DNA of 64,000 nt, from positions 3,224,001-3,288,000 of the forward strand of contig NZ_JUGR01000001.1 in assembly GCF_000800015.1 (NCBI RefSeq), in the 5' to 3' direction. This DNA comes from Terriglobus sp. TAA 43. Its GTDB lineage: Bacteria; Acidobacteriota; Terriglobia; Terriglobales; Acidobacteriaceae. Both the position numbers and the translations under genes were made by a program. The notes under the pieces are model-generated. The model was not told where the DNA came from. It did no database searches and saw nothing but the letters and a program-made list of their open reading frames with translations. This document shows positions 1 through 64,000 of the stretch, piece by piece (the stretch's first letter is position 1; each line of letters starts with the position of its first letter).

Positions 1-315
1 GGCGTGTTCACTCGCTTCGAAAAACTGGGTCTGCTGGAATGGCCGCGCCATATGTTCCACGACATTCGTAACAAGAGGTTTTGTGGCGATAGGCATCGGC
101 GCTAGCGAGCGTAGCCATCGCCCTGCAGCCATCAGCAGCGACAACGGAAGAAGGAACTTCAGCGAAGCGATCATCCACACCCAATAGCGGGTCCTCGCGG
201 GGCTCTTCCTAAGCGTCAACACCACCACCCACGCAATGCTCGCAAAAATCGTCGACTGCAATAGGTGATTGATGACGTTTGCGAGTGAGCTTTCGTTCCA
301 GATTGGCGAAATCAT
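1..315 (-). CDS. M56-family (BlaR1-like) membrane peptidase, N-terminal part
   Basis: Reading the minus strand from the ATG at 315-313 gives 105 uninterrupted codons to the window edge, so the gene is cut by the window. The product starts MISPIWNESS and has two membrane segments, at about residues 17-35 and 45-64, with NHLLQST just before the first and a basic RKSPARTRYW loop between them. This is the N-terminal layout of BlaR1/MecR1-type M56 sensors in Acidobacteriota, which sense a signal and cleave the BlaI repressor. The catalytic HExxH lies outside the window. The ATG overlaps the blaI stop (TGATG), so the two genes form one operon under the BlaI operators at 706-740. The family call is inferred from the N-terminus and from the neighbour. 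Confidence 0.75.
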   Translation of the reverse strand, partial: MISPIWNESSLANVINHLLQSTIFASIAWVVVLTLRKSPARTRYWVWMIASLKFLLPLSLLMAAGRWLRSLAPMPIATKPLVTNVVEHMARPFQQTQFFEASEHA

Positions 316-698
316 CAGCGCTTCTCCTTCTCACTTGGTTCGCGCAAGACCCGTTCTGCCTCCTTCACGTCATCGAGAGACAATTTACCTATCTCAACAA
401 GGCGTGCTACCACAGGCTGAGACCGTCCTCCAAAGAGAGCCAGCAATTCGTCGATCAGACGTCGCTGTGCAGCGTCGCGCGAGATGGAAGCGGCGTAAAT
501 ATGGAAGTTTCCTACCTTCTTGAGGCGCCGGGCTATTCCCTTCGCTTCCATCCTGTAAACCATCGTCTGAATTGTGTTGTAGGCTGGTCGTCCCTTCACG
601 GGGAGTGAATCTAAAATCTCTCGGATGGAGGATTCGCCTCGCGCCCACAGCACCTCCATGATTTGAAATTCGAGCTTTGAAAGTTTGGGTGTAGCCAT
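315..698 (-). CDS. blaI: BlaI/MecI/CopY-family transcriptional repressor
   Basis: The 127-residue product starts MATPKLSKLEFQIMEVLW and contains a winged helix with the family pattern of helix, SIREIL, then YNTIQTMVYRME for the recognition region. A C-terminal dimerisation part (RDAAQRRLIDELLALFGG) follows. BlaI proteins are dimeric repressors inactivated by proteolysis through a partner M56 sensor, which is the next gene here. I place the start at 698 because the family begins just there, AGGAG precedes it, and the longer reading to 749 would translate the operators. A charged tail (EPSEKEKR) ends the protein. The two genes overlap by one base, so they are co-transcribed and probably autoregulated. 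Confidence 0.9.
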   Translation of the reverse strand: MATPKLSKLEFQIMEVLWARGESSIREILDSLPVKGRPAYNTIQTMVYRMEAKGIARRLKKVGNFHIYAASISRDAAQRRLIDELLALFGGRSQPVVARLVEIGKLSLDDVKEAERVLREPSEKEKR

Positions 699-705
699 CA
701 GATCT

Positions 706-740
706 CCTACTTGCGTAGGACTATCCCCTACATCAGTAGG
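706..740. promoter_or_regulatory. Pair of BlaI-type operators
   Basis: Two copies of CCTAC-N4-GTAGG lie at 706-719 and 727-740, immediately upstream of the blaI start at 698. The first has 6-bp perfect arms (TCCTAC/GTAGGA) and the second 5-bp arms. Their centres are 21 bp apart, two helical turns, so two repressor dimers could sit on the same face. One copy lies in the promoter spacer; the other covers the transcription start and the RBS. TAC/GTA dyads are typical BlaI sites; that these are bound by this BlaI is inferred from position. Confidence 0.75.
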
Positions 741-749
741 AGATGTCAA
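720..749 (-). promoter_or_regulatory. blaI-M56 operon promoter
   Basis: On the minus strand a perfect -35 TTGACA (744-749) is followed after 18 bp by GATAGT (720-725, 4 of 6 matches to TATAAT). The start site would fall near 713, within the left operator. The 18-bp spacer contains the right operator entirely, which fits steric repression by BlaI. Confidence 0.6.
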
Positions 750-994
750 GAATTTTCCCCGACCTAACTACAAGGGCAGTAGTGACACGGTGCGCCGGTC
801 GTATTACCGCTCATCCTGGATATCGAAGCATCGGTCTCAGTTGGGAATCGCGATCGGCAAATTCATTCGAGTGGCATCGACCTTAGTCGGACTTTGACCC
901 TTGTGTTGCCGAAGCCAAATCCGTCGGGCGACTCGTGGATGATGAGGACATGCTGAAGCCTGCGAGCGCAAGACCCGACAGCTGTCTCGCCCGG
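750..994. other. Intergenic stretch with no recognisable gene
   Basis: Between the blaI promoter and the hairpin behind the ADOP permease I see no ORF with a plausible start and family resemblance on either strand, and no RNA motif. Confidence 0.5.
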
Positions 995-1026
995 CAGGAT
1001 GGCCATCTCATCACGCGGCCATCCTG
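995..1026 (-). terminator. Hairpin downstream of the ADOP permease gene
   Basis: CAGGATGGCC (995-1004) and GGCCATCCTG (1017-1026) form a perfect 10-bp stem with a 12-nt loop, starting 7 bp after the stop of the permease gene on the minus strand. No U-run follows, so it may be a transcript-end stabiliser instead of a classical intrinsic terminator. Confidence 0.5.
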
Positions 1027-1033
1027 ATTATCA

Positions 1034-3676
1034 CTAGTCGGTGCGTAAGGTCGTTGCTGGCTCGACCCGTGCCCCAGCGTGGGCCGGAATAAGGATTGCA
1101 ACAAAAGCTACGAGCGACAAAAGCATAGGGATAAGGATGAACGTCAGCGGATCAAATACGCTCACTTGGAACAGCATCGCCCTCAACATTTGCGATGTTC
1201 CGAAGGAAATACCGATCCCGACCACCGATCCCACCAACACCATACGTAGACCATCATTTGCGATGAGACGCAGAATATCGGATCGTGTGGCACCGAGTGC
1301 CATGCGCACCCCGATTTCTTGTGCCCGCTGCGTTGTCATGAACGCGAGCAATCCATAAAGGCCGACAATCGCCAGTACCAAACCCGTCAGCGCGAAGAAT
1401 CCAAGCAACAGTGTTTCAAAGCGTGGACGGTCCGCCAGGCGATTGAGAGATGTATTGAGTGATTCCATCTTTACTGGAATGGTGCGATCAATTGAAGCGA
1501 CCTGAGATCTTATCCAAGGTTCAATTACAACCATCGGCATGTCGCTATCCACGATCACGATCAAGTGGTTTCCTCTCCAATCGATAGCTACGTTTCGACG
1601 GAGTGTGTACATTTCAGGATTGCTTTGTTCTGTAAGCCCGTTATTTTTTACGTTGTCTGCGATTCCAATGACGATTGCTCCGGCCCCGCTCACAGCATTC
1701 GGCAAGAAGCGTTTACCTATGGGGTCATCACCTGGGAACAGGCGTTCGGCCAACGATCGGCTCAGGATTACTTCGCTCTCACCCTCTGTGCGATCCTGAT
1801 CTGCAAAATTGCGTCCGCGGATAATTGGGACGTTGAGTACGCGAAAATAGTCCGGCGTCACAGATCGGCCCACAACGGTACCGCCTGTTCCTGGAGGGAT
1901 CGGTGGTTTTCCCTGTACGTGCAGATCAGAGAGTCGAAATCCATCTTGCCATCCTCCCGGGGGAACCGAGTCCGTTGTCGCCACGGCTCGTGTGCCGGGC
2001 AATCGCTGAAGAGATGATTCAAGACGAAGATAGAAGTCCATTATCTTTTGACTTGTGTCGTAGCGTAGCCGTGGGACCGACGCTTCTACAGTTAATACGC
2101 GTGCGGGTTGCATCCCGAGATTCTGCGATTGAATCTTGATGAAGCTGTGCAACAACAAAGCCGCACCCGAGAGCAGGACGATGCTGAGAGCGATCTGGGT
2201 GGTGACTAGAGACCGTCTAAAAAATGCATGATTCCGTGACATTGATGTCTTCGCGTTTAGTGCGGCCATCTTCGGTTTCTGGAGCGCGGTGGCGATACCG
2301 AAGATTATTGCGCACAGGCATGACACTAAGGCTGCAAAAACTCCAACGCGCAGGTCGATGTGAGCTTTACTGATGAAAGGGATTCCTGCTGGAGCGATAT
2401 GGACAAACACAAGGATCAGCGCTTGCGCAATTGCAAGTCCCACCAGACCTCCTGCGAATGAGAGCACAAGGGACTCTGTCAACGCTTGGCAAACGAGTCT
2501 TCCTCTGCTCGCGCCAATGGCTGATCGGACCGCAAGCTCGCGCTGTCGGGCTGCCCCGCGCGCCATCATCAGTCCCGAGACGTTCGCGCAAGCGGTGAGC
2601 AGAACCGTTAGGACAAATCCTAAAAGAGCCCATGCAACTGGCCGTGACTCTTGCGTCTCACGATCTCGGAGGGTACGAATGCTAAGCCGCGTTTCGCTTT
2701 TGGCCGAAGGAGGAAACCACCTGACGTCATTGTTGAAAAGAGGCTGCATCTGCGCAAACGCTTGCGGTAGGCCCACTCCGGGCTTCAGTCGGGCGAACAA
2801 TCGCACGGGATCACCGAAACCACCATTGACGGTTTGTTGGACTGCGGCGTTCAGGGCTAGAGGAAAGACGATATCTGCTGTTTCCATCGCAGGAAACTGA
2901 AAATTCTTGGGCAGAACCCCGATGACTTGGACAGGATTGCCGTCAACATCAATCATTCGCCCCAAGATGCCCTGGTCCCCGCTGAAATGTCCTTTCCAAA
3001 GTCCGTAAGAAATCATCATTACGCGGGGACCGTTGGGACGATCTTCCTCGGGCAAAAAGTTGCGCCCAAGCACTGGAGTGATTCCGAACAAAGGAAGGAA
3101 GCTGTCTTGGAATCCAATGCAGCTCAGTTGGACTGGATCGTTCTCAACGAGATCGCAATGATGGATGCCTGTGCTCTGCGCAGCGAGATCTGAAAAGGCT
3201 GTCTGATTTCTCTGCCATTCCAGATAGAAACGGCCCATCACAAATTCCTGTGGCTCCAGTGGATGCGTGAATCCCAGGGACACAATTCGACTCGGCTCCG
3301 TATACGGCAAAGGCCTGAAAAGGATGAGGTCTACGACGCTGAAGACGGCAGTCGTTGCACCAATGCCAAGTGCGAGAGTGAGCAGGACACTGATTGTAAA
3401 CAGTGGATTGCGACAGAAACCTCGAAACGCGTATTGCATGTCTTGTGTCACCGTCCCCATCCACCACCCGGGACGCTGCCGTTCGCATTTTTCCCGCGTC
3501 GATTCGACACCACCGAATTCAATCAGTGCCCGACGGCGAGCCTCGAATGGGTCCATTCCATCCGCAATCTTGACCAGTGTCGCCTGTTCGAGATGAAACC
3601 CGATCTCGTCATCCAAGTCCGAACGCCTTTTCATGAAAATTAGCGACCGCAGCCGCCGCAGGAATTCAGTGATCAT
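1034..3676 (-). CDS. ADOP-family ABC transporter permease (MacB/FtsX-like)
   Basis: This 880-residue membrane protein has the acidobacterial duplicated orphan permease layout. It has a short N-terminal permease-prefix helix region (about residues 15-80, with RRALIEFGG). A first MacB-type periplasmic core follows, framed by a membrane helix starting near residue 95 (TLALGIGATTAVFSVVD). FtsX-type helices come mid-protein (VLLTACANVSGLMMARGAARQRELAVRSA), then a second core and second FtsX module near the C-terminus (LYGLLAFMTTQRAQEIGVRMALGATR). No ATPase gene lies beside it, as is usual for this orphan family; substrates are unknown. Its start overlaps the stop of the upstream padR gene by four bases (ATGA), so both are translationally coupled and the PadR repressor probably controls it. 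Confidence 0.9.
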   Translation of the reverse strand: MITEFLRRLRSLIFMKRRSDLDDEIGFHLEQATLVKIADGMDPFEARRRALIEFGGVESTREKCERQRPGWWMGTVTQDMQYAFRGFCRNPLFTISVLLTLALGIGATTAVFSVVDLILFRPLPYTEPSRIVSLGFTHPLEPQEFVMGRFYLEWQRNQTAFSDLAAQSTGIHHCDLVENDPVQLSCIGFQDSFLPLFGITPVLGRNFLPEEDRPNGPRVMMISYGLWKGHFSGDQGILGRMIDVDGNPVQVIGVLPKNFQFPAMETADIVFPLALNAAVQQTVNGGFGDPVRLFARLKPGVGLPQAFAQMQPLFNNDVRWFPPSAKSETRLSIRTLRDRETQESRPVAWALLGFVLTVLLTACANVSGLMMARGAARQRELAVRSAIGASRGRLVCQALTESLVLSFAGGLVGLAIAQALILVFVHIAPAGIPFISKAHIDLRVGVFAALVSCLCAIIFGIATALQKPKMAALNAKTSMSRNHAFFRRSLVTTQIALSIVLLSGAALLLHSFIKIQSQNLGMQPARVLTVEASVPRLRYDTSQKIMDFYLRLESSLQRLPGTRAVATTDSVPPGGWQDGFRLSDLHVQGKPPIPPGTGGTVVGRSVTPDYFRVLNVPIIRGRNFADQDRTEGESEVILSRSLAERLFPGDDPIGKRFLPNAVSGAGAIVIGIADNVKNNGLTEQSNPEMYTLRRNVAIDWRGNHLIVIVDSDMPMVVIEPWIRSQVASIDRTIPVKMESLNTSLNRLADRPRFETLLLGFFALTGLVLAIVGLYGLLAFMTTQRAQEIGVRMALGATRSDILRLIANDGLRMVLVGSVVGIGISFGTSQMLRAMLFQVSVFDPLTFILIPMLLSLVAFVAILIPAHAGARVEPATTLRTD

Positions 3677-4017
3677 GAGGATGCATCCGTGGCTCGACCA
3701 AGGACTGACGCTATCGCTAACGAAAAGCGATCCCAGTCGGCTAGCTCCATCGCGAATTGTTTCTTGCCTGCCCGAGTCAGCAGGTAATATTTCGCTCGCC
3801 GATTGTTCTCAGTGATTTGCCATTCCGAGCGTATCCATCCTTTAAGCTCAAGCCGTTGAAGCGCTGGATAGAGTGAACCTTGTCCGATCCGTAGTGCATC
3901 ATTCGATAGTTGTTGAATGCGTTGCGCTATGCCCCATCCATGCGTCGATTCAAGTGCGAGCGTCTGGAGGATCAATAGATCAAGCGTGCCTTGCAAAAGT
4001 TCAATCGGCTTCGGCAT
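3673..4017 (-). CDS. PadR-family transcriptional repressor
   Basis: The 114-residue product begins MPKPIELLQGTLDLLILQTL and contains the PadR winged helix: HGWGIAQRIQQLS, then IGQGSLYPALQRLELKGWI, then the wing NNRRAKYYLLTRAGKKQ. It has the family's usual length and only a short C-terminal helix, as in the PadR-s2 subgroup paired with ADOP permeases. I use the ATG at 4017 because a GAGAGAAG ribosome site precedes it and the family starts there; 13 further upstream codons are open but unlike the family. It is the first gene of the padR-permease operon and is divergent from the TIGR03435 gene at 4294. A likely operator lies at 4029-4070. Confidence 0.9.
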   Translation of the reverse strand: MPKPIELLQGTLDLLILQTLALESTHGWGIAQRIQQLSNDALRIGQGSLYPALQRLELKGWIRSEWQITENNRRAKYYLLTRAGKKQFAMELADWDRFSLAIASVLGRATDASS

Positions 4018-4028
4018 TGTCTTCTCTC

Positions 4029-4070
4029 GACATTCGACAGTAGGTTTACTTCTCACTCCTGTCGGATGTC
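4029..4070. promoter_or_regulatory. Long inverted repeat upstream of padR, probable PadR operator
   Basis: GACATTCGACAG (4029-4040) and CTGTCGGATGTC (4059-4070) are inverted copies with 11 of 12 positions matching and an 18-bp spacer. The outer arm overlaps a perfect minus-strand TTGACA (4067-4072) that could be the padR -35 element, although the matching -10 is weak. PadR proteins usually bind ATGT/ACAT-type dyads at their own promoters; binding here is inferred. Confidence 0.5.
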
Positions 4071-4293
4071 AAGGGTATTCCGGACGGTGGACGCCACTCT
4101 CCTTTGTCGCCGCAAAACGATCGCGTTGGTTCCCATGTCTGGAGCTGACAAGTCGATCGAACACGCCCATATTCATTTCAAAAGCTAACGTCCTAATCGA
4201 TGCGTGCCGCGAAATGTGGGCTCGACAAGTGCGTTAAAATTTTTGGCGTCTCGCAAGTTCACCGATAAATGCACTGAAACCGAGCGACCTTGG

Positions 4294-5148
4294 ATGGGTG
4301 AGAAGTTGATATATCGTGCAACGAAGGCTCGATCGTCCTTTGCCACTTTGCTAACGAGCGTAGTCCTCCTATCGATATTCGCCCCGTCGGCCTTTAGCCA
4401 ATCGGGCGCGACCACAGCTCCCACAGATAAGAAGGGGCTGTCATTCGCGGTGGCAACACTCAAACCAGATGTGTCCGGCGCACCTGCCAAGGGTATTAGC
4501 GTTCGAGGACGAACATTCATCATGACGAATACCTCGCTCGCAGATCTGATTGTGTTTGCCTATGACGTCCACAGGAAACAAATCATCGGGGGACCGGATT
4601 GGATTGATGAGGAGAAGTACGATATCAACGCAGTGCCCGACATGGACGGCCAGCCACGTCTGACGCAATGGAAAATGATGGTGCAAAGTTTACTGGCCGA
4701 GCGTTTCCAATTCGTATCTCACCACGACAAGAAGGAGCTATCTGTTTACGTGCTGTCGATAGCGAAAGGCGGTCCGAAGAACCTGATTGAGAGTGCAAGA
4801 GCTGGCGATGATTTCTCCGCACTGACGAGGGAGGTTCCCGGCGGTTTCACGCTCCCAATGCGTAACGGCTTGATTTCTGAGTTCACGAACTTCGTGCTTC
4901 AGAGTTACGTCTTGGATCGGCCGGTGATAGACCGAACCAACATCGAAGGGAGATATGATTTCACGCTGACATGGGCTGTTTTAGGCACGGAGTTTGGAGG
5001 TACTGTTCTTACTCCTGAGCCAACCGATGATCCTCCTCCAAACCTGTTTCTGGCCCTCCGAGATCAGTTGGGATTAAAGCTTGAACCAATGAAAGCCCCG
5101 GCGGATGTCCTGGTCGTCGATAGGGTCGCGAAACCATCACCAAACTAG
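4294..5148 (+). CDS. TIGR03435-family secreted protein (paralogue 1)
   Basis: The 284-residue product from the ATG at 4294 starts MGEKLIYRATKARSSF, followed by a signal-type helix (TLLTSVVLLSIFAPSAFSQS). The family marks are present in order: FAVATLKPD, the SVRGRTFIMTNTSLADLI region, the QIIGGPDWIDEEKYDI block, QSLLAERFQF, and near the end RPVIDRTNIEGRYDFTLTW and the closing QLGLKLEPMKAPADVLVVDRVAKPS. TIGR03435 proteins are expanded in Acidobacteriota and often lie near M56/BlaI genes; their function is unknown. A GTG-initiated reading 30 codons longer (from 4204) is open but puts the signal helix far from the N-terminus. It is followed after 52 bp by a second paralogue, so the two are probably co-transcribed. 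Confidence 0.85.
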   Translation: MGEKLIYRATKARSSFATLLTSVVLLSIFAPSAFSQSGATTAPTDKKGLSFAVATLKPDVSGAPAKGISVRGRTFIMTNTSLADLIVFAYDVHRKQIIGGPDWIDEEKYDINAVPDMDGQPRLTQWKMMVQSLLAERFQFVSHHDKKELSVYVLSIAKGGPKNLIESARAGDDFSALTREVPGGFTLPMRNGLISEFTNFVLQSYVLDRPVIDRTNIEGRYDFTLTWAVLGTEFGGTVLTPEPTDDPPPNLFLALRDQLGLKLEPMKAPADVLVVDRVAKPSPN

Positions 5149-5200
5149 CCGCAGTTAGGGGCGCTCCGTCTTGCAATTCAGCTCTGGTGGGTACGTGCTC

Positions 5201-5941
5201 ATGAAAAACCGATTTCTCGCTAAGTCCGTTCTCCTGCTCTGTGCCTTTTCATGCGTGAAAGCGCAGTCGCCGTCTGTCGAGGTTGCCACCATAAAGCCGA
5301 GTGACCCGGAAGCGAAAGACGAATGGTTCACTGTTCGTGGACGTCACTACATGACGACTAATACATCAGTGAGTGACCTGCTCCGCTATGCGTTCGGTTT
5401 GAGTCAAAAGCAGGTTGAGGGGGCGCCGGACTGGACATCGCGCGAAAGATTCGACCTCGACGCATTGACCGCGAGAGAAGGCGCGATCGGTGACGAACAG
5501 ATGCGGGAAATGACACGAGAAATCCTCGTCCAACGATTCCATCTCCGTTTCCATGATGAGATTAAGGAGATGGACGTGTATGCGTTGACCGTCGCAAAAG
5601 GCGGAATAAAGATTGCCAAAACGACCCGCTCACCTCAGGACAATACAGACTTTTATGGACCTAGGGGGGAGCTGATAGTGAAGAATGCCACCCTGACAGC
5701 GGTGGCGTCCGGTCTCTCGCGCGGAATGGTACCTCGTCCGGTGGTCGATCAGACTGGCTTGACGGGCAAATACGATTTTGACTTGAGATGGATTCCTGAA
5801 GATAGCCAGCCTGACGGCAACAGCGCTTTGCCAGGATTCTACCGAGCGTTTGAAGAGCAGCTTGGCTTAAAGTTAACAGCTGCCAGAGCTCCTATGACCG
5901 TAATGGTAGTGGATGAGATCTCCCGCCCAACAGCGAATTGA
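5201..5941 (+). CDS. TIGR03435-family secreted protein (paralogue 2)
   Basis: The 246-residue product starts MKNRFLAKSVLLLCAFSCVKAQS, a clean signal peptide, which is why I choose the ATG at 5201 over the TTG at 5171. It keeps the family blocks VEVATIKPSD, RGRHYMTTNTSVSDLLRYAFGL, QVEGAPDWTSRERFDLDA, REILVQRFHLRFHDE, MDVYALTVAKGG, RPVVDQTGLTGKYDFDLRW and EEQLGLKLTAARAPMTVMVVD. It is shorter than paralogue 1 through a smaller insert before the end. It is probably exported to the periplasm or outside. It lies directly behind paralogue 1 on the same strand. Confidence 0.85.
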   Translation: MKNRFLAKSVLLLCAFSCVKAQSPSVEVATIKPSDPEAKDEWFTVRGRHYMTTNTSVSDLLRYAFGLSQKQVEGAPDWTSRERFDLDALTAREGAIGDEQMREMTREILVQRFHLRFHDEIKEMDVYALTVAKGGIKIAKTTRSPQDNTDFYGPRGELIVKNATLTAVASGLSRGMVPRPVVDQTGLTGKYDFDLRWIPEDSQPDGNSALPGFYRAFEEQLGLKLTAARAPMTVMVVDEISRPTAN

Positions 5942-6085
5942 TGAAGGCCGAAATCGGTGCCGCCAAGTCTGCTTCTGGCGGAGACATTCCCAACGGAGAT
6001 CGAATGTCTCGGTACTCCTATCGTTCCTCACCGTGGTGAACCAATACGCGATGTACTCTGTTTCCGCATGCAAGGGGATCGATGC

Positions 6086-6489
6086 ATGAAAGCTTTGGTC
6101 TTTTCGTTCATTATAGTAGTGCTTGCCAATTCAGGATTCGGTCAATCCGCGAATCCTGACACGCAAGCACAACAGCAGATATTAGAAGAACTGCGAGCTA
6201 TTCATCGTGATACGAAAGCGGGCTCTACTCTCCAGTTGCTATTAGCTGAGCTACAAATCGCGCAGGCATCCTTGGAGCGTGCCAACCAAGGACGAGAGAG
6301 TTTGAAAGCACAACTCGCTCAATCACGGGTCGACAACGCAGCTGCGTTAGCGGAGGTATCTCGGTTCGAGTGGGCATAAGTAAAGTCCCGAACCCTGAAC
6401 AGGAGTTTGTGTACAGGTTGAACGAGTTAAAGGCGCAGCAACAAAAGGCGACGGAGTTAGAAACCGCCGTTTCAGAGCATCGGGAGTGA
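6086..6489 (+). pseudogene. Secreted coiled-coil protein, frameshifted
   Basis: From the ATG at 6086 a signal peptide (MKALVFSFIIVVLANSGFGQ) is followed by a charged helical region (ILEELRAIHRDTK, LLLAELQIAQASLERANQ) predicted to form a coiled coil. This frame stops at 6379 after RFEWA. The next frame (codons from 6361) continues with the same kind of sequence, including SKVPNPEQEFVYRLNEL and then Gln/Glu-rich helix, and stops at 6489. I therefore join the two as one gene broken by a shift between about 6360 and 6382, equal to a gain of two bases or loss of one. Short coiled-coil secreted proteins of this kind occur beside TIGR03435 genes. The 97-residue first part could still be made. Confidence 0.6.
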
Positions 6490-6514
6490 ATTCGCGTGAC
6501 TAGACAAGCAAGCA

Positions 6515-7516
6515 CTAGTTCGCTGAAGGCTTCGCCACTTCATCAATAACAAGCACGTCCACGTCTCCTTTGGCTGACTCGACTTTCAGACCCAACTCCT
6601 CTACTAAGGCCCTATCCATCGGGGGCAACGGATCAAAGTCCTCCGCGTCCCGGTCCCGGTCCCATCGTCCCTTGTACTTCAACACGAAATCGTATTTCCC
6701 TGACAGGCCCGTTCTATCGTTCACTGGTCTCCCAAACTGCCCCGTGAGGGTTCGAGCTAATTGACTCATTGTGCAGCCGTGTGCGAAGAAGTCATAACCT
6801 TGTCCATCATTCCTCTGATAGAGAGCCGGAACAGGATTTCCATTGAAGTATTTAACCTCGTCAGGAGAGATGGGAATAGAGCCCGCAGATCCCAGCTTCG
6901 TACCTCCCTTGGCCTGCACCAGGTTATAAACGTCTTTTTCCTTTGTCTCCCAATGTGCCTTAAGGTTGAAACGATCCTGCAGCAGTACCTGCAGCATGTG
7001 ACGTTGCTCAGCAAGCTGTCGCTCCTTGGTGAGTGCCGCCATTCTCATGTCTGAATCACTGCCACCTTTTGCTTCGACTACGAACACCGTCGGCCACTGC
7101 CATTTCGGCAGGTTCACGATCTGAGAGATATCCAAACCATACGCGGTACTAATCAGGTTCTCGATGCTCAAATTTAGCCCATGGAAAACCGTCGTATTCA
7201 CAACGAAACCACCGCTTACCATCACGCCAGTATTGAGATCAAGGTTCTTGTTCTCACGAACCGACGCGACATCGAATTCCATCGTGGCAACGTAGGGGGA
7301 CTCTGCACCCGGCTGGGATTTCTCTGCGGTTGTGGTCGATGCTTGCGCTCGGGAGGACGGAACGGCCATCATCAACACGGTCAGAATAGAAAGTCCATTC
7401 ACAAAGACTTCTCTCCGCAGGCTCTTCTTAGGCACTGACAATGTCACTCTCCAGAAACGACTACGGTGATCACTTCCTCTGCAGTTTGCTCGCAGGGGCA
7501 GACTATCGGCAAACAT
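6515..7516 (-). CDS. TIGR03435-family secreted protein (paralogue 3)
   Basis: This 333-codon gene lies opposite to the other two paralogues. Family blocks are MEFDVASVRENKN, LENLISTAYGL-type sequence, LQVLLQDRFNLKAHWETKEKDVYNL, QLARTLTGQFGRPVNDRTGL, GKYDFVLKYKG and the final EELGLKVESAKGDVDVLVIDEVAKPS. The start is uncertain. The ATG at 7516 gives about 36 residues before a hydrophobic segment (LSILTVLMMAVPSSRAQA). Internal GTG or TTG codons near VTLSVPKKSLRREVF would give a normal signal peptide and may be the real start. An Arg/Asp-rich patch (KGRWDRDRDAEDFD) is peculiar to this copy. Its stop faces the frameshifted coiled-coil gene. Confidence 0.8.
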   Translation of the reverse strand: MFADSLPLRANCRGSDHRSRFWRVTLSVPKKSLRREVFVNGLSILTVLMMAVPSSRAQASTTTAEKSQPGAESPYVATMEFDVASVRENKNLDLNTGVMVSGGFVVNTTVFHGLNLSIENLISTAYGLDISQIVNLPKWQWPTVFVVEAKGGSDSDMRMAALTKERQLAEQRHMLQVLLQDRFNLKAHWETKEKDVYNLVQAKGGTKLGSAGSIPISPDEVKYFNGNPVPALYQRNDGQGYDFFAHGCTMSQLARTLTGQFGRPVNDRTGLSGKYDFVLKYKGRWDRDRDAEDFDPLPPMDRALVEELGLKVESAKGDVDVLVIDEVAKPSAN

Positions 7517-7892
7517 GATATCTGCTCAGTCCTCTGCAATGACAGAGCTGGATCGCGTACGTCCTGAGGTGATCCACTTTGTAGAGGTGCTTCCGTCTCC
7601 GAAGCAAAGGAGAGTGCGATATCAGTACGGTCGCTCAGTGGCATCCCCGTAAGGGAGCCGCGAATGCCAGAGAGATACGCTTCGCGCGATTAAGAATGCG
7701 AGTGGAAAGTGGGACCGGACCAATCAGGATAATAATTATCGATCATCTCCCTGAGCCGACGCTGGACTGGCCCTCCTTCCGGGAGCGCACGACAAGTAGC
7801 GAGTTACGCCGACCTTACACTCGTGATGCGAAGCCGACTTTACAGGCCTGTATGCTTGCACTGCATTCGATTTGGGCCTCAACGAGGAGCGC
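7517..7892. other. Intergenic region without a supported gene
   Basis: Short open frames exist on both strands, but none has a family resemblance, a good RBS or an organised protein pattern. The last bases (7884-7889, GAGGAG) are the ribosome site of the thioredoxin-like gene that follows. Confidence 0.5.
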
Positions 7893-8453
7893 ATGAAACG
7901 AGCGTGGAAGTGGATCGGCGGAACTTTTATCGTTTTGTGCGTTCTCGTGGCTCTTGCGGGATTTCTGCTCTTTCACGCTGTCCGAAGAAACGTTGAATCG
8001 CGGTCCCCTGGGCTCATCGCTGTATCACTGCCAGCACCGGACCTCGCGTTCCAAACACTCGATGGGCACGAGCGGCACCTGAGCGACTACAAAGGAAAGG
8101 TCGTCTTTCTCGATCTCTGGGGAACATGGTGCATACAGTGTGTAGCAGAAATGCCCACGGTGCAGGCACTCTACGACCGATACAAGAACGATCCAGAGGT
8201 AATCTTTCTGATCGTCTCCCGGTTGGATACGCCACAACGCGTGGAACACTATGCGCGACTCGGCCACTATTCCTTGCCGTTCTTCGTGACACGAGATGAA
8301 GATATTCCGCCCTCAATGTACTTTCACCAATACCCGGCAACATTCCTCTATTCCAAAGACGGCAGAATTGCCGCCCAGCATGCCGGCGGAGCTGATTGGA
8401 ATGATCCAAGTGTTTCCGCTTTCATTGATGGACTGAAGAGCCACTCAAAATAG
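7893..8453 (+). CDS. TlpA/ResA-like membrane-anchored thiol-disulfide oxidoreductase
   Basis: The 186-residue product starts MKRAWKWIGGTFIV with one uncleaved-looking membrane helix (about residues 7-30), then a periplasmic thioredoxin fold. The redox site is WGTWCIQCVAEMP, a WCxxC motif followed by the TlpA-type EMP. DLAFQTLDGHERHLSDYKGKVV is the usual AhpC/TSA-type lead-in. The cis-proline region is YPATFLYSKDGRI. Such proteins reduce or oxidise disulfides in exported proteins or cytochromes. The ATG at 7893 is chosen because GAGGAG sits 4-9 bases upstream. No cytochrome biogenesis gene is nearby, so the partner is unknown. It reads in the same direction as the fliB-like gene but 246 bp away. 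Confidence 0.85.
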   Translation: MKRAWKWIGGTFIVLCVLVALAGFLLFHAVRRNVESRSPGLIAVSLPAPDLAFQTLDGHERHLSDYKGKVVFLDLWGTWCIQCVAEMPTVQALYDRYKNDPEVIFLIVSRLDTPQRVEHYARLGHYSLPFFVTRDEDIPPSMYFHQYPATFLYSKDGRIAAQHAGGADWNDPSVSAFIDGLKSHSK

Positions 8454-8699
8454 CTCCTAAAAGATAACGGCAAAGACGTTAGGCGTAGAGCCGGAAGGTC
8501 TCTGGGAACTCGGCGGAGAACAAGCGCAGTTTGGGAAGCTTTTGCATTACCGACGGGAAGAACGTTTATCAGTAGCAAGCCAAGGCCGAGATTCGCTCCC
8601 GTTACTTCGCAAAAAGATGAGCGCTTTTGGCCTTCACACGTCTTGCAGAGTAAGGGCATCCCTCCCTGATCCACAACCTTCGCGAGGACTACGCGAACC

Positions 8700-10004
8700 A
8701 TGAAGAAACCGCTCCGAAATCCTATGCTGTTTGAGCGATCCGATACCACAGCGTCTCAAAATGGACCGCTTGAAACAGATGCGGGGCAGCGGCCGACGTT
8801 TGCGGCAAGGTTCCGCTGCGTCGGTTCAGAGTGTGAGGACACATGCTGCGGTGATTGGGACATTCCGCTCGATAAGATTACCTATTTAAAGTACCGGAAG
8901 TTTCCAGACGAGGAACTTCGCACTCTTGTGTCGCACTTTGTAATACCGCGCGAAGGAATGCCGCACGACAATTGGTATGGTTCGATCCGTCGCAAGCAGG
9001 ATGGGGCGTGTCCCTTCTTTGGTGCAGACCTTCTGTGCGCGATTCAAAAGCAATACGGTCCCGAGCTCTTATCTTCAACCTGTTCGATATATCCTCGTTC
9101 GCTTGCGGTCGTAGATGGAGTCCTTGAAGGTTCTCTTAGCCTTTCATGTCCTGAAGCCGCGCGCCAAGTGCTGTTGGATGAGGATTCCACTGAGCAAATG
9201 GGCGATCTGTTTTCCGGTCAGTTCCGAACAGATAATGTGTTCGGCGTCCGCGATAACAAAGGTCTAGGAGCGGTTTATCTACAAGTTCGAGGTTTGATCG
9301 TCGAACTCATCCGTGACCGGACACGGCCTGTGTGGCAACGCCTGCTCTTAATAGTCGATCTTTGTGTTCGCTTGGACAGTGTTACTGACCGAGACTTGAT
9401 CGCCGCCTCAGACCTTGTCACGCTCTTCAGGAATTCGTTGGGACAGAGATCTGACTCCGAGTTCGACCATACGCCCGACATCGCATGTCGTCTTGAACTT
9501 GCCATATTTCTCAGCACTCAGCGTTGCCAAGATCCAGATTGTGGCACTAGATTCAAGGATGTCTTTTGGGATTTCATTGAAGCGATCGGCTCAACGACTT
9601 CCTCAGGAGCACATGAAGACGTGTATCGCTTCCGAAACGCGAACCAGAACCATTTGGAACCGCTGCTCAGTGAGGCACCATTCATGCTGGAAAACTTCCT
9701 GCTGAACTACATTTACCAGCACCTCTTCCCTTTCGGAAGAGCTGGGAGCAACAGATTTTTTAGCCACACGATGTCTGATGAGGCCATCCTGCTAGTCGTT
9801 CGCTACTCTTGGATGACGACGCTACTCGCTGGGGCAGCAGGTCTGCATGGCTCCAGCTTTGGAAAGTCGCGCCTTGTGTCTACCGTCCAATCCTTTACCC
9901 GAGCTGTCGAACACACACCCTACATCCTTGAAGAAGCTCTTGTTTTTGTAAGGTCCCGCGGCCTCGACACATTGTCAGGTCTGACAAAGCTTCTCAGAAG
10001 CTAA
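8700..10004 (+). CDS. FliB-family lysine-N-methylase
   Basis: The 434-residue protein carries the FliB cysteine signature in two clusters: FRCVGSECEDTCCGDW (Cys40, 45, 49, 50) and CPFFGADLLCAIQKQYG with STCSIYPR (Cys104, 113, 128). A later FLLNYIYQHLFPFGR motif is also typical. In Salmonella, FliB methylates lysines on flagellin; the Cys clusters probably bind a metal or Fe-S centre. No flagellar gene is visible in the window, so the substrate here is unknown and the enzyme may modify another surface protein. It starts with ATG at 8700. It lies 275 bp upstream of the NTPase-TOPRIM cluster on the same strand and may be an independent gene. Confidence 0.8.
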   Translation: MKKPLRNPMLFERSDTTASQNGPLETDAGQRPTFAARFRCVGSECEDTCCGDWDIPLDKITYLKYRKFPDEELRTLVSHFVIPREGMPHDNWYGSIRRKQDGACPFFGADLLCAIQKQYGPELLSSTCSIYPRSLAVVDGVLEGSLSLSCPEAARQVLLDEDSTEQMGDLFSGQFRTDNVFGVRDNKGLGAVYLQVRGLIVELIRDRTRPVWQRLLLIVDLCVRLDSVTDRDLIAASDLVTLFRNSLGQRSDSEFDHTPDIACRLELAIFLSTQRCQDPDCGTRFKDVFWDFIEAIGSTTSSGAHEDVYRFRNANQNHLEPLLSEAPFMLENFLLNYIYQHLFPFGRAGSNRFFSHTMSDEAILLVVRYSWMTTLLAGAAGLHGSSFGKSRLVSTVQSFTRAVEHTPYILEEALVFVRSRGLDTLSGLTKLLRS

Positions 10005-10260
10005 GGGTTGCGGATGGGAAATCCATAACATGCTGGGTTCTCGTCAGAGTCCATGAGCGGAAGGGCGTTCTGAGGACTAATCCAGATTCGATGAGTGCAT
10101 TGGCCTGTTCTCGTCAGTCGATCCCCGTGATTTAAGGTTACCTCCCGAACGCTCTGAAGGCTCTCAAAAGGACGAATATCAGATCGACAGCAAATTGCTG
10201 ACATGAAGAGGACTAGTCCGAGACCCGCGTCCAAGAGGTTTGGTTTTTCTACGACCCGAC

Positions 10261-10266
10261 TATAAT
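10261..10266 (+). promoter_or_regulatory. Consensus -10 box before the SAMD9-like NTPase gene
   Basis: A perfect TATAAT lies 14 bp before the GTG at 10280. No good -35 hexamer stands 16-18 bp upstream. If it is used, the transcript would begin near 10273, leaving a leader of only about 7 nt. That would make the mRNA nearly leaderless or move the start downstream, for example to the TTG at 10292. Confidence 0.4.
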
Positions 10267-10279
10267 CGGCCTGAACATC

Positions 10280-13200
10280 GTGAGAGGGAAATTGTTAACT
10301 CCGAACCTTATCAATATTCAGCGTGTACCAGACAGCCTTCTCTCAGGACTCGAAAACAGAGATGCGGCCTTGTGGCTTCGAGATGTTAGTTATACGCCTG
10401 AATCTCTTGATGTATTAGTCCGGTTCCTTCGAATGCCGTGGAAATCGATCACACTCGAAACCCATGACGAGGGGCTCTTGGCAGCGCTGCAATCCGCTGA
10501 GACGTTCAGTGATCCGATGATTCGCAAGAGGGGGTTCATCCAGGTAATCGACAACGATCCTTCGCGATTGACACTTCCTCAACAATGCTTACCTGTCTAT
10601 TTATTAAATGGAAGGTCGAGGCAAGCAAACGATTCGGCCTTTGAGAGCCAGCTTCGCCGGCTGACGATGATTGAGTCTTTGCGGCGTTCTGCACCAGAAA
10701 ACCTTGTCGTTCTTTCTTGGAGCACTCCCCCGATACCGGAGGCACTTTCGGATCTATGGTCGTCCGGCTTCCGTTCATTCCTGACGATCGTCTCTAATGC
10801 AAAAGACGCTGAAGAAGAGGTCAAGAGTTTTGTACAGTCTAGAGCCGGAAATGTAATAGCTAGTCTGCTACTGTCCGACCCAACACCTACAATTCTTGAG
10901 ACAAGTAATCGTTACTACCGAATTTTCCCTGAAGCAAGCCATGTGCTCCGTTTCCGAGAAGCGGATGGATCGCTTCACCAATTGGATGTGGTTGATCTCG
11001 ATGAGCCTGAGAGACCACTTCTTGCCTCCTACGAGCTCATAGAAGAAAAAGACCTATCCCCGCTTCTGCCGTCAGAATTATCCGAAGCAGAGTTCACGAA
11101 TTTCTTCGCCGACTCGAGTCAGTCTTGGCGTCCGTATGCTGCGGAGCTGCCCTGGGTCAAGGATTCAGATGTCAGCACCAAACTGTTGTCCCTTCTGAAC
11201 AGGCTTGATCATCAGGGAGCGGAAGAAACATCGATAGCATACATCGCTGCTGAACCCGGTGCTGGCGGAACCACCCTTGCCCGAGCACTTGCGTGGCAGT
11301 GCGCGAGGTTGGGATATCCCACGCTCTTAGCGAAGCAGATTCCGTTCGTTCCAGAGACTCTGCCTGTTAGGAATTTCCTGACCAAGGTAAACGCCGCTGC
11401 CAACAAGAGTGCACCGACCAAATCTTTCAGCGGCGGAAGTCCGAGAGGTAGAGATGGTTCCAGCCGAAGATATGAAACGCCTTGGCTACTCGTCTTCGAC
11501 ACCATCCATTGGCAGAATCGAGACGCTGAGCTTATCAAGTTCAGAAGAGAAATGGAGAAATCCGGTCGCCCTACCTGCATTTTGGTGGTTTCAGGAAGCT
11601 CGCTTCCGCTCTCGTTTTATACCGCGCCCGACCTACATAAAATTGGCGAGCTGAATCATGCGATAGGCTTTGATGATGCGATACGTCTCGGCGAGCATTT
11701 AAATAAGTTCTTGAAGCCATTTGGTAAAGAGCGTAAAGCCCAGCAATGGGAGTTGTTTTACAGAGAACATAATGTCCGCTACATGGACGGAATAGCAGCA
11801 TTCTGGGTCAGTTTATCGTTCTGGATCCAGGGGCACTATGATCTCAGCGAGTCAATTCAGTCTTGGGTCTATCGCTCTTTCAAAGCTGCTTCTCTTGAGA
11901 GGACCCTCAAAGAGGCCGTACTTCGGATCGCCGCCCTCAGTTCAGAGCGAATCTCTCTACCAGAAACCCTACTTCCGACATCAACTGGTCCCTGGCCGAT
12001 TTCCCATCTACTACGAGATGCCCAGCCTTCCTTAACTCCAATTGGTCTCGTTAGAACTTCGGCTGACGGTGAGAGGTACTGGGGGCTAGTCCATGACATC
12101 TTAGGACGATTCCTAATCAACGCTCTTTTCTATGATTTCGCGGAGCGAAACGATCTCGGTTTCGCACATGCCCAGGATCCTGAACATCTACGCTTTCTGC
12201 TTTTACAGAAAACAGCTCGCGAACCAGCTTTGGGGGAGCGAGCGTACCGAGCGATCGGGGAAGATTTTGCCACCAGTATCTTCAAAATTGATCCGGACCA
12301 TGGACATAGTAACTTCGTGGCAATATGGCCTGATGTTCTTCAGACACTTGATTCGATGCCACGAACACTACGCGATACGAGCAGACTATTTCGCCATCAT
12401 AGTGCAATATCACGACGTCGCATCACTAAGCTTGAAAACCTCTTTTACGGACCTAAGGATTTTGAGAAGAAGCAGCTACTGCATCAGGCGATCGACGATA
12501 TCAGGTACGCACTCGACTTCATCGAGTACACTCCAGAATCCGAACCCAGCCTAAACTTACTTAACTCGTTAGCGAACGCATATTTCGATCTCGCTGATCT
12601 CGAAGCGAGGGACGGAGCAAGCAAAGAAAGGCTTCGCGAACTCAGAGATCTTGCAAATGACGCTACGAGGCGGGCGTTCGCTGAAAGCCCCACGAACTCC
12701 TTCGTAGTCGAGACCTACGTCAAAAATTTACTTCAGAGCGGAAGAACTGACCCTGACCGAGCGGTCGAGAATTCGATTGAGGCACTCGGGGTGCTCTTCT
12801 CCGCGATGAGCACGTACGAACCGGACTATCGTTCCTTGCAACTGGGATCGCTGGCTGATCAGGCTCTGAAGATGCTACTTGACCATACGTCCAAAGATAA
12901 TGGCGAACGGCAGATAAGAACTGCAGTAGACGTTCTAGTTCTTGCTTGGCGCGCATTGTCATTCAGCGGTGAGATGGATGCTCCGAGTATCGCGTTTGAC
13001 ACGATACCGAAGGAAAAGCGAGAACTCGCCTTGAGCTATCTGTCAAACCCGGCGGGACGGGGTAACACACAGGTTCTCCGCCTCACATATCACCTGGTTT
13101 GCGCTAGTAGGCCCTTTGATTTTGGCGCGCAACTAGAGTTGGTAGAGCAACTGGTCGGGACGTCTCTCCGGTCACTCCCTCAGTTAGCGCTCGAATACGC

Positions 13201-13567
13201 CATATTACTCTTCCAGTGCGGCAGAGCACTTGAGGGGAATAAAATCTACAAGGATTTACGTCGGCTTTGGCGTGAGAGCGAGTCTTTTGTGCACGTTCCC
13301 GATCGCTTGAGATGGCTTGTTGATACGCACTCTCATAATCTGAAGATCGTGAACGCAGTCATTTCTTCCGATGACGGATTTAATGTAATCGGACGTGTGC
13401 AAGAGTTTGCGGCTGCGTCCGCACCTCTGAGGCCAGAGGAGTTCAGTATCCGATCCGTAACCCCAGGGCTACGTGTCGCATGTCATGTCTCATTCGGCTT
13501 CAAAGGTCCATTCCTGCGTCCAACTACTGCCGGCCCCGCTGAAGTTAATCAGGTGAGACGTGACTAA
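10280..13567 (+). CDS. SAMD9-like STAND NTPase, candidate defence sensor
   Basis: The 1095-residue protein appears to have four parts. Residues 1-250 are alpha/beta, with VIDNDPSR and LPVYLLNGR, possibly a degenerate SIR2-like domain. Residues 265-310 form a linker (SELSEAEFTNFF, then SWRPYAAELPW). The NTPase domain has a P-loop at 323-335 (AAEPGAGGTTLAR) and a hydrophobic strand ending in Asp at 403-407 (LLVFD). The P-loop lysine position is Gly, giving a GGTT signature like the SAMD9 family as I remember it. Residues about 740-1000 look like helical TPR-type repeats, and the C-terminus (RVQEFAAASAPLRPEEF, VSFGFKGPF) looks like an OB-type beta domain. STAND NTPases sense infection and trigger an effector. 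The next gene, a TOPRIM protein, overlaps by 8 bp. SAMD9 similarity is inferred from motif and layout only. The GTG start is uncertain. Confidence 0.6.
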   Translation: MRGKLLTPNLINIQRVPDSLLSGLENRDAALWLRDVSYTPESLDVLVRFLRMPWKSITLETHDEGLLAALQSAETFSDPMIRKRGFIQVIDNDPSRLTLPQQCLPVYLLNGRSRQANDSAFESQLRRLTMIESLRRSAPENLVVLSWSTPPIPEALSDLWSSGFRSFLTIVSNAKDAEEEVKSFVQSRAGNVIASLLLSDPTPTILETSNRYYRIFPEASHVLRFREADGSLHQLDVVDLDEPERPLLASYELIEEKDLSPLLPSELSEAEFTNFFADSSQSWRPYAAELPWVKDSDVSTKLLSLLNRLDHQGAEETSIAYIAAEPGAGGTTLARALAWQCARLGYPTLLAKQIPFVPETLPVRNFLTKVNAAANKSAPTKSFSGGSPRGRDGSSRRYETPWLLVFDTIHWQNRDAELIKFRREMEKSGRPTCILVVSGSSLPLSFYTAPDLHKIGELNHAIGFDDAIRLGEHLNKFLKPFGKERKAQQWELFYREHNVRYMDGIAAFWVSLSFWIQGHYDLSESIQSWVYRSFKAASLERTLKEAVLRIAALSSERISLPETLLPTSTGPWPISHLLRDAQPSLTPIGLVRTSADGERYWGLVHDILGRFLINALFYDFAERNDLGFAHAQDPEHLRFLLLQKTAREPALGERAYRAIGEDFATSIFKIDPDHGHSNFVAIWPDVLQTLDSMPRTLRDTSRLFRHHSAISRRRITKLENLFYGPKDFEKKQLLHQAIDDIRYALDFIEYTPESEPSLNLLNSLANAYFDLADLEARDGASKERLRELRDLANDATRRAFAESPTNSFVVETYVKNLLQSGRTDPDRAVENSIEALGVLFSAMSTYEPDYRSLQLGSLADQALKMLLDHTSKDNGERQIRTAVDVLVLAWRALSFSGEMDAPSIAFDTIPKEKRELALSYLSNPAGRGNTQVLRLTYHLVCASRPFDFGAQLELVEQLVGTSLRSLPQLALEYAILLFQCGRALEGNKIYKDLRRLWRESESFVHVPDRLRWLVDTHSHNLKIVNAVISSDDGFNVIGRVQEFAAASAPLRPEEFSIRSVTPGLRVACHVSFGFKGPFLRPTTAGPAEVNQVRRD

Positions 13568-14264
13568 CAACAGCGACCCGATTGCTACTTACATGGCCAG
13601 CTTGGGTCACAGAGTCTGCCCCAAAATCCTGTTGGTCGAAGGTATTAGCGACTATGAGCTACTGACGTTAGCCGCAACGCTTTTTGAAGACGAGGGTAAG
13701 GGTCAACTTCTTCACCCTAATTTGTGCATCATTCCCGCTGGCATAGGAGATCTTGGCGGTACGAAAGGCGTGGTCAGAGAACTAATCTGTCTGAGAGGGC
13801 TTAGCCGAGCGTGCTTGACTCCAGAAGGCCGGCCACGATATAGGATCGCCGCCTTATTCGATAACGATACGGCTGGTCGCCAAGGCATTCAAGCCGCTAG
13901 GGGGTTTGACCTAAGCTTGATCGAATGCAAAGACCTATTTTTGTTACGCCCTGTGATGCCCACAACAAACAATCTTGACCCCGTTGCGCTTCAGCGATTT
14001 GTCGCTGAAGCGAATCTCTCATACAAGGGATTGGATTGGGAAATAGAGGACTACCTCCCCTCATCATTGATTGATGTATTCCTAGAAGAACAACCCAATG
14101 CTGTTAGTAGGTTTTCTTCCGCCAGCGACAAGACTCATCGCGACTTTACTCGTGACGGTAAAGCTCGGCTGCTCCGATTCGTCAAGCAACATGCGATTTA
14201 TGAGGATATGAATGCCATCATTGAATTGCTGTCGGCTGTGCGGTGCTACCTCGGCGTAAAGTGA
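13560..14264 (+). CDS. TOPRIM-domain protein, candidate nuclease effector
   Basis: The 234-residue product has the two TOPRIM signatures in order: the acidic motif LLVEGISDYELL (Glu27) and the metal-binding ALFDNDTAGRQG (Asp101 and Asp103), with a glycine-rich PAGIGDLGGTKG between them. TOPRIM folds bind Mg2+ and cut or join nucleic acids in topoisomerases, primases, OLD nucleases and PARIS AriB-type toxins. No DnaG or topoisomerase domains accompany it here. It is small and stand-alone, apart from a C-terminal helical region. It starts with GTG at 13560, with AGGTGAG just upstream inside the NTPase gene, and overlaps that gene by 8 bp. The tight coupling argues that the NTPase controls this protein. 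The function as a defence nuclease is inferred. Confidence 0.75.
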   Translation: MTNNSDPIATYMASLGHRVCPKILLVEGISDYELLTLAATLFEDEGKGQLLHPNLCIIPAGIGDLGGTKGVVRELICLRGLSRACLTPEGRPRYRIAALFDNDTAGRQGIQAARGFDLSLIECKDLFLLRPVMPTTNNLDPVALQRFVAEANLSYKGLDWEIEDYLPSSLIDVFLEEQPNAVSRFSSASDKTHRDFTRDGKARLLRFVKQHAIYEDMNAIIELLSAVRCYLGVK

Positions 14265-14325
14265 GTCAACGCTACCGCATTCTTGTTATCTGCGAGAAAC
14301 GAAATTCTGAGTTTTCGAGGCGCGC

Positions 14326-15395
14326 GTGCCCAGATATACCAGCCGATCGACCTTCCATGTCCTGATTGATACATGCGTCCGGATAGATGCAGCCAAAGAC
14401 CAGCAGCAGCAGGCAATCTTGGCCGCGCTCGAAGAACTTGTGCGCGAAAAGGATATAGCGATCATCTTGCCGAGATTCGTAGTAGACGAGTTTGCCCGGG
14501 ATAAGTCCCGAATTGTTGAAGACAGCACACGCAGTCTCTCGAGCACATTGAAACGGGTGAAAGATGTGGTCGAAAAAATCGGCGACCCTCGCCAGAAGCG
14601 CAACGTTCTGCGTCAACTCAATGAGGTTGAGCACCGGCTATCGTCTTTGGGTGAAGCCGCCGTGGAAACGGTCGGGCGAATTGAAAAGCTTTTCGCCGTG
14701 ACACCTGTTATTGAAACCACCGACGCAGTGAAGCTGCGAGCGGCCCAGTGCGCCATCGACAAGCGGGCTCCGTTTCATCGACAACGCCACGGGATTTACG
14801 ATGCGATTCTGATCGAAACTTATGCTGACCGCGTTGCCAGCAGGGCTCCGGCAGGGACGCGCTTCGCCTTTGTCACCCACAACACAAAGGACTTCAGCCA
14901 CCCGGCAGCAAGCAATAAACTCCCGCATCCTGACATGGCCGCGTATTTTTCAAGGGCGATATCACTGTATTTCATCACCCTTGGCGAGGCTTTGCGGAGT
15001 ATTCGGCCAGGGCAGTTTGCAGATCTCATGATCGAACAGAAATGGGTGGAAGAGCCCAGGCCGCTCGCCGAAGTCCTCGGCTCGATTGACACGTTGACCA
15101 CGCAAGTTTGGTACAACCGGCACAAGAATCTGGCGTGGAGAATTGAGAGAGGGCAGCACAAGATCGTCACGCGGGAAGAGTGGGAAGCGAAGTTCAAGCA
15201 GCACAGAGGTTATGGTCAAAACCACACGGTCGACACGATCTGGAGAGTGCGCTCAAGGCCGCAAAGAAAGCCGAACGCAGGCTTGGCAATGACAACTCTG
15301 GCCCTTGGGATGACTTCGAGTGGGGCATGATCAACGGTAAGCTTTCAGCGCTTCGGCGGGTACTAGGCGAGGAATGGGACATGCTCGATACGTGA
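14326..15395 (+). pseudogene. PIN-like (DUF4935-type) nuclease with a C-terminal frameshift
   Basis: From the GTG at 14326 the product has PIN-type acidic residues: Asp15 in FHVLIDTCVRIDA, Glu55 in RFVVDEFARDK, Asp159 in GIYDAILIETYAD and Asp189 in FAFVTHNTKDFS. PIN proteins are Mg2+-dependent ribonucleases. The reading frame itself runs to 15330, but its tail after about 15235 is unlike protein. In the frame beginning at 15237 the sequence continues DLESALKAAKKAERRLG and ends GMINGKLSALRRVLGEEWDM, then stops at 15395. The join is at ACAC (15233-15236). Removing one AC gives TVDDLESALK, so a dinucleotide gain broke the gene or the assembly. It lies 61 bp behind the TOPRIM gene on the same strand and may belong to the same defence unit. 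Confidence 0.7.
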
Positions 15396-15783
15396 TCGGT
15401 GTGAGCGGACTGGGATTAGAGATAAAACAGCCGATCACTCCTTGCCGATCTCACGACGAGTGCTGAATCGCCGATGCACTGATCGACTCGGGCTATCGCC
15501 AAGATAATCTTCCGTAGGCCATCCTGCCTATTCAGGCTCACGTACGTCGATCCGGTCCACCTTCTGCAAAGAGTCACAGGCGTAGATTCGGCAATAGAAA
15601 CTTCGCGAACGCAGACTCGATGATTAACCGGTGGCAGTGTGCTCCCACTTCTCTACACGCTTGGCGGCGGCCATTTCAACTCAGAAATAGCTGCGCTGCA
15701 CAACATCTTCCAACGGCATAGAAGATCGGCACTCTACTCCTTCCCCTAGACACGCATGCGTCAAAAAGCCGAGGCCATGGTGT
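15396..15783. other. Non-coding stretch after the PIN gene
   Basis: Neither strand shows an ORF with a credible start or family resemblance. I see no hairpin long enough to call a terminator and no repeat. Confidence 0.5.
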
Positions 15784-16209
15784 TCATTCGATACTTTTGA
15801 GTGCCGCCACGACGATATCCGCTTTTAGGTCGCGGAAGCGACTGTCAGCCTCGTTTAGTGCTCCTCTTCGAACGGAGTTCAAGACTTTTGTCCATGCCTC
15901 TGTGATACCCATGGTTGCCACATCAGGGGCGATGAAGAGACGATCCTCTAGCGTGTTGTTTGCGGCCATCTTTCCGGCATCAAGTTCCTGTTTCTCTTCG
16001 GGACTAAGCACCGAGTTCTCGAGTCGAACGATCGTTGCGAACGTTTCGGTAAGGCGACTCAAAAGCTCTCGCCATTCCAGCTTGCGCTGATCGCGGAGCC
16101 AAAGAGAATGTTGGGACCTGCGCGTCATCCATTGAGAAAGGACACTTCCGAGGAGCGTGCCCGTGATTCCAAGGCCCGCGACGATCAAGGTGACTGTTTG
16201 CGTTTGCAT
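15784..16209 (-). CDS. Small membrane-anchored protein of unknown function
   Basis: The 141-residue product begins with a single membrane helix (MQTQTVTLIVAGLGITGTLLGSV). A basic, helical cytoplasmic part follows (QWMTRRSQHSLWLRDQRKLEWRELLSRL). This topology, a short anchor then W.RDQRK..WRELL, is common in uncharacterised bacterial proteins and matches no named function I know. The ATG at 16209 is natural because the helix starts immediately. It stands alone on the minus strand between the defence cluster and the phage-like module. Confidence 0.65.
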   Translation of the reverse strand: MQTQTVTLIVAGLGITGTLLGSVLSQWMTRRSQHSLWLRDQRKLEWRELLSRLTETFATIVRLENSVLSPEEKQELDAGKMAANNTLEDRLFIAPDVATMGITEAWTKVLNSVRRGALNEADSRFRDLKADIVVAALKSIE

Positions 16210-16848
16210 GACTCTCCTCAGACGTTAAGCAAGTTCATGCCGATTCTACGATGCTCTCACACCGAAAACGGGTCTTCGATGGCTCCGCGCAGGTCTCACA
16301 CGCTATCGCCCTCACAGGGCAAACGTCCGGCTCTGGTGAGCAGGTATCGGCCTTCGAGAACGACTATTTCTCCGTCCTGAGGCGATCAGAATTTCGAAGC
16401 ATATCCACGACCGGTACGGACTTGACGCAGGCATCATGTGAGAGCACCGCTCTGTAGTCTGCGACGGCCTCAGCTTCATCACCAGGAACGGATCAGACGG
16501 ATGCGTTCTGAAGGACCAGGATGAGGGACGTCAGCGGACGTCACAGGCCCAACGACGCCGTCGCCTAAGTTTCTTGCCTTCTAAGAAATGGTTAAGCGCA
16601 CACCGTCTCCTAAGTGAAGGCGGGTCAGTGAGTCAGGATCACAAGTCGATCTGTATCCACGCTAGAGATCGCTGCGGTCATAATCGCTGCTGTACGCCTT
16701 GCACGCGAGGAATGGAGCCAAATCGCCAATGCACTCATCCAACCCAGATTAGTCCTCATAAGTCGGCTTATCGTCAGAAGGCATCAATGATCGACAACCG
16801 CGTTTATCGGTAGCGACGGAGTGCTAGTCTCTCGGAGTTGCCTCGAAG
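16210..16848. other. Long non-coding stretch between two minus-strand hypothetical genes
   Basis: About 640 bp without a supported gene. Open frames are short and of random composition. The 16574-16813 plus-strand frame is rich in Cys, His and Arg and has no ribosome site. No clear repeat or hairpin was noticed. It may be decayed DNA typical of an integration hot spot. Confidence 0.5.
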
Positions 16849-17244
16849 CTAGGGTCTACGGATTGCTGTAAACCGATCAAGCTTTTCACCCCTTCTTCTC
16901 TTGACCGCTTGCTTATGTAAATGGGCGACCGGATCCTCAGGGCCGCCCTCACCATCGTCCTCAGCGTGCACGCTCACTCTCTCCTCAAGAACGTGTTCTA
17001 CCTGAGGTTGCGCCATGACACTCAGCTCTTGCAGTGCACTTCCTAACGATGCGGAACTCGGATAAAACCCCCATTTGCTCTTGCCCTGCCGTTTTCGTCG
17101 CCTCCAACGATATCGCTGTAAGAAGAACGCAATCGTGAACGGGAGAGAGAGGAGAAAAAGCCCGCCGAAGGGCAGAACGTCAAAGACGAATTTCACTAGT
17201 GTCCTCGCAAGTTGTCTAAAGGCATGACTAAACGCCGCACGCAA
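16849..17244 (-). CDS. Hypothetical single-pass membrane protein
   Basis: The 131-residue frame has a convincing membrane segment (FDVLPFGGLFLLSLPFTIAFFL, about residues 20-42). A basic stop-transfer stretch (QRYRWRRRKRQGKSK) and an acidic soluble tail with VSVHAEDDGEGGPED follow. I recognise no family. The next gene upstream on the same strand (17281) is also a small membrane protein, so the two may be co-expressed. Function unknown. Confidence 0.5.
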   Translation of the reverse strand: MRAAFSHAFRQLARTLVKFVFDVLPFGGLFLLSLPFTIAFFLQRYRWRRRKRQGKSKWGFYPSSASLGSALQELSVMAQPQVEHVLEERVSVHAEDDGEGGPEDPVAHLHKQAVKRRRGEKLDRFTAIRRP

Positions 17245-17280
17245 GAGCGTGGCGATCCCTTCGCGGGCTGTCGTGGGCTG

Positions 17281-17568
17281 CTAGGCGAACAAAGACGGAG
17301 GGGGTCTTTGGAAGAGTGTGGGGCGACAGGGCAACGGTCGAGCACTTGGCTCTAGTGAGCAAGCCAGCAAGGAGGCCGTTTGTGTCTGGACAGTTCCGAA
17401 CAAGAATAGAAGCAACAACGGGATTGTTGCGAGCGCTGTCCCATGATGATTTTGAGGGTGCGGAATCAGCAGCGCCAGCAATAAGGTGACCGTCACTGTT
17501 AAGAGGATGATCGTTCGGAAACACCTTCTTGCTTGTAGGGCCTGCATTGCGCTTAAGTATAGAGGCAT
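17281..17568 (-). CDS. Hypothetical small membrane protein
   Basis: From the ATG at 17568 the 95-residue product (MPLYLSAMQALQARRC) has two adjacent hydrophobic segments around a PHPQNHHG turn, about residues 18-35 and 43-57. This suggests an inner-membrane hairpin. The tail is Pro/Ser/Cys-rich. An ATG at 17649 gives 27 more residues of less ordered sequence. No family recognised. It may form a pair with the membrane protein gene at 16849. Confidence 0.45.
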   Translation of the reverse strand: MPLYLSAMQALQARRCFRTIILLTVTVTLLLALLIPHPQNHHGTALATIPLLLLFLFGTVQTQTASLLACSLEPSARPLPCRPTLFQRPPPSLFA

Positions 17569-17756
17569 TTCGGATTTCAGTTGGGGCGAAATTAAGCCGT
17601 TGTTGTGCGATCTGGGGTAACGATAAGCCGGCATATCGGAAGTGCCCACGGGCCATACTGTCCAATCCTCTTGCTCCTACTCCTCATTCCAAAACACAAC
17701 TTTCGTCTTGACTGTTCGCCCGAGCAGAGCGGAAATGTCCATGTTCGAGGTGACAG

Positions 17757-18224
17757 ATGATATCCACGCAAAAGTCGGATGCTGCAATAGCGGACGAATT
17801 AGCAGCGCTTCCGGCGATGGATAAGCGAAAGCTTCTTAAGGTTTGGGACGAGGTGTATCAAACTCCGCCCCACCATACATTGCGAAAAGAGCTCATTGTT
17901 CCCATCCTTGCGTACCGCCTTCAAGAAGTGGTTCATGGAGGTTTGTCGAACTCTGCAAGACGGAAACTGTTGCTTCTACGTGAGGCACCCCGCAAGCCTC
18001 AAAAGACGAATGTAACCGGTGTTAGCAGTGATTCCGCAGGCAGCACGAAGCTGGTGAGGACGTGGGGTGGAGAAACTCACGAGGTCATCGTGACCGCGTC
18101 GGGCTTCGTCTATCGAGGAGAGACGTTCAAAAAGCTGAGCCCAATTGCGAAGCGGATCACGGGAACACAATGGTCCGGGCCAGCATTCTTTGGCACTCGC
18201 TCTAAGGATCGACGTGATGCCTGA
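17757..18224 (+). CDS. DUF2924 domain protein
   Basis: The 155-residue product matches the DUF2924 pattern: an N-terminal helical part (ELAALPAMDKRKLLKVWDEVY, PPHHTLRKELIVPILAYRLQE), then a small beta part (KLVRTWGGETHEVIVTASGFVYRGETFKKLSPIAKRITGTQWSGPAFFG). DUF2924 genes are found in phage-like elements, almost always just before a serine recombinase, as here. The second part resembles a DNA-binding or recombination accessory domain; its role is not known. The GAGGTGAC ribosome site precedes the ATG at 17757. The stop overlaps the recombinase start by 8 bp, so they are coupled. Confidence 0.85.
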   Translation: MISTQKSDAAIADELAALPAMDKRKLLKVWDEVYQTPPHHTLRKELIVPILAYRLQEVVHGGLSNSARRKLLLLREAPRKPQKTNVTGVSSDSAGSTKLVRTWGGETHEVIVTASGFVYRGETFKKLSPIAKRITGTQWSGPAFFGTRSKDRRDA

Positions 18225-19878
18225 TACGAAGACCGTGCGATGTGCGGTTTACACGCGGAAGTCTTCCGAAGAGGGGCTTGATCAGACGTTTAACTCCCTC
18301 CACGCACAGCGTGAGGCTTGCGAAGCGTACATCCTCAGCCAGAAGCATGAGGGATGGGAAGTCACGCGTACCGAGTATGACGATGGTGGTTTCTCGGGCG
18401 GCAACATGGAACGACCCGGCTTGGCGAAGCTCCTTAGTGACATAGCCGCAAAGCGAATCGATACGGTCGTTGTTTACAAAGTAGACAGGCTCACTCGATC
18501 CTTGGCCGATTTCGCGAAGATCGTGGAGCAGTTTGATCGCGAGGGTGTGAGCTTCGTATCGGTCACTCAGCAATTCAATACGACGAATTCGATGGGGCGT
18601 CTCACGTTGAACGTCCTTCTTTCGTTTGCTCAGTTTGAACGAGAAGTTACTGGCGAGCGTATCCGTGACAAGATTGCGGCGTCGAAAAAGAAGGGCATGT
18701 GGATGGGCGGAGTCGTGCCCTTGGGTTATGACCTGCACGATCGACGTCTGATTGTTCAGGAGGAAGAAGCGGCTCGCGTTCGCCAAATCTTCAACCTTTA
18801 TCTCGAATTAGGTTGCGTCACGAAGCTACAGGGCAGGCTCGATGAACTGGGCATCCGGAGTAAGAAGAGACTCAGCAGGAAGGGACGCAGCTCAGGTGAT
18901 GCGGCATTCTCCCGTGGCGCTCTGTACGAACTCTTAAAGAACCGTATCTACTTGGGCGAGATTCGGCACAAGGACAAGTGCTATCCGGGACAACATGAAG
19001 CGATCGTAGATCAGGCCGTCTGGGATGACGTGCAGACGTTGCTCGTCACGAATCGTCCCTCAGACAATACCCACGAGAGTGACGGTGAGGTCAGCTTGCT
19101 CACTGGGCGTCTATTCGATGCAGCAGGGAATCGCTTCACCCCTTCTCACACGACCAAGCGTGGACGTCGCTATCGTTACTACGTCTCACAAGCGATCATC
19201 CATGGGAATAAGGGAAAAGGCGGATCGATGTACCGTCTCCCTGCTGGACGAATCGAATCGATTGTCTGCGATGGTGTGACAAATCTCATCGGCAATCCGC
19301 AGAGATTGATCGCTATCATTGCGGATCGCCCATCAGATCCCGCTGAGATGAATGCGATCTTAAGATCCTCCGAAAGGTACAAGAGACAACCTCTAGGAAC
19401 ACCCAACATTGCCGATTGTGTGAGGCGGGTCGTTATAGATGAGCGCCATGTGCGCATGTTCATCTGCAAAAAAAACGTGAGGAAAATACTTGGGCTTTCC
19501 TGTGACTCACACATCGACGCGGAGATAGAGATTCAACTACCGGCTGTGCCTATGCGGATTGGTGGAGAGCTTCGGTTCAAGATCGAAGGCGACAGCGAAA
19601 GATCGAGACGAGAAGTTCCGGCGTTGGTTGCCGCGGTTGTGCGGGCGCGGGAATGGCTTGATCGATTGATGAGCGGCGATGTCTCGAGTCAACGTGACCT
19701 GGCCGCGAAAGAGGGCTTGGACGAGCGTTACGTGAGTCGTCTATTACCGCTTGCTTTCCTCTCCCCAGAGATAACAGAAGAGATTCTGGAAGGTACACAA
19801 CCTCCGCATTGGTGTCTCGATACCTTTCTCGGAAACGTTCCTCTTGATTGGCAGGCGCAACGTAAGGCATTCGCGTAA
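18217..19878 (+). CDS. Large serine recombinase
   Basis: The 553-residue enzyme has an N-terminal resolvase domain. Its catalytic region is CAVYTRKSSEEGLDQTFNS, with the nucleophile probably Ser16, followed by VVYKVDRLTRSLADFAKI and FAQFEREVTGERIRDKIAASKKKGMWMGG. A recombinase domain follows, with IFNLYLELGCVTKLQGRLDELG and FSRGALYELLKNRIYLGEIRHKDKCY. A zinc-ribbon-like region and a C-terminal helical part end it. Large serine recombinases integrate and excise phages by cutting both strands at short att sites. Its partner site was not found. I start it at 18217 because that ATG fits the domain start and the overlap with DUF2924. It is the likely mobility gene of the 17757-23230 module and not a tRNA-type tyrosine integrase. 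Confidence 0.9.
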   Translation: MPDTKTVRCAVYTRKSSEEGLDQTFNSLHAQREACEAYILSQKHEGWEVTRTEYDDGGFSGGNMERPGLAKLLSDIAAKRIDTVVVYKVDRLTRSLADFAKIVEQFDREGVSFVSVTQQFNTTNSMGRLTLNVLLSFAQFEREVTGERIRDKIAASKKKGMWMGGVVPLGYDLHDRRLIVQEEEAARVRQIFNLYLELGCVTKLQGRLDELGIRSKKRLSRKGRSSGDAAFSRGALYELLKNRIYLGEIRHKDKCYPGQHEAIVDQAVWDDVQTLLVTNRPSDNTHESDGEVSLLTGRLFDAAGNRFTPSHTTKRGRRYRYYVSQAIIHGNKGKGGSMYRLPAGRIESIVCDGVTNLIGNPQRLIAIIADRPSDPAEMNAILRSSERYKRQPLGTPNIADCVRRVVIDERHVRMFICKKNVRKILGLSCDSHIDAEIEIQLPAVPMRIGGELRFKIEGDSERSRREVPALVAAVVRAREWLDRLMSGDVSSQRDLAAKEGLDERYVSRLLPLAFLSPEITEEILEGTQPPHWCLDTFLGNVPLDWQAQRKAFA

Positions 19879-20041
19879 GCCCACTTACGGATGATGACTA
19901 ATCCTTAACTACTATCATCGTTACTATCATTTGTTTTCCGCGGCTTTGCCTTCATCAATGGCAACGAAGACGGGTTGAAATTTCGCCGCTCAGAGGGGCT
20001 TGACAGCCATCATAGGCTTCTTCTGAGAGGTAAAGAATTTC

Positions 20042-21388
20042 ATGAATGACACAGACACGAAGTCAACATCCAGAAAGCTTGCTCTGGAATATAGACCACT
20101 CGCATCGCTCAATTTTCACGTCAACAACGCACGCACCCACTCGCGCAGTCAGATCCGCAAGATCAAAAACAGCATCGAGGAATTTGGCTTTTCCAATCCG
20201 ATCTTGATCCAGACGGACGGTACGATCATTGCTGGCCACGGTCGCGTTGAGGCAGCCAAGTTACTCAACATGACAACCGTGCCGACGATCTGTCTCGAGC
20301 ACTTAACTCCCGATCAGATTCGCGCCTATGTCATCGCAGATAACAGGCTCGCGGAACTTGCCGGTTGGGACAACGACCTTCTCAAGATCGAGCTCGGTTA
20401 TCTTCTGACTCTCGATCTCAGCCTCGATGTGACGTTGACCGGTTTCGAGGTCCCTGAAATTGACCTTCTACTTGAAGAAGCTTCCAGCACGGCGGACGAG
20501 GAAGAAACCATTCCGCCTACACATCCGGTCGCCATATCTCGACCTGGAGACCTTTGGATGCTCGGACACCATCGCATATTCTGCGGCAGTGCGCTTGAGC
20601 AGAAGTCATTTCAAACCCTGATGGACAGCCGACGTGCAGGTATGGTCTTTGTTGATCCGCCATACAACGTTCCTATCGATGGGCACGCATCCGGCAATGG
20701 GCAGATCGAGCACCGCGAGTTCGCGATGGCGTCCGGAGAAATGGACGAGCACGAGTTCACACAGTTCCTCAATCGCAGTTTCGAGCTTCTTGCCGAACAT
20801 AGCGATTGTGGTGCGGTGCATTTCCTCTGCATGGACTGGCGTCACATGAGGGAGCTGATTGAGGCCGCTAAACCTGTCTATGACAAACAGCTGGGCCTTT
20901 GTGTGTGGGCGAAGGATGTCGGCGGCATGGGATCCCTTTACCGCTCTCAACATGAATTGATCTTCGTGTTCAAAACCAACGGAGGCCCTCACCGCAACAA
21001 CATCATGCTCGGGAAGTACGGACGCAACCGTACGAACGTCTGGCAATACCCGTCTGCAAGCACGATGTCCCGACAGGGTGAAGAGAATCTTCTTAGCTTG
21101 CATCCGACGGTGAAACCAATCGCCATGGTTGCTGATGCCATTCTTGATTGCTCAAAGCGTGGCGACATCGTCCTAGATTCGTTTCTCGGCTCCGGGACAA
21201 CACTCCTTGCCGCGGAACGTGTGGGGCGCATCTGCTATGCGCTCGAGCTTGATCCTCTCTATGTGGATGTTGCCATTCGCCGTTGGCAAGCAATCACTGG
21301 TGAGCAGGCGATCAACGCTGTGAGCGGGCGTGCGTTCGAGGACAACATCATGACGGAAGAAGCGAACGAAGAGGTGATTCATGGCTAA
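20042..21388 (+). CDS. ParB-like domain fused to a beta-class DNA methyltransferase
   Basis: Residues 15-110 form a ParB/Srx nuclease-type domain: RPLASLNFHVNNARTHS, then SIEEFGFSNPILIQTDG, GTIIAGHGRVEAAKLL and IADNRLAELAGWD. Residues 165-430 form an N4/N6 DNA methyltransferase. Its catalytic DPPY lies at 205-208, before the AdoMet site FLGSGTT (381-387), which gives the beta-class order. HPTVKP (354-359) is also typical. Phage-borne fusions of this kind usually protect element DNA from host restriction. The recognition sequence is unknown. No restriction gene is paired with it here, so it is probably an orphan methylase. The ATG at 20042 follows a GAGAGG-type site. The end overlaps the DUF5681 gene by 8 bp. 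Confidence 0.9.
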   Translation: MNDTDTKSTSRKLALEYRPLASLNFHVNNARTHSRSQIRKIKNSIEEFGFSNPILIQTDGTIIAGHGRVEAAKLLNMTTVPTICLEHLTPDQIRAYVIADNRLAELAGWDNDLLKIELGYLLTLDLSLDVTLTGFEVPEIDLLLEEASSTADEEETIPPTHPVAISRPGDLWMLGHHRIFCGSALEQKSFQTLMDSRRAGMVFVDPPYNVPIDGHASGNGQIEHREFAMASGEMDEHEFTQFLNRSFELLAEHSDCGAVHFLCMDWRHMRELIEAAKPVYDKQLGLCVWAKDVGGMGSLYRSQHELIFVFKTNGGPHRNNIMLGKYGRNRTNVWQYPSASTMSRQGEENLLSLHPTVKPIAMVADAILDCSKRGDIVLDSFLGSGTTLLAAERVGRICYALELDPLYVDVAIRRWQAITGEQAINAVSGRAFEDNIMTEEANEEVIHG

Positions 21389-21791
21389 CCAAGATGACAG
21401 CGATTATGAAGTTGGTTACGGCAAGCCACCGCGGCATTCGCAATTTCGTCGCGGACAATCGGGGAACCCTGCCGGGCGCCCACCGGGACGGAAGAATCTC
21501 GCAACCATAGTCCGGGCCGTGCTCCACGAGGAGATCATTGTGACGGAGAACGGCAAGAGCAGAAAGGCGACGAAGGTCGAGATAGTCATTGCCCAGATGG
21601 TCAATGGAGCATTGAAGGGGGATCAGCGTGCCATAAGGGAAACGATTGCACTCAAGCGGTACGTCGATGCGCTTGAAGAGGTCGATGCGGTGCCTACCGA
21701 AACCGAGAGTGACGCGGCTATTATGGCAAGTCTCAAACGTCGCTTACAACGTGCAACCAACTCGAACACCGAAAAGGAGACCTCAAAGTGA
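21381..21791 (+). CDS. DUF5681 protein, probable small-terminase-like factor
   Basis: The 136-residue product has the DUF5681 signature YEVGYGKPPRHSQFRRGQSGNPAGRPPGRKNL, followed by a helical part with VTENGKSRKATKVEIVIAQMVNGALKGD. These proteins sit directly before terminase large-subunit genes in phage-like elements and may act as the DNA-recognition small subunit; that role is inferred from position. It overlaps the methylase by 8 bp upstream. Its stop TGA is at 21789-21791, at the terminase start. An AAGGAGA ribosome site for the next gene lies at its end. Confidence 0.85.
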   Translation: MANQDDSDYEVGYGKPPRHSQFRRGQSGNPAGRPPGRKNLATIVRAVLHEEIIVTENGKSRKATKVEIVIAQMVNGALKGDQRAIRETIALKRYVDALEEVDAVPTETESDAAIMASLKRRLQRATNSNTEKETSK

Positions 21792-23230
21792 TGGCTACCG
21801 GAGACCTGGAACTTTCAGCTGAGGAACTTCGGGCGATGCTCCGAGTCGATCTCTACACGTTCATTGAGCGCGCTTTCAGTGAAATACATCCCGGCACTGA
21901 ATTTCTCGAGAGTCAGCACATTCCTCTGATTGCCGCGAAGCTTCAGGAGTGCGTAGAAGGGAAGTGCAAGCGTCTCATCATCAACCTTCCTCCGCGCTCA
22001 TTGAAGTCATTCACTGTCAGCGTGGCATTCGTAGCTTGGCTACTCGGCAGGAATCCTTCGAAGCAGGTGATCTGTGCGAGCTACGGCCAAGACTTGGCCG
22101 ACAAGCTTGCGCGTGACTGCCGCACGGTGATGTTGTCCCCTTGGTACAAGAGATTGTTTCCAAGGGCTCAGATCTCCGGGAAAAGAAACGCCGTGAATGA
22201 CTTCAACACCACTGCCAGCGGAGGGAGAATGGCCACCTCCGTTGGGGGCACGCTGACAGGACGAGGAGCGGACTTCTTGATTCTTGACGATCCTCTCAAA
22301 CCCATCGACGCTCTCTCAGAAACCAGCCGTAAGGCAGCCAACGATTGGTTTTCGAATACTCTGTTGAGTCGCCTTAACAGCAAGAAGGATGGTGTGATCA
22401 TCATCGTGATGCAGCGTCTCCATCAGGACGATCTCGTTGGCCACGTACAGTCTCTTTCAGAATGGGAGGTGCTCTCACTCCCAGCCGTCGCTGAAATGGA
22501 CGAGAGCATCACCATTGAAGGGCCTCTTTGGCCCGTTCACTTTTCTCGTTCTGCTGGCGAAATACTCGAACCGCGCCGCGACACCCCTGAGGCGCTCGCC
22601 GCAATACGGGATCAGATCGGCCCCTTCAATTTCAACGCACAATATCAGCAGGATCCGATACCAGAGGGTGGCAACATCATCCTGGAAGAGTGGTTGCGTA
22701 TCTATGAAGAGAACACACTCCCGATGCGACCTCTAATACTCCAGAGCTGGGACACCGCGAACAAGAGCAGCGAGCTATGCGACTTCAGTGTCTGCACGAC
22801 ATGGGCAATTGTAGGGAAGAAGCGTTACCTTCTGAATGTACTGAGAAAGCAGCTTAATTATCCAGACCTCAAGAAACTGATTGTCAGCCACATGAAGCAG
22901 TGGAACGCAACCCAGGTCATCATCGAAAATCGCGCTTCAGGGATTCAGCTCTGTCAGGATCTCAGGGCAGATGGCATCTTTCAGGTCAAACCCTATGACC
23001 CGCCTGCTGGCTCAGACAAAATCATGCGCGTTCATATGCAGACTCCCGAGTTCGAGGCGGGGAATGTGCTTTTGCCGAAGTCGGCTCCATGGCTCGACAC
23101 GTACGTGAAGGAGCTGCTCAGTTTTCCGGGCGGTAAGTATGACGATCAGGTCGACTCGACCATGCAAGCACTGGACTATGCAAAGAGATTCCATGAGCTC
23201 AATACCTGGGCGATGCTGGGGCGAAGCTAA
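21788..23230 (+). CDS. Phage terminase large subunit
   Basis: The 480-residue protein has the two terminase domains. The ATPase has a Walker A NLPPRSLKS (66-74), the neighbouring VICASYGQDLADKLARDCR region, a Walker B LILDD (164-168) and MQRLHQDDLVGH. The RNase H-like nuclease has SWDTANKSSELCDFSV, IIENRASGIQLCQDL and the late acidic KYDDQVDSTMQALDY. Such enzymes cut concatemeric phage DNA and pump it into the capsid. Either GTG at 21788 or ATG at 21791 could start it, both behind AAGGAGA. No portal, protease or capsid gene follows, so the module is a remnant or depends on a helper phage. Confidence 0.9.
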   Translation: MMATGDLELSAEELRAMLRVDLYTFIERAFSEIHPGTEFLESQHIPLIAAKLQECVEGKCKRLIINLPPRSLKSFTVSVAFVAWLLGRNPSKQVICASYGQDLADKLARDCRTVMLSPWYKRLFPRAQISGKRNAVNDFNTTASGGRMATSVGGTLTGRGADFLILDDPLKPIDALSETSRKAANDWFSNTLLSRLNSKKDGVIIIVMQRLHQDDLVGHVQSLSEWEVLSLPAVAEMDESITIEGPLWPVHFSRSAGEILEPRRDTPEALAAIRDQIGPFNFNAQYQQDPIPEGGNIILEEWLRIYEENTLPMRPLILQSWDTANKSSELCDFSVCTTWAIVGKKRYLLNVLRKQLNYPDLKKLIVSHMKQWNATQVIIENRASGIQLCQDLRADGIFQVKPYDPPAGSDKIMRVHMQTPEFEAGNVLLPKSAPWLDTYVKELLSFPGGKYDDQVDSTMQALDYAKRFHELNTWAMLGRS

Positions 23231-23310
23231 GTCATTTGCAGAAGCCAACTGGCTCATCGTCTAGGACTCGGCATTGGGTGGATGCTTCGTCGATCGTAGG
23301 CTGAGGCAAC

Positions 23311-23535
23311 CTAGAGATCTTCGAGTAATTTCGACATCGTCGTATCGAGTCCGCGGGCGATGATCTGCAACGTGATGATACCGGCCTCGCGCTTACCGGT
23401 CTCGATGTCGGAGATGTGGCCGCGGTTCAAACCGAGATAGACAGCCATGTCTGTTTGCGTCCAATTCTTGGCGACACGCCGCTCGCGGATTCGCATTCCC
23501 AGATCGACGAGAAGGCGGTTCTTTCCAGTGGACAC
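23311..23535 (-). CDS. XRE-family helix-turn-helix repressor
   Basis: The 74-residue protein is almost entirely a Cro/CI-type HTH: LGMRIRERRVAKNWTQTDMAVYLGLNRGHISDIETGKREAGIITLQIIARGLDTTMSKLL. The second helix and recognition helix are TQTDMAVYLG and NRGHISDIETG. It starts with GTG at 23535. It is divergent from the hypothetical membrane protein at 23603, and a perfect palindrome at 23571-23588 lies between the two starts. Proteins of this size often control restriction-modification or phage genes. The type I system at 24556-30554 is a possible target, but no matching operator was found there. Confidence 0.85.
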   Translation of the reverse strand: MSTGKNRLLVDLGMRIRERRVAKNWTQTDMAVYLGLNRGHISDIETGKREAGIITLQIIARGLDTTMSKLLEDL

Positions 23536-23549
23536 TCTCCCAGAGTGGA
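23535..23549. repeat. Short palindrome overlapping the XRE start codon
   Basis: CACTCT-CCC-AGAGTG is a 6-bp perfect dyad whose left end overlaps the GTG start of the XRE gene on the minus strand. It could be a second, weaker operator or a small RNA hairpin around the translation start. Its sequence differs from the 23571-23588 palindrome. Confidence 0.35.
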
Positions 23550-23570
23550 GCTAGGATCGAGCTGTTCGTG

Positions 23571-23588
23571 TCTGGTATGCCAGACATT
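23571..23588. promoter_or_regulatory. Perfect palindrome between divergent genes, probable XRE operator
   Basis: TGTCTGG-TATG-CCAGACA has two perfect 7-bp arms around 4 bp. It sits 36 bp upstream of the XRE GTG and 14 bp upstream of the ATG at 23603. The size and symmetry fit a dimeric HTH repressor site that could control both genes. Confidence 0.6.
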
Positions 23589-23602
23589 AGCGACTCGAAC
23601 CT

Positions 23603-24265
23603 ATGAAAACTGTCTTGAGAACCCTTCTGGTCATCATCCTTACTGTCATAGCGGTTTATGCCTTCTTGATTTGGTACGGCGAGGACAACGACTCAAACAC
23701 TCACAATGCAAGAGTCAGCGGACATCCCGCAGACGTTGTGACCAGTCACTCCCAAAATGCGAATCAGGTGGTTAAGCCGTATGACCTCGCTCGCAATCCA
23801 TACATGCTCAACGGCCAACAAGCGGTTCTCACTACCAGAGGTATACCAATGGTCGATCGACTCGGACGCTTTCAGGTAGAGTTCCCATTCAACTCGCTTC
23901 GATATTCCAATATGATCGACGAAAATACTGCGATCTACGATGTACTCATTGGAGAGGACACGATCTCCGATTTCGGTGGCCAGATTGCGGTTCACCTAGC
24001 AACGGATTCTCCGAAGCCCGAGTTGGGCCGACCTTGGCGGGTAGTGATTCAACGTCCGATGCGCGTTGTGAATGGCCTCGGTGTAGAACGTAACATCGCA
24101 ACTGTTAGCTTCCAGGGGTACGGCACCCTGCCTGCGCCCCCGCAACCTAAGACACCACAACCTCAAACTCCACGACCTACGGATGCGGAACAACCTGAAG
24201 TCCAAACTGCTCCCCCGCCGCACTCCGACGGAGACCAGCCCAGCGAAATTCAAGAAGAACACTGA
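23603..24265 (+). CDS. Membrane-anchored protein with a proline-rich tail, unknown function
   Basis: The 220-residue product has an N-terminal membrane anchor (TLLVIILTVIAVYAFLIWYG, about residues 7-26), a soluble domain of about 130 residues and a low-complexity end. The soluble part contains NPYMLNGQQAVLTTRGIPMV and DVLIGEDTISDFGGQIAVH. The end (residues about 180-215) is rich in Pro, Gln and Thr (LPAPPQPKTPQPQTPRPT). The folded part recalls small OB-type or SH3-like exported domains, but I cannot name a family. It is divergent from the XRE repressor and may be under its control. Confidence 0.6.
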   Translation: MKTVLRTLLVIILTVIAVYAFLIWYGEDNDSNTHNARVSGHPADVVTSHSQNANQVVKPYDLARNPYMLNGQQAVLTTRGIPMVDRLGRFQVEFPFNSLRYSNMIDENTAIYDVLIGEDTISDFGGQIAVHLATDSPKPELGRPWRVVIQRPMRVVNGLGVERNIATVSFQGYGTLPAPPQPKTPQPQTPRPTDAEQPEVQTAPPPHSDGDQPSEIQEEH

Positions 24266-24352
24266 GAAGATAGGCCTAGTTCGGTTTGTAGAATCGATCA
24301 ATCCTAGAGCCGAGACGCCGCAAGGGTCTCCTTAACTGACTCCCCAGATTAA

Positions 24353-24393
24353 GGGACGGAGATCGCACTGTAATGCGGTGCGATCTCCGTCCC
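24353..24393. repeat. Perfect 16-bp inverted repeat (long hairpin)
   Basis: GGGACGGAGATCGCAC (24353-24368) pairs perfectly with GTGCGATCTCCGTCCC (24378-24393) across a 9-nt loop. It lies in the 290-bp gap between two converging genes, the membrane protein ending at 24265 and hsdS ending at 24556. No U-run follows on either strand. It could act as a bidirectional transcript end or a structured element. The remainder of 24266-24555 shows nothing else. Confidence 0.75.
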
Positions 24394-24555
24394 GACCTGT
24401 CCTGAATCCACTTTTCTATTCGGTCGCTGCGGGAGTCCAGTTTGACCGCAAGGTCGTTGAACGTTCCGAATGAGAACTGATGTTCGGTAGCTGGCGTTCA
24501 GTCGCGACTTTCCCGGCCATGCCGGGCAACCTGCGCTGCCATATGGGCAGGAAAC

Positions 24556-26733
24556 TTACTTGAGTTGAAAAGCTAATTGCTGTCTGGTACGAGGGGGATG
24601 GCCTTTCGGCGTCAGGCTATGGCTACGCATCCAAGCAAGCCATCGCCGAAGCAGGGCTGGACTGAATCGCTCCTTTGAGCGGTGCCAGTTTTCGCGAACT
24701 TCATGGATGACTTCGTCATCGGTTGGTATCTGGCCATCGATGAGGAAGTCGTTCCAGGCAGCGAAGAGCGTGGTGATGATCTCTGCCTCTTCGGTTTTCT
24801 TGTCCGCGAACAGGTTCAGCAGGCGATCAAATTCGGCTTTCTGACTGCCGAGGACTGTGATGGCTTCTTCAGCTTTGGCCTTCAGAGCTTTCTTTGGGGA
24901 GTATTCAATCTTGCTGCGGCCATTGTTGAAAATCTTCTCGGTTACCGCGAACCAGTCGGTGCGTGTTCCCAAGCCCTCGAAGTCCTGCATCCAGGGGTCC
25001 CAAGGACCGGCAGCTTGGCGCATGGGCCGCCAGCCCAGTGGTAGCCCCAGGTGCGTCTCCGCGAGGTAGCAAGCTTTCATCAGCATCACCCTACCGAAAC
25101 TCGGATTTCGTGAAAGGTGTTCAATGGCGTAACAGCCAATCGCTGCGCGCTGCGACGCGCGGTCGATAATGTCAGCGGTGGGATGCAGAAGTTCATGAAT
25201 CACAGCATCGAGCAGTTGCGTCGCCTCCATCTGCGATGAGCGGAGCTGGGTATCCAGTTGATTGACCAAGATCATCAACCGGTCGACCTTGGCAACTATG
25301 TGACGTTGTTCTTCGAGTGTGGGCAAAGGCATTTCAAACGAGTTGATCTTCCCAAGGTAGAGGCACGGTTGCGCACTTTGCTTGACATTACCCCACACTA
25401 GAGACTGTCCCTCGGGGCTCCGCAGGAAGAGCTCTAGATAAGAAGGCAAAACGAGTTTTTCATTCGGACGGATTAGCGCAACACTACGAACCAAGACCAT
25501 ATCTGGAGGGTCCTGAACCAGGCAGATCCGTCCGGTTGTTGCTCCAACACAAACCATCAATATGTCATTATGTCGGGGTTTACATCTCCTCCAGCATCTC
25601 TCGGCTGTATCCGAAGCAACCCAATCCGTCTTGGTCAAATCGAGAAATCCGTCGCGAATGTTCTTCGCTGTCGCCAAAGGGATCCCTTCACTGACACGCT
25701 GGGGAGTGGCGTGCTCACCATCAGTGATTTGAAGGCAGATGCTGTTCAGAGTGACTCTAGGCCAGGTTGCGATTCCTGCGAGAAGTTTCGAAAGATGTCC
25801 TTGAATGCCTGCACTGAGGACAGCTTTGCGGAGATCCGTAGAGGAAACGGAATACGAGGGATGGAAGAGGAAATTGAGATTGGCTTGGGAAGGGGAATGG
25901 TAAAAACGAGCGATGGCTGCGTGGCTCAGCGCGGAATGCTGCCTCTCCCGTTCCTTCTGTTGCGCCTCTAGCCGTTCACACAGCGCCATCAACCCTTCAA
26001 CCCTGGCCACAATTCGTTTCTGCTCTTCTACTGGCGGAAGTGGCAGACTAAGCATTCCGACGAGTTTCATGTTCAAGCCACGACGTTGCTCATGCCCGGT
26101 AATCTCACGAATAGCACGATAGCGGCTTCGCAGATTCCAGAACAGAAATTCAGGGAGTAGGTGATTACGTGAATAAGGAATCATCGCAACCAGAGACTGA
26201 TTCAAAGCAGCTTCGATTCTCAAGAGTGCTACAGTTGCTCTGGTCTTTCCTTGACCGTTCAGAGCAATCAACACAGAATCTTCTGGGATCAGCTTGCAAT
26301 TGCTATTTGCTATCCCTCGTTCGGTAATGCGCCCCTCGCACTCAAATATTTCTCCTCGATTGATGTCTCCGGAAAGCAGCCAACGCGTATTACCCCCAAA
26401 ATTACGTGGCTCCGTCGTGCTTGGGGTTGCTCCGGTTTTTAGATCGCATACATCGCTGATAGCGCAACGATGCCAGGAGTTTGGTAATTCACAATCATCT
26501 CCAGCGGTTTCCCAGTCCTTAGCCGCGACCAAGGAGGTTTTTGGGGAATTCAGTTGCTTAGCTCTTGCCTCCTGAATTGCGTTGAATACTTTAGAACCAT
26601 TCAATTCATTTGAATCTTGCTCAACGAGCTTAGCGCTCATTGCCAAGCGCAAAACGAGGTCCCGCATCTTTGCCACTGCATCAGGGGCGTCCGCGAACTG
26701 GTCGAATTTCTCGAAGAATATTTCCAGTTTCAT
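24556..26733 (-). CDS. hsdS: Type I restriction-modification specificity subunit HsdS with a C-terminal extension
   Basis: HsdS chooses the DNA target of the type I complex. The 725-residue product has a helical N-terminus (MKLEIFFEKFDQF, RDLVLRLAMSAKLVEQ), the first target-recognition domain (about 80-225, LPNSWHRCAISDV to LNMKLVGML), a central conserved region (LPLPPVEEQKRIVARVEGLMALCERLEAQ) and a second recognition domain (about 330-465). A second conserved region (MPLPTLEEQRHIVAKVDRLMILVNQLDTQ) follows. After this the usual subunit ends. Here about 190 further residues follow, with RVMLMKACYLAETHLGLPLGW and AAGPWDPWMQDFEGLG, resembling a DUF4065/Panacea-type fold. I start it at 26733, where ATGA overlaps the hsdM stop; the open frame reaches 67 codons further upstream inside hsdM. 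Confidence 0.9.
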   Translation of the reverse strand: MKLEIFFEKFDQFADAPDAVAKMRDLVLRLAMSAKLVEQDSNELNGSKVFNAIQEARAKQLNSPKTSLVAAKDWETAGDDCELPNSWHRCAISDVCDLKTGATPSTTEPRNFGGNTRWLLSGDINRGEIFECEGRITERGIANSNCKLIPEDSVLIALNGQGKTRATVALLRIEAALNQSLVAMIPYSRNHLLPEFLFWNLRSRYRAIREITGHEQRRGLNMKLVGMLSLPLPPVEEQKRIVARVEGLMALCERLEAQQKERERQHSALSHAAIARFYHSPSQANLNFLFHPSYSVSSTDLRKAVLSAGIQGHLSKLLAGIATWPRVTLNSICLQITDGEHATPQRVSEGIPLATAKNIRDGFLDLTKTDWVASDTAERCWRRCKPRHNDILMVCVGATTGRICLVQDPPDMVLVRSVALIRPNEKLVLPSYLELFLRSPEGQSLVWGNVKQSAQPCLYLGKINSFEMPLPTLEEQRHIVAKVDRLMILVNQLDTQLRSSQMEATQLLDAVIHELLHPTADIIDRASQRAAIGCYAIEHLSRNPSFGRVMLMKACYLAETHLGLPLGWRPMRQAAGPWDPWMQDFEGLGTRTDWFAVTEKIFNNGRSKIEYSPKKALKAKAEEAITVLGSQKAEFDRLLNLFADKKTEEAEIITTLFAAWNDFLIDGQIPTDDEVIHEVRENWHRSKERFSPALLRRWLAWMRSHSLTPKGHPPRTRQQLAFQLK

Positions 26734-28190
26734 GCGTCCTTCCCAACAGTGGCATTGAGCGCATGGTGCAGTTCCTGCTTTAAAGCGGCACGGGTTTCCG
26801 CGATATGCGAGAGGAGCTTTTCGTATGCGGGCAGCAGGTGATCGACATCGCCGGGGCCCACATCCAGCGTGTTCGGATTCTTGAGGTCGAGGTTGTAGTT
26901 TCCCTGCTTGATCTGGTTGATTGAGACACGCCACGCCTGTTCACCTTCGACTCGCTTCTTCCACCACTTTCGCTCCGGCTCGAACTCTTCAATGCGGATC
27001 GGCTTGCCCTTGTTGTAGCTCTTGGCCCCGGCCGGGTAAGGATGCTCGTAATACCAGGTCTCTGTGGTCGGCTGGCCCTTAGTGAAGAAGAGAAGATTGG
27101 TACGAATGCCTGTGTAGGGATTGAATACGCCGTTCGGCAAGCGAACGATGGTGTGCAGGTTGCATTCAGTGAGCAGCGCTTCCTTGATGCGTGTTTTCAC
27201 GCCTTCGCCGAAGAGTGTGCCATCGGGTAGCACAAGGCCAGCGCGGCCGCCCGGCTTGAGAACCTTCATCAACAACACCAGAAACAGGTCCGCCGTTTCG
27301 CGAGTGCGGAACTCCGACGGAAAATTCGCTTCGATGCCATCCTCTTCCATGCCGCCGAAAGGAGGATTGGTGACGATGACGTCCACGCGCTCCTTGGGCG
27401 ACCAATCACGGAGCGGCCGCGCCAGTGTGTTGTCATGACGGACATTCGACGGCACATCGATGCCGTGCAACAGCAAATTCGTCGTACATAACACATGAGG
27501 CAGGTGCTTCTTTTCAATACCCGAGAAACAGTCTTGAAGGAAGGCTTCATCTTCAGCGGTCTTGGCCTGCTTGCGGAGATGCTCGATGACGCAGGTCAGG
27601 AAGCCACCGGTTCCGCAGGCTGGATCTAGAACTGTCTCCCGCTTGCTGAGGCGTGGATTAACCTGTTCCACGATGAACTGGGTGACAGCACGCGGCGTAT
27701 AGAACTCACCGGCGTTACCGGCAGACTGAAGATCCTTGAGCAGCTTCTCATAGATGTCACCGAACATGTGGCGATCGTCGGAGGCATTGAAGTCAAGACC
27801 ATTGATCTTGTTGATCACCTGCCGCATGAGGGTGCCATTCTTCATGTAATTATTGGCATCCTCAAATGTCATGCGGATGAGGCCCGTGATCTTGTCCGTC
27901 CCTCCCGTAAGCAACTTGAGTTTGGGAAGCAGCGCGTTGTTGACAAAGTCAAGAAGCCCATCCCCTGTCATGCCTTCTTCGTCGGCGGCCCAGTTACACC
28001 AGCGCAGATGCTTCGGCAGAGGCGATTTGTAGTTGTCACGGAGGACTTCTAATTCCTTTTCGCGGTCATCAAAGATTTTAAGGAAAAACATCCATCCAAG
28101 CTGTTCAAGACGTTGCGCGTCGCCGTAGGTACCCGCGTCCTTGCGCATGATGTCCTGGATGGTCTTTACGATGTTTGAAACGTTCTGCAT
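26730..28190 (-). CDS. hsdM: Type I restriction-modification DNA methyltransferase HsdM
   Basis: The 486-residue subunit methylates adenine at the site set by HsdS. The helical N-terminal HsdM domain (KTIQDIMRKDAGTYGDAQRLEQLGWMFFLKIFDD) is followed by the N6-methyltransferase domain. The AdoMet site is VLDPACGTGGFLTCVI, and the catalytic NPPF lies in VIVTNPPFGGMEEDG. GNAGEFYTPRAVTQFIVEQ is the usual lead-in. Length is typical. It lies between hsdR (3 bp gap upstream) and hsdS (4-bp overlap), so the three genes form one operon in the order R-M-S. Confidence 0.95.
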   Translation of the reverse strand: MQNVSNIVKTIQDIMRKDAGTYGDAQRLEQLGWMFFLKIFDDREKELEVLRDNYKSPLPKHLRWCNWAADEEGMTGDGLLDFVNNALLPKLKLLTGGTDKITGLIRMTFEDANNYMKNGTLMRQVINKINGLDFNASDDRHMFGDIYEKLLKDLQSAGNAGEFYTPRAVTQFIVEQVNPRLSKRETVLDPACGTGGFLTCVIEHLRKQAKTAEDEAFLQDCFSGIEKKHLPHVLCTTNLLLHGIDVPSNVRHDNTLARPLRDWSPKERVDVIVTNPPFGGMEEDGIEANFPSEFRTRETADLFLVLLMKVLKPGGRAGLVLPDGTLFGEGVKTRIKEALLTECNLHTIVRLPNGVFNPYTGIRTNLLFFTKGQPTTETWYYEHPYPAGAKSYNKGKPIRIEEFEPERKWWKKRVEGEQAWRVSINQIKQGNYNLDLKNPNTLDVGPGDVDHLLPAYEKLLSHIAETRAALKQELHHALNATVGKDA

Positions 28191-28193
28191 TGA

Positions 28194-30554
28194 TTAGGCT
28201 GCTTCCTGATAGATCTGTGCTTCGAGTTCCTGGATTGCAGCAAGATAGAACTCCTTGCCGCCGAAGATCTGGAGAATCTCAATTGGTGTTCCGTATTTTG
28301 AGAGCGGGTCGACCTTGAGAATGTCCATTGACTCCAAGCTGTTCAGTCCGCCGTCTGCGAATTTTTCCAAGAGCGAATCTAGTACAGCGCGCACGCTCTC
28401 ACCATATTTCGCGAACACGTTTCGTTTACGTACTCGGTCAACGCGCTCTCGACGGGTGAGCGGCGGCTGATCGAAGGCAACATGACAGATGAGGTCGAAG
28501 GCATCCAAATTACTGCCGATCTGATCCGCGAGCTCATCTAAAAACACGCCGCGCTTTGCAAGTTCCTCCACAATGGCGTGCTTGCGATCCGCCGCGTTCC
28601 ATTTCGTGAGGAAAGCACTCAGAGACTGGTATTCCTTTTGAACTGCCTTGCGCGTGTAGTCCCTGAGCGATTCGGTAATCAGCTTGCCGTCCGCACCGAG
28701 GTACTGTACTCGTTCGGTGACTACGATGACCTCAACATCATCGACGTAGTACTTAGTAGGCCGATGACCATTTACAGCCAAGCCAGCGTCGATTGGATTG
28801 ATCAGCACACCTTCGGGCTGCGCAGGATCGGCCGGTGCTGGAGGTTCCTCGGGAAGAATGGGAGGATCGTTCGGGCCAGGCTCGTAGACTTGCACGGGGT
28901 CGCCATCGAAATCTGGATCGGCAAAGAGCGCGGTCGCACGTTTGAAATCCATGATGGTGAAGTAGAGCTTGTTGTAGTCCTCATTGATTCGCGTACCACG
29001 TCCAATGATCTGCTTAAACTCGGTCATTGAGGCGATACGGCGGTCGAGCACGATCAGTTTGCAGGTCTGAGCGTCCACACCCGTGGTCATGAGGCGTGAG
29101 GTGGTTGCGATGACTGGAAACGTGGATTCAGGATCGATGAAGTTGTCTAGTTGAGCTTTGCCTTCATCGTTGTCTCCGGTGATGCGCATAACATATTTGC
29201 TATTTGCTGCTGCCCAATCCGCGTTGGCGTTCACGAGTGCTTGTCGCATCCGCTCTGCGTGGTTAACGTTCTCGCAAAAGACAATGGTCTTCGAAAAACG
29301 ATCCGTCGCCTTCAAAAACTGTGTAATCTTGGCCGCGACAAGCTCCGTACGCTTTTCGAGAATGAGGTTTCGGTCAAAATCGAGATCGTTGTATTCTCGA
29401 TCTTCAATCTCCAAGCCGTACTTGTCAGTTTGGCCCCGCTCAGGCCGCCAACCGTCTAGATCCTTATCGGTTCCGATTCGCACGACCTTGTAGGGCGCGA
29501 GGAAGCCATCGCTAATGCCTTGGCGAAGGGAATAGGTGTAGATCGGATCCCCAAAGTATTCGATGTTTGAGACCGTCTCTGTCTCTTTAGGAGTAGCCGT
29601 TAGGCCGATCTGAGTTGCCGTGGAAAAGTATTCCAATACCTTTCGCCAGGCTGCATCGTCTGCTGCACTCCCACGATGGCACTCATCAACCACGATGAGA
29701 TCAAAAAAATCCGGTGAGAACTGCTTATAGATGTTCTGTTCATCTTCTGTTCCCGTAACGGCTTGATACAGCGACAAATAAATCTCGAACGCTTTGTCGA
29801 CTGTGCGATTTGTGATCTTCGTCATCGCCTGACCGAATGGCTTGAAGTCATTCGTCTTGGTCTGATCCGCAAGAATATTGCGATCTACTAGGAAGAGGAT
29901 TCGCTTTTTTGCTCCAGATTTCCAGAGTCTCCAAATGATCTGAAAGGCGGTATAGGTTTTCCCCGTGCCTGTCGCCATGACCAGGAGAATGCGATGCTGA
30001 CCCAATGCGATTGCGTCTATCGTCCGGTTGATCGCGGTGAGTTGGTAGTAGCGTGGGCTCTTCCCCGAGCCATCGTCATAATAGTCTTGGGATGCTATGG
30101 CAGCTTGGGCCGGAGTGTAACCGCGTGCAGCCGCATACCGAGCCCAAAGTTCATCCGGAGTTGGGAAAGAATTTATTGAGAGTTCTCTTTCTATCACTCC
30201 ACCGGTAGCCGTGCGATCGTGCTCGAGAAAGCCATCGCCATTTGAACTAAAAGCGAAGGGGACGTCTAGCGTCTCGGCATACTCAAGAGCCTGCTGCATC
30301 CCATCGCCTAAAGCATGGTTGTTGTCCTTGGCTTCAATGACGGCAATCGGAACATTGGGCTTGTAGTAAAGAAGGTAGTCCACTTTCTTGGCTTCGCCAC
30401 GGCTGACAGTCTTGCCATGAACAATTACCCGCCCCTTAGTGAAATAGACTTCTTCACGAAGCTGGGTCATTAGGTTCCACTTGGCATGCTCTATAAGAGC
30501 GGGCGTGATGAACTTCGTGCGAATGTCGGCTTCAGTGAGCTCTTTCTTATTCAT
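28194..30554 (-). CDS. hsdR: Type I restriction endonuclease HsdR (EcoEI-type)
   Basis: The 786-residue motor and nuclease subunit translocates DNA and cuts unmodified targets at a distance. The PD-(D/E)xK nuclease domain is N-terminal (KKVDYLLYYKPN, then AVIEAKDNNH, about residues 58-80). The SF2 helicase has motif I LLVMATGTGKTYTAF, DEAD-type box VVDECHRG, motif III GLTATPKET and motif VI QIIGRGTRINED. A C-terminal EcoEI_R_C-like domain (FDLICHVAFDQPPLTRRERVDRVRKRNVFAKYG) contacts the methylase. All catalytic motifs look intact, so the system is probably active. It is the first gene of the operon, just left of the tRNA-Ser attachment region. Confidence 0.95.
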   Translation of the reverse strand: MNKKELTEADIRTKFITPALIEHAKWNLMTQLREEVYFTKGRVIVHGKTVSRGEAKKVDYLLYYKPNVPIAVIEAKDNNHALGDGMQQALEYAETLDVPFAFSSNGDGFLEHDRTATGGVIERELSINSFPTPDELWARYAAARGYTPAQAAIASQDYYDDGSGKSPRYYQLTAINRTIDAIALGQHRILLVMATGTGKTYTAFQIIWRLWKSGAKKRILFLVDRNILADQTKTNDFKPFGQAMTKITNRTVDKAFEIYLSLYQAVTGTEDEQNIYKQFSPDFFDLIVVDECHRGSAADDAAWRKVLEYFSTATQIGLTATPKETETVSNIEYFGDPIYTYSLRQGISDGFLAPYKVVRIGTDKDLDGWRPERGQTDKYGLEIEDREYNDLDFDRNLILEKRTELVAAKITQFLKATDRFSKTIVFCENVNHAERMRQALVNANADWAAANSKYVMRITGDNDEGKAQLDNFIDPESTFPVIATTSRLMTTGVDAQTCKLIVLDRRIASMTEFKQIIGRGTRINEDYNKLYFTIMDFKRATALFADPDFDGDPVQVYEPGPNDPPILPEEPPAPADPAQPEGVLINPIDAGLAVNGHRPTKYYVDDVEVIVVTERVQYLGADGKLITESLRDYTRKAVQKEYQSLSAFLTKWNAADRKHAIVEELAKRGVFLDELADQIGSNLDAFDLICHVAFDQPPLTRRERVDRVRKRNVFAKYGESVRAVLDSLLEKFADGGLNSLESMDILKVDPLSKYGTPIEILQIFGGKEFYLAAIQELEAQIYQEAA

Positions 30555-31111
30555 CCGTTAGCCTCGGCTGCGTATACCGCACACCGTCTATTGATTGGCA
30601 AAGACTCGAATCGCGGCGAAGGGCTGCAACCCGCGTGAAAGTTCGGGACAAGTTCAGTTGTTGCACCGAAGCATGATTTTATAGACATAATTCGGTTAAC
30701 GTCTTTAAGACTACCTAGACAAAATGAGGCGTGGCGATGGCTAAGGACAGCATATCGGGCACGCGTGTGAACCAGGAGGCGCTCGCCACAGACAAGTGGC
30801 ACATACGCCTCTGTACGCTGCGACCCGGGAGGCTGTATCTCTCGATAGGTTCGCCGTCAACACGACTCTAATGTCAGAGTCGCGAGTTACAAAGAGCTTC
30901 GTGCTGCCTAGTGCCACTTTTGTGGCATAACTTATGGTTTTTCGCGAGAGAGAGAAACAAAGCAGAGCCTGCGTGGCGGAGAGACAGGGATTCGAACCCT
31001 CACCGCAAATCCCAACGATCTACTCTCTCGAGTAGAACTTCGTCCCTGCCAGCGCAAGTGTTGGGCAGAAACTACGTTTCCTGGGGAAAGAGAAAACAAA
31101 CTGAGACTGAG
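30555..31111. other. Non-coding region between hsdR and tRNA-Ser, holding a tRNA 3'-end copy
   Basis: No supported protein gene. The frames here are short, and the one at 30911-31144 is only the translation of two tRNA 3' ends. The hsdR promoter must lie here; a TATAAA-like box occurs on the minus strand near 30680 but without a clear -35. The diverged tRNA-Ser 3' end at 30974-31000 marks a probable attachment site. Confidence 0.6.
30974..31000 (-). repeat. Diverged copy of the tRNA-Ser 3' end (probable att site)
   Basis: TGGCGGAGAG followed by ACAGGGATTCGAACCCT repeats the CCA end, acceptor strand and T-arm of the tRNA-Ser at 31112-31138, with changes in the T-stem that keep it base-paired. 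Similarity also extends beyond the tRNA 3' end to about 30930, because GAGAGAAACAAA and similar words recur before both copies. The two copies are 138 bp apart, in direct orientation. It is either the end of an integrated island or a second, truncated tRNA-Ser. Confidence 0.65.
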
Positions 31112-31204
31112 TGGCGGAGAGTGGGGGATTCGAACCCCCGATAGAGCTTTTGACCCTATAACGGTTTAGCAAACCGCCGCCTTCAGCCACTCGGCCAACT
31201 CTCC
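31112..31204 (-). tRNA. tRNA-Ser (anticodon GCT)
   Basis: The minus strand folds into a class II tRNA. The 7-bp acceptor stem is GGAGAGT/ACTCTCC, and the discriminator G is followed by an encoded CCA (31112-31115). The D-arm has TGGCCGAGTGGCTGAAGGC. The anticodon stem-loop GGTTTGCTAAACC has anticodon GCT. A long variable arm and a T-arm with GGTTCGAATCC complete it. It reads serine AGC/AGU codons. The 3' end faces left, toward the accessory half of the window. Confidence 0.95.
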
Positions 31205-31262
31205 GCGGAGCCTTGCGCGCTCAAAACGCGCGTAAACAGCGCGGAACGGCGAGACAGGTTTG

Positions 31263-31291
31263 ATTATAGCGTGCCTTTGTCAGAATCTGAA
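31263..31291 (-). promoter_or_regulatory. Promoter of tRNA-Ser
   Basis: On the minus strand TTCAGA (31286-31291, 4 of 6) and a perfect TATAAT (31263-31268) are separated by exactly 17 bp. Transcription would start near 31256, about 50 nt before the mature tRNA. Confidence 0.65.
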
Positions 31292-31375
31292 TTTTTGCTT
31301 TTTTGCTGTGTTTTGTGGCGAAAGAGAGCAGTTTTCGGTTGCGAAAAAGGCACTTTTTGCACGTTTTTGTCTCAC

Positions 31376-31720
31376 TTATTTGCGTTCTGCGTGCGCTTTG
31401 AGGCGCAGCAGGGTTTCGTCCCAGTGTTGGGCGATGACCTCCAGGTAATCGCGGACGCTGTCCAGCGAGTTGGGGGCGAGGCCGTAGTGCCTTTCACGGC
31501 CTTGCTCCCGGCAGCGCACCAGACCGGCGCGTTCCAGTACGTGCAGATGTTTGGTTACGGCCTGCCGCGTGACGCTGGTGGATTGGGTCAGCGATTGGAT
31601 CGACTGCTCGCCCTCTTCGCCCAGCTTTGACATTAATGACAGCCGCGTAGCGTCGCCCAGTGCTGCGAAGATGGGGACGCATTGCTGGCGCAGATGTTCG
31701 GCTGCCGCTGGCTTACGCAT
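31376..31720 (-). CDS. ArsR-family transcriptional regulator
   Basis: The 114-residue winged-helix protein has the ArsR pattern FAALGDATRLSLMSKLGEEGEQSIQSLTQSTSVTRQAVTKHLHVLERAGLVRCREQGRERHYGL. No metal-binding CxC is present in the recognition helix, so it probably does not sense metals. The gene overlaps the SRPBCC gene upstream by 8 bp. Such ArsR/SRPBCC pairs are widespread and the regulator usually controls its own operon; the ligand is not known. Confidence 0.9.
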   Translation of the reverse strand: MRKPAAAEHLRQQCVPIFAALGDATRLSLMSKLGEEGEQSIQSLTQSTSVTRQAVTKHLHVLERAGLVRCREQGRERHYGLAPNSLDSVRDYLEVIAQHWDETLLRLKAHAERK

Positions 31721-32174
31721 CGGGCGATCCGGTCATGACGTAGCGCTGGATACGTGCTACCTGCTGCTCCCATCCGTTGCTGTTCATCTTGAAGGCCAAC
31801 TCGCGGCGCCACTCCGGTACTTTGCCAAAGCCGCACTCCGTGACGCGCAGATGTGTTCCGCCGTTTGAAGGTGTGAAGTGGAAAGTGACGGTGGTTGGTG
31901 TTTCGCTGGAATAGTCCACATCCGGATCGAGAGCGTAGGGAAGCCAGCGATAGGCGAAGCGCGTTTCCGGCTCGATGGTTTCGACAGTCAGCTTCAGGCG
32001 GATGTGGCTGTACTTCGGGTTGGTGATCATGCCCTCCATCACTGCGCCCTCGGCGAACTGCGACTCGAGCTTCACACCAAACCACGCGCTGAATTCGTCG
32101 GCGCTGGTCACAGCCTGCCATACCCGCGAAACGGGTGCTTCAATGAAAATTTCCTTATCGATGCAGTCCTGCAT
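31713..32174 (-). CDS. SRPBCC (AHSA1-like) domain protein
   Basis: The 153-residue product begins MQDCIDKEIFIEAPVSRVWQAVTSADEFSAWFG, the usual start of an AHSA1/START-like fold. It has the later GGTHLRVTECGFGKVPEWRR and a C-terminal helix with NGWEQQVARIQRYV. The fold has a hydrophobic pocket for small ligands; the role here is not defined. The ATG at 32174 is chosen because GGGAGG stands just upstream; 32 further open codons are unlike the family. It is first in an operon with the ArsR regulator and divergent from the epimerase at 32282. Confidence 0.85.
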   Translation of the reverse strand: MQDCIDKEIFIEAPVSRVWQAVTSADEFSAWFGVKLESQFAEGAVMEGMITNPKYSHIRLKLTVETIEPETRFAYRWLPYALDPDVDYSSETPTTVTFHFTPSNGGTHLRVTECGFGKVPEWRRELAFKMNSNGWEQQVARIQRYVMTGSPDA

Positions 32175-32281
32175 ATACGCAACCTCCCGGTTGCAAATAA
32201 CTATTGCATCGTCAATCGCGACACGCAACCAGAAAGTTGCGTGTCGCGATTTGTCACATCCTGCTGGCATACTGGATTGCT

Positions 32282-33235
32282 ATGAGAACGGTTCTGGTGA
32301 CGGGCGCCGCCGGATTTATTGGTTCGCACCTGGTGGATGCGCTATTGGCACGCGGTGAGCGCGTGCGTGGGTTGGACAACTTTGCGACTGGGCTTGCGGA
32401 AAATCTTGCGGGCGTACGCGATCGCATTGAGTTCACGGAAGCATCGCTGACGGATCGCGATGCGTTGGCAAAAGCGGCTGACGGTGTCGATGTGATCTTT
32501 CATCTTGCCGCGCTTCCCAGCGTGCCTCGTAGCGTGAAAGATCCGCGCAGTTCGCACGTGGCGAATATTGAAGGAACGTTTGAGGTGCTTGAAGCTGCGC
32601 GTGCGGCAGGCGTGAAGCGCGTCGTGTATGCGGCGTCCAGTTCTGCGTATGGCAATCAGCCGGGATTCCCTCGTGTGGAGACGATGATTCCCATGCCCAT
32701 TGCGCCCTACCCGGTGCAGAAGGTGGCGGGCGAGTTCTACATGAAGAGCTATTGGCAGGTGTATGGACTGGAGACGGTCTGCCTGCGCTACTTCAATATC
32801 TTTGGGCCGCGGCAGGTACCGAACTCAGAGTATTCCGGCGTGATGGCGAAGTTCATCCTGCAGCTGCTGCAAGGAGAACAGCCAACGATTTTTGGCGACG
32901 GCGAGCAGGGCCGCGACTTTACTTATGTAGCGAATGCAGTTCAGGCGAACCTGTTAGCAAGCGACGCCCCTGCGGAGAAGGTTGCCGGGAAGATTTTCAA
33001 TGTTGCCTGTGGCGAGCGTCATACGTTGAACGAAACGTACCGCGTAATTGCTGAGCTTCTGCAATCCAAGGTGGAACCTGTCCACGGGCCTGAGCGTCGC
33101 GGCGACGTGAAAGATTCATTGGCAAGCATCGAAGCGGCTCGGCAAGCCTTTGGATTCAATCCACAGGTGAGCTTTGAAGAAGGCCTGAAGCGCACCGTCG
33201 CATGGTATTGCGAGCAGCTTCCCAAAAGCTCATAG
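32282..33235 (+). CDS. NAD-dependent nucleotide-sugar epimerase (WbpP/GalE-like)
   Basis: The 317-residue short-chain dehydrogenase-type enzyme has the NAD site VTGAAGFIGSHLVDALLARG at the N-terminus. It also has SSSAYG for the catalytic serine, and the YPVQK (YxxxK) pair. FNIFGPRQVPNSEYSGVMAKFI and FGDGEQGRDFTYV are typical of UDP-hexose 4-epimerases. It probably inverts C4 of UDP-GlcNAc or UDP-Glc. The dehydrogenase that follows after 152 bp suggests the two make an acidic hexosamine precursor such as UDP-GalNAcA for surface polysaccharide. Exact specificity cannot be read from sequence. The ATG at 32282 begins directly at the Rossmann fold; upstream open codons are not part of the family. 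Confidence 0.85.
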   Translation: MRTVLVTGAAGFIGSHLVDALLARGERVRGLDNFATGLAENLAGVRDRIEFTEASLTDRDALAKAADGVDVIFHLAALPSVPRSVKDPRSSHVANIEGTFEVLEAARAAGVKRVVYAASSSAYGNQPGFPRVETMIPMPIAPYPVQKVAGEFYMKSYWQVYGLETVCLRYFNIFGPRQVPNSEYSGVMAKFILQLLQGEQPTIFGDGEQGRDFTYVANAVQANLLASDAPAEKVAGKIFNVACGERHTLNETYRVIAELLQSKVEPVHGPERRGDVKDSLASIEAARQAFGFNPQVSFEEGLKRTVAWYCEQLPKSS

Positions 33236-33387
33236 CCCTTTGTTTCAATTTGTTGAATGCGTTGGCGGTATTTGGCGTCTGCCACGCGGAACCTGAAGCC
33301 TGCCCGGGCGTCCAATTGGGGAAAGTATCATGACGGTTTCACCCAACGCGAGGTTCGCCCGCGGAAACCGCTTGTTCCGGGGGCAGT

Positions 33388-34800
33388 ATGGCGACAGGCA
33401 ATATCGAAGATAGCGAACAGGCACTTGCAAACAGCGGGACTGCTCCAACAGTGACCACACTCACTGAGTGGCGAGCACGGGTTCAAAGCCGCGAGGCTCG
33501 CGTTGGCATCATCGGGTTGGGTTATGTGGGCTTGCCGCTCACGCTGCTGTTCTCAAGCGAAGGTTTTCGCGTCACCGGGTTCGATGTCGATGTGAAGAAG
33601 GTCGACACGCTGAACAGCGGTTCCAGCTATATCTGGCGGATTGAACCGGAACACATTGCCGCGGCACAGGCAAAAGGCTTTCGCGCGACGACCAACTTCC
33701 AGGACATTGCAGAGATGGATGCCGTGCTCATCTGCGTGCCGACGCCGCTGACGGAACATCATGCACCTGACCTGAGCTACGTGGAGACAACGGTCCATGC
33801 GATTGCGCCGTATGTGCGGCCCGGACAGTTGATTGTCTTGGAGAGCACCACGTATCCCGGTACGACGGAAGAGATCGTTGTGCGCATCCTTACCGAAGCG
33901 GGCGCAGAGCGTGGTGTCCACGTACAGATTGCTCCGCCGGAAGAGACAGAGAAGGTCGACGGCATCCTGGTGGCGTTTTCGCCGGAACGCGAAGATCCCG
34001 GCAACATGATCACGCCGCGTCGCGAGATTCCTAAGGTCGTCGGCGGTATGGACAAGACCGCGACCGAAGCTGCTTGTGCGCTGTATGGTTCGATCTTTAC
34101 GAAGACGGTGCCGGTCTCTTCGCCCGCTACGGCGGAGATGACGAAGCTGCTGGAGAACATCTATCGCAGCGTGAACATTGCTTTGGTGAATGAGCTGAAG
34201 CAGCTCTGCATGAAGATGGGCGTTGACATCTGGGAAGTGGTCGACGCGGCGGCAACCAAGCCCTTCGGCTTCCAGGCGTTTTATCCCGGCCCGGGAATTG
34301 GCGGCCACTGCATTCCGGTGGATCCGTTTTACCTGACGTGGAAGGCCAAGGAGTACGGGTTCACCACGCGCTTCATTCAGCTTGCGGGTGAGGTCAATGA
34401 GGACATGCCGGTCTTCGTGATGCGGCAGGTTGCTCGTGCGTTGAATGCGCAGGGCGTCGCAACCAAGGGCGCGAAGGTGCTGGTGTTGGGCGTGGCGTAC
34501 AAGGCAGATGTGGATGATCTGCGCGAGTCGCCTTCGCTGGCCATCATCGAACAATTGCAGGGGCTGGGATGCGATGTCAGCTACAACGATCCCTTCTTTC
34601 CCAAAGTGGGACACGGCCGTAAATACGCTCTGAACATGGAATCCACGCCACTGGAGCGGGTTAGCGAATTTGACTGCGTTTTGATCGCCACAGACCACTC
34701 CGCATACGAGATGGAAACGATTGTTGCGGAAGCAAAGCTGGTGGTAGATTCGAGAAACGCCACACGTCATATTCAGTCACCAAAGATTGTTCGCTGCTAA
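33388..34800 (+). CDS. Nucleotide-sugar 6-dehydrogenase (WbpA/UDP-GlcNAc dehydrogenase type)
   Basis: The 470-residue enzyme oxidises C6 of a UDP-sugar twice to the uronate. A Rossmann NAD site is at about residues 38-60 (ARVGIIGLGYVGLPLTLLFSSEG). CVPTPLTEHHAPDLSYV, LESTTYPGTTEE and FSPEREDPGN follow. The catalytic Cys is in PGPGIGGHCIPVDPFYL, and GVAYKADVDDLRESPSL marks the C-terminal UDP-binding domain. The signature favours the UDP-N-acetyl-hexosamine subgroup. The first 36 residues are an unconserved lead, so a later start is possible. A clear intrinsic terminator follows at 34847-34868, ending the epimerase-dehydrogenase unit. Confidence 0.9.
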   Translation: MATGNIEDSEQALANSGTAPTVTTLTEWRARVQSREARVGIIGLGYVGLPLTLLFSSEGFRVTGFDVDVKKVDTLNSGSSYIWRIEPEHIAAAQAKGFRATTNFQDIAEMDAVLICVPTPLTEHHAPDLSYVETTVHAIAPYVRPGQLIVLESTTYPGTTEEIVVRILTEAGAERGVHVQIAPPEETEKVDGILVAFSPEREDPGNMITPRREIPKVVGGMDKTATEAACALYGSIFTKTVPVSSPATAEMTKLLENIYRSVNIALVNELKQLCMKMGVDIWEVVDAAATKPFGFQAFYPGPGIGGHCIPVDPFYLTWKAKEYGFTTRFIQLAGEVNEDMPVFVMRQVARALNAQGVATKGAKVLVLGVAYKADVDDLRESPSLAIIEQLQGLGCDVSYNDPFFPKVGHGRKYALNMESTPLERVSEFDCVLIATDHSAYEMETIVAEAKLVVDSRNATRHIQSPKIVRC

Positions 34801-34846
34801 TAATTCAGCGGATCAGTCCGGTAGACCAACGGCCATAGAGCTGTAG

Positions 34847-34868
34847 ACGGGGCGGATTGCTGCCCCGT
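34847..34868 (+). terminator. Intrinsic terminator after the sugar dehydrogenase
   Basis: ACGGGGC (34847-34853) and GCCCCGT (34862-34868) form a 7-bp G+C-rich stem with an 8-nt loop, followed by TTCTGCTTT. It lies 47 bp after the dehydrogenase stop. Confidence 0.75.
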
Positions 34869-34879
34869 TTCTGCTTTCA

Positions 34880-37800
34880 GTGGCTGTTGAAACTGAGAGT
34901 TCTCTCACAGGTATTACAGGGTTGCGGCATAAGCCGTGCAACGCGCACCTATGCGCGTTTTGCGCGCCACCAGGTTCCTGTTTGAGGGGATTTCGTATTT
35001 TGCCGTTTTGGAACGACGCAACAGTCCACTTGAGATGTTTGCAGCGAGGGTCTGTCGCGGGCTGCCTCACGGTGGTGGTATTTCTCTTTGCCTCTTCTGG
35101 AAGCGTGATGCGATCCCAGCAACTGGAATCGCAGGCAATGCGCGCTCGAACGGCGGTGGAGGAACCTGCTGCAGCTGTTCGCAGGGCAAGAGCGTTTGTG
35201 CGGTCGCATCAGGCACCGCAACAGGATTCGCCTGCTGCGGCGCTGGTGTCGGCAAAGACGCAACAGGCTGGTCTGGTCCGGGCACAGGCGACTTCGCTGG
35301 CGACGCCGTGGACTGCGGTTGGCCCGGTGCAGGTGCAGTCATTGAGTTATGGATTGGTGACGGGACGCGTCACCTCATTGGCGCTCGACCCAAGTGATGC
35401 CAGCAACAACACACTGTATGTGGGAACTTCCGGTGGTGGCGTCTGGAAGAGCAGCAATGCGACTGCAAGCCCAGCCACGTTCACACCGCTGACCGACACG
35501 CTTCCTGTGTTCTCGCCCAATGGCGGAACGTCAGTGATTCCTTCGTTGTCCATTGGTGCTGTCTCTGTGCAGCCGGGGCGCACTGGCGTCATCCTTGCGG
35601 GAACGGGTGACCCGAACGATGCGCTGGATAGCTACTACGGTGAAGGTGTTCTGCGGTCCGCGGATAACGGCCAGACGTGGTCGTTGGTACAGACGGCGGG
35701 CAGCGCTTCTTTTGTTGGAGAAGGCATCGCCGGGTTTGCATGGAGTACCGCGTCGCCGCAACTGGTGGTGATGGCGGTATCTTCGGCGGCGGAGGCTGCG
35801 AACGTTCGCGCAACAAACTATCCCGGCGTGCGCGGTCTTTACTATTCCACGAATGCGGGGCAGACGTGGACGCTTGCCACGATTCAGGATGGCAGTTCGG
35901 TCGTTCAAAATCGCACCACCAATTACGCCACCTTTCGCGGCAATGCAGCTACGTCGGTGGTGTGGAATCCGATTCGCAAGAAGTTTTATGCGGCGGTTCG
36001 TTCACATGGATATTACGAATCCACCGACGGCATTACATGGACGCGTCTGACGAACCAGCCCGGCACTGGATTGACGGCAGCGAATTGCCAGCCGCGACCG
36101 GGTGATTATGGTTTGCAGGCGTGCCCCATCTTCCGCGGCACATTGGCTGTGCAGCCTGTGTCTGGTGACATGTTTGCCGTGACGGTTGATCCGAACAATG
36201 GCAGCCAGGGTTTGTGGCAGGATGCCTGCGCAATCTCCGGATCGGCTTGTGCGTCCACAACGATCGCATGGGCAAACAAGATTGACACTTCTGCCGTGGA
36301 GAGCGCGGGAAGTATTCCCCAGGGCGATTACAACCTGACATTGGCAGCGATTCCCGCGGCGACATCGCTTTCTGCCAGTGACACACTGCTTTTCCTTGGA
36401 ACGTCCGATCTGTATCGTTGCAGCCTGTCGAGTGGATGTTCGCTGCGCAATACGACCAACGCCACGACTGGTTGCGCTGCTCCTGCGGGAGTCGCACCGG
36501 CGCAGCATGCAATTGCATGGGGCCTGACTGCGGGGAATTCTGCGACGCCCACCATGTTCTTTGGCAATGATGGTGGTTTATGGCGATCGCTGGATGGTGT
36601 GCAGCAGCAGGCGGGTGTATGCAGTGCCGATGATGCCACGCACTTTGACAATCTGAATGGTTCGCTGGGATCGCTTGCAGAGGTTTCAGGCTTTGCATCG
36701 GACCCTACCGATGTGAATGTGCTTCTTGCGGCGCTTGGCGCAAACGGCAGTGCTGCGAGTACGACTTCAGCGCAGGCCTCTGCCATTGCGCCGTGGACGC
36801 AACTGAATGCGGCTGAGAGTGGCGCAGTCGCTATCGATCAGGGCAATGGTCGCAACTGGTTGTTGCAGGCTGGTGCTGGTGTGGCTCTGCATGCCTGCGC
36901 GAATGGAAAGCTTTGTACCGCAACTGACTTCAGCGGTCCTACGTCGATTGGGGCTTCGCAGGTGAGTCGCGACGCATCACTGACGGATCCACCTGCGCTG
37001 CTTGACCCTGCGCTGAATACGAACGTGTTGGTGGGTACTTGCCGCGTGTGGCGCGGGCCTGAGGATGGAGGCGGCCTGTGGAGCACGTCGAACACAATCA
37101 GTGCACCGATGGGCAGCACGACACACAGTCCCTGTAACGGCAGTGATACGACGATCCGGTCTCTGGCTGCGGGTGGACGGGCGATCTTCAGTGGCGGTCC
37201 GCAGAATAGCGGGTCGTCTGTGCTGTATGCAGGCCTGGGCGGAACGCTGGATGGTGGTTCCATTTCTGCGGGACATATCTATGCCACGACTTCAGCGTCG
37301 ACTGCGGGATCATCGACCGCGTGGACTGATCTGACGACGAACTCCGTCACGAACGACACGTCTCGCCGCTTCAATTCAGGTGGACTTGATGTCTCCAGCA
37401 TCGCTGTGGACCCTAACGATCCCACGGGGATGACGGTCTATGCGACGATTCAGGGTTTCGGCTATCCGCATGTCTATCGTTCCACCAATGGCGGCGCTGC
37501 GTGGTTGAACATTTCCGCAAATCTGCCGAATGCACCTGCGAACGCTGTTGTGGTTGATCCGAACAATCCGGCTGTGGTCTACGTGGCGATGGACACGGGT
37601 GTGTACGTGGCGCAGGATGTGACCGCTTGCGTTGCAACGGTGAGCGGAACCACCGGTGCGTGTTGGAGCGTCTATGGAGCATCGCTTCCGAATGCGCCGG
37701 TGACATCGTTGTTCGCGTCGCCGGGCATCAGTGTTGCTGGCAGCTCTGCGGCAGGCGTGTTGCGCGCGGGCACGTATGGTCGTGGCATCTGGCAGATCCC

Positions 37801-40800
37801 GCTGCTCACCGCAGGACAAACAGCGGCTGCAGCAGCCACGTTCTCACCCGCATCGCTGACGTTTGGCACACAGGTTGTGGGGACAACGAGCGCATCGCAG
37901 ACAATCACTCTCAGGAACACCGGCACGGCTGCCATGCAGATTACCGGCGCATCGGCCAGTGCGGGCTTCGTGGAGACGGATACGTGCTCCGGGACTTCGC
38001 TGACAATAAACAGCACTTGCACGCTCACGGTAAGTTTTGCGCCGGTGACCGAGGGAAGCATCACGGGAACAGTGCAGGTGGTTGCCAATCTTCCTGGTGG
38101 TTATGCAACGGTGGCGCTTGCCGGAACCGCCACTGGTGTCGCGAAGGTTTTAATTTCGCCGACGTCCATTGCGTTTGGAGATGTTGCGGTGAATGCCGTT
38201 TCCGCATCGCAGACGATCACGGTGAGCAACGCTGGCACGGCTACAGCAACGCTGAACATGCCAGTGGTGAGCGCTGATTACAAATTGACCGCGAGTACTT
38301 GCGGCACCACGCTCAACGCAGGCGCGACCTGCACTTTGTCGGTCGCGTACGCACCCACAATCAGTGGCATGAATAACGGCACCCTTACACTGACCAATAA
38401 CACCGGCACCAGCATCGCATTTCTCAACGGGAATGGGGTTGGTACAGCGAATGTGGTGTATTCACCCACATCACTGGTGTTTCACGACACAACGGTTAAT
38501 TTCCCCTTCGCTTCCACGTTCACGATCTCGAATACCGGGACTGCCTCCAGCGTGTTGACTGGCCCGTCATTCGTTGGGGACTTCAGCCTGTTAAGCAAGA
38601 CATGCGACAGCGTGATCTTGCCAGGAAAAAGCTGCACAGTCATCGCGGTGTTCCTCCCTACGCAAGTCGGAACGCGAACCGGAAGCATGACCTTCGTGGA
38701 TAACGCGGGTAGCCATACGATTCCGTTCTCTGGACGTGCGCTCCCTGCAGGTTCGCTGGTGATGCCCGCGCAACTCACGTTCGCGAGTACCGCAGTCAAC
38801 AGCACGTCCGCAAGCCAGGTGATTACCGTAACGAATTCTTCGGGAATCGCTATGTTGCTTGGAGTTCTGCAGGCCTTTGGCGATTTCGGCGTCACAGCGA
38901 ATACCTGCATCAATGGGCAGTTGCTTGCAGGAGCTTCCTGCCAATTAACGGTGGTGTTTTCGCCCACGGCAACAGGACTGAGAAGCGGGTTTATCACGCT
39001 GCATGACACCTACTACGGATCTACGGCCACTACTACCTTGTCAGGGACAGGTACGGGTGCGGCACAGATCAGCGTTACGCCTTCTGTGTTGGCGTTTGGC
39101 AATGTCGGGATTGGCAGCGTCGGCGCCGCACAGACTGTGCAGATATCCAATACCGGAACGGCCGCGCTCGCGTTGAATGGAAGAACCATCAGCGGCGATG
39201 CCAATTTTCATGTGGCATCGGACGCCTGCGGATCATCGCTGGCGGCGGGCATGTCATGCTCGATCTCTGTCACCTTTGTGCCTACGACCGCTGGTGCGCA
39301 CTCCGGAGCGCTCACGTGGACAGATGCGCTGGGTTCTCGCTCCGTGTCTTTGAGCGGGAATGGACAGGGGCAGGCCGTCGTGGCGTTGTCGCCAACTGTC
39401 GCCGATTTTGGGATCGTATCTCTTGGTCAGAGTGGTAGCCAGACGGTCACTGTCTCGAATACAGGCGATGCACCTACCGGCCTCGGTATGCCATCAGCGA
39501 CTGGCGACTTCCGCGTCACTTCCACCACCTGCGGCACCAGCATTGCGGCAGGAGGGACCTGCGGCATTACCGTTACCTTCGTGCCTTCGGTGGATGGTGC
39601 ACGTAGCGGCACGTTGACTTTGGCAGATGATGCTACATCTCATGCGGTCACATTGAACGGCAGCGGTAAGGGAAGTGCATCGGTCGCGTTCGCTCCTGCC
39701 CTGCTTAGTTTTGCCGATACCGCACTAACAAAAATCTCTTCGGCGCAGACAGTGAGCTTTACGAACAATGGAACGGCCGCGGCTACGCTGGCTGCGGCAA
39801 CCATCAACGGTGACTTCCGCATCACGTCAAACACCTGCGGCAGCAGCCTGGGCATTGCCGCATCCTGCAGCATCGGAGTGGCCTTTGCGCCATCAACGGC
39901 GGGCATCCATTCCGGCATCCTTTCCCTTGCCGATGCGGATGCACTGCGCTCTGTTTCCTTGCAGGGCACGGGTGTCGCGGGCACGCTTGCGATAGCGCCC
40001 ACGTCGATCGCGTTTTACGACGCCACGCTGAATACCGCTACAGCCGCGCGCGATATTGTGCTGACAAACACTGGAGGTGGTGCGCTTAAGCTGGGCAGCA
40101 TTACAGTGACGGATGATTTTGCCGTCAGCACCAATTGCAACGGGGTTTCGCTTGCAAGTGGCGGGACCTGCACACTCGCTGCCACTTTCACACCGAAGTC
40201 GGTGGGAGCGCATGCAGGGATAGTTTCCATTCCAAGTGATAACAATGGAATTGCCGGTAGCGTTTCTACCGCGGTTCTTAGCGGCAATGGCAAAGGCTCG
40301 TTCAACATCACGCTGACGCCGACTGCTGTCAATTTCGGGACGCAACTTGTTGGAAGCACCAGCACAGTCACAAACGTGACTGTGTCCAACACAGGCACTG
40401 ACAGCGGTGCGTTGAGCAACATCTCTGTATCTGGTGGCGACTTCAGCATCCAGGCGAACACCTGCGGACTCTCGCTGGTATCCCAGGTAGGCTGTACTGT
40501 TTCTCTCGTGTTCAGGCCCACGACGAGCGGCACTCGTACCGGGACGTTCACGATTGTCAGCGATGCAGGAACACAGACTGTTCCTCTTACCGGCGTGGGA
40601 ACTGTTCAAGCCACAGATGCAATTTCTGCATCGGTACTCAGCTTTGGAACACAAGAGGTGAACACCACAAGCGCACCCCAGACGATCACAATCACGAACA
40701 ACGGTGACGTTCCGCTGACGCTGGTGAATGCCCAGGTACTCTCGGGCGATTTCACGGCAGTCAATGCTTGCGGTGCCACTCTGCCAGCGCATGTTTCGTG

Positions 40801-41725
40801 TGCGGTGACCGTCGCGTTTGCTCCCAAACATGTAGGAGCATTGACGGGAGTTCTTCAGATAAGCGACGTGCAGCGTGCGCAGACGGTTGCGCTCAGCGGC
40901 ACCGCAATCGCTGGTGCGGGCGTTTCGCTGTCACCTGCAAGTCTCACGTTTGCAAACACCGGCGTGGGTTCGGTAGGTGCTGCCCAAACATTGACGTTGA
41001 CCAATAACGGCGGTCTGCCGCTGACCATCTCCGCGGTCACAGTCAGTGGAAATTTCGGCATTGTGGCTGGCAGCAACACATGCTCCACCAGCGCGATTCC
41101 TGTCGGCGGCAGTTGTTCGATGGGCATTGCGTTTCTGCCGGATGGAGCAGGGGACCGCATGGGCAGTGTCGTCGTCACGAGTAACGCAGCGACGCAAATC
41201 ACGCAGCTTTCCGGCACTGGAATTGATTTCAGTTTCACAGCCAGCGGTGCGAGCTCTGCGACGGTCAGCAACGGCCAGAGCGCAGCCTATGCGTTGTTGT
41301 TGCGACCTTCCGCAAGTTCGTCTGACGCGGTTACGTTTGCATGCTCTGGAGCGCCCACTCAAAGCAAGTGCACCATCACACCGCAGTATCGCGATCTCTC
41401 CGCCACTGGCACTGTCACCGTGACATTACTGACGGGCACCACCGCAAGCGCCATCACAGGCAAGCCGCTATTGTTCTTTCTTCTGCCACTTCCGTTATGG
41501 ATGATGCGGAAAAAGATTTCGCGCGGGGTCGCTCTAGCGTTGGTAGCGTTCTTCGTTCTTGCTGGAGCGCAGGGATGCGGTTCGGGCAAAAAGACAGCTA
41601 GCGATGGTGCGTCAGGAGGTTCTGGTGGCAGCGGCACTACACCGTCAGGAAGCTACACCATTACGGTGTCTGCGACGGCTGCGGGTGTCACACATACCGT
41701 ACCGCTCACATTGAAGGTTCAGTAA
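34880..41725 (+). CDS. Giant exported choice-of-anchor-D repeat protein
   Basis: The open frame of 2281 codons encodes an exported surface-type protein. A signal helix (about residues 58-75, GCLTVVVFLFASSGS) precedes a first half of BNR/YVTN-like propeller sequence (LYVGTSGGGVWKSS, GVLRSADNGQTWS, YYSTNAGQTWT, VYRSTNGGAAW). From about residue 985 eleven tandem ASH-like (choice-of-anchor D) units of about 100 residues follow. Each starts like SPxSLxFGxxxV and carries NTCG...CTLxVxFxP with two cysteines. The C-terminus has an Ig-like piece interrupted by membrane segments (PLLFFLLPLPLWMM and ALVAFFVLAGAQGCGSG) and a Gly/Ser linker. The GTG at 34880 gives 50 unlikely residues before the signal. 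A TTG at 35030 or 35039 may be the true start. Function unknown; adhesion is a guess. Confidence 0.8.
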   Translation: MAVETESSLTGITGLRHKPCNAHLCAFCAPPGSCLRGFRILPFWNDATVHLRCLQRGSVAGCLTVVVFLFASSGSVMRSQQLESQAMRARTAVEEPAAAVRRARAFVRSHQAPQQDSPAAALVSAKTQQAGLVRAQATSLATPWTAVGPVQVQSLSYGLVTGRVTSLALDPSDASNNTLYVGTSGGGVWKSSNATASPATFTPLTDTLPVFSPNGGTSVIPSLSIGAVSVQPGRTGVILAGTGDPNDALDSYYGEGVLRSADNGQTWSLVQTAGSASFVGEGIAGFAWSTASPQLVVMAVSSAAEAANVRATNYPGVRGLYYSTNAGQTWTLATIQDGSSVVQNRTTNYATFRGNAATSVVWNPIRKKFYAAVRSHGYYESTDGITWTRLTNQPGTGLTAANCQPRPGDYGLQACPIFRGTLAVQPVSGDMFAVTVDPNNGSQGLWQDACAISGSACASTTIAWANKIDTSAVESAGSIPQGDYNLTLAAIPAATSLSASDTLLFLGTSDLYRCSLSSGCSLRNTTNATTGCAAPAGVAPAQHAIAWGLTAGNSATPTMFFGNDGGLWRSLDGVQQQAGVCSADDATHFDNLNGSLGSLAEVSGFASDPTDVNVLLAALGANGSAASTTSAQASAIAPWTQLNAAESGAVAIDQGNGRNWLLQAGAGVALHACANGKLCTATDFSGPTSIGASQVSRDASLTDPPALLDPALNTNVLVGTCRVWRGPEDGGGLWSTSNTISAPMGSTTHSPCNGSDTTIRSLAAGGRAIFSGGPQNSGSSVLYAGLGGTLDGGSISAGHIYATTSASTAGSSTAWTDLTTNSVTNDTSRRFNSGGLDVSSIAVDPNDPTGMTVYATIQGFGYPHVYRSTNGGAAWLNISANLPNAPANAVVVDPNNPAVVYVAMDTGVYVAQDVTACVATVSGTTGACWSVYGASLPNAPVTSLFASPGISVAGSSAAGVLRAGTYGRGIWQIPLLTAGQTAAAAATFSPASLTFGTQVVGTTSASQTITLRNTGTAAMQITGASASAGFVETDTCSGTSLTINSTCTLTVSFAPVTEGSITGTVQVVANLPGGYATVALAGTATGVAKVLISPTSIAFGDVAVNAVSASQTITVSNAGTATATLNMPVVSADYKLTASTCGTTLNAGATCTLSVAYAPTISGMNNGTLTLTNNTGTSIAFLNGNGVGTANVVYSPTSLVFHDTTVNFPFASTFTISNTGTASSVLTGPSFVGDFSLLSKTCDSVILPGKSCTVIAVFLPTQVGTRTGSMTFVDNAGSHTIPFSGRALPAGSLVMPAQLTFASTAVNSTSASQVITVTNSSGIAMLLGVLQAFGDFGVTANTCINGQLLAGASCQLTVVFSPTATGLRSGFITLHDTYYGSTATTTLSGTGTGAAQISVTPSVLAFGNVGIGSVGAAQTVQISNTGTAALALNGRTISGDANFHVASDACGSSLAAGMSCSISVTFVPTTAGAHSGALTWTDALGSRSVSLSGNGQGQAVVALSPTVADFGIVSLGQSGSQTVTVSNTGDAPTGLGMPSATGDFRVTSTTCGTSIAAGGTCGITVTFVPSVDGARSGTLTLADDATSHAVTLNGSGKGSASVAFAPALLSFADTALTKISSAQTVSFTNNGTAAATLAAATINGDFRITSNTCGSSLGIAASCSIGVAFAPSTAGIHSGILSLADADALRSVSLQGTGVAGTLAIAPTSIAFYDATLNTATAARDIVLTNTGGGALKLGSITVTDDFAVSTNCNGVSLASGGTCTLAATFTPKSVGAHAGIVSIPSDNNGIAGSVSTAVLSGNGKGSFNITLTPTAVNFGTQLVGSTSTVTNVTVSNTGTDSGALSNISVSGGDFSIQANTCGLSLVSQVGCTVSLVFRPTTSGTRTGTFTIVSDAGTQTVPLTGVGTVQATDAISASVLSFGTQEVNTTSAPQTITITNNGDVPLTLVNAQVLSGDFTAVNACGATLPAHVSCAVTVAFAPKHVGALTGVLQISDVQRAQTVALSGTAIAGAGVSLSPASLTFANTGVGSVGAAQTLTLTNNGGLPLTISAVTVSGNFGIVAGSNTCSTSAIPVGGSCSMGIAFLPDGAGDRMGSVVVTSNAATQITQLSGTGIDFSFTASGASSATVSNGQSAAYALLLRPSASSSDAVTFACSGAPTQSKCTITPQYRDLSATGTVTVTLLTGTTASAITGKPLLFFLLPLPLWMMRKKISRGVALALVAFFVLAGAQGCGSGKKTASDGASGGSGGSGTTPSGSYTITVSATAAGVTHTVPLTLKVQ
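34887..34917 (+). promoter_or_regulatory. Possible promoter with a palindrome in the spacer
   Basis: TTGAAA (34887-34892) and TATTAC (34912-34917) are 19 bp apart. Between them lies the perfect dyad TGAGAG-TT-CTCTCA (34894-34907). It stands after the upstream terminator and before the giant repeat gene, so it could be that gene's regulated promoter. The spacing is long for sigma-70, so support is modest. Confidence 0.35.
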
Positions 41726-42919
41726 CTACAACGCCACTGCAGCGGCATGCGCGCTGGCCCACGCCCACTGGAAGTTATATCCGCCCAGCCAGCCTGTCAC
41801 ATCGACGACTTCGCCGATGAAGACAAGCCGTGGAACTTTCTTTGACTGCATCGTCGTGCTGTCCAGTTCTGCTGTGCTAACGCCGCCTGCGGTCACTTCG
41901 GCTTTCGCAAAGCCTTCAGTTCCTGCGGGTGTTACGGGCCATGCATGCAGCCGCTCTTCCAGCCTGGTGATGGATGTGTTCTTCCAATCTGGCGGAGCGT
42001 TTTCATACAGCCATCGTTCCGCCATGCGTTGCGGAAGATGAGCCCGCAACAGGGCAAACGCCGTGGCGTCGTCACGGCGGTGATTCGCTGCAAGCATCGG
42101 CGTGAAGACATTGGCTTTCGGCGCCAGATCAAAATGCACAGCCTCTCCCGGTTGCCAGTACGACGAGATCTGCAATACGGCAGGGCCGCTCCATCCACGA
42201 TGCGTGATGAGGATCTTTTCGCGGAATTTGGGTGCTGGACCTTTTTTACGCGGCGCGGTGGTTGCAATTGCTTCCGCGGACAATCCAGAAAGATCGCACC
42301 AGCGTTCGCGTTCTGTGTCGCTCAACGTGAAGGGAACCAGCGCTGCACGAGGTTCCACAATACGCAGCCCGAAGCTGCGTGCAATGTCATAACCAACGCC
42401 GGTAGCTCCGAGTTTGGGGATCGATAGTCCACCAGTTGCCACCACAACATTGCGCGACGTGAATTCGCCTGCGGAGGTATGCACGCGGAAGCCGCCGTCT
42501 GTCTGCTCTACGCGTTCCACTGCGGTTCGCAATTGCGTCTGCACACCAGCGTCGCGGCACTCCGATTCCAGCAGTGAAATGATCTGCTGCGCGCTGCCGT
42601 CGCAGAAAAGCTGTCCCAGCGTCTTCTCGTGATACGGAATGCGATATTTCTCCACTAGACCGATAAAGTCGCGTGGAGTGTAGCGTGCGAGGGCGCTCTT
42701 GGCGAAGTGCGGATTTTCGCTGAGGTAGTTCGCCGGGCCCGTATGGATATTGGTGAAATTGCAACGGCCGCCACCGCTGATCAGGATTTTCCGTCCCACT
42801 CGTTCGCCTGCTTCCAGTAGCAACACCCGCTGGCCGCGCGCGCCAGCCTGTGCCGCGCAGAACATTCCTGCGGCGCCTGCGCCAAGGACAATGCAATCGT
42901 AAGTAGGCGTTGTGGACAT
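41726..42919 (-). CDS. BaiN/HI0933-family NAD(P)/FAD-dependent oxidoreductase
   Basis: The 397-residue flavoprotein has the FAD dinucleotide motif CIVLGAGAAGMFCAAQAGARG and the second-strand VLLLEAGERVGRKILISGGGRCNFTN. It also has VVVATGGLSIPKLGATGVGY and a C-terminal FIGEVVDVTGWLGGYNFQWAWASAHAAA, all hallmarks of this family. The family includes BaiN of bile-acid metabolism and aminoacetone-oxidase-like proteins, but most members have no proven substrate. Its stop touches that of the giant repeat gene (adjacent, convergent), with no terminator visible between them. It is divergent from the zinc-ribbon gene at 42941. Confidence 0.9.
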   Translation of the reverse strand: MSTTPTYDCIVLGAGAAGMFCAAQAGARGQRVLLLEAGERVGRKILISGGGRCNFTNIHTGPANYLSENPHFAKSALARYTPRDFIGLVEKYRIPYHEKTLGQLFCDGSAQQIISLLESECRDAGVQTQLRTAVERVEQTDGGFRVHTSAGEFTSRNVVVATGGLSIPKLGATGVGYDIARSFGLRIVEPRAALVPFTLSDTERERWCDLSGLSAEAIATTAPRKKGPAPKFREKILITHRGWSGPAVLQISSYWQPGEAVHFDLAPKANVFTPMLAANHRRDDATAFALLRAHLPQRMAERWLYENAPPDWKNTSITRLEERLHAWPVTPAGTEGFAKAEVTAGGVSTAELDSTTMQSKKVPRLVFIGEVVDVTGWLGGYNFQWAWASAHAAAVAL

Positions 42920-42940
42920 CTGATCTTTATCCTATTGGGA

Positions 42941-43228
42941 ATGCAGTTACGCCGTTATATTCCCCCGGCACGTGCAGCGCGTTCTGCTCCGCGTGCAACC
43001 ACTGTTGAGCCAGGCACCACGAACCATCACGGCCAGACCGTCGTGCGCAAGGCGTCGCGTGCCGTAAACGATCTTCCCGGCCAAAGCGTCTATGTTCTGC
43101 GCTGCAAAGGTTGCGGCCACGAGTATGGCGAGGCGGGCATCCGCGTGCATCAACGCAAATGCCCGGTGTGCGATGGCGGTAAACCGGGCCTGCCGGTTCC
43201 AGCAGAAGAGCCTTCGCTGTTCGGGTAA
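42941..43228 (+). CDS. Small zinc-ribbon protein
   Basis: The 95-residue product starts MQLRRYIPPARAARSAP, is disordered at first, and ends in a four-cysteine zinc site. The first pair is LRCKGCGHEYGE and the second RKCPVCDGGKPG, about 20 residues apart. This suggests a single zinc ribbon of rubredoxin type. Nucleic-acid binding or an adaptor role is possible but not shown. The ATG at 42941 is preferred to the TTG at 42935. It stands between divergent and convergent metabolic genes. Confidence 0.7.
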   Translation: MQLRRYIPPARAARSAPRATTVEPGTTNHHGQTVVRKASRAVNDLPGQSVYVLRCKGCGHEYGEAGIRVHQRKCPVCDGGKPGLPVPAEEPSLFG

Positions 43229-43236
43229 ACGCGGAT

Positions 43237-43785
43237 TTACGCGATAGCTCCCACTTCGCGCAGCTTTGTGTCCAGTTCATCCAGCGACTCCTGTGCCGTT
43301 CCGGCAACGGAGATGTGCCATGCCTCGTCTTCGGACGGATCTTCCAGCGTGGCAAGCTGGCTGGTGAGCAGATTCGGATTCATGAACTCGTGCGCGCGAC
43401 GGTGCAGGTGGTCGGCAATGGTTTCCTGCGGCGCTGTCAGAACGGCAAAACGCACTGTGTCACGTGAAAGTTCGCCACGCAGCACATCGCGGTAGGCGGC
43501 CTTCAGGGCAGAGCAGGCCATGATCATGCCTTCGCCACGCTGGGCGTATTCCTCAATCTTGGCGTGCAGAATGGCCAGCCACGGTGCGCGGTCGTTGTCG
43601 TCCAGCGGCTGGCCGGCGGCCATCTTGGCCTTGTTTGCTGCGGGATGAAAGTCATCGCCGTCCAGAAACGGCCATCCCGTCTCCTTTGAAAGCATGGTGC
43701 CCAGTGTGGTTTTGCCGGTGCCACTAACACCCATCAGGATCAGGATCACTGTGGTAAGACCTCTCTTCTTTCTATTGTGCGGCAT
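43237..43785 (-). CDS. gntK: Gluconokinase
   Basis: The 182-residue P-loop kinase phosphorylates D-gluconate to 6-phosphogluconate, feeding the pentose phosphate and Entner-Doudoroff routes. The Walker A is ILMGVSGTGKTTLGTML, with FLDGDDFHPAANKAKMAAGQPLDDNDRAPWL and MIMACSALKAAYRDVLRGE as the gluconokinase signatures. The open frame runs on to 44232, but that extension is antisense to the cyclotransferase and unlike the family. I take the ATG at 43785 (MPHNRKKRG). A GTG at 43752 or an inner ATG closer to the P-loop is also possible. Confidence 0.9.
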   Translation of the reverse strand: MPHNRKKRGLTTVILILMGVSGTGKTTLGTMLSKETGWPFLDGDDFHPAANKAKMAAGQPLDDNDRAPWLAILHAKIEEYAQRGEGMIMACSALKAAYRDVLRGELSRDTVRFAVLTAPQETIADHLHRRAHEFMNPNLLTSQLATLEDPSEDEAWHISVAGTAQESLDELDTKLREVGAIA

Positions 43786-43836
43786 CAATGGGATTGCATC
43801 CACCCCGGGGGCCGCGTCTAATCTGTTGTGGTGATC

Positions 43837-44685
43837 ATGCGTTCGTTTTCCGCCCTTCTGCCCGCTGCCGCCTTCCTGCTCGTGTCCGCCTGTGGATGCA
43901 AGGCTTCCGCACCATCTGCAGCTCCGTCGGATGCTCCGAAAGCCGCAGCCACCGCTGCGGCGGCGCCTGCTGCTCCTGCGACCGTCGCGCCGGTGTATGG
44001 CTACAGCGTTGTGGCGAAGTATCCGCACTCCACGGATAGCTATACGGAAGGTTTCCTGTACAAGGACGGCAAATTTTACGAAGGCACTGGCATGGAAGGC
44101 CGCAGCGGCATCCAGGTGCTTGATCCTGCCACGGCGAAGGTGCTGCAGGAACGCAAGATGACGAACAATTTCTTCGGCGAAGGCGTTGTGGACTGGGGCC
44201 CGAACATCCTGCAATGGACGTGGCAGACACACATCGGCGTGGTGATGGATCGCGCTACGTTGAAGCCTCTACACACCTTCACCTATACCGGTGAAGGCTG
44301 GGGCATGACGCATGACAACAAGCGGCTGATTACCAGCGATGGTTCGGCGACGCTGCGTTTTCGCAATCCGGAGACGTTTGCAGAGATTGGCCACATTGAT
44401 GTGAAGGACGGCGACAAGCCTGTTGATCAGTTGAATGAGTTGGAGTACATCAACGGCGAAATCTGGGCTAATGTGTGGCACCTGGAGCGCATCGCGCGCA
44501 TTTCCCCGAAGGATGGCAAGGTGCTTTCGTGGGTCGATGTCACCGGCATTCTGCCTGCATCAGAAAAGCGCGATGATGAGAGCGTACTGAACGGCATTGC
44601 GTACGACCAGTCCAAGGATCGTATCTTCATTACCGGCAAGCAGTGGCCCACCATCTTCGAAATCAAGGTTGGTCCGAAGAAGTAA
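43837..44685 (+). CDS. Glutaminyl-peptide cyclotransferase, lipoprotein-type
   Basis: The 282-residue product starts MRSFSALLPAAAFLLVSACG, with a lipoprotein-like cysteine after VSA. A low-complexity Ala/Pro linker leads to a five-bladed propeller domain of the plant-type glutaminyl cyclase family: YPHSTDSYTEGFLYKDGKFYEGTG, ERKMTNNFFGEGVVDW, WGMTHDNKRLITSDGSATL, LNELEYINGEIWANVW and ESVLNGIAYDQSKDRIFITGKQW. It converts N-terminal glutamine to pyroglutamate, here probably in the periplasm. The ATG at 43837 fits the signal. It is divergent from gntK. Confidence 0.9.
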   Translation: MRSFSALLPAAAFLLVSACGCKASAPSAAPSDAPKAAATAAAAPAAPATVAPVYGYSVVAKYPHSTDSYTEGFLYKDGKFYEGTGMEGRSGIQVLDPATAKVLQERKMTNNFFGEGVVDWGPNILQWTWQTHIGVVMDRATLKPLHTFTYTGEGWGMTHDNKRLITSDGSATLRFRNPETFAEIGHIDVKDGDKPVDQLNELEYINGEIWANVWHLERIARISPKDGKVLSWVDVTGILPASEKRDDESVLNGIAYDQSKDRIFITGKQWPTIFEIKVGPKK

Positions 44686-44761
44686 TCGCTGTACCTTGTC
44701 CATTGTTCTGGCGTAAAACGATTTCTACCTGATGTAGATGGCTTCGCAAGGAGAAATGCGT

Positions 44762-45013
44762 ATGCACCTGATTGGAACGCTGATCATCGGCTTGATTGTG
44801 GGCGCGTTGGCGAAGTTTTTGATGCCCGGCAAAGATCCGAGCGGCTTCATCATCACGATTCTTCTGGGTATTGCAGGTGCGTTCGTAGGAACGTATCTAG
44901 GGCAATTTTTGCACCTGTATCAACCGGGGCAATCCGCAGGGTGGATCATGTCCATCATTGGCGCTATGATCCTGCTCGGCATTTACCGGTTGATTGTGGC
45001 CCGAAAGGCCTAA
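44762..45013 (+). CDS. GlsB/YeaQ/YmgE-family stress-response membrane protein
   Basis: The 83-residue protein is nearly all membrane: MHLIGTLIIGLIVGALAKFLMPG, then IITILLGIAGAFVGTYLG and GWIMSIIGAMILLGIYRLIV. This is the three-helix Transgly_assoc layout. Members are linked to general stress but their action is not known. AAGGAG at 44749-44754 best serves the ATG at 44762; an ATG at 44756 is too close to it. The stop shares bases with that of the converging glycosyltransferase gene. Confidence 0.9.
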   Translation: MHLIGTLIIGLIVGALAKFLMPGKDPSGFIITILLGIAGAFVGTYLGQFLHLYQPGQSAGWIMSIIGAMILLGIYRLIVARKA

Positions 45014-46155
45014 ACGCCCAGGGCCTTTCGCAGTTCTTCCATCGTCTGGCCTTGCTGATGGAAGTGCCTCACCACGCCGCCTGTATGCAGTGTGCGTGAC
45101 ACAAGCGAAGGATCGGGGCAGGCGAATTGAACACCGGCGGACCCAAAACGCATTGCGTTGGCTCCGTTTGTTTTTTCCACGATGCCGTCTGCTACTAGAA
45201 GATGATTCAGCGCGAGTTGGTCATCGCGCTCGACTTGTGCTGCGGTGACGAAGCGATCCAGCAATGTTTGTGCGGCGACAGTAGGACGCCACAGCATGAA
45301 GCCGCAGCAAAGGACAAACCCAAGTGCGCGATCCACGTCCATGGGAATGCTGTGATCCAGTTGCGCGATGACATCTACATCCGGAAGCGATGCAAGCAGT
45401 GGAAGCACATCGCCTACGGGGATGGCATCCAGATCCAGCACCATGACAGAGTGACCTGCTGCAACGAGTGCGCGCAGGTACAGCGTCCGCACCAGCCACA
45501 GAACGCCACGCGTCTTCGGATTGAGCTTGCCTTCGTTCCATGCGAAGAAGCTGCGGCAATCTATAACGTGGACGTCGTTGTACGTCTCCGTTACTTGCAG
45601 TGCGGCATCATCCATCGCCAGCACCACAATGCGCGAACCAATGTGCTTTCGCACCTGCTGTATCCAAAGACCGAACATCGATAGATAACCGCCGCTGAGC
45701 GGTACAAGGACGATGGGTGAGCCGTCGTCGCTGGTCGCAAGCGTCTGCACTTCCTCACGAATGTGCGCTTGCAGTGAACCGTCTTGCAGTGCAGCAGAAA
45801 GCGCGCGCAGTTTGTGTGCGGTGTCGGCTATGAAGGTATTTCCAGCGGTCGTCGCACTCCTCTCTGCATCTTCGAGAAAGTCGTCGGACAGAGCAGGTTC
45901 TTCAATGCGTGTTGCCATCTCTGCCAGTTCCAGAGTGAGTTCGGGTGTGCGCTCGCCGTTATCCTCCACGATGCGGCGAAACAGCGCATGCACGCTGCCG
46001 GGCTTCATGCGATGCGACAGCATCAATGCATACGAAAGCCGTCCGACGGAGTGGCGATCCAGTTCGCGCAGCGGTGTCTGCGCCAGCACAACAGCGGCGG
46101 GATACCACAGGTGCATGCGTGCCAACGCCTTGCTGAGTGCGATGCCGAGACGCAT
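45010..46155 (-). CDS. Putative nucleotide-diphospho-sugar glycosyltransferase
   Basis: The 381-residue protein has a helical N-terminal half (about 1-145) with no clear family. A GT-A-like catalytic half follows: IVLVPLSGGYLSMFGLWIQQVRKHIG, then LYLRALVAAGHSVMVLDLDAIPVGD, whose DxD motif (DLDA) would bind the metal and sugar nucleotide. WLVRTLYLRALV and FMLWRPT are typical of the PF03407-type group. The donor and acceptor are unknown. It follows the flippase gene on the same strand with a 2-bp gap, so both probably belong to a surface-polysaccharide unit. Confidence 0.65.
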   Translation of the reverse strand: MRLGIALSKALARMHLWYPAAVVLAQTPLRELDRHSVGRLSYALMLSHRMKPGSVHALFRRIVEDNGERTPELTLELAEMATRIEEPALSDDFLEDAERSATTAGNTFIADTAHKLRALSAALQDGSLQAHIREEVQTLATSDDGSPIVLVPLSGGYLSMFGLWIQQVRKHIGSRIVVLAMDDAALQVTETYNDVHVIDCRSFFAWNEGKLNPKTRGVLWLVRTLYLRALVAAGHSVMVLDLDAIPVGDVLPLLASLPDVDVIAQLDHSIPMDVDRALGFVLCCGFMLWRPTVAAQTLLDRFVTAAQVERDDQLALNHLLVADGIVEKTNGANAMRFGSAGVQFACPDPSLVSRTLHTGGVVRHFHQQGQTMEELRKALGV

Positions 46156-46157
46156 CG

Positions 46158-47681
46158 TTACGCGGCCTCCGTGGGGCGATTGCGCTGGAAGCGACTCATC
46201 AGGATCACGCGCAGTTCATCCATGCGGAAGGTTGCATAAGCCGCAACAGCGAGTAGCAGCGTAGATGCAAGCGCGACGCCGGTGGAGACAGGTAGCGTCC
46301 AGTGTGCGGCTGCGATTGCAGGGAACGATGTGAGCGCAAATGCCGCGATGATGAAGATGATGAAGCGGCGCAGCAGACTGTTGTCGATCATCGCGTCATC
46401 GGGGAAGAGTTTGTGATTCAGGTAGACCACATACGCGGTCTGCAGAATCTCCCACACCAGCCACGTCACAATGAATCCCGCCACACCCCACGAACGCATC
46501 GTGAATACCGAGATCGCGAGCATGATGGCGTAGCCAATGAAGATGCGTGTCGACAGCTTCTCGTGCTCGTTGCTTGAGGACTGGAACTGTGTCTTGTGTT
46601 CCTTCAACCCCAACACGGCAGAAACGATTGCCATCTCAATGCAGAGATACGGGTGATAGTCGATGCGGTCGTGCAGCCACAGATGAAACAGGAGCGGACA
46701 CATCAATAGACTGCCGATGCTGACCACGGGAATCAGGAACAGCACCACGCGTTCTGACAGATCGTAAAGACGCCGCAGTTCGCCCCAGTCGGATTTACCG
46801 ACGAGCATGGTGATGTCCTGCCCGATGACGTTCGATGCCATGGAAAGAATCTGGCGCGACATCTGGAAGACCACTCGCACCAGTGAAAACAGCGTGACCA
46901 TCGCAGGGCCAAGCACGCGCTGAATCACAATGACCGGACCCTGCCAGGTGAGAAACCCTGCCATGGCGATTAGTCCAAAGTGCCAACTGGGCTTCAACAT
47001 GCGGCCTACTTCTGGCCACGAGCCATCGCTCAATGAGGGGACTAGCACGCGTTCTGTGTGGCGCAAATCAAACAGCGCATAGACCGTGAAGATCAGCAGT
47101 GTGGCAAGCTGCAGTGCGGCCAGCACCGGGAACGAACTACGCATGGCCACACCCACTGCCATGCTAATGATCCAAAGAAAACGCTGCGCGCTGGAAATGT
47201 AGTTTCCACGATGCAGACGACCCACTGCCATGTAGCTATTCGTCAGCAGGCTGAAGAACATGTTCAGACCGATCTGCAGGATCAGCAGATACATGGTGAG
47301 TGCCGCGGCCTGCGGACCAACATGGCTCAGCTTCAGCATGTGCGCCACGGGAATGACGAAGACAACCAAACCACCGACCATGAACACCAGCAACACCAGC
47401 AACAGAAGGCGAAACGCGCTCGCCTGAATCGCCTTCGCGCCGGGAATGTCGCCGCGCGTGAACAGGATGGTCATCTGGTTGTTGGCGTAGGTCTGCACGC
47501 CGTAATTGAGCGTGCCCAGGTAGTTCACGCTGGCACTCAGCGCGATCCATTCGCCGTAGACTTCCACGCCTTGTCCATAAAACTTCAGGAAGAAGGGGGG
47601 AACTAACAGCTGCATCAGCACGGTTAATCCCTGACCCAGGAAGGCCGTCACCAGCAATTGCAGGATGCGCTTTAATCTCAT
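46158..47681 (-). CDS. Polysaccharide flippase (Wzx/MATE-like)
   Basis: The 507-residue protein starts MRLKRILQLLVTAFLGQGLTVLMQLLVPPFFL and has about 12-14 membrane segments in the oligosaccharide flippase pattern. GVEVYGEWIALSASVNYLGTLNYGVQTYANNQM is a typical early loop. It likely moves a lipid-linked sugar unit across the inner membrane for a surface polymer. The ATG at 47681 is chosen because the membrane domain starts there; 52 upstream open codons overlap a terminator and are not family-like. The glycosyltransferase at 45010 follows in the same operon. Confidence 0.85.
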   Translation of the reverse strand: MRLKRILQLLVTAFLGQGLTVLMQLLVPPFFLKFYGQGVEVYGEWIALSASVNYLGTLNYGVQTYANNQMTILFTRGDIPGAKAIQASAFRLLLLVLLVFMVGGLVVFVIPVAHMLKLSHVGPQAAALTMYLLILQIGLNMFFSLLTNSYMAVGRLHRGNYISSAQRFLWIISMAVGVAMRSSFPVLAALQLATLLIFTVYALFDLRHTERVLVPSLSDGSWPEVGRMLKPSWHFGLIAMAGFLTWQGPVIVIQRVLGPAMVTLFSLVRVVFQMSRQILSMASNVIGQDITMLVGKSDWGELRRLYDLSERVVLFLIPVVSIGSLLMCPLLFHLWLHDRIDYHPYLCIEMAIVSAVLGLKEHKTQFQSSSNEHEKLSTRIFIGYAIMLAISVFTMRSWGVAGFIVTWLVWEILQTAYVVYLNHKLFPDDAMIDNSLLRRFIIFIIAAFALTSFPAIAAAHWTLPVSTGVALASTLLLAVAAYATFRMDELRVILMSRFQRNRPTEAA

Positions 47682-47712
47682 TGTTCCTGTTAGTTTATCT
47701 GCACCAGAAGAA

Positions 47713-47739
47713 AGAGGACGCTGCCATGCAGCGTCCTCT
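47713..47739 (-). terminator. Intrinsic terminator of the M13 peptidase gene
   Basis: AGAGGACGCTGC (47713-47724) and GCAGCGTCCTCT (47728-47739) form a perfect 12-bp stem with a 3-nt loop. On the minus strand it is followed by TTCTTCTGG and lies 22 bp after the peptidase stop. Confidence 0.85.
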
Positions 47740-47761
47740 GTTGCAGTGCGGTCAAAAATAA

Positions 47762-49804
47762 TTACCAGATGTGGATACGATCCTCTGGTTTCAGATAGAG
47801 CGCATCGCCGGGTTTCACACCAAATGCGTCGTACCACGCGTCAAGATTGCGTACGGTAGCTGCGCGATACATGCCCGGCGAATGCGGATCGCCAAGCACT
47901 TGCGCACGCAATACGTTTTCGCGTTCCAGCCCTGCGTAGTTCTGTGCAAAGGCGATGAAGAACTGCTGATCCCCCGTAAGACCATCGACCACTGGTGCAG
48001 ATTTACCCTTCAGCGATGCACGATACGCGTCGTATGCGGCCTGCAATCCGGCGACGTCTGCAATGTTTTCGCCCAGCGTCTGCTTGCCGTTGATGTGCAG
48101 ATCGGGGAAGGGAGCATAAGCGTCATACTGTTTCGCCAGTGCTTCAGTGGAGTCATTGAAGTGTTTCAGATCAGCCTCGGTCCACCAGTTGCGCACACGA
48201 CCCTTGCTGTCAAAGGCGGCGCCTTCACTGTCAAAGGTGTGTGAAATTTCGTGGCCAATCACAGCGCCAATCGCGCCATAGTTTGCGCCGTCGGTGCGTG
48301 CAGGATCAAAGAATGGTGGCTGCAGAATCGCCGCAGGGAAATTGAGTGCGTTGTCCAGCGGAAGATTTACCGCGTTCACCGTTTGCGGCGTCATCGTCCA
48401 TTCTTTGCGATCTGTTGGTTTGTCGATCTGCGAGAGCGCGTACTCATACTCGAAGCGGCCTGCGCGCCACACGTTGCCAAAGAGATCATCCGGCTTGATT
48501 TCGAGTGCGGCGTAGCTGCGCCACTTTTCTGTGTAGCCAATGCTCACTTGCAACGCATCGAGTTTCACGATGGCTTCTTTGCGTGTGGCGGGCGCCATCC
48601 ATGTCAGCGTTTCCAGTCGCGTGCGGAAGGCCGTCATCAGGTTCGTGACCATCACCTGCACCCGCGCTTTTTCTTCCGGCGTGAAGTATTTTGCTGCGTA
48701 TATCTTGCCGATGGCATCGCCAAGAATGTCGTCCACCAGCATGACTGCGCGCTGCTGCCGCGGGCGTTGCGATGGTGTGCCGGTGATGGTTTTCACATAT
48801 TCGAATCGCTCATCGGCAAATGCTTTCGAGATGGTGGAACCGTAAGCCGTGACGATGTGCGCGATGAGGAAGTCTTTCCACACAGCGACGGGCTGCGATT
48901 TCACGAGATCACTTTCCGCAGTGAACGCGGTTGGCTGCCAAACGATGAACGTCTTCTGATGTCCCAGCCCCGCGGCGGCGAAGTAGGTTTTCCAATCCAG
49001 TCCGGGCGCTTTCTTTTCAAAGTCTTCCAGTGTCCACGGATTGTTGGCATGTTCAATATTTTCGCTGTCGGCGAGCGACACCTGCTTCTGCGCAATTGCA
49101 GTTTCCAGAGCGAGCACCGCGGTGGCACGCGCGTCGGCATTTTCGTAGCCCAACAGATGGAAGACCGAAGCGAGATGTTTGCCGTACGCCTCACGCACTT
49201 GTTTCATGCGCGGTGCATCGCTCAGGTAGTAGTCACGGCTGCTCAGACCCAGGCCGCCCTGTAGCAGGTACGGTGCGTAATGGTCGGGGTCGTTGAAACC
49301 GGGCGCCACCCACAGGCCGAACAGATTTGCCGTGTGATAGTTCGTGTTGTTCAACGCGTCCACGTCATTGCGCAGCGAACGGCCAAGCTGAATGGCGAGT
49401 TCGTGTCGATCCTTAATGGCCAGAATGGGTTTCAACTGCGCGTCGAGCGCGGCGCGGCCGTGCGCTTCAATGGCGGCTTCGTCCATGTACGAGCGATAGA
49501 GGTCAGCGATCTTTCGGCCATCAGAGCCCGCGGGAGCGTGCTGTAGCTCTGGATTGGTGACGATGGCGGCGACGAGTTTCTGTGCGCGGTCGTCCAGCAT
49601 GGAGAATGTGCTGACGGAACTGCGATCGGCGGGGATGCTGAGCTTCGCGAGATAGGTGCCGTTGGCGTACTTGTAAAAGTCGTCGCCGGGTTTGGCCGTC
49701 TTGTCGATGGCGGTGGCGTTCACGCCGCGCTGCTGTGCGGGAGCAGCGAGTGGGACCGATGTCGTGAGCAGGGCCGCCAGGGCAGCCGAAAGGAACAGTT
49801 TCAT
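47762..49804 (-). CDS. M13-family zinc metallopeptidase (neprilysin/PepO-like)
   Basis: The 680-residue product has a signal peptide (MKLFLSAALAALLTTSVPLAAPA) and the M13 layout. An N-terminal helical domain starts DKTAKPGDDFYKYANGTYLAK. The catalytic domain has the zinc site VIGHEISHTFDSEG (HEISH, near residue 520), the third ligand region ENIADVAGLQAAYDAY about 60 residues later, and a closing IHIW. Such enzymes cut short peptides, here likely in the periplasm. The ATG at 49804 puts the signal peptide at the start. A strong terminator follows the gene. It is divergent from the DUF5666-like gene at 49914. Confidence 0.95.
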   Translation of the reverse strand: MKLFLSAALAALLTTSVPLAAPAQQRGVNATAIDKTAKPGDDFYKYANGTYLAKLSIPADRSSVSTFSMLDDRAQKLVAAIVTNPELQHAPAGSDGRKIADLYRSYMDEAAIEAHGRAALDAQLKPILAIKDRHELAIQLGRSLRNDVDALNNTNYHTANLFGLWVAPGFNDPDHYAPYLLQGGLGLSSRDYYLSDAPRMKQVREAYGKHLASVFHLLGYENADARATAVLALETAIAQKQVSLADSENIEHANNPWTLEDFEKKAPGLDWKTYFAAAGLGHQKTFIVWQPTAFTAESDLVKSQPVAVWKDFLIAHIVTAYGSTISKAFADERFEYVKTITGTPSQRPRQQRAVMLVDDILGDAIGKIYAAKYFTPEEKARVQVMVTNLMTAFRTRLETLTWMAPATRKEAIVKLDALQVSIGYTEKWRSYAALEIKPDDLFGNVWRAGRFEYEYALSQIDKPTDRKEWTMTPQTVNAVNLPLDNALNFPAAILQPPFFDPARTDGANYGAIGAVIGHEISHTFDSEGAAFDSKGRVRNWWTEADLKHFNDSTEALAKQYDAYAPFPDLHINGKQTLGENIADVAGLQAAYDAYRASLKGKSAPVVDGLTGDQQFFIAFAQNYAGLERENVLRAQVLGDPHSPGMYRAATVRNLDAWYDAFGVKPGDALYLKPEDRIHIW

Positions 49805-49913
49805 GAAGTACTCCAGCCACACATTCTATGCCGCTGCGCCCACGATGCATTTTCGCGCCTGACCGCGTCTTTCGTGTGGTCATCGCGTCTGTACATGCGA
49901 GAGGATGTTCGTC

Positions 49914-50819
49914 ATGAAAACGCTCTGGAAGTCTGCGGTACTGTGTTCTGCCCTCACGTTGTCCACGCTCGCCTTTGGGCAGAACGCCACCAGTGGCGGC
50001 GATCAACAGCCGCAGCAGGATGCGCAGGGACAGGGAATGCGCCGAGGAACGGGCGGTCTCGGTGGGCAGGGTGGCCGTCGCGGCGGTGCAACGCGCGGTA
50101 CGGTGGCGTCGGTCAGCGGATCGAACATTGTCGTAAAGGATGACGCAGGAACGACCTGGACCATCATCACCACGGAAAACACCCGCGTGATGCGCGGTCG
50201 CGAGACACTGGCTATCTCCGGCATTCAACCCGGCGATGAAGTGATGAGCATGGGCATGCCTGATGCTGACAAGCACGAACTCCACGCCATGATGGTGATG
50301 GATGTGCCCGCTGCAGACGTCGCAAAGGCGAAGGCGAACCTGGGCAAAACGTACATCGTGGGCCGCATCACCGCGATTGACGAAACGAAGCTGACCATCA
50401 TGCGCACGGATAAGGTGTCGCAGACGATTTCGTTGGATGAGACGACCAGCCTACGCAAGGGCGGTCGCATGGATCCCGCCGCGCTGCAGGCTGCCGGATT
50501 GAATACCGGCATGATGGGCATGGGCGGCGGCATGGGACCTGGTGGCGGCGGTATGGGACCTGGTGGCGGCGGTATGGGACAGGGCGGCAGAAATGGCGGT
50601 GGTAACGGTGCCAATCGCCCTGCTCCGAATGCCGAGGGAGAGTCCATCACGCTGGCGGATGTGAAGGTGGGCGATAGCGTGATTGGCCTTGGTTCGGTGA
50701 AGGGCGGTGTCTTTGTGCCGACCGATCTGCGTGTGCAGGAACAGCGTGCCGGCGGACCTCCGGGAGGTCGTCGGAATGGCGGCAATGGCGATGCACCTCC
50801 TCCGCCTCCGCAGCAATAA
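49914..50819 (+). CDS. Secreted DUF5666-like protein with a Gly/Met-rich insert
   Basis: The 301-residue product has a signal peptide (MKTLWKSAVLCSALTLSTLAFGQ). Two small beta domains with the DUF5666 pattern follow, the first with TVASVSGSNIVVKDDAGTTWTI and the second with VGRITAIDETKLTIMRTDK. Between the second domain and the end lies a low-complexity stretch (about residues 198-230) with tandem MGPGGGG units, followed by a third short beta piece (ITLADVKVGDSVIGLG) and a Pro tail. Function unknown; the domains resemble OB-type folds found in exported proteins. A bidirectional terminator follows. Confidence 0.75.
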   Translation: MKTLWKSAVLCSALTLSTLAFGQNATSGGDQQPQQDAQGQGMRRGTGGLGGQGGRRGGATRGTVASVSGSNIVVKDDAGTTWTIITTENTRVMRGRETLAISGIQPGDEVMSMGMPDADKHELHAMMVMDVPAADVAKAKANLGKTYIVGRITAIDETKLTIMRTDKVSQTISLDETTSLRKGGRMDPAALQAAGLNTGMMGMGGGMGPGGGGMGPGGGGMGQGGRNGGGNGANRPAPNAEGESITLADVKVGDSVIGLGSVKGGVFVPTDLRVQEQRAGGPPGGRRNGGNGDAPPPPPQQ

Positions 50820-50835
50820 TTTCATCAGTGCAAAG

Positions 50836-50869
50836 AGAAAGGGAGCAGCGATTCGGCTGCTCCCTTTCT
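50836..50869. terminator. Bidirectional intrinsic terminator between converging genes
   Basis: AGAAAGGGAGCAGC (50836-50849) and GCTGCTCCCTTTCT (50856-50869) make a perfect 14-bp stem with a GATTCG loop. It is flanked by A-rich and T-rich ends, so it can serve both the DUF5666-like gene (ends 50819) and the transporter gene (ends 50888). Confidence 0.9.
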
Positions 50870-50887
50870 GTTGTTGATTGCGGTTCT

Positions 50888-52219
50888 TTATACCGGGTCG
50901 ATGCGCAGATTCGCCAGCGGGTCGGTGTGGATCTGGCGGCGCGTGGTGGCAAAGCCGTAGATCGCAATGTAGACGTAGCAGGCTGCGGGAATCAGGAAGG
51001 CCTTCTGGTAGCCCACGTGATCGGCGAAGTGGCCGTAAACGTAGGGGATAATCGCGCCGCCCACAATCGCCTGCACCATCAGGCTGCTGCCCTTGCTAGT
51101 CAGTTCGCCCAGCCCGGCCAGGCCCAGCGTGAAGATGCTGGGGAACATGATGGAGTTGAACAGGCCCACCGAAAGAATGGTGTACATGGCAACGTGGCCG
51201 CCGGAGAACACGCTGGTGATCACCAGTACAAACGCCACCAGCGCGAAGATACCCAGCAGGGTACCGGTGCGCACCTTTTGCAGAATGGCGGAACCGATGA
51301 AGCGGCCAATCATGGCTCCCAGCCAGTAGTAAGAAACGTACTTGGCGGCTGCCACTTCGGTGAGGCCACCGATGTTGGGCTCGCCAAAGTAGTTGATCAG
51401 GAAGCTGCCGATGGAAACCTCAGCGCCAACGTACAGGAAGATGCCCAGCGCGCCCAGCCACAGCCATGTTTGGTTCCAGATGCCGGGGCCAAAGCCCGCG
51501 ATGGGGCGCAGGTCAACGGTGAGGTGTTCCTTGTTGTCGAGCCGCACGGTGTACAGCAGGACGGCCAGCAGAACCAGGATGCCGGTGATCACCAGGTACG
51601 GCGTCGTAATGGTGGACGCCTGCTGCGCGCGGTATGCCGCCAGTTCGTCGGGTGTGAACTTGGCGATGGTGACGGCTGCGGCAGCACCCACACCCGCAAG
51701 AATCGTGTAGCGACCGATGATGGGCGCAATGAAGGTGCCGAAGGAGTTAAGTGCCTGCGACAGGTTCAATCGGCTGGAAGCTGTTTCTTCCGGGCCGATG
51801 CTGGCGACAAACGGATTCGCCGAAACCTGCAGTGCAGTAATTCCCGCGGCAAGAATCACCAGCGCACCCAGGAACAAGGGGTACGACGCGAGCCGCGCTG
51901 CCGGGATGAACAGAATCGCACCCACAGCCGCCACGCCCAGGCCGGTGACCATCGTGTACTTATAGCCGCGATATTCCACCAGCTTGCCGGCTGGGAGGGC
52001 GAATACGAAATAAGAACCGAAGAACGCCGTCTGGATCAGCGCAGACTGCGCAATGGAGAGCGAGAAGATGCTCTTCAGGTGCGGAATCAGGATGTCGTTC
52101 ATGCAGGTGAGGAAGCCCCACATGAAAAACAGGGTGGTCGCGATGGTCATCGCGCGGTAATCGGTCTGGGTACGGCGGAAATGATTTGAGCCGGACGATG
52201 AGGCGGCAACAAAGGCCAT
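50888..52219 (-). CDS. FucP/GluP-family sugar:proton symporter
   Basis: The 443-residue MFS transporter has 12 membrane segments and the family's early signature TLFFMWGFLTCMNDILIPHLKSIFSLS. QTAFFGSYFVFALPAGKLVEYRGYK and AAGITALQVSANPFVASIGP follow. GluP/FucP members bring fucose, glucose or galactose into the cell with H+. Substrate cannot be told from sequence. No sugar catabolism gene is next to it. The gene starts 19 bp before the window coordinate where a MerR gene's 3' flank begins, with independent transcription likely. Confidence 0.9.
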   Translation of the reverse strand: MAFVAASSSGSNHFRRTQTDYRAMTIATTLFFMWGFLTCMNDILIPHLKSIFSLSIAQSALIQTAFFGSYFVFALPAGKLVEYRGYKYTMVTGLGVAAVGAILFIPAARLASYPLFLGALVILAAGITALQVSANPFVASIGPEETASSRLNLSQALNSFGTFIAPIIGRYTILAGVGAAAAVTIAKFTPDELAAYRAQQASTITTPYLVITGILVLLAVLLYTVRLDNKEHLTVDLRPIAGFGPGIWNQTWLWLGALGIFLYVGAEVSIGSFLINYFGEPNIGGLTEVAAAKYVSYYWLGAMIGRFIGSAILQKVRTGTLLGIFALVAFVLVITSVFSGGHVAMYTILSVGLFNSIMFPSIFTLGLAGLGELTSKGSSLMVQAIVGGAIIPYVYGHFADHVGYQKAFLIPAACYVYIAIYGFATTRRQIHTDPLANLRIDPV

Positions 52220-52331
52220 CGGGCGAGATCTTCTTTCGTGTGAGTTCCGTGGCGTTTCTGTGCCCGGCTGTCGCTATTGAGGTTAGCGCACACGAGGTTG
52301 CTTTCGCACCCGTATTTGCCGGATTCAGCCG

Positions 52332-52889
52332 CTATTCGCCGCCGGAATCGCCTGGCTGGGCGAAGAGCGAAGGCGGCATCTCCAATACAGGACGACGACG
52401 CGGCGCAACAGAGAGTCCGCGATGCGGAGCAGCATGTGTCCTGCGCTGCCCTGCGGTGGGCCGGTCCAGCAACGAGGCAATCTCATTCAGATCAGAACGC
52501 AGTTTGCGCAGCCGTAACGCGGTGGTGTCTTCCGCATCAGCTTTCTTTATAACCGGGGCTTCGACCACTGGCTCCGGTTCGGGGCGCTTCGCCTCGGACT
52601 TCAACGCCTGCCGCGCGCCGGGGATGGTGTAGCCCTCGTCGTAAAGCAGGCGGCGGATTTCGGCGAGCGTTTCCACATCGCGGCGACGATAAAGGCGCTG
52701 TCCTGTGCCGCCCTTGCCGGGTTTCAATTGCGGAAACTCCGTCTCCCAGAAACGCAGCACATACGGCGGCAGATCCAGCAGCTTGGAGACTTCGCCAATG
52801 CGGAAGTAGAGTTTGTCCGGAATCTGCAGGGTCGCTACGGATTTCGGCTTCCGCTTCGTGTCCGTTCGCGTTGTCTGAAGAGATGCCAA
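52332..52889 (-). CDS. MerR-family transcriptional regulator
   Basis: The 185-residue protein has an N-terminal MerR HTH (residues about 25-95): KLYFRIGEVSKLLDLPPYVLRFWETEFPQLKP, then RLYRRRDVETLAEIRRLLYDEGYTIPGARQAL. The rest is a charged, disordered linker and a short helix (LRLRKLRSDLNEIASLLDRP). There is no cysteine-based metal site, so it belongs to the HspR/MlrA-like group and not to the metal sensors. A candidate small RNA with its own terminator lies just upstream (53004-53170). Confidence 0.9.
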   Translation of the reverse strand: MASLQTTRTDTKRKPKSVATLQIPDKLYFRIGEVSKLLDLPPYVLRFWETEFPQLKPGKGGTGQRLYRRRDVETLAEIRRLLYDEGYTIPGARQALKSEAKRPEPEPVVEAPVIKKADAEDTTALRLRKLRSDLNEIASLLDRPTAGQRRTHAAPHRGLSVAPRRRPVLEMPPSLFAQPGDSGGE

Positions 52890-53003
52890 AAATGTCTGCT
52901 CCGAGTGCCGCGTTTGGGGTCAGTGTAGCTCTCGCGGATGCGGTTTGCGTGGCTTTTTTACGGCAGGGAACGGCCGTGGTTCCCCTTTTCATGGGGGAAA
53001 AGG

Positions 53004-53170
53004 GGGAAAAAAAAGGCCCCGCATTGGGCGGGGCCTCGCTCATGGACAGGAACAGCGGGCAGTCGAAATTCCAATCGCCGCGTCGGTTTGCCTCCTGGGG
53101 CCGTCTCCCTGACGAAAAGACCCCGAACCTACTATGCCAACGCTACGGATGGGATGGACTTCACCAGCCA
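53004..53170 (-). ncRNA. Candidate small RNA (6S-like size) or leader of the MerR gene
   Basis: A minus-strand promoter (53177-53205) is followed by about 150 bp without a protein frame, then a strong terminator (53012-53036) with eight U. The transcript would be about 165 nt. Inside are a GGGGTC/GGCCCC helix enclosing a CGTC/GACG hairpin (about 53095-53125). I could not fit known riboswitch signatures. The length is like 6S RNA, but I found no long closing stem, so that identity is only a guess. It could also be an attenuator for MerR. Confidence 0.45.
53012..53036 (-). terminator. Strong intrinsic terminator of the candidate small RNA
   Basis: On the minus strand GGCCCCGC and GCGGGGCC form an 8-bp all G+C stem with a short loop. 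T8 follows directly (complement of 53005-53012). A second hairpin, CCCCTTTTC/GAAAAGGGG (52983-52991 with 52998-53006), lies just beyond. Confidence 0.85.
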
Positions 53171-53176
53171 CACTAA

Positions 53177-53205
53177 ATATTGGGGTAAGATATCAAGATT
53201 GTCAA
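53177..53205 (-). promoter_or_regulatory. Sigma-70-type promoter of the candidate small RNA
   Basis: A perfect TTGACA (53200-53205) is followed, after exactly 17 bp, by CAATAT (53177-53182); shifting one base gives AATATT with a better -10 match. Predicted start near 53170. No protein start follows for about 280 bp, which supports an RNA product. Confidence 0.6.
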
Positions 53206-53319
53206 GAAAGTGGTGCAATTTTTCTGTGGACAAAATTCACAGGGAACCGGCAGTGAAAAACCGCCGTATTCTCTCCACATCGCTACATGTGTGTTTTCCG
53301 GTGGCGAGGAGGATCTGTC

Positions 53320-53940
53320 ATGCATGCACGTGTACGCCTGATTGCCGCAACTGCGCTTCTTCTTCCGCTGGCTGGCTGCTTTATTCAGACCAAAAAGGAT
53401 GCGAACGGCAAGGAAAGCAATGTCGATATCCAGACGCCGCTCGGTGGCATGTCGGTAAAGACCGACAATGCGGCTGTCTCCGCGAAACTGGGCCTTCCCG
53501 TTTATCCCGGTGCTGTACCCGAGAAGAAGAAGGACAACGATGAAAGCTCCGCGGACGTGAATATGAATTTCGGTCCGTTCCACCTGCGTGTGTTGGCCCA
53601 GGGATACACCTCCACGGACAGCCCGGATAAGGTGCGCGCCTTTTATCAGAAGGCGCTGGGGCAGTACGGTGACGTGATCGAATGTCAGGGCAAGAATCCG
53701 GTCAATGGTTCAGCCTCGCATACGGCCCAGGGGCTAACTTGCGACAACGACAATCACATTTCGGTGAGCAACGACCAGAAGAACAAGATCAAGCTCGATG
53801 CCAACGAGACGGAGCTAAAAGCCGGGTCGAAGTCGCGGCAGCACATCGTTGGCTTTGAGGCAAAGGACGGCGGCACAAAGTTTGGCCTGGTCGCGCTGGA
53901 ACTGCCTACGGATAGTGACGACGCCAAGCAGGCGAACTAA
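53320..53940 (+). CDS. Putative lipoprotein of unknown function
   Basis: The 206-residue product starts MHARVRLIAATALLLPLAGC, a lipoprotein signal with Cys20. The soluble part has AAVSAKLGLPVYPGAV, then VRAFYQKALGQYGDVIEC and a C-terminal FGLVALELP. This pattern, peptide to YPGA then FY...L..YG, recurs in Acidobacteriota lipoproteins without a known role. The ATG at 53320 is right because GAGGAGG lies upstream and the lipobox follows. It precedes the zinc-ribbon membrane protein gene by 48 bp on the same strand. Confidence 0.75.
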   Translation: MHARVRLIAATALLLPLAGCFIQTKKDANGKESNVDIQTPLGGMSVKTDNAAVSAKLGLPVYPGAVPEKKKDNDESSADVNMNFGPFHLRVLAQGYTSTDSPDKVRAFYQKALGQYGDVIECQGKNPVNGSASHTAQGLTCDNDNHISVSNDQKNKIKLDANETELKAGSKSRQHIVGFEAKDGGTKFGLVALELPTDSDDAKQAN

Positions 53941-53988
53941 GTTCGCGGCCAGCGGTCAGGGCATCTTGAAACGCGATAGCCTTGGTAT

Positions 53989-54690
53989 ATGACGGAACAC
54001 TGTGCGCGCTGCGGAGCTGCGTTACCGATAGTCGATGGTGATACGGCGGCGTTCTGCGCTGTCTGCGGCCTGCCACAACTGCGCGTATCTTCTGAGGCGA
54101 TGGTGGCTGTCGTGCCGTCGCCCGCCGAAGGCGAGCCGGAAAAACGGCTGGATCATCCTCGATTGGATTGGGGAACAGGCCTTCGCATGGTCGCTCTGGT
54201 GTCTGCCGTGGGAGCCATCGCACCCAGCCTGCTGCCTGGCACTGTTGCCACCGGATCTGCTGGCGGTTTGTCGTTGCTGGCCATGCCGCTGCTGACCGTG
54301 GCCGCTGTGACGCTCTATCACCGCAGCCGTCCGCGACGCGAAATCTCGCCGATCATTGGCGGCCGGCTTGGCGCCACGCTGGGCCTCATGGTGGGTGCCT
54401 GGATCGCATTTCTTACGGGAGCGGTCGGGTTTACCCTGCGCTATCACTACCATTCCACCACCCTCGATAGCGCCCTGCAGCAGGGTTTCGATTCCATGAT
54501 GGTGCGTATGCAGGAAGCTGGTCCGCAGCCGCCGGAACTGATCGGATTTATTCGTTCGCCGGAGTTTCTTGCGGGATCATTCCTGATGGGCCATGTCTTC
54601 AGCATTCTGCTCCTGGTGATTACAGGAACGGTCTGCGGCTGGCTGGCAGGGGCGCTGTTGCGCTCGCGTCGTCAGCGCCTCACGCAGTAG
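53989..54690 (+). CDS. Zinc-ribbon membrane protein of unknown function
   Basis: The 233-residue protein has an N-terminal zinc ribbon (HCARCGAALPIVDGDTAAFCAVCGLP, four cysteines in two CxxC). About four membrane segments follow: LRMVALVSAVGAIAPSLLP, GGLSLLAMPLLTVAAVTLY, LGATLGLMVGAWIAFLTGAVGFTL and SFLMGHVFSILLLVITGTVCGWLAGALL. It is likely an inner-membrane protein with its ribbon in the cytoplasm. No family name is known to me. It lies between the lipoprotein gene and pyrR. Confidence 0.75.
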   Translation: MTEHCARCGAALPIVDGDTAAFCAVCGLPQLRVSSEAMVAVVPSPAEGEPEKRLDHPRLDWGTGLRMVALVSAVGAIAPSLLPGTVATGSAGGLSLLAMPLLTVAAVTLYHRSRPRREISPIIGGRLGATLGLMVGAWIAFLTGAVGFTLRYHYHSTTLDSALQQGFDSMMVRMQEAGPQPPELIGFIRSPEFLAGSFLMGHVFSILLLVITGTVCGWLAGALLRSRRQRLTQ

Positions 54691-54756
54691 AGGCAGGCAG
54701 TCTGATACAGGGCGCCGCTTGCCCCGCGCTTCGCCTCCTTCTATCATCACGGCACG

Positions 54757-55347
54757 ATGAGCGACGCAATCACCACGCCCGAAACCACTACCTCCAAGCC
54801 CAACATCCGCGAGAAGGGGCGACTAATGTCGGCCTCTGAGATTGACCGTACTCTGGTGCGCCTGGCCCATCAGATCGTGGAAAAGCAGGAGGGAAGCAGC
54901 AACCTTGGGCTGGTTGGTATCAAGCGCCGCGGCATCCCGCTGGCCCAGCGCATCGCAAAGATCATTGAAGGTATTGAGAAGCAACCGGTACAGACTGGCG
55001 TGCTGGATATCTCCTTCTATCGTGATGACTTATCCACGGCGGGTAACAAGCCCATCGTGGAGAAGGGCGACATCGGTTTCGATATTGAAGGCCGCGACAT
55101 CGTCCTGCTGGACGACGTTCTGTACACGGGCCGCACCATCCGCGCCGCGCTGGATGCGTTGTTTGATCACGGACGCCCGCGCTCGGTGCGTCTGCTGGTG
55201 CTGATTGATCGCGGTCACCGCGAATTGCCCATTGAAGCGCAGTTTATCGGTCGTGTTGTGCCCACTTCCTCGAAAGAAATCATCGAAGTGAAGCTGCGCG
55301 AGGTCGACGGCAACGACCAGGTGTTGCTGGTGGAGCGTCTGGACTAA
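54757..55347 (+). CDS. pyrR: Bifunctional pyrimidine operon regulator / uracil phosphoribosyltransferase
   Basis: The 196-residue PRTase-fold protein has [38 protein letters not shown], the PRPP site [21 protein letters not shown] and [23 protein letters not shown], all PyrR marks. In Gram-positives PyrR binds pyr mRNA leaders with UMP and also makes UMP from uracil. Here pyrB and pyrC lie 5 kb away and no PyrR-binding leader was recognised, so the enzymatic role may dominate. The first 25 residues are an unconserved lead. An intrinsic terminator follows. Confidence 0.9.
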
Positions 55348-55371
55348 CTCGTAGCAAAACGAAAGACGGAG

Positions 55372-55389
55372 ACCGGTCATTTGGCCGGT
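55372..55389 (+). terminator. Intrinsic terminator after pyrR
   Basis: ACCGGTC (55372-55378) and GGCCGGT (55383-55389), with one G-U pair and an ATTT loop, are followed by TTTTCCTTTCT. It lies 25 bp after the pyrR stop. Confidence 0.8.
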
Positions 55390-55502
55390 TTTTCCTTTCT
55401 GTCAAAAAATACAGATGCAAAATTCACCGTGCGGGCGTAGAAAGTCTTCGTCCCGGCTCTGGCTCTTTAGCGGATCGGGATTCTCTCAGGAGGAGACTTT
55501 TC

Positions 55503-56249
55503 ATGCCCCTTGGCAAACGCTGTATTGCAGAGTTCTTCGGTACTTTCTGGCTGGTGTTTGGTGGATGTGGCAGCGCGGTGCTGGCGGCTGCGTTTCCGTC
55601 GCTGGGCATCGGTTTTGCAGGAGTGGCGCTGGCTTTCGGCCTCACCGTTCTCACCATGGCCTATACGCTGGGCCATATTTCCGGCGGCCATTTCAATCCG
55701 GCTGTCACCCTGGGCCTGTGTGCGGGCAAGCGCTTTCCGGCGAAGGATGTCATTCCGTACTGGGTGGCACAGGTGATTGGCGCGGTCGCAGCTGCGGGCG
55801 TGCTTTATGTCATTGCCAGCGGCAAGGCTGGCTTCAGCCTGGAAGGTGGCTTCGCTTCCAATGGTTATGGTCTCCATTCTCCTGGCGGATATTCGCTGAT
55901 GGCCTGCATGGTGATTGAGATTGTGCTGACAGCGTTCTTCCTGCTCATCATCATGGGTTCCACGGATAAGCGCGTTCCCAACGGCTTTGCGCCGCTTGCC
56001 ATTGGTTTGGGACTAACGCTGATTCACCTCATCTCCATTCCGGTAACGAACACCTCGGTCAACCCGGCACGCAGCCTTGGACCGGCGGTATTTGTAGGCG
56101 GATGGGCGTTACAGCAGGTGTGGCTCTTCTGGGTGGCTCCACTGATCGGCGGTTTGGTCGGTGGATTGATCTATGAATTGCTTTTCAGCGAATACAAAGA
56201 AACGCCGGTATTCAAAGCCACCGAACAGGATGTTGCTAACGTTCGTTAA
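55503..56249 (+). CDS. aqpZ: Aquaporin
   Basis: The 248-residue channel has six membrane helices and the two NPA half-helices, [15 protein letters not shown] and [17 protein letters not shown]. This is the AqpZ layout for water passage. [29 protein letters not shown] is the typical first helix. Arg after the second NPA (NPARS) is the selectivity-filter residue. AGGAGAC precedes the ATG at 55503. A terminator hairpin follows. Confidence 0.95.
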
Positions 56250-56277
56250 GAATCGCGTTTGGAAAAGAAGCATGGAA

Positions 56278-56308
56278 AGAGGGCATGGCATACATCGTCA
56301 TGCCCTCT
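56278..56308 (+). terminator. Terminator-like hairpin after aqpZ
   Basis: AGAGGGCATG (56278-56287) and CATGCCCTCT (56299-56308) form a 10-bp stem with an 11-nt loop, 28 bp after the aqpZ stop. TCTGCATCTGG follows, a weak U-tract. Confidence 0.65.
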
Positions 56309-56434
56309 TCTGCATCTGGAGCGCGGTCGCATGAATCAGATGAGGACAATTTGCCCGGGGACAAGCGGGTTTGTTCTTATGACAGAGATGACAGCGACGT
56401 TTTTAGCAACGGCATGTGGCAGCGACGGTGCACG

Positions 56435-57574
56435 ATGAAGATCGGCATCACCTGCTATCCCACGTATGGCGGCAGTGGCGTCGTTGCCACGGAGCTGGGT
56501 ATTGAACTGGCGGCGCGCGGCCACCAGGTGCACTTCATCACGTATCAACAGCCGTTTCGTTTGACGGGTCGTGAGGAAGGCATCTTCTTCCACGAGGTGG
56601 CAGTCACCAGCTATCCCTTGTTTCAATATCCCCCGTATGACCTTGCGCTTGCGAGCCGCATGGCAGAAGTGGCGGAGTTTTACGGGCTGGATCTGCTGCA
56701 TGTTCACTACGCCATTCCGCACAGCGTAAGCGCGCTGCTGGCGCGGCAGATGCTGGCGGCACGCGGCATCCGCTTGCCGTTTATCACTACGCTGCACGGC
56801 ACAGACATTACGCTCGTCGGGCAGGACCCCGGCTATCTTCCCATTACGAAATTCGGCATTGAAGAAAGTGATGGTGTCACCTCGATCTCTGCGGACCTGA
56901 AAGAGACCACGGTGCGGTCTTTTGGCGTGCAGAAGGAGATTGAGGTCATTCGCAATTTTGTAAATTGCGATGTCTACAAGCCGGACGATGAAAAGCGGCG
57001 CGCTCTGCGTCCTCGTTATGCGAAAGCGGACGAGAAGATACTCATTCATCTTTCAAACTTCCGTCGCGTAAAACGTGTCGGCGATGTCGTGGAAGTCTTT
57101 GCGCGCGTGGCGCGCGAAGTGCCTTCGAGGCTGATGCTGATTGGCGACGGACCAGACCGCAGCATCGCGGAATCGCTGGCGCTGCGTTACGGCATCCAGG
57201 ATCGCATTCACTTTCTAGGCAAGCAGGACAGCGTGCAGGACCTGTTGTTGCTGGGCGATCTGATGCTGATGCCGTCAGAGATGGAAAGCTTCGGCCTGGC
57301 TGCGCTGGAGGGTATGGCGTGCCGCGTGCCGTGCATTGCCACACGCGTAGGCGGAGTGCCGGAACTGGTGGAAGACGGCGTAAATGGATTGCTCTTTGCC
57401 GTTGGCGATGTGAAAGCGATGGCCGCAGGGGCGATTGAGATCCTGGCAGACGAACCGCGCCAGCAGGCGATGGCGGCAGCCGCCCGCAAGACGGCGCAGG
57501 ACAAGTTCTGCACCAGCCGGATCATTCCCATGTACGAGCGCTATTACGAACAGGTGTTGAACGGCGCCACGTAA
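56435..57574 (+). CDS. bshA: N-acetyl-alpha-D-glucosaminyl L-malate synthase BshA
   Basis: The 379-residue GT-B glycosyltransferase makes the first intermediate of bacillithiol from UDP-GlcNAc and L-malate. It starts MKIGITCYPTYGGSGVVATELGIELAARGH and has LHGTDITLVGQDPGY, GVTSISADLKETT and VIRNFVNCDVYKP. A C-terminal donor domain follows, with ILIHLSNFRRVKRVGDVVEVFARV and EMESFGLAALEGMACRVPCIATRVGGVPELV. The match to BshA is close throughout. The ATG at 56435 begins the fold; 50 upstream open codons include the aqpZ terminator. bshB and bshC are not in the window. Confidence 0.9.
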   Translation: MKIGITCYPTYGGSGVVATELGIELAARGHQVHFITYQQPFRLTGREEGIFFHEVAVTSYPLFQYPPYDLALASRMAEVAEFYGLDLLHVHYAIPHSVSALLARQMLAARGIRLPFITTLHGTDITLVGQDPGYLPITKFGIEESDGVTSISADLKETTVRSFGVQKEIEVIRNFVNCDVYKPDDEKRRALRPRYAKADEKILIHLSNFRRVKRVGDVVEVFARVAREVPSRLMLIGDGPDRSIAESLALRYGIQDRIHFLGKQDSVQDLLLLGDLMLMPSEMESFGLAALEGMACRVPCIATRVGGVPELVEDGVNGLLFAVGDVKAMAAGAIEILADEPRQQAMAAAARKTAQDKFCTSRIIPMYERYYEQVLNGAT

Positions 57575-57703
57575 ATGTTCAGGTTCTTTATAGGTTATTG
57601 ACGCTGCGAAAGTGAGTGGCGTGGATACCTTCGCGACCGGGAGCTATCAGCCGACATAAGACGTGGATGGTCGAACATATCTCGAATTACCAGTATTTCC
57701 GCA

Positions 57704-57734
57704 ATTTCGCGATGTGCTACTATCCCCGCGAAAT
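57704..57734. promoter_or_regulatory. Inverted repeat around a -10-like box before the 65-residue gene
   Basis: ATTTCGCG (57704-57711) and CGCGAAAT (57727-57734) are perfect 8-bp inverted arms with 15 bp between. The spacer contains TACTAT (57718-57723), a possible -10. It stands just before GGGAGG and the ATG at 57747. It could be an operator across the promoter, or a 5' leader hairpin. Confidence 0.4.
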
Positions 57735-57746
57735 GGGAGGTAGCTT

Positions 57747-57944
57747 ATGGCGAACATCAAGGAAATTGAAGAAGTAATTATGGTAATCGGCAGTAAGGGC
57801 AGCGATGGCGGTTATTCGGTGCTGACGCCACATGGCTTACTGCATGTTCCGGGTAATAATCCGCTCATACGCGAAGCCTACGCTGCGCTGGTAAAGGCTA
57901 ACTTGAAGGTGCAGGAAATCGCTCAGAAGCAGCACGCAGGTTAG
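57747..57944 (+). CDS. Small conserved-looking protein of unknown function
   Basis: The 65-residue product (MANIKEIEEVIMVIGSKGSD) has an organised alpha/beta pattern, GGYSVLTPHGLLHVPGNNPLIREAYAALVKA, and a basic C-terminal helix. GGGAGG lies 7 bp before the ATG, a strong ribosome site. The codon pattern matches the surrounding chromosome. I know no family. It may be a small regulatory or adaptor protein. It is alone between bshA and the nucleoside permease gene. Confidence 0.65.
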   Translation: MANIKEIEEVIMVIGSKGSDGGYSVLTPHGLLHVPGNNPLIREAYAALVKANLKVQEIAQKQHAG

Positions 57945-58017
57945 CGGAGTCTATCTGGCAGCAATCGCAATTTGTTCAAAGCCAGAGTTAATCACATTCA
58001 ATTGTGTCTGCAGACAC

Positions 58018-59085
58018 TTACATCTTCATCCATTCGGCAACGACTCGATGACCTATGGTGTAGGCGGCTTCGAGTGCCGGCAGATAACCGGTGTATGCGC
58101 CGTGCTTTTCGCTGGCCAGATTTTCCGCTGCTGTCACACCCGGAGCGGGCATGTCAAAGTTGCTGGCGGTACGCAGTAACAGTGCGCGATTCCAGTCCGC
58201 TTTGCCTTGCTGCGTCAGCGACCATAGCGCCAGCATCGAGCCGGTGTCGTTCATCGCGGTCGTGCCCAGGTGCGCCACGCCGTCTGTCTCAAACTCCACC
58301 CAGCGATGCGCCCACGCATCCATCTTTGCGCCGTGCCAGAAGATTTCTGTGGCCATGTTCGCGCCGATAATCACTTTGGGGCTGCGCGCTGTGCCTGCGA
58401 ACCCCTTGTATTGAAGCCGCAGTTTACGCATGGCGTCGTCTTCCGGAAGCTTTGCGTCACGTGTCAGCGTAAACGCCCACTGCATGAGCGCCGTGTTCAT
58501 GCGAATCACGTTGCCGCGCCGGTTCACGTGCGCGTCCGCGCCCTTCCATGTGCGGACATCATCTTCCCAATTCGCGCCACCCTTGGGGTCGGACTGCGTG
58601 ACACCGTCGAGCGAAAGGAAACCATCCGGCCAATCCTTGGGTGATTCACGCGGATCAATTTCCTTCGCCAAATCGCCGTTGATGATGAAGTCTGTCCACA
58701 CGGCGTCGCCAATGGTGCCGTCAGCGGGTGAGATGCCTGCAATGCCATTCAAGAGCCAGTGCGCCTGACGCAGATCGAAGCGGGGATCGCTACCCAGGGC
58801 CATCAGATTCACACCGGGCTTGATGTTGCCGGGCCCGACGGCGACAGCAATCTCTGTTCCGTCAGCGTTTGCACGGACGGCGCGCGTCATCCCGGGGACT
58901 TCAATCACCCGATCCAGGTGATCGCGTTCTACCCACAGCTGCAACTCACCGGGACGGTCGCCGGTATCGTTGCCCACTTCGAAGTAACTGACGATGACAA
59001 CTTTCGGGCGCAAAACCGGCTGTTGCGAGAGTGCTGCGACGCTGCATACGAAGGGCAGCAGGCTGAAAATCTGGCGAAGACGCAT
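58018..59085 (-). CDS. Purine nucleoside permease (NUP-family) protein
   Basis: The 355-residue product starts MRLRQIFSLLPFVCSVAALS, a signal peptide. It follows the NUP family pattern (PF06516): LRPKVVIVSYFEVGNDTGDRPGELQLWVERD, GVNLMALGSDPRFDLRQAHWLLNGIAGISP and GDAVWTDFIINGDLAKEIDPRE. VAHLGTTAMNDTGSMLALWSL and NFDMPAPGVTAAENL come later. Family members were tied to nucleoside uptake in Candida, and the fold is that of nucleoside phosphorylases, so it may bind or cleave nucleosides in the periplasm. The ATG at 59085 is preferred over 59103 because of the signal peptide. Confidence 0.8.
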   Translation of the reverse strand: MRLRQIFSLLPFVCSVAALSQQPVLRPKVVIVSYFEVGNDTGDRPGELQLWVERDHLDRVIEVPGMTRAVRANADGTEIAVAVGPGNIKPGVNLMALGSDPRFDLRQAHWLLNGIAGISPADGTIGDAVWTDFIINGDLAKEIDPRESPKDWPDGFLSLDGVTQSDPKGGANWEDDVRTWKGADAHVNRRGNVIRMNTALMQWAFTLTRDAKLPEDDAMRKLRLQYKGFAGTARSPKVIIGANMATEIFWHGAKMDAWAHRWVEFETDGVAHLGTTAMNDTGSMLALWSLTQQGKADWNRALLLRTASNFDMPAPGVTAAENLASEKHGAYTGYLPALEAAYTIGHRVVAEWMKM

Positions 59086-59116
59086 ACATTCAGGAAAACA
59101 CAACCGACATCAGCAC

Positions 59117-59150
59117 AAAGGGTGAGTGGCACAGAGGCCACTCACCCTTT
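59117..59150 (-). terminator. Intrinsic terminator after the RcnB-like gene
   Basis: AAAGGGTGAGTGGC (59117-59130) and GCCACTCACCCTTT (59137-59150) form a perfect 14-bp stem with a 6-nt loop. On the minus strand it follows the RcnB-like gene by 19 bp and ends in TTTGTG, before the nucleoside permease gene. Confidence 0.85.
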
Positions 59151-59169
59151 ACTTGTCTTGCTGTCAGAA

Positions 59170-59508
59170 CTAATGAGCGGTCGAAGCCACGATCGCGGAT
59201 GCGATGATGCCGGTTGCCACTGCTGCCATCACGTAGTTGCCATCCACTTCGCGCCACTCGTAGCCACGCGGCGGTGCAGACAAGTGGTAGCTGCGGTAGT
59301 CGACGCGGCGGCCGCGATTCCAGTCATTGGGCGGCATGCGATATCCCTTGTGCCAGTTATCGTGGCGAACATATCCGTGGGGCGGCGGAGGAGGATGCCC
59401 ATGATCATCGCGGTGATCATCGTAGTGCTGAGCAAAAGCCGATGCTGCGGGCAGGGCCATCGCGCATGTCAGAACCACACCTGCAAACCTGGTCATGTTG
59501 GTCTTCAT
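59170..59508 (-). CDS. RcnB-like periplasmic protein
   Basis: The 112-residue product has a signal peptide (TRFAGVVLTCAMALPAASAFAQ). A His/Asp/Pro-rich stretch (HYDDHRDDHGHPPPPPHG) follows, likely to bind metal. The RcnB domain has PPNDWNRGRRVDYRSYHLSAPPRGYEWREVDGNYVMAAVATGIIASAI. RcnB helps nickel and cobalt homeostasis in E. coli; the family is wider and the metal here is not known. ATG at 59508. Confidence 0.8.
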   Translation of the reverse strand: MKTNMTRFAGVVLTCAMALPAASAFAQHYDDHRDDHGHPPPPPHGYVRHDNWHKGYRMPPNDWNRGRRVDYRSYHLSAPPRGYEWREVDGNYVMAAVATGIIASAIVASTAH

Positions 59509-59617
59509 TTTTTCTGTACTCCTTCGTTCTCGTCCTGCGGGCGAACATTGTGCACCGCCGACACAGACCGTTTAGACACCGTGTTGCCACTGCAGGATGT
59601 TGTGTGCCGATGAGGAT

Positions 59618-59646
59618 TTCGCAAAGATTCGCATGCGCGATATAAG
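59618..59646 (+). promoter_or_regulatory. Possible promoter of pyrB-pyrC
   Basis: TTCGCA (59618-59623, 4 of 6) and TATAAG (59641-59646, 5 of 6) are 17 bp apart. Transcription would start near 59654, about 70 nt before the pyrB ATG at 59723. Confidence 0.4.
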
Positions 59647-59722
59647 TTGTCCCGTCTTTGTCGCAAAGCTGCGCCAGAAGAGGACACTCTGGGCTTTGGG
59701 CTGCTAACATCGCAAAGAACCC

Positions 59723-60697
59723 ATGAGCACTGCAGCTGCCAACCCGACAGCGTCCCATCCTGGCTCACTTACCTCTATTCATGACATTTCACTCGATGGC
59801 ATTACTCGCCTGCTGGCGCTGACGAACCGGCTGGTTGCGGAACCGCATCGCGAGCGTATGAAACATCTGGATGGACGCAAGGTAGCCCTGTTGTTTTACG
59901 AGTCATCCACGCGTACGCGCACCAGCTTTGAGTTGGCCGCGAAATCGCTGGGTGCTATGACCACGCTTGTGAGCGATAAATCATCGTCCATCGAAAAGGG
60001 CGAAAGCCTGCACGACACTGGTGTGACGCTGCGTGCGTTGGGCGCGGAGTGCATCATTCTGCGTTCGAATTATTCCGGCGCACCGGAAGTCCTCGCACGT
60101 TCCACAGGTTTGCCTGTGTTGAATGCGGGCGACGGCATGCACGAGCATCCTTCTCAGGCACTGCTGGATCTGCGCACGATGTTGGTGCGGCTTGGCTTGT
60201 CGCAGCAACTTACGTCAACGACGATGACAGGAAAGACCGTCGTCATCACAGGCGATATCCGTCATTCGCGCGTGGCGCGTTCGAATGCGATTCTGCTGCC
60301 CAAGCTGGGCGCACGCGTGATCTTCTGCGGGCCGCCGGAACTGTGCCCAAAGGAAGCGTTGGATCTATCGCATGGCGTTGAGATTGAGCGCGATTTTGAA
60401 AAGGCATTGCAGCAAGCCGATGTGGCAATGATGCTGCGCATTCAGCGCGAGCGTCTTGCAGGATTGGACATTGATTCCGCTGAGTACATCGCGGGATATC
60501 AGTTGAACGAACAGCGTCTGCGCGCGCATGCGCCGAAGGTTTTGGTGATGCATCCCGGCCCCATGGTGCGTGGATTGGAAATTGATTCTGCCGCGGCAGA
60601 TGGGCCGCAGTCGGCGATTGAAGAGCAGGTGACGCATGGTCTTGCTGTGCGCATGGCGCTGCTGCATCGCGCGCTGCTGGGGGAGACAAACGCATGA
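59723..60697 (+). CDS. pyrB: Aspartate carbamoyltransferase catalytic chain
   Basis: The 324-residue enzyme joins carbamoyl phosphate to aspartate, the first committed step of pyrimidine synthesis. The carbamoyl-phosphate site is LLFYESSTRTRTSFELAAKSLG, with SSSIEKGESLHDTGVTLRALG. The central HPSQALLDLRTML (after GDGMHE) and the later DVAMMLRIQRERL and VLVMHPGPMVRGLEI are typical. The first 18 residues are unconserved. It has no pyrI-type regulatory partner. It overlaps pyrC by four bases (ATGA). Confidence 0.95.
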   Translation: MSTAAANPTASHPGSLTSIHDISLDGITRLLALTNRLVAEPHRERMKHLDGRKVALLFYESSTRTRTSFELAAKSLGAMTTLVSDKSSSIEKGESLHDTGVTLRALGAECIILRSNYSGAPEVLARSTGLPVLNAGDGMHEHPSQALLDLRTMLVRLGLSQQLTSTTMTGKTVVITGDIRHSRVARSNAILLPKLGARVIFCGPPELCPKEALDLSHGVEIERDFEKALQQADVAMMLRIQRERLAGLDIDSAEYIAGYQLNEQRLRAHAPKVLVMHPGPMVRGLEIDSAAADGPQSAIEEQVTHGLAVRMALLHRALLGETNA

Positions 60698-62052
60698 GCG
60701 CCATTCTTCTGCGCGGTGGACGCGTAATCGATCCTGCAAGCGGTTCGAATGACTTTGCCGATGTCCTGGTGGAGAACGGCATCATCCGTGAAGTGGACTT
60801 CACAACGCAGTCCGGTGAACTGGATGCTCTTGCGAAGAACATGCGCGCTGAGGTTCTCGATTGCACTGGATGCATCATTGCGCCGGGCATCATTGATGCA
60901 CATGTGCACTTGCGTGAGCCGGGCCAGACGCACAAGGAAACCATTGCAACCGGCACGCTAGCCGCAGTCGCAGGCGGCGTCACCACGGTTGTCGCCATGC
61001 CGAACACCACGCCCGTAACAGACTCCGTCGCGCTACTGGAATTCGTGCAGAGCGTGCAACGCGATCCTTCCGCGCGCGTGTTGGCCATGCCCGCTGCAAC
61101 CGTCGGCAGTATGGGCGGCGAGCTTACGGATTACGTTGCACTCGCGGAGGCGGGCGCGGTTGGCTTCACCGACGATGGCAAGCCCGTGCTTGCCGATGAG
61201 GTGATGAAACAGGCGCTCATTGCAGCGGCGAAGTTAGGCCTGCCTATTTCGCAACACGCGGAAGACACGCGCATGACCGTGGGAGCCAGCATGAACTTCG
61301 GTCCTGTGGCGTTTCGCCTGGGACTGCGCGGCATGCCCATTGAAGCGGAGTCTTCCATCGTGGAGCGCGATATCCGTCTGCTGGAAGAGATTGAGCGCGA
61401 GACGAAGCTGCGTCCGCATCTGCACGTGCAACATGTGTCCACGGCAAGGGCGCTTGCAGCGATTCGCGAAGCAAAATCGCGCGGCCTGCATGTGACGTGT
61501 GAAGTAGCGCCGCATCACATTGCGTTTACAGATGAAGCGATTGCAGGCGATCCTGCGCAACGTTCGCGTCGTTACGACACGCACTTCAAGATGAACCCGC
61601 CGTTGCGTTCGCGTGCAGAAGTGGATGCGTGCATCGCCGCTGTGCTGGATGGAACAGTGGACATCATCGCCACCGACCATGCACCGCATGCGCACCACGA
61701 GAAGAACGTGGAGTTTGAACGTGCGCCGAATGGCATCACAGGTCTTGAAACATCGCTGGGTGCATCACTACGTATCCTGCATCGCGAACACGGTATGGCG
61801 TTGATCGATGTTCTTGCGCTGATGACCTCCGCACCCGCAGAGAAGCTGCATCTGCGCAGGCTCGGTCACGATGTGGGCCGCATACAAACCGGCGCATTTG
61901 CCGATGTGATGGTGTTCGATGCAGCGGCGGAGTGGACTTACGATGTGCGCACAACGCGATCGAAGTCGCGCAATACGCCCTTCGACGGCGCACCGATGCT
62001 GGGCAAAGTGAAGTTCACCCTCGTGAAGGGCGAAGTGAAGTACCGCGCATAA
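60694..62052 (+). CDS. pyrC: Dihydroorotase
   Basis: The 452-residue amidohydrolase closes carbamoyl-aspartate to dihydroorotate. It has the zinc site IIDAHVHLREPGQTHKETIATGTLAAVAGG, NTTPVTDS, a middle PISQHAEDTRM, HVQHVSTARALAAIREAKSRGLHVTCEVAPHH, and the late catalytic aspartate in IIATDHAPHAHHEK. This matches the class I PyrC group that follows pyrB in many bacteria. The ATG at 60694 overlaps pyrB, so the two genes are coupled. Confidence 0.95.
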   Translation: MSAILLRGGRVIDPASGSNDFADVLVENGIIREVDFTTQSGELDALAKNMRAEVLDCTGCIIAPGIIDAHVHLREPGQTHKETIATGTLAAVAGGVTTVVAMPNTTPVTDSVALLEFVQSVQRDPSARVLAMPAATVGSMGGELTDYVALAEAGAVGFTDDGKPVLADEVMKQALIAAAKLGLPISQHAEDTRMTVGASMNFGPVAFRLGLRGMPIEAESSIVERDIRLLEEIERETKLRPHLHVQHVSTARALAAIREAKSRGLHVTCEVAPHHIAFTDEAIAGDPAQRSRRYDTHFKMNPPLRSRAEVDACIAAVLDGTVDIIATDHAPHAHHEKNVEFERAPNGITGLETSLGASLRILHREHGMALIDVLALMTSAPAEKLHLRRLGHDVGRIQTGAFADVMVFDAAAEWTYDVRTTRSKSRNTPFDGAPMLGKVKFTLVKGEVKYRA

Positions 62053-62065
62053 ACTGCGCGGTGCT

Positions 62066-62434
62066 TCAGTGTTTTGCCTTCTCGAAGCGGTTGTTGTTTC
62101 CACGGCTGCTGTAACGCGTTTCCGGATCGCTGACGAAGACAACGTTGTCGTTGCCTTCCACCGGCACCGTCGTGAACTGGTCCACCCACACGTGGTTCTT
62201 GTTGCCCTGCACGCGGACGAAGCGGCAGCGGCCGTGCACCTGCACTTCGTTTTCCTGGCCTTCCACATACACGGCGGTTCCGCTTTCACACGTAACGCTT
62301 TGCTTCTGCTGATTGCCTGCAATCACGGTGTCGTGTTCGCCGGGCTGGTCAAAGTCGTGCGGTGCGACCTGGCGCTGTGCCAATAGGGATACGGAGAACG
62401 TGACGGTCATCACAGCGACGGCAAACGGCTTCAT
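62066..62434 (-). CDS. DUF3060-like secreted protein
   Basis: The 122-residue product starts MKPFAVAVMTVTFSVSLLAQ, a signal peptide. It then repeats short beta units with Asn/Gly-rich turns (VTCESGTAVYVEGQENEVQVHGRCRFVRVQGNKNHVWVD, VPVEGNDNVVFV), the pattern of DUF3060, a predicted right-handed beta structure. Two cysteines may form a disulfide. The ATG at 62434 is chosen because the signal starts there. The ORF extends 45 codons further upstream without support. It converges on pyrC and is divergent from the gene at 62466. Confidence 0.75.
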   Translation of the reverse strand: MKPFAVAVMTVTFSVSLLAQRQVAPHDFDQPGEHDTVIAGNQQKQSVTCESGTAVYVEGQENEVQVHGRCRFVRVQGNKNHVWVDQFTTVPVEGNDNVVFVSDPETRYSSRGNNNRFEKAKH

Positions 62435-62465
62435 ATAGGCTTCCTCATAAGAAGGTGCAGAAGGT

Positions 62466-62855
62466 ATGAGCAGAGTAACCCGTCCTCGCGATGCCCGCCG
62501 ATTTTTCAGCCGCGTCATTGGCTGTTGCGTGATGTTGTGCGGTGTGGCCTTGCTGATCTCCGCTGCCATGGCAATGCGTCGTTCGCACCGCGCTCTGCAA
62601 CAGGATCAGGCGATTCTGACAAACTTTCGTGCGGAGTTCGAATCGGCCTCCGATGACACGTTGCGGCAGCGTGCCGAACAGCGCGGCGCTGTGATGTTGC
62701 TCGCAAGCAACGAGACGCAGTACCTGTTCCGTATCCGTCGCGAAAATGGCCCGTGGTATTGCAGCGCCGTCGATGTGAATGTGGCGGTCAGCGCGCAGAT
62801 TCACGCGGGCAAGCGCGACGTGAGCCTGCAAAAGATGCCCGTGGATTGTCTCTGA
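62466..62855 (+). CDS. Hypothetical single-pass membrane protein
   Basis: The 129-residue product has a basic N-terminus (MSRVTRPRDARRFFSR) and one membrane helix (IGCCVMLCGVALLISAAMAM, about residues 18-37). An extracytoplasmic part follows with a helical region (QDQAILTNFRAEFESASDDTLRQRAEQ) and a beta part (YLFRIRRENGPWYCSAVDV). No family recognised. It is divergent from the DUF3060-like gene by 31 bp, so the two may share a promoter region. Confidence 0.65.
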   Translation: MSRVTRPRDARRFFSRVIGCCVMLCGVALLISAAMAMRRSHRALQQDQAILTNFRAEFESASDDTLRQRAEQRGAVMLLASNETQYLFRIRRENGPWYCSAVDVNVAVSAQIHAGKRDVSLQKMPVDCL

Positions 62856-62858
62856 GAT

Positions 62859-63770
62859 TTACTTCAGTCCGGTGGACTGAGCCTGCTCGTGCGCGTGATA
62901 GCTGGAGCGCACCAGCGGTCCACTCTCCACATGCTTGAATCCCATGCGCAGCGCCTCTTCCTTCAGGAACTCAAACTCCTGCGGCGTGTAGTAACGCTTC
63001 ATGGGGATGTGGTCTTTCGACGGACGCAGGTACTGGCCGATGGTCAGAATGTCGACCTTGATGGCAGCAAGATCGCGGAAGACGTCGAGTAGCTCATGCG
63101 TCTCTTCGCCCATGCCCACGATGATGCCGGTCTTCGTCACCTGTTTCGGATTCAGTTCTTTTGCAAGACGCAGATAGCCGATGCTGCGCTCGTAGCGTCC
63201 ACCGGATTTCGCCACGCGATACAACCGCGGCACCGTCTCAATGTTGTGGTTCAGAATCTCCGGACCGGCGGCAACAACAAGGCGGATCGCCTCTTCCGTG
63301 CCCTGGAAGTCCGGCGTCAGAATCTCCACCTGGCATCCGGGCGCCTGCTTGCGGATCTCATGGATGACGTTGACGAAGGCAGTGGCTGCGCCCACGTTGT
63401 CATCGTCGCGATTCACGCTGGTGATGACGGCGTGCTGCAGTCCAAGCGTTGCAACGGCATAGGCCACGCGGCGAGGCTCATCGTGATCGATCGGCTCTGG
63501 CTTGCCGCTGGGCACTGCGCAGAAACCGCAGCGACGCGTGCAGCTATTGCCCAGCATCATGAACGTGGCGGTCTTGTGGTTCCAGCACTCGCCAATGTTC
63601 GGGCAGTGAGCGCTTTCGCAGACGGTGTGCAGGCCCTGCTCGCGCGTGAGCTTCTTCAGCGCATGGAAGGTCTCGCCCATGGGCGCGCGCGCCTTCAGCC
63701 ACTCCGGCTTGGGCGTAGGCTTCTTCGGTGAGAGATCAATCTGGATCAGTTCCGATGCGGCAGGCGTCAC
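62859..63770 (-). CDS. lipA: Lipoyl synthase
   Basis: The 303-residue radical-SAM enzyme inserts two sulfurs into octanoyl-protein to make lipoyl groups. The auxiliary cluster site is TVCESAHCPNIGECWNH (CxxxxCxxxxxC), and the radical-SAM cluster is CTRRCGFCAVPSGKP (CxxxCxxC). VITSVNRDD and LTIGQYLRPSKDHIPMKRYYTPQEF are strong lipA marks. The closing RSSYHAHEQ includes the conserved serine that ligates the auxiliary cluster. ATG at 63770. It is divergent from the oxidoreductase gene at 63869. Confidence 0.95.
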   Translation of the reverse strand: MTPAASELIQIDLSPKKPTPKPEWLKARAPMGETFHALKKLTREQGLHTVCESAHCPNIGECWNHKTATFMMLGNSCTRRCGFCAVPSGKPEPIDHDEPRRVAYAVATLGLQHAVITSVNRDDDNVGAATAFVNVIHEIRKQAPGCQVEILTPDFQGTEEAIRLVVAAGPEILNHNIETVPRLYRVAKSGGRYERSIGYLRLAKELNPKQVTKTGIIVGMGEETHELLDVFRDLAAIKVDILTIGQYLRPSKDHIPMKRYYTPQEFEFLKEEALRMGFKHVESGPLVRSSYHAHEQAQSTGLK

Positions 63771-63868
63771 TTCTTCATTCTACGCCTGTGTCCTGAACGG
63801 GGTTTAGTATGGCTGCGCGACGCACTGACGCGATTTCTTGCTGCCATTTATTTAGGGGATTTTTGTCC

Positions 63869-64000
63869 ATGAGTGTTAACACCAGCCGCCGCACCTTTCT
63901 GCTTGCCACGGGCATGACAGCCCTTGCATCGCGTTCTGCTTTTGGAGCCAACCAGCGCCTTCGCGTTGGTGTCATCGGCGCTGGCGGGCGCATGAAGTCT
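63869..64000 (+). CDS. Gfo/Idh/MocA-type oxidoreductase, N-terminal part
   Basis: Forty-four codons from the ATG at 63869 to the window edge, with no stop. The product starts MSVNTSRRTFLLATGMTALA, a Tat signal (SRRTFLL), and then LRVGVIGAGGRMKS, the NAD site of the Gfo/Idh/MocA family. Exported members of this kind are common in Acidobacteriota and Planctomycetes and act on sugars. The substrate cannot be inferred from this part. Confidence 0.8.
   Translation, partial: MSVNTSRRTFLLATGMTALASRSAFGANQRLRVGVIGAGGRMKS

Follow-up and report, generated by a model that had tools for sequence, protein, structure and literature searches.

Type I restriction systems and toxin-antitoxin systems are usually viewed as separate defences that are merely co-located. 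The C-terminal domain (CTD) of the EPEC DarG alone binds DarT and neutralises it in vivo (PMC7003065), and the Panacea antitoxin domains act by binding their partner, a GPV motif in them being functional (PMC8832971). According to PMC12255303, darTG2 separates hsdS from hsdR in EPEC, and likewise in 12 of 54 type I systems linked to RptR. This arrangement, the RRDM island of E. coli, resembles the locus reported here in its related hsdM, hsdR and M48 genes and in having a DarG-type domain right after the HsdS core, but its HsdS has no tail, and the antitoxin has a gene of its own accompanied by that of the toxin, or DUF262 genes are found instead. In the accessible portions of PMC8832971, PMC10440598, PMC12170906, PMC7003065, PMC12255303 and PMC11109961, no HsdS is described as carrying a domain of the DarG or Panacea type. 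In a limited literature search neither the link between DarG and Panacea nor the HsdS tail was found, and searches for YwgA and for specificity subunits fused to antitoxin domains gave nothing relevant.

In this study we analysed a stretch of 64,000 nucleotides from Terriglobus sp. TAA 43, called the window below. It carries hsdR, hsdM and hsdS in head-to-tail order with no gene inserted among them (Table 1), and the next open reading frame (23603-24265, plus strand) has no Pfam match. The reading frame of hsdS is open and uninterrupted, and its product has the TRDs and the HsdS fold of a type I specificity subunit, with hsdM and hsdR as neighbouring genes. A Pfam search finds Methylase_S in two stretches confined to the core, and a structural search with the core model matches the solved S subunits 7vru_C, 1yf2_A, 2y7c_A and 5ybb_D. 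In the full-length model (pLDDT 86, pTM 0.59) the last core helix comprises residues 473-516. The protein consists of a canonical S subunit of type I followed by a globular tail of 207 residues.

Table 1. Restriction genes of the window and landmarks of the HsdS tail (positions in the window)
Feature	Position	Strand	Details or basis
hsdS	24556..26733	-	725 aa + stop; ATG overlaps hsdM stop; Methylase_S E 2.1e-24
HsdS canonical core, aa 1-518	25180..26733	-	two TRDs and two helical conserved regions
hsdM, 486 aa	26730..28190	-	N6_Mtase, HsdM_N
hsdR, 786 aa	28194..30554	-	HSDR_N, ResIII, EcoEI_R_C
C-terminal tail, aa 519-725, DarG-CTD/Panacea-superfamily domain (wHTH-like core + helices)	24559..25179	-	alignment, model, profiles
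Invariant Lys, tail residue 35, helix 2; aligns with invariant Lys of DarG CTDs	25075..25077	-	tail alignment, profile comparison
Signature RxAAGPxD, tail residues 54-61; GP common to DarG CTDs and Panacea	24997..25020	-	alignments
Invariant Glu, tail residue 133; aligns with invariant Glu of DarG CTDs	24781..24783	-	alignments
Conserved WNDxL, tail residues 142-146; W142, D144 and L146 invariant in 46 tails	24742..24756	-	alignment
W-x3-K, tail residues 165-169; aligns with W-x3-K of DarG CTDs	24673..24687	-	alignments

An earlier sequence-only reading of this DNA had claimed an extra C-terminal domain on HsdS, of about 190 residues at 24556-25150. The domain was borne out by a confident model and by 48 further loci, its extent being slightly longer than proposed (Table 1), and the quoted motifs are present, CYAIEHLS at residue 534 and AAGPWDPWM at 574, with LMKACYLAE at 551. 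The alternative it had named, a known helical extension of HsdS, is rejected in its plain, coiled-coil-only form, for the tail following helix 473-516 is a globular alpha/beta domain, whose AlphaFold model, built from an alignment of 46 tails, has a mean pLDDT of 95.4 and a pTM of 0.91. This alignment was restricted to tails matched over more than 150 residues, supplied by the window and by 45 of the 48 loci from the scans described below, and shows a mean column identity of 42% with 13 invariant residues. The tail had no significant family match in Pfam, NCBIfam or PHROGs, nothing significant among PDB sequences by sequence search and no match in phages by tblastn. It is matched by the C-terminal parts of three PADLOC profiles, namely positions 600-790 of 792 in PDLC03196 (Specificity_I, E 3e-44), positions 514-700 of 708 in PDLC03039 (MTase_I, E 2e-26) and the C-terminal part of PDLC03088 (Specificity_I, E 9e-21). 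Tail-bearing proteins are thus already in the PADLOC library, where they are filed solely as type I subunits and the domain is not named. Fusions of HsdM with the tail, which PDLC03039 suggests, remain putative, since none among the 43 matches listed from 299 genomes reaches the tail part.

Regarding the kinship of the tail, Foldseek ranks the DarG chains of 7yk3, the M. tuberculosis DarTG complex, at the top (E 0.014 and 0.020, probability 1.00 and 0.99), with no match at E <0.001. VIA-align aligns the tail model with 7yk3 over 170 of 207 residues (Z 14.6, rmsd 4.3), followed by winged helices of the PadR/MarR type at Z 5.5-7.0. A profile of 11 DarG CTDs finds 7yk3_B with E 4.6e-38, confirming the identity of this chain as the C-terminal domain. 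By hhalign, the 46 tails match these 11 DarG CTDs at full length (probability 97.6, E 3.2e-12, 171 columns) and 8 Panacea domains over 116 columns (probability 92.7, E 4.3e-7), the latter match covering the first two thirds of the tail, with no similarity reported over the last third. The DarG score is 83.3 against a maximum of 21.6 for 100 column-shuffled targets and 13.3 for the reversed target; the corresponding values for Panacea are 50.5, 18.7 and 13.5. Compared directly, the DarG and Panacea profiles match weakly (probability 27.7, score 30.2 against a shuffled maximum of 22.1). In searches with single models, the tail HMM matches the DarG-like proteins L072 (E 4e-11) and L075 (E 9e-12), as well as L061 (E 1e-5), a member of PF13274 above the Pfam cut-off. 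The DarG model NF048014 matches two free-standing tail relatives in its CTD part only (E 6.8e-8 and 2.5e-7) and gives no match with the window tail alone, and the Pfam Panacea model PF13274 matches 1 of the 46 tails below threshold (E 0.058), the window tail being unmatched.

It is the Foldseek rank, the VIA-align Z and the profile comparisons that carry the assignment to DarG, the identity between tail and DarG CTD being 16%. At the residue level, K35, G58, P59, E133, W165 and K169 of the tail align with identical conserved residues of DarG; the GP, invariant in all 46 tails, lies on strand 58-60 and is followed by x-D where the GPV of Panacea has V. The tail belongs to the DarG-CTD/Panacea superfamily, with DarG as its closer kin and Panacea related by remote homology, so that the Panacea likeness proposed by the sequence-only reading stands in this remote form and yields first place to DarG. 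The resemblance to the DarG CTD extends to the fold, to profile homology over the whole domain and to the K, GP, E and W-x3-K positions, but the tail protein has no macrodomain (there is no Macro match, and its N-terminal part is Methylase_S) and is fused to HsdS, the RxAAGPxD and WNDxL signatures are specific to the tails, and the window genome has no DarT partner. With SocA and other Panacea proteins (PF13274, DUF4065) it shares about 116 columns that include the conserved K and GP, but it falls below the Pfam threshold and is apparently not part of a two-gene toxin-antitoxin pair.

The tail is a single copy in the window genome and occurs in 5 of 396 genomes of the same phylum, this genome counted; in one of the five (G313) it is free-standing, with about 190 residues, behind an HD-domain-like open reading frame recognised by eye. 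In a second phylum 7 of 398 genomes match, one of the seven with a DarG and one with a free-standing frame. The search for other HsdS proteins with this tail, suggested by the earlier reading, was fruitful: a motif-based scan gave 45 tail loci in 84,980 genomes and IMG/VR three more on viral contigs, and these 48 further loci extend across many phyla, mostly on the HsdS of complete R-M-S systems. With the window included, the HsdS core is in the same frame as the tail in 44 of 49 loci, the other five being short frames at a contig edge (L013, L038, L046) or inside a contig (L021, L049). Both hsdM and hsdR accompany the tail in 29 of the 31 loci whose flanks reach 5 kb or more on each side; L014 has neither gene and L021 has hsdR only. 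Two tail contigs, L030 and L046, come from one archaeal bin, Syntrophoarchaeum, an assignment that is by bin only and may reflect contamination. Free-standing relatives were also observed. A tail-like protein on a Tunicatimonas plasmid (L006:6737-7543) has in its vicinity a multiubiquitin/ThiF cluster as well as a DNA methyltransferase and a helicase that belong to another type of restriction system, and a relative of 188 aa (L005:1435-2001), which matches the DarG CTD model, comes directly after an HD-domain-like protein, an arrangement that may resemble the YwgA/YwfO pair of B. subtilis.

The distribution of the tail among related systems indicates a movable module. HsdS normally ends after its second conserved region, as the sequence-only reading had held: the tail is in none of 20 same-phylum loci whose HsdM is related, 19 of them informative at the 3' end. 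These were 20 of the 27 non-own HsdM matches; hsdS of L175 is cut by the contig end, and the informative L161 has an N run within hsdS. The closest tail-less cores end within a few residues of the point where the window tail starts. An HsdM tree was built from 67 rows, of which 40 carry the tail and 27 lack it; it excludes loci with an HsdM match of 380 aa or less and is a non-random sample, the tail loci having been sought via the tail. On this tree presence changes at least 6 times, with starred branches forcing 4 of the changes, and shuffled labels give 21.4. Tails 62-64% identical occur on HsdS cores only about 22-26% identical. Among the pairs listed, L024 and L027 share 64% in the tail, 23.5% in HsdR and 26% in the HsdS core with no HsdM match counted (no blastp match over 60% of the shorter protein), and L030, from the archaeal bin, has 63% in the tail and 24% in HsdR with the same L027. 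In a Mantel test on the 35 loci having all three parts, the Spearman correlation of distances is 0.62 between HsdM and HsdR, and 0.30 and 0.36 between the tail and HsdM or HsdR, respectively. Within the subgroup of the window the tail is less conserved than HsdM and HsdR, L007 being 87% identical in HsdM, 78% in HsdR and 52% in the tail. This HsdM identity of 87% is to Thiobacillus (L007, L015), of another phylum, with tails only 52-55% identical; by these identities the window system was probably transferred, with hsdS recombining as a unit of its own.

The tail is under purifying selection: its dN/dS is 0.05-0.38 in all 14 pairs, in each of which the TRD-bearing core differs more in amino acids, and these ratios reject a decaying relic. 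The 45 + 3 loci, the 42% column identity with 13 invariant residues and the low dN/dS place the tail beyond chance. On these computations we are highly confident that the tail is a discrete, mobile domain of the DarG-CTD/Panacea superfamily, which has been grafted onto the C-terminus of a type I HsdS, behind the final conserved helix of that subunit.

The sequence-only reading had proposed that the tail could protect a toxin or sense tampering with the complex. A partner of this toxin kind did not turn up, and a search of the window genome gave no match to DarT, DarG or Panacea. DarT is present in 3 of 44 tail genomes and in 4 of 100 baseline genomes, which is no clear enrichment and rejects DarT as the general partner. 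Eight of the 29 complete wide-flank loci, window included, have no internal R-M-S gap above 200 bp, and the accessory clusters elsewhere, named from one or two members each, are YhcG nuclease (11 loci), YgjP metallopeptidase (10), RhuM (3), DUF4357 (3) and KilA-N (1). Since the accessory genes differ and some loci are gap-free, no single neighbour gene is the partner. Closely similar tails also sit on unrelated HsdM, HsdR and HsdS, so a surface of HsdM or HsdR that is particular to one family is an improbable partner.

By analogy with its kin, the reading that we favour, tentatively and at less than even confidence, is that the tail would be a tethered protein-binding arm of the antitoxin type, as in DarG and the Panacea antitoxins, and would have its partner elsewhere than on a family-specific surface of the HsdM or HsdR subunit. 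Held at the restriction complex by HsdS, the arm would bind a separate partner and keep it inactive, most plausibly a toxic enzyme acting on nucleic acids whose restraint would be tied to the presence of the complex; for the window, this partner would be encoded away from the operon. Counting against it are the lack of any toxin partner in the searches and the faster evolution of the tail relative to HsdM in the subgroup of the window (52% against 87% identity); moreover, the wHTH-like core could bind DNA instead.

Two other readings are both rather unlikely in our view. The tail might be a built-in regulator, restraining HsdR or controlling R2M2S assembly until foreign DNA is met. The presence of both hsdM and hsdR in 29 of the 31 wide-flank loci, the compact operons without extra genes, that of the window among them, and the filing of the tail-bearing PADLOC profiles as Specificity_I and MTase_I agree with such a role; but among the pairs listed, tails 62-64% identical go with HsdR at about 23-24% and with HsdM below the match threshold, tail distances correlate less with those of HsdM and HsdR (0.30, 0.36) than the latter two do between themselves (0.62), and related systems exist without the tail. 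Alternatively, and with similarly little confidence on our part, the winged-helix core might contact DNA, either beside the target or as looped or translocating DNA. DNA is common to all systems and would fit a conservation independent of the RM parts, PadR/MarR wHTH chains form the second-best structural class, and the median net charge of the 46 tails is +4; against this, the closest kin are antitoxins that bind proteins, wHTH scores below Z 8 may reflect a mere common arrangement, and the net charge ranges from -18 to +15. An acidic DNA mimic is disfavoured by the same median, in a weak test since DarG CTDs reach only -1; Deep et al. in 2023 reportedly described ssDNA mimicry by DarG.

A third reading, which we hold to be quite improbable, sees the tail as a SocA-like arm that would deliver restriction complexes to the ClpXP protease, as a restriction alleviation built into the system. 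A universal protease would explain the RM-independent conservation, but the tail is also found in the archaeal bin (L030 and L046, bin contamination being possible), and archaea are not known to have ClpX. SocA, a Panacea protein, brings its toxin to ClpXP (PMC8832971) and the alleviation of EcoKI restriction uses ClpXP (PMC11109961), but the Panacea antitoxins tested needed neither ClpXP nor Lon (PMC8832971).

The genes behind hsdS bear on where the tail may have come from. In 2 of the 49 loci (L009 and L030) darT-darG follows the tail gene directly; the L009 system is a closer relative of that of the window, and in L030 Pfam finds DarT with E 1.8e-61 and Macro with E 2.2e-27. The same slot was compared in six E. 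coli loci, with darTG in four (where the annotation gives a frameshift for one darT and for one hsdS) and DUF262 genes in two, and the intact E. coli HsdS proteins tested (n=5) are 412-457 aa long and have no tail. On a second HsdM tree, which beyond the exclusions of the first drops L010, L045, L046, L051, the window and some members of its subgroup (L007-L009, L014, L015, L037, L047 and L048) and leaves L183 uncounted, four tail-less E. coli HsdM nest among tail-bearing systems with starred support. Among the 10 DarG loci above the family cut-off, type I parts are close in two (L065 and L103), neither with a tail, and the gene order of L065 is hsdS-darT-darG-hsdR. At L183:208-2248 (also in L100), an hsdS broken in TRD2 ends in residues like the C-terminus of DarT and is followed by an open darG with no darT, apparently a natural deletion that joined the broken hsdS to the last residues of darT. 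The repeated occurrence of darTG after hsdS marks the site behind hsdS as one where such cargo settles, and the tail may plausibly have arisen by the capture of a DarG-type domain at this site. That the tail serves anti-addiction or immunity, neutralising DarT-like or other toxins of invaders and perhaps descending from a darG captured behind hsdS, is very unlikely, for although darTG lies exactly after hsdS in E. coli, L065, L009 and L030 and E. coli systems lacking the tail fall, with starred support, within a group of tail-bearing ones, the 16% identity to the DarG CTD makes any capture old, tail genomes have no excess of DarT, and L009 and L030 retain a full DarG as well.

Other features of the window concern the surroundings of the restriction operon. 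The operon ends right beside two copies of a sequence like the 3'-end of tRNA-Ser, at 30973-30999 and 31111-31137, the second being the end of tRNA-Ser(gct) (31112-31204, minus strand), with further copies elsewhere in the genome; this arrangement looks like an island attachment site. The genes at 18145-23230 encode a large serine recombinase, a ParB-like/DNA methyltransferase fusion, a phage-type open reading frame and a terminase large subunit, and this segment is a prophage-like remnant adjoining the restriction system. Within the same lower-GC stretch, the gene at 10280-13567 encodes a protein of 1095 aa with inactive-sirtuin and novel STAND NTPase 7 domains and is likely a defence gene.

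For the family as a whole, it is possible, though doubtful, that these loci form a scattered class of type I systems with an exchangeable antitoxin domain on HsdS, perhaps derived from toxin-antitoxin cargo that landed behind hsdS, which would couple restriction to a second, conserved partner outside the RM subunits, a held toxin or a universal host factor, such that losing or disarming the complex would have a further consequence. Here, an antitoxin-type domain is built into the DNA-reading subunit, has been swapped between unrelated systems and is retained by selection, and the DarG, Panacea and HsdS tails are joined in one homology picture. Should the partner of the tail be a toxin or a host factor, restriction would be directly and physically connected with abortive defence or with restriction alleviation.
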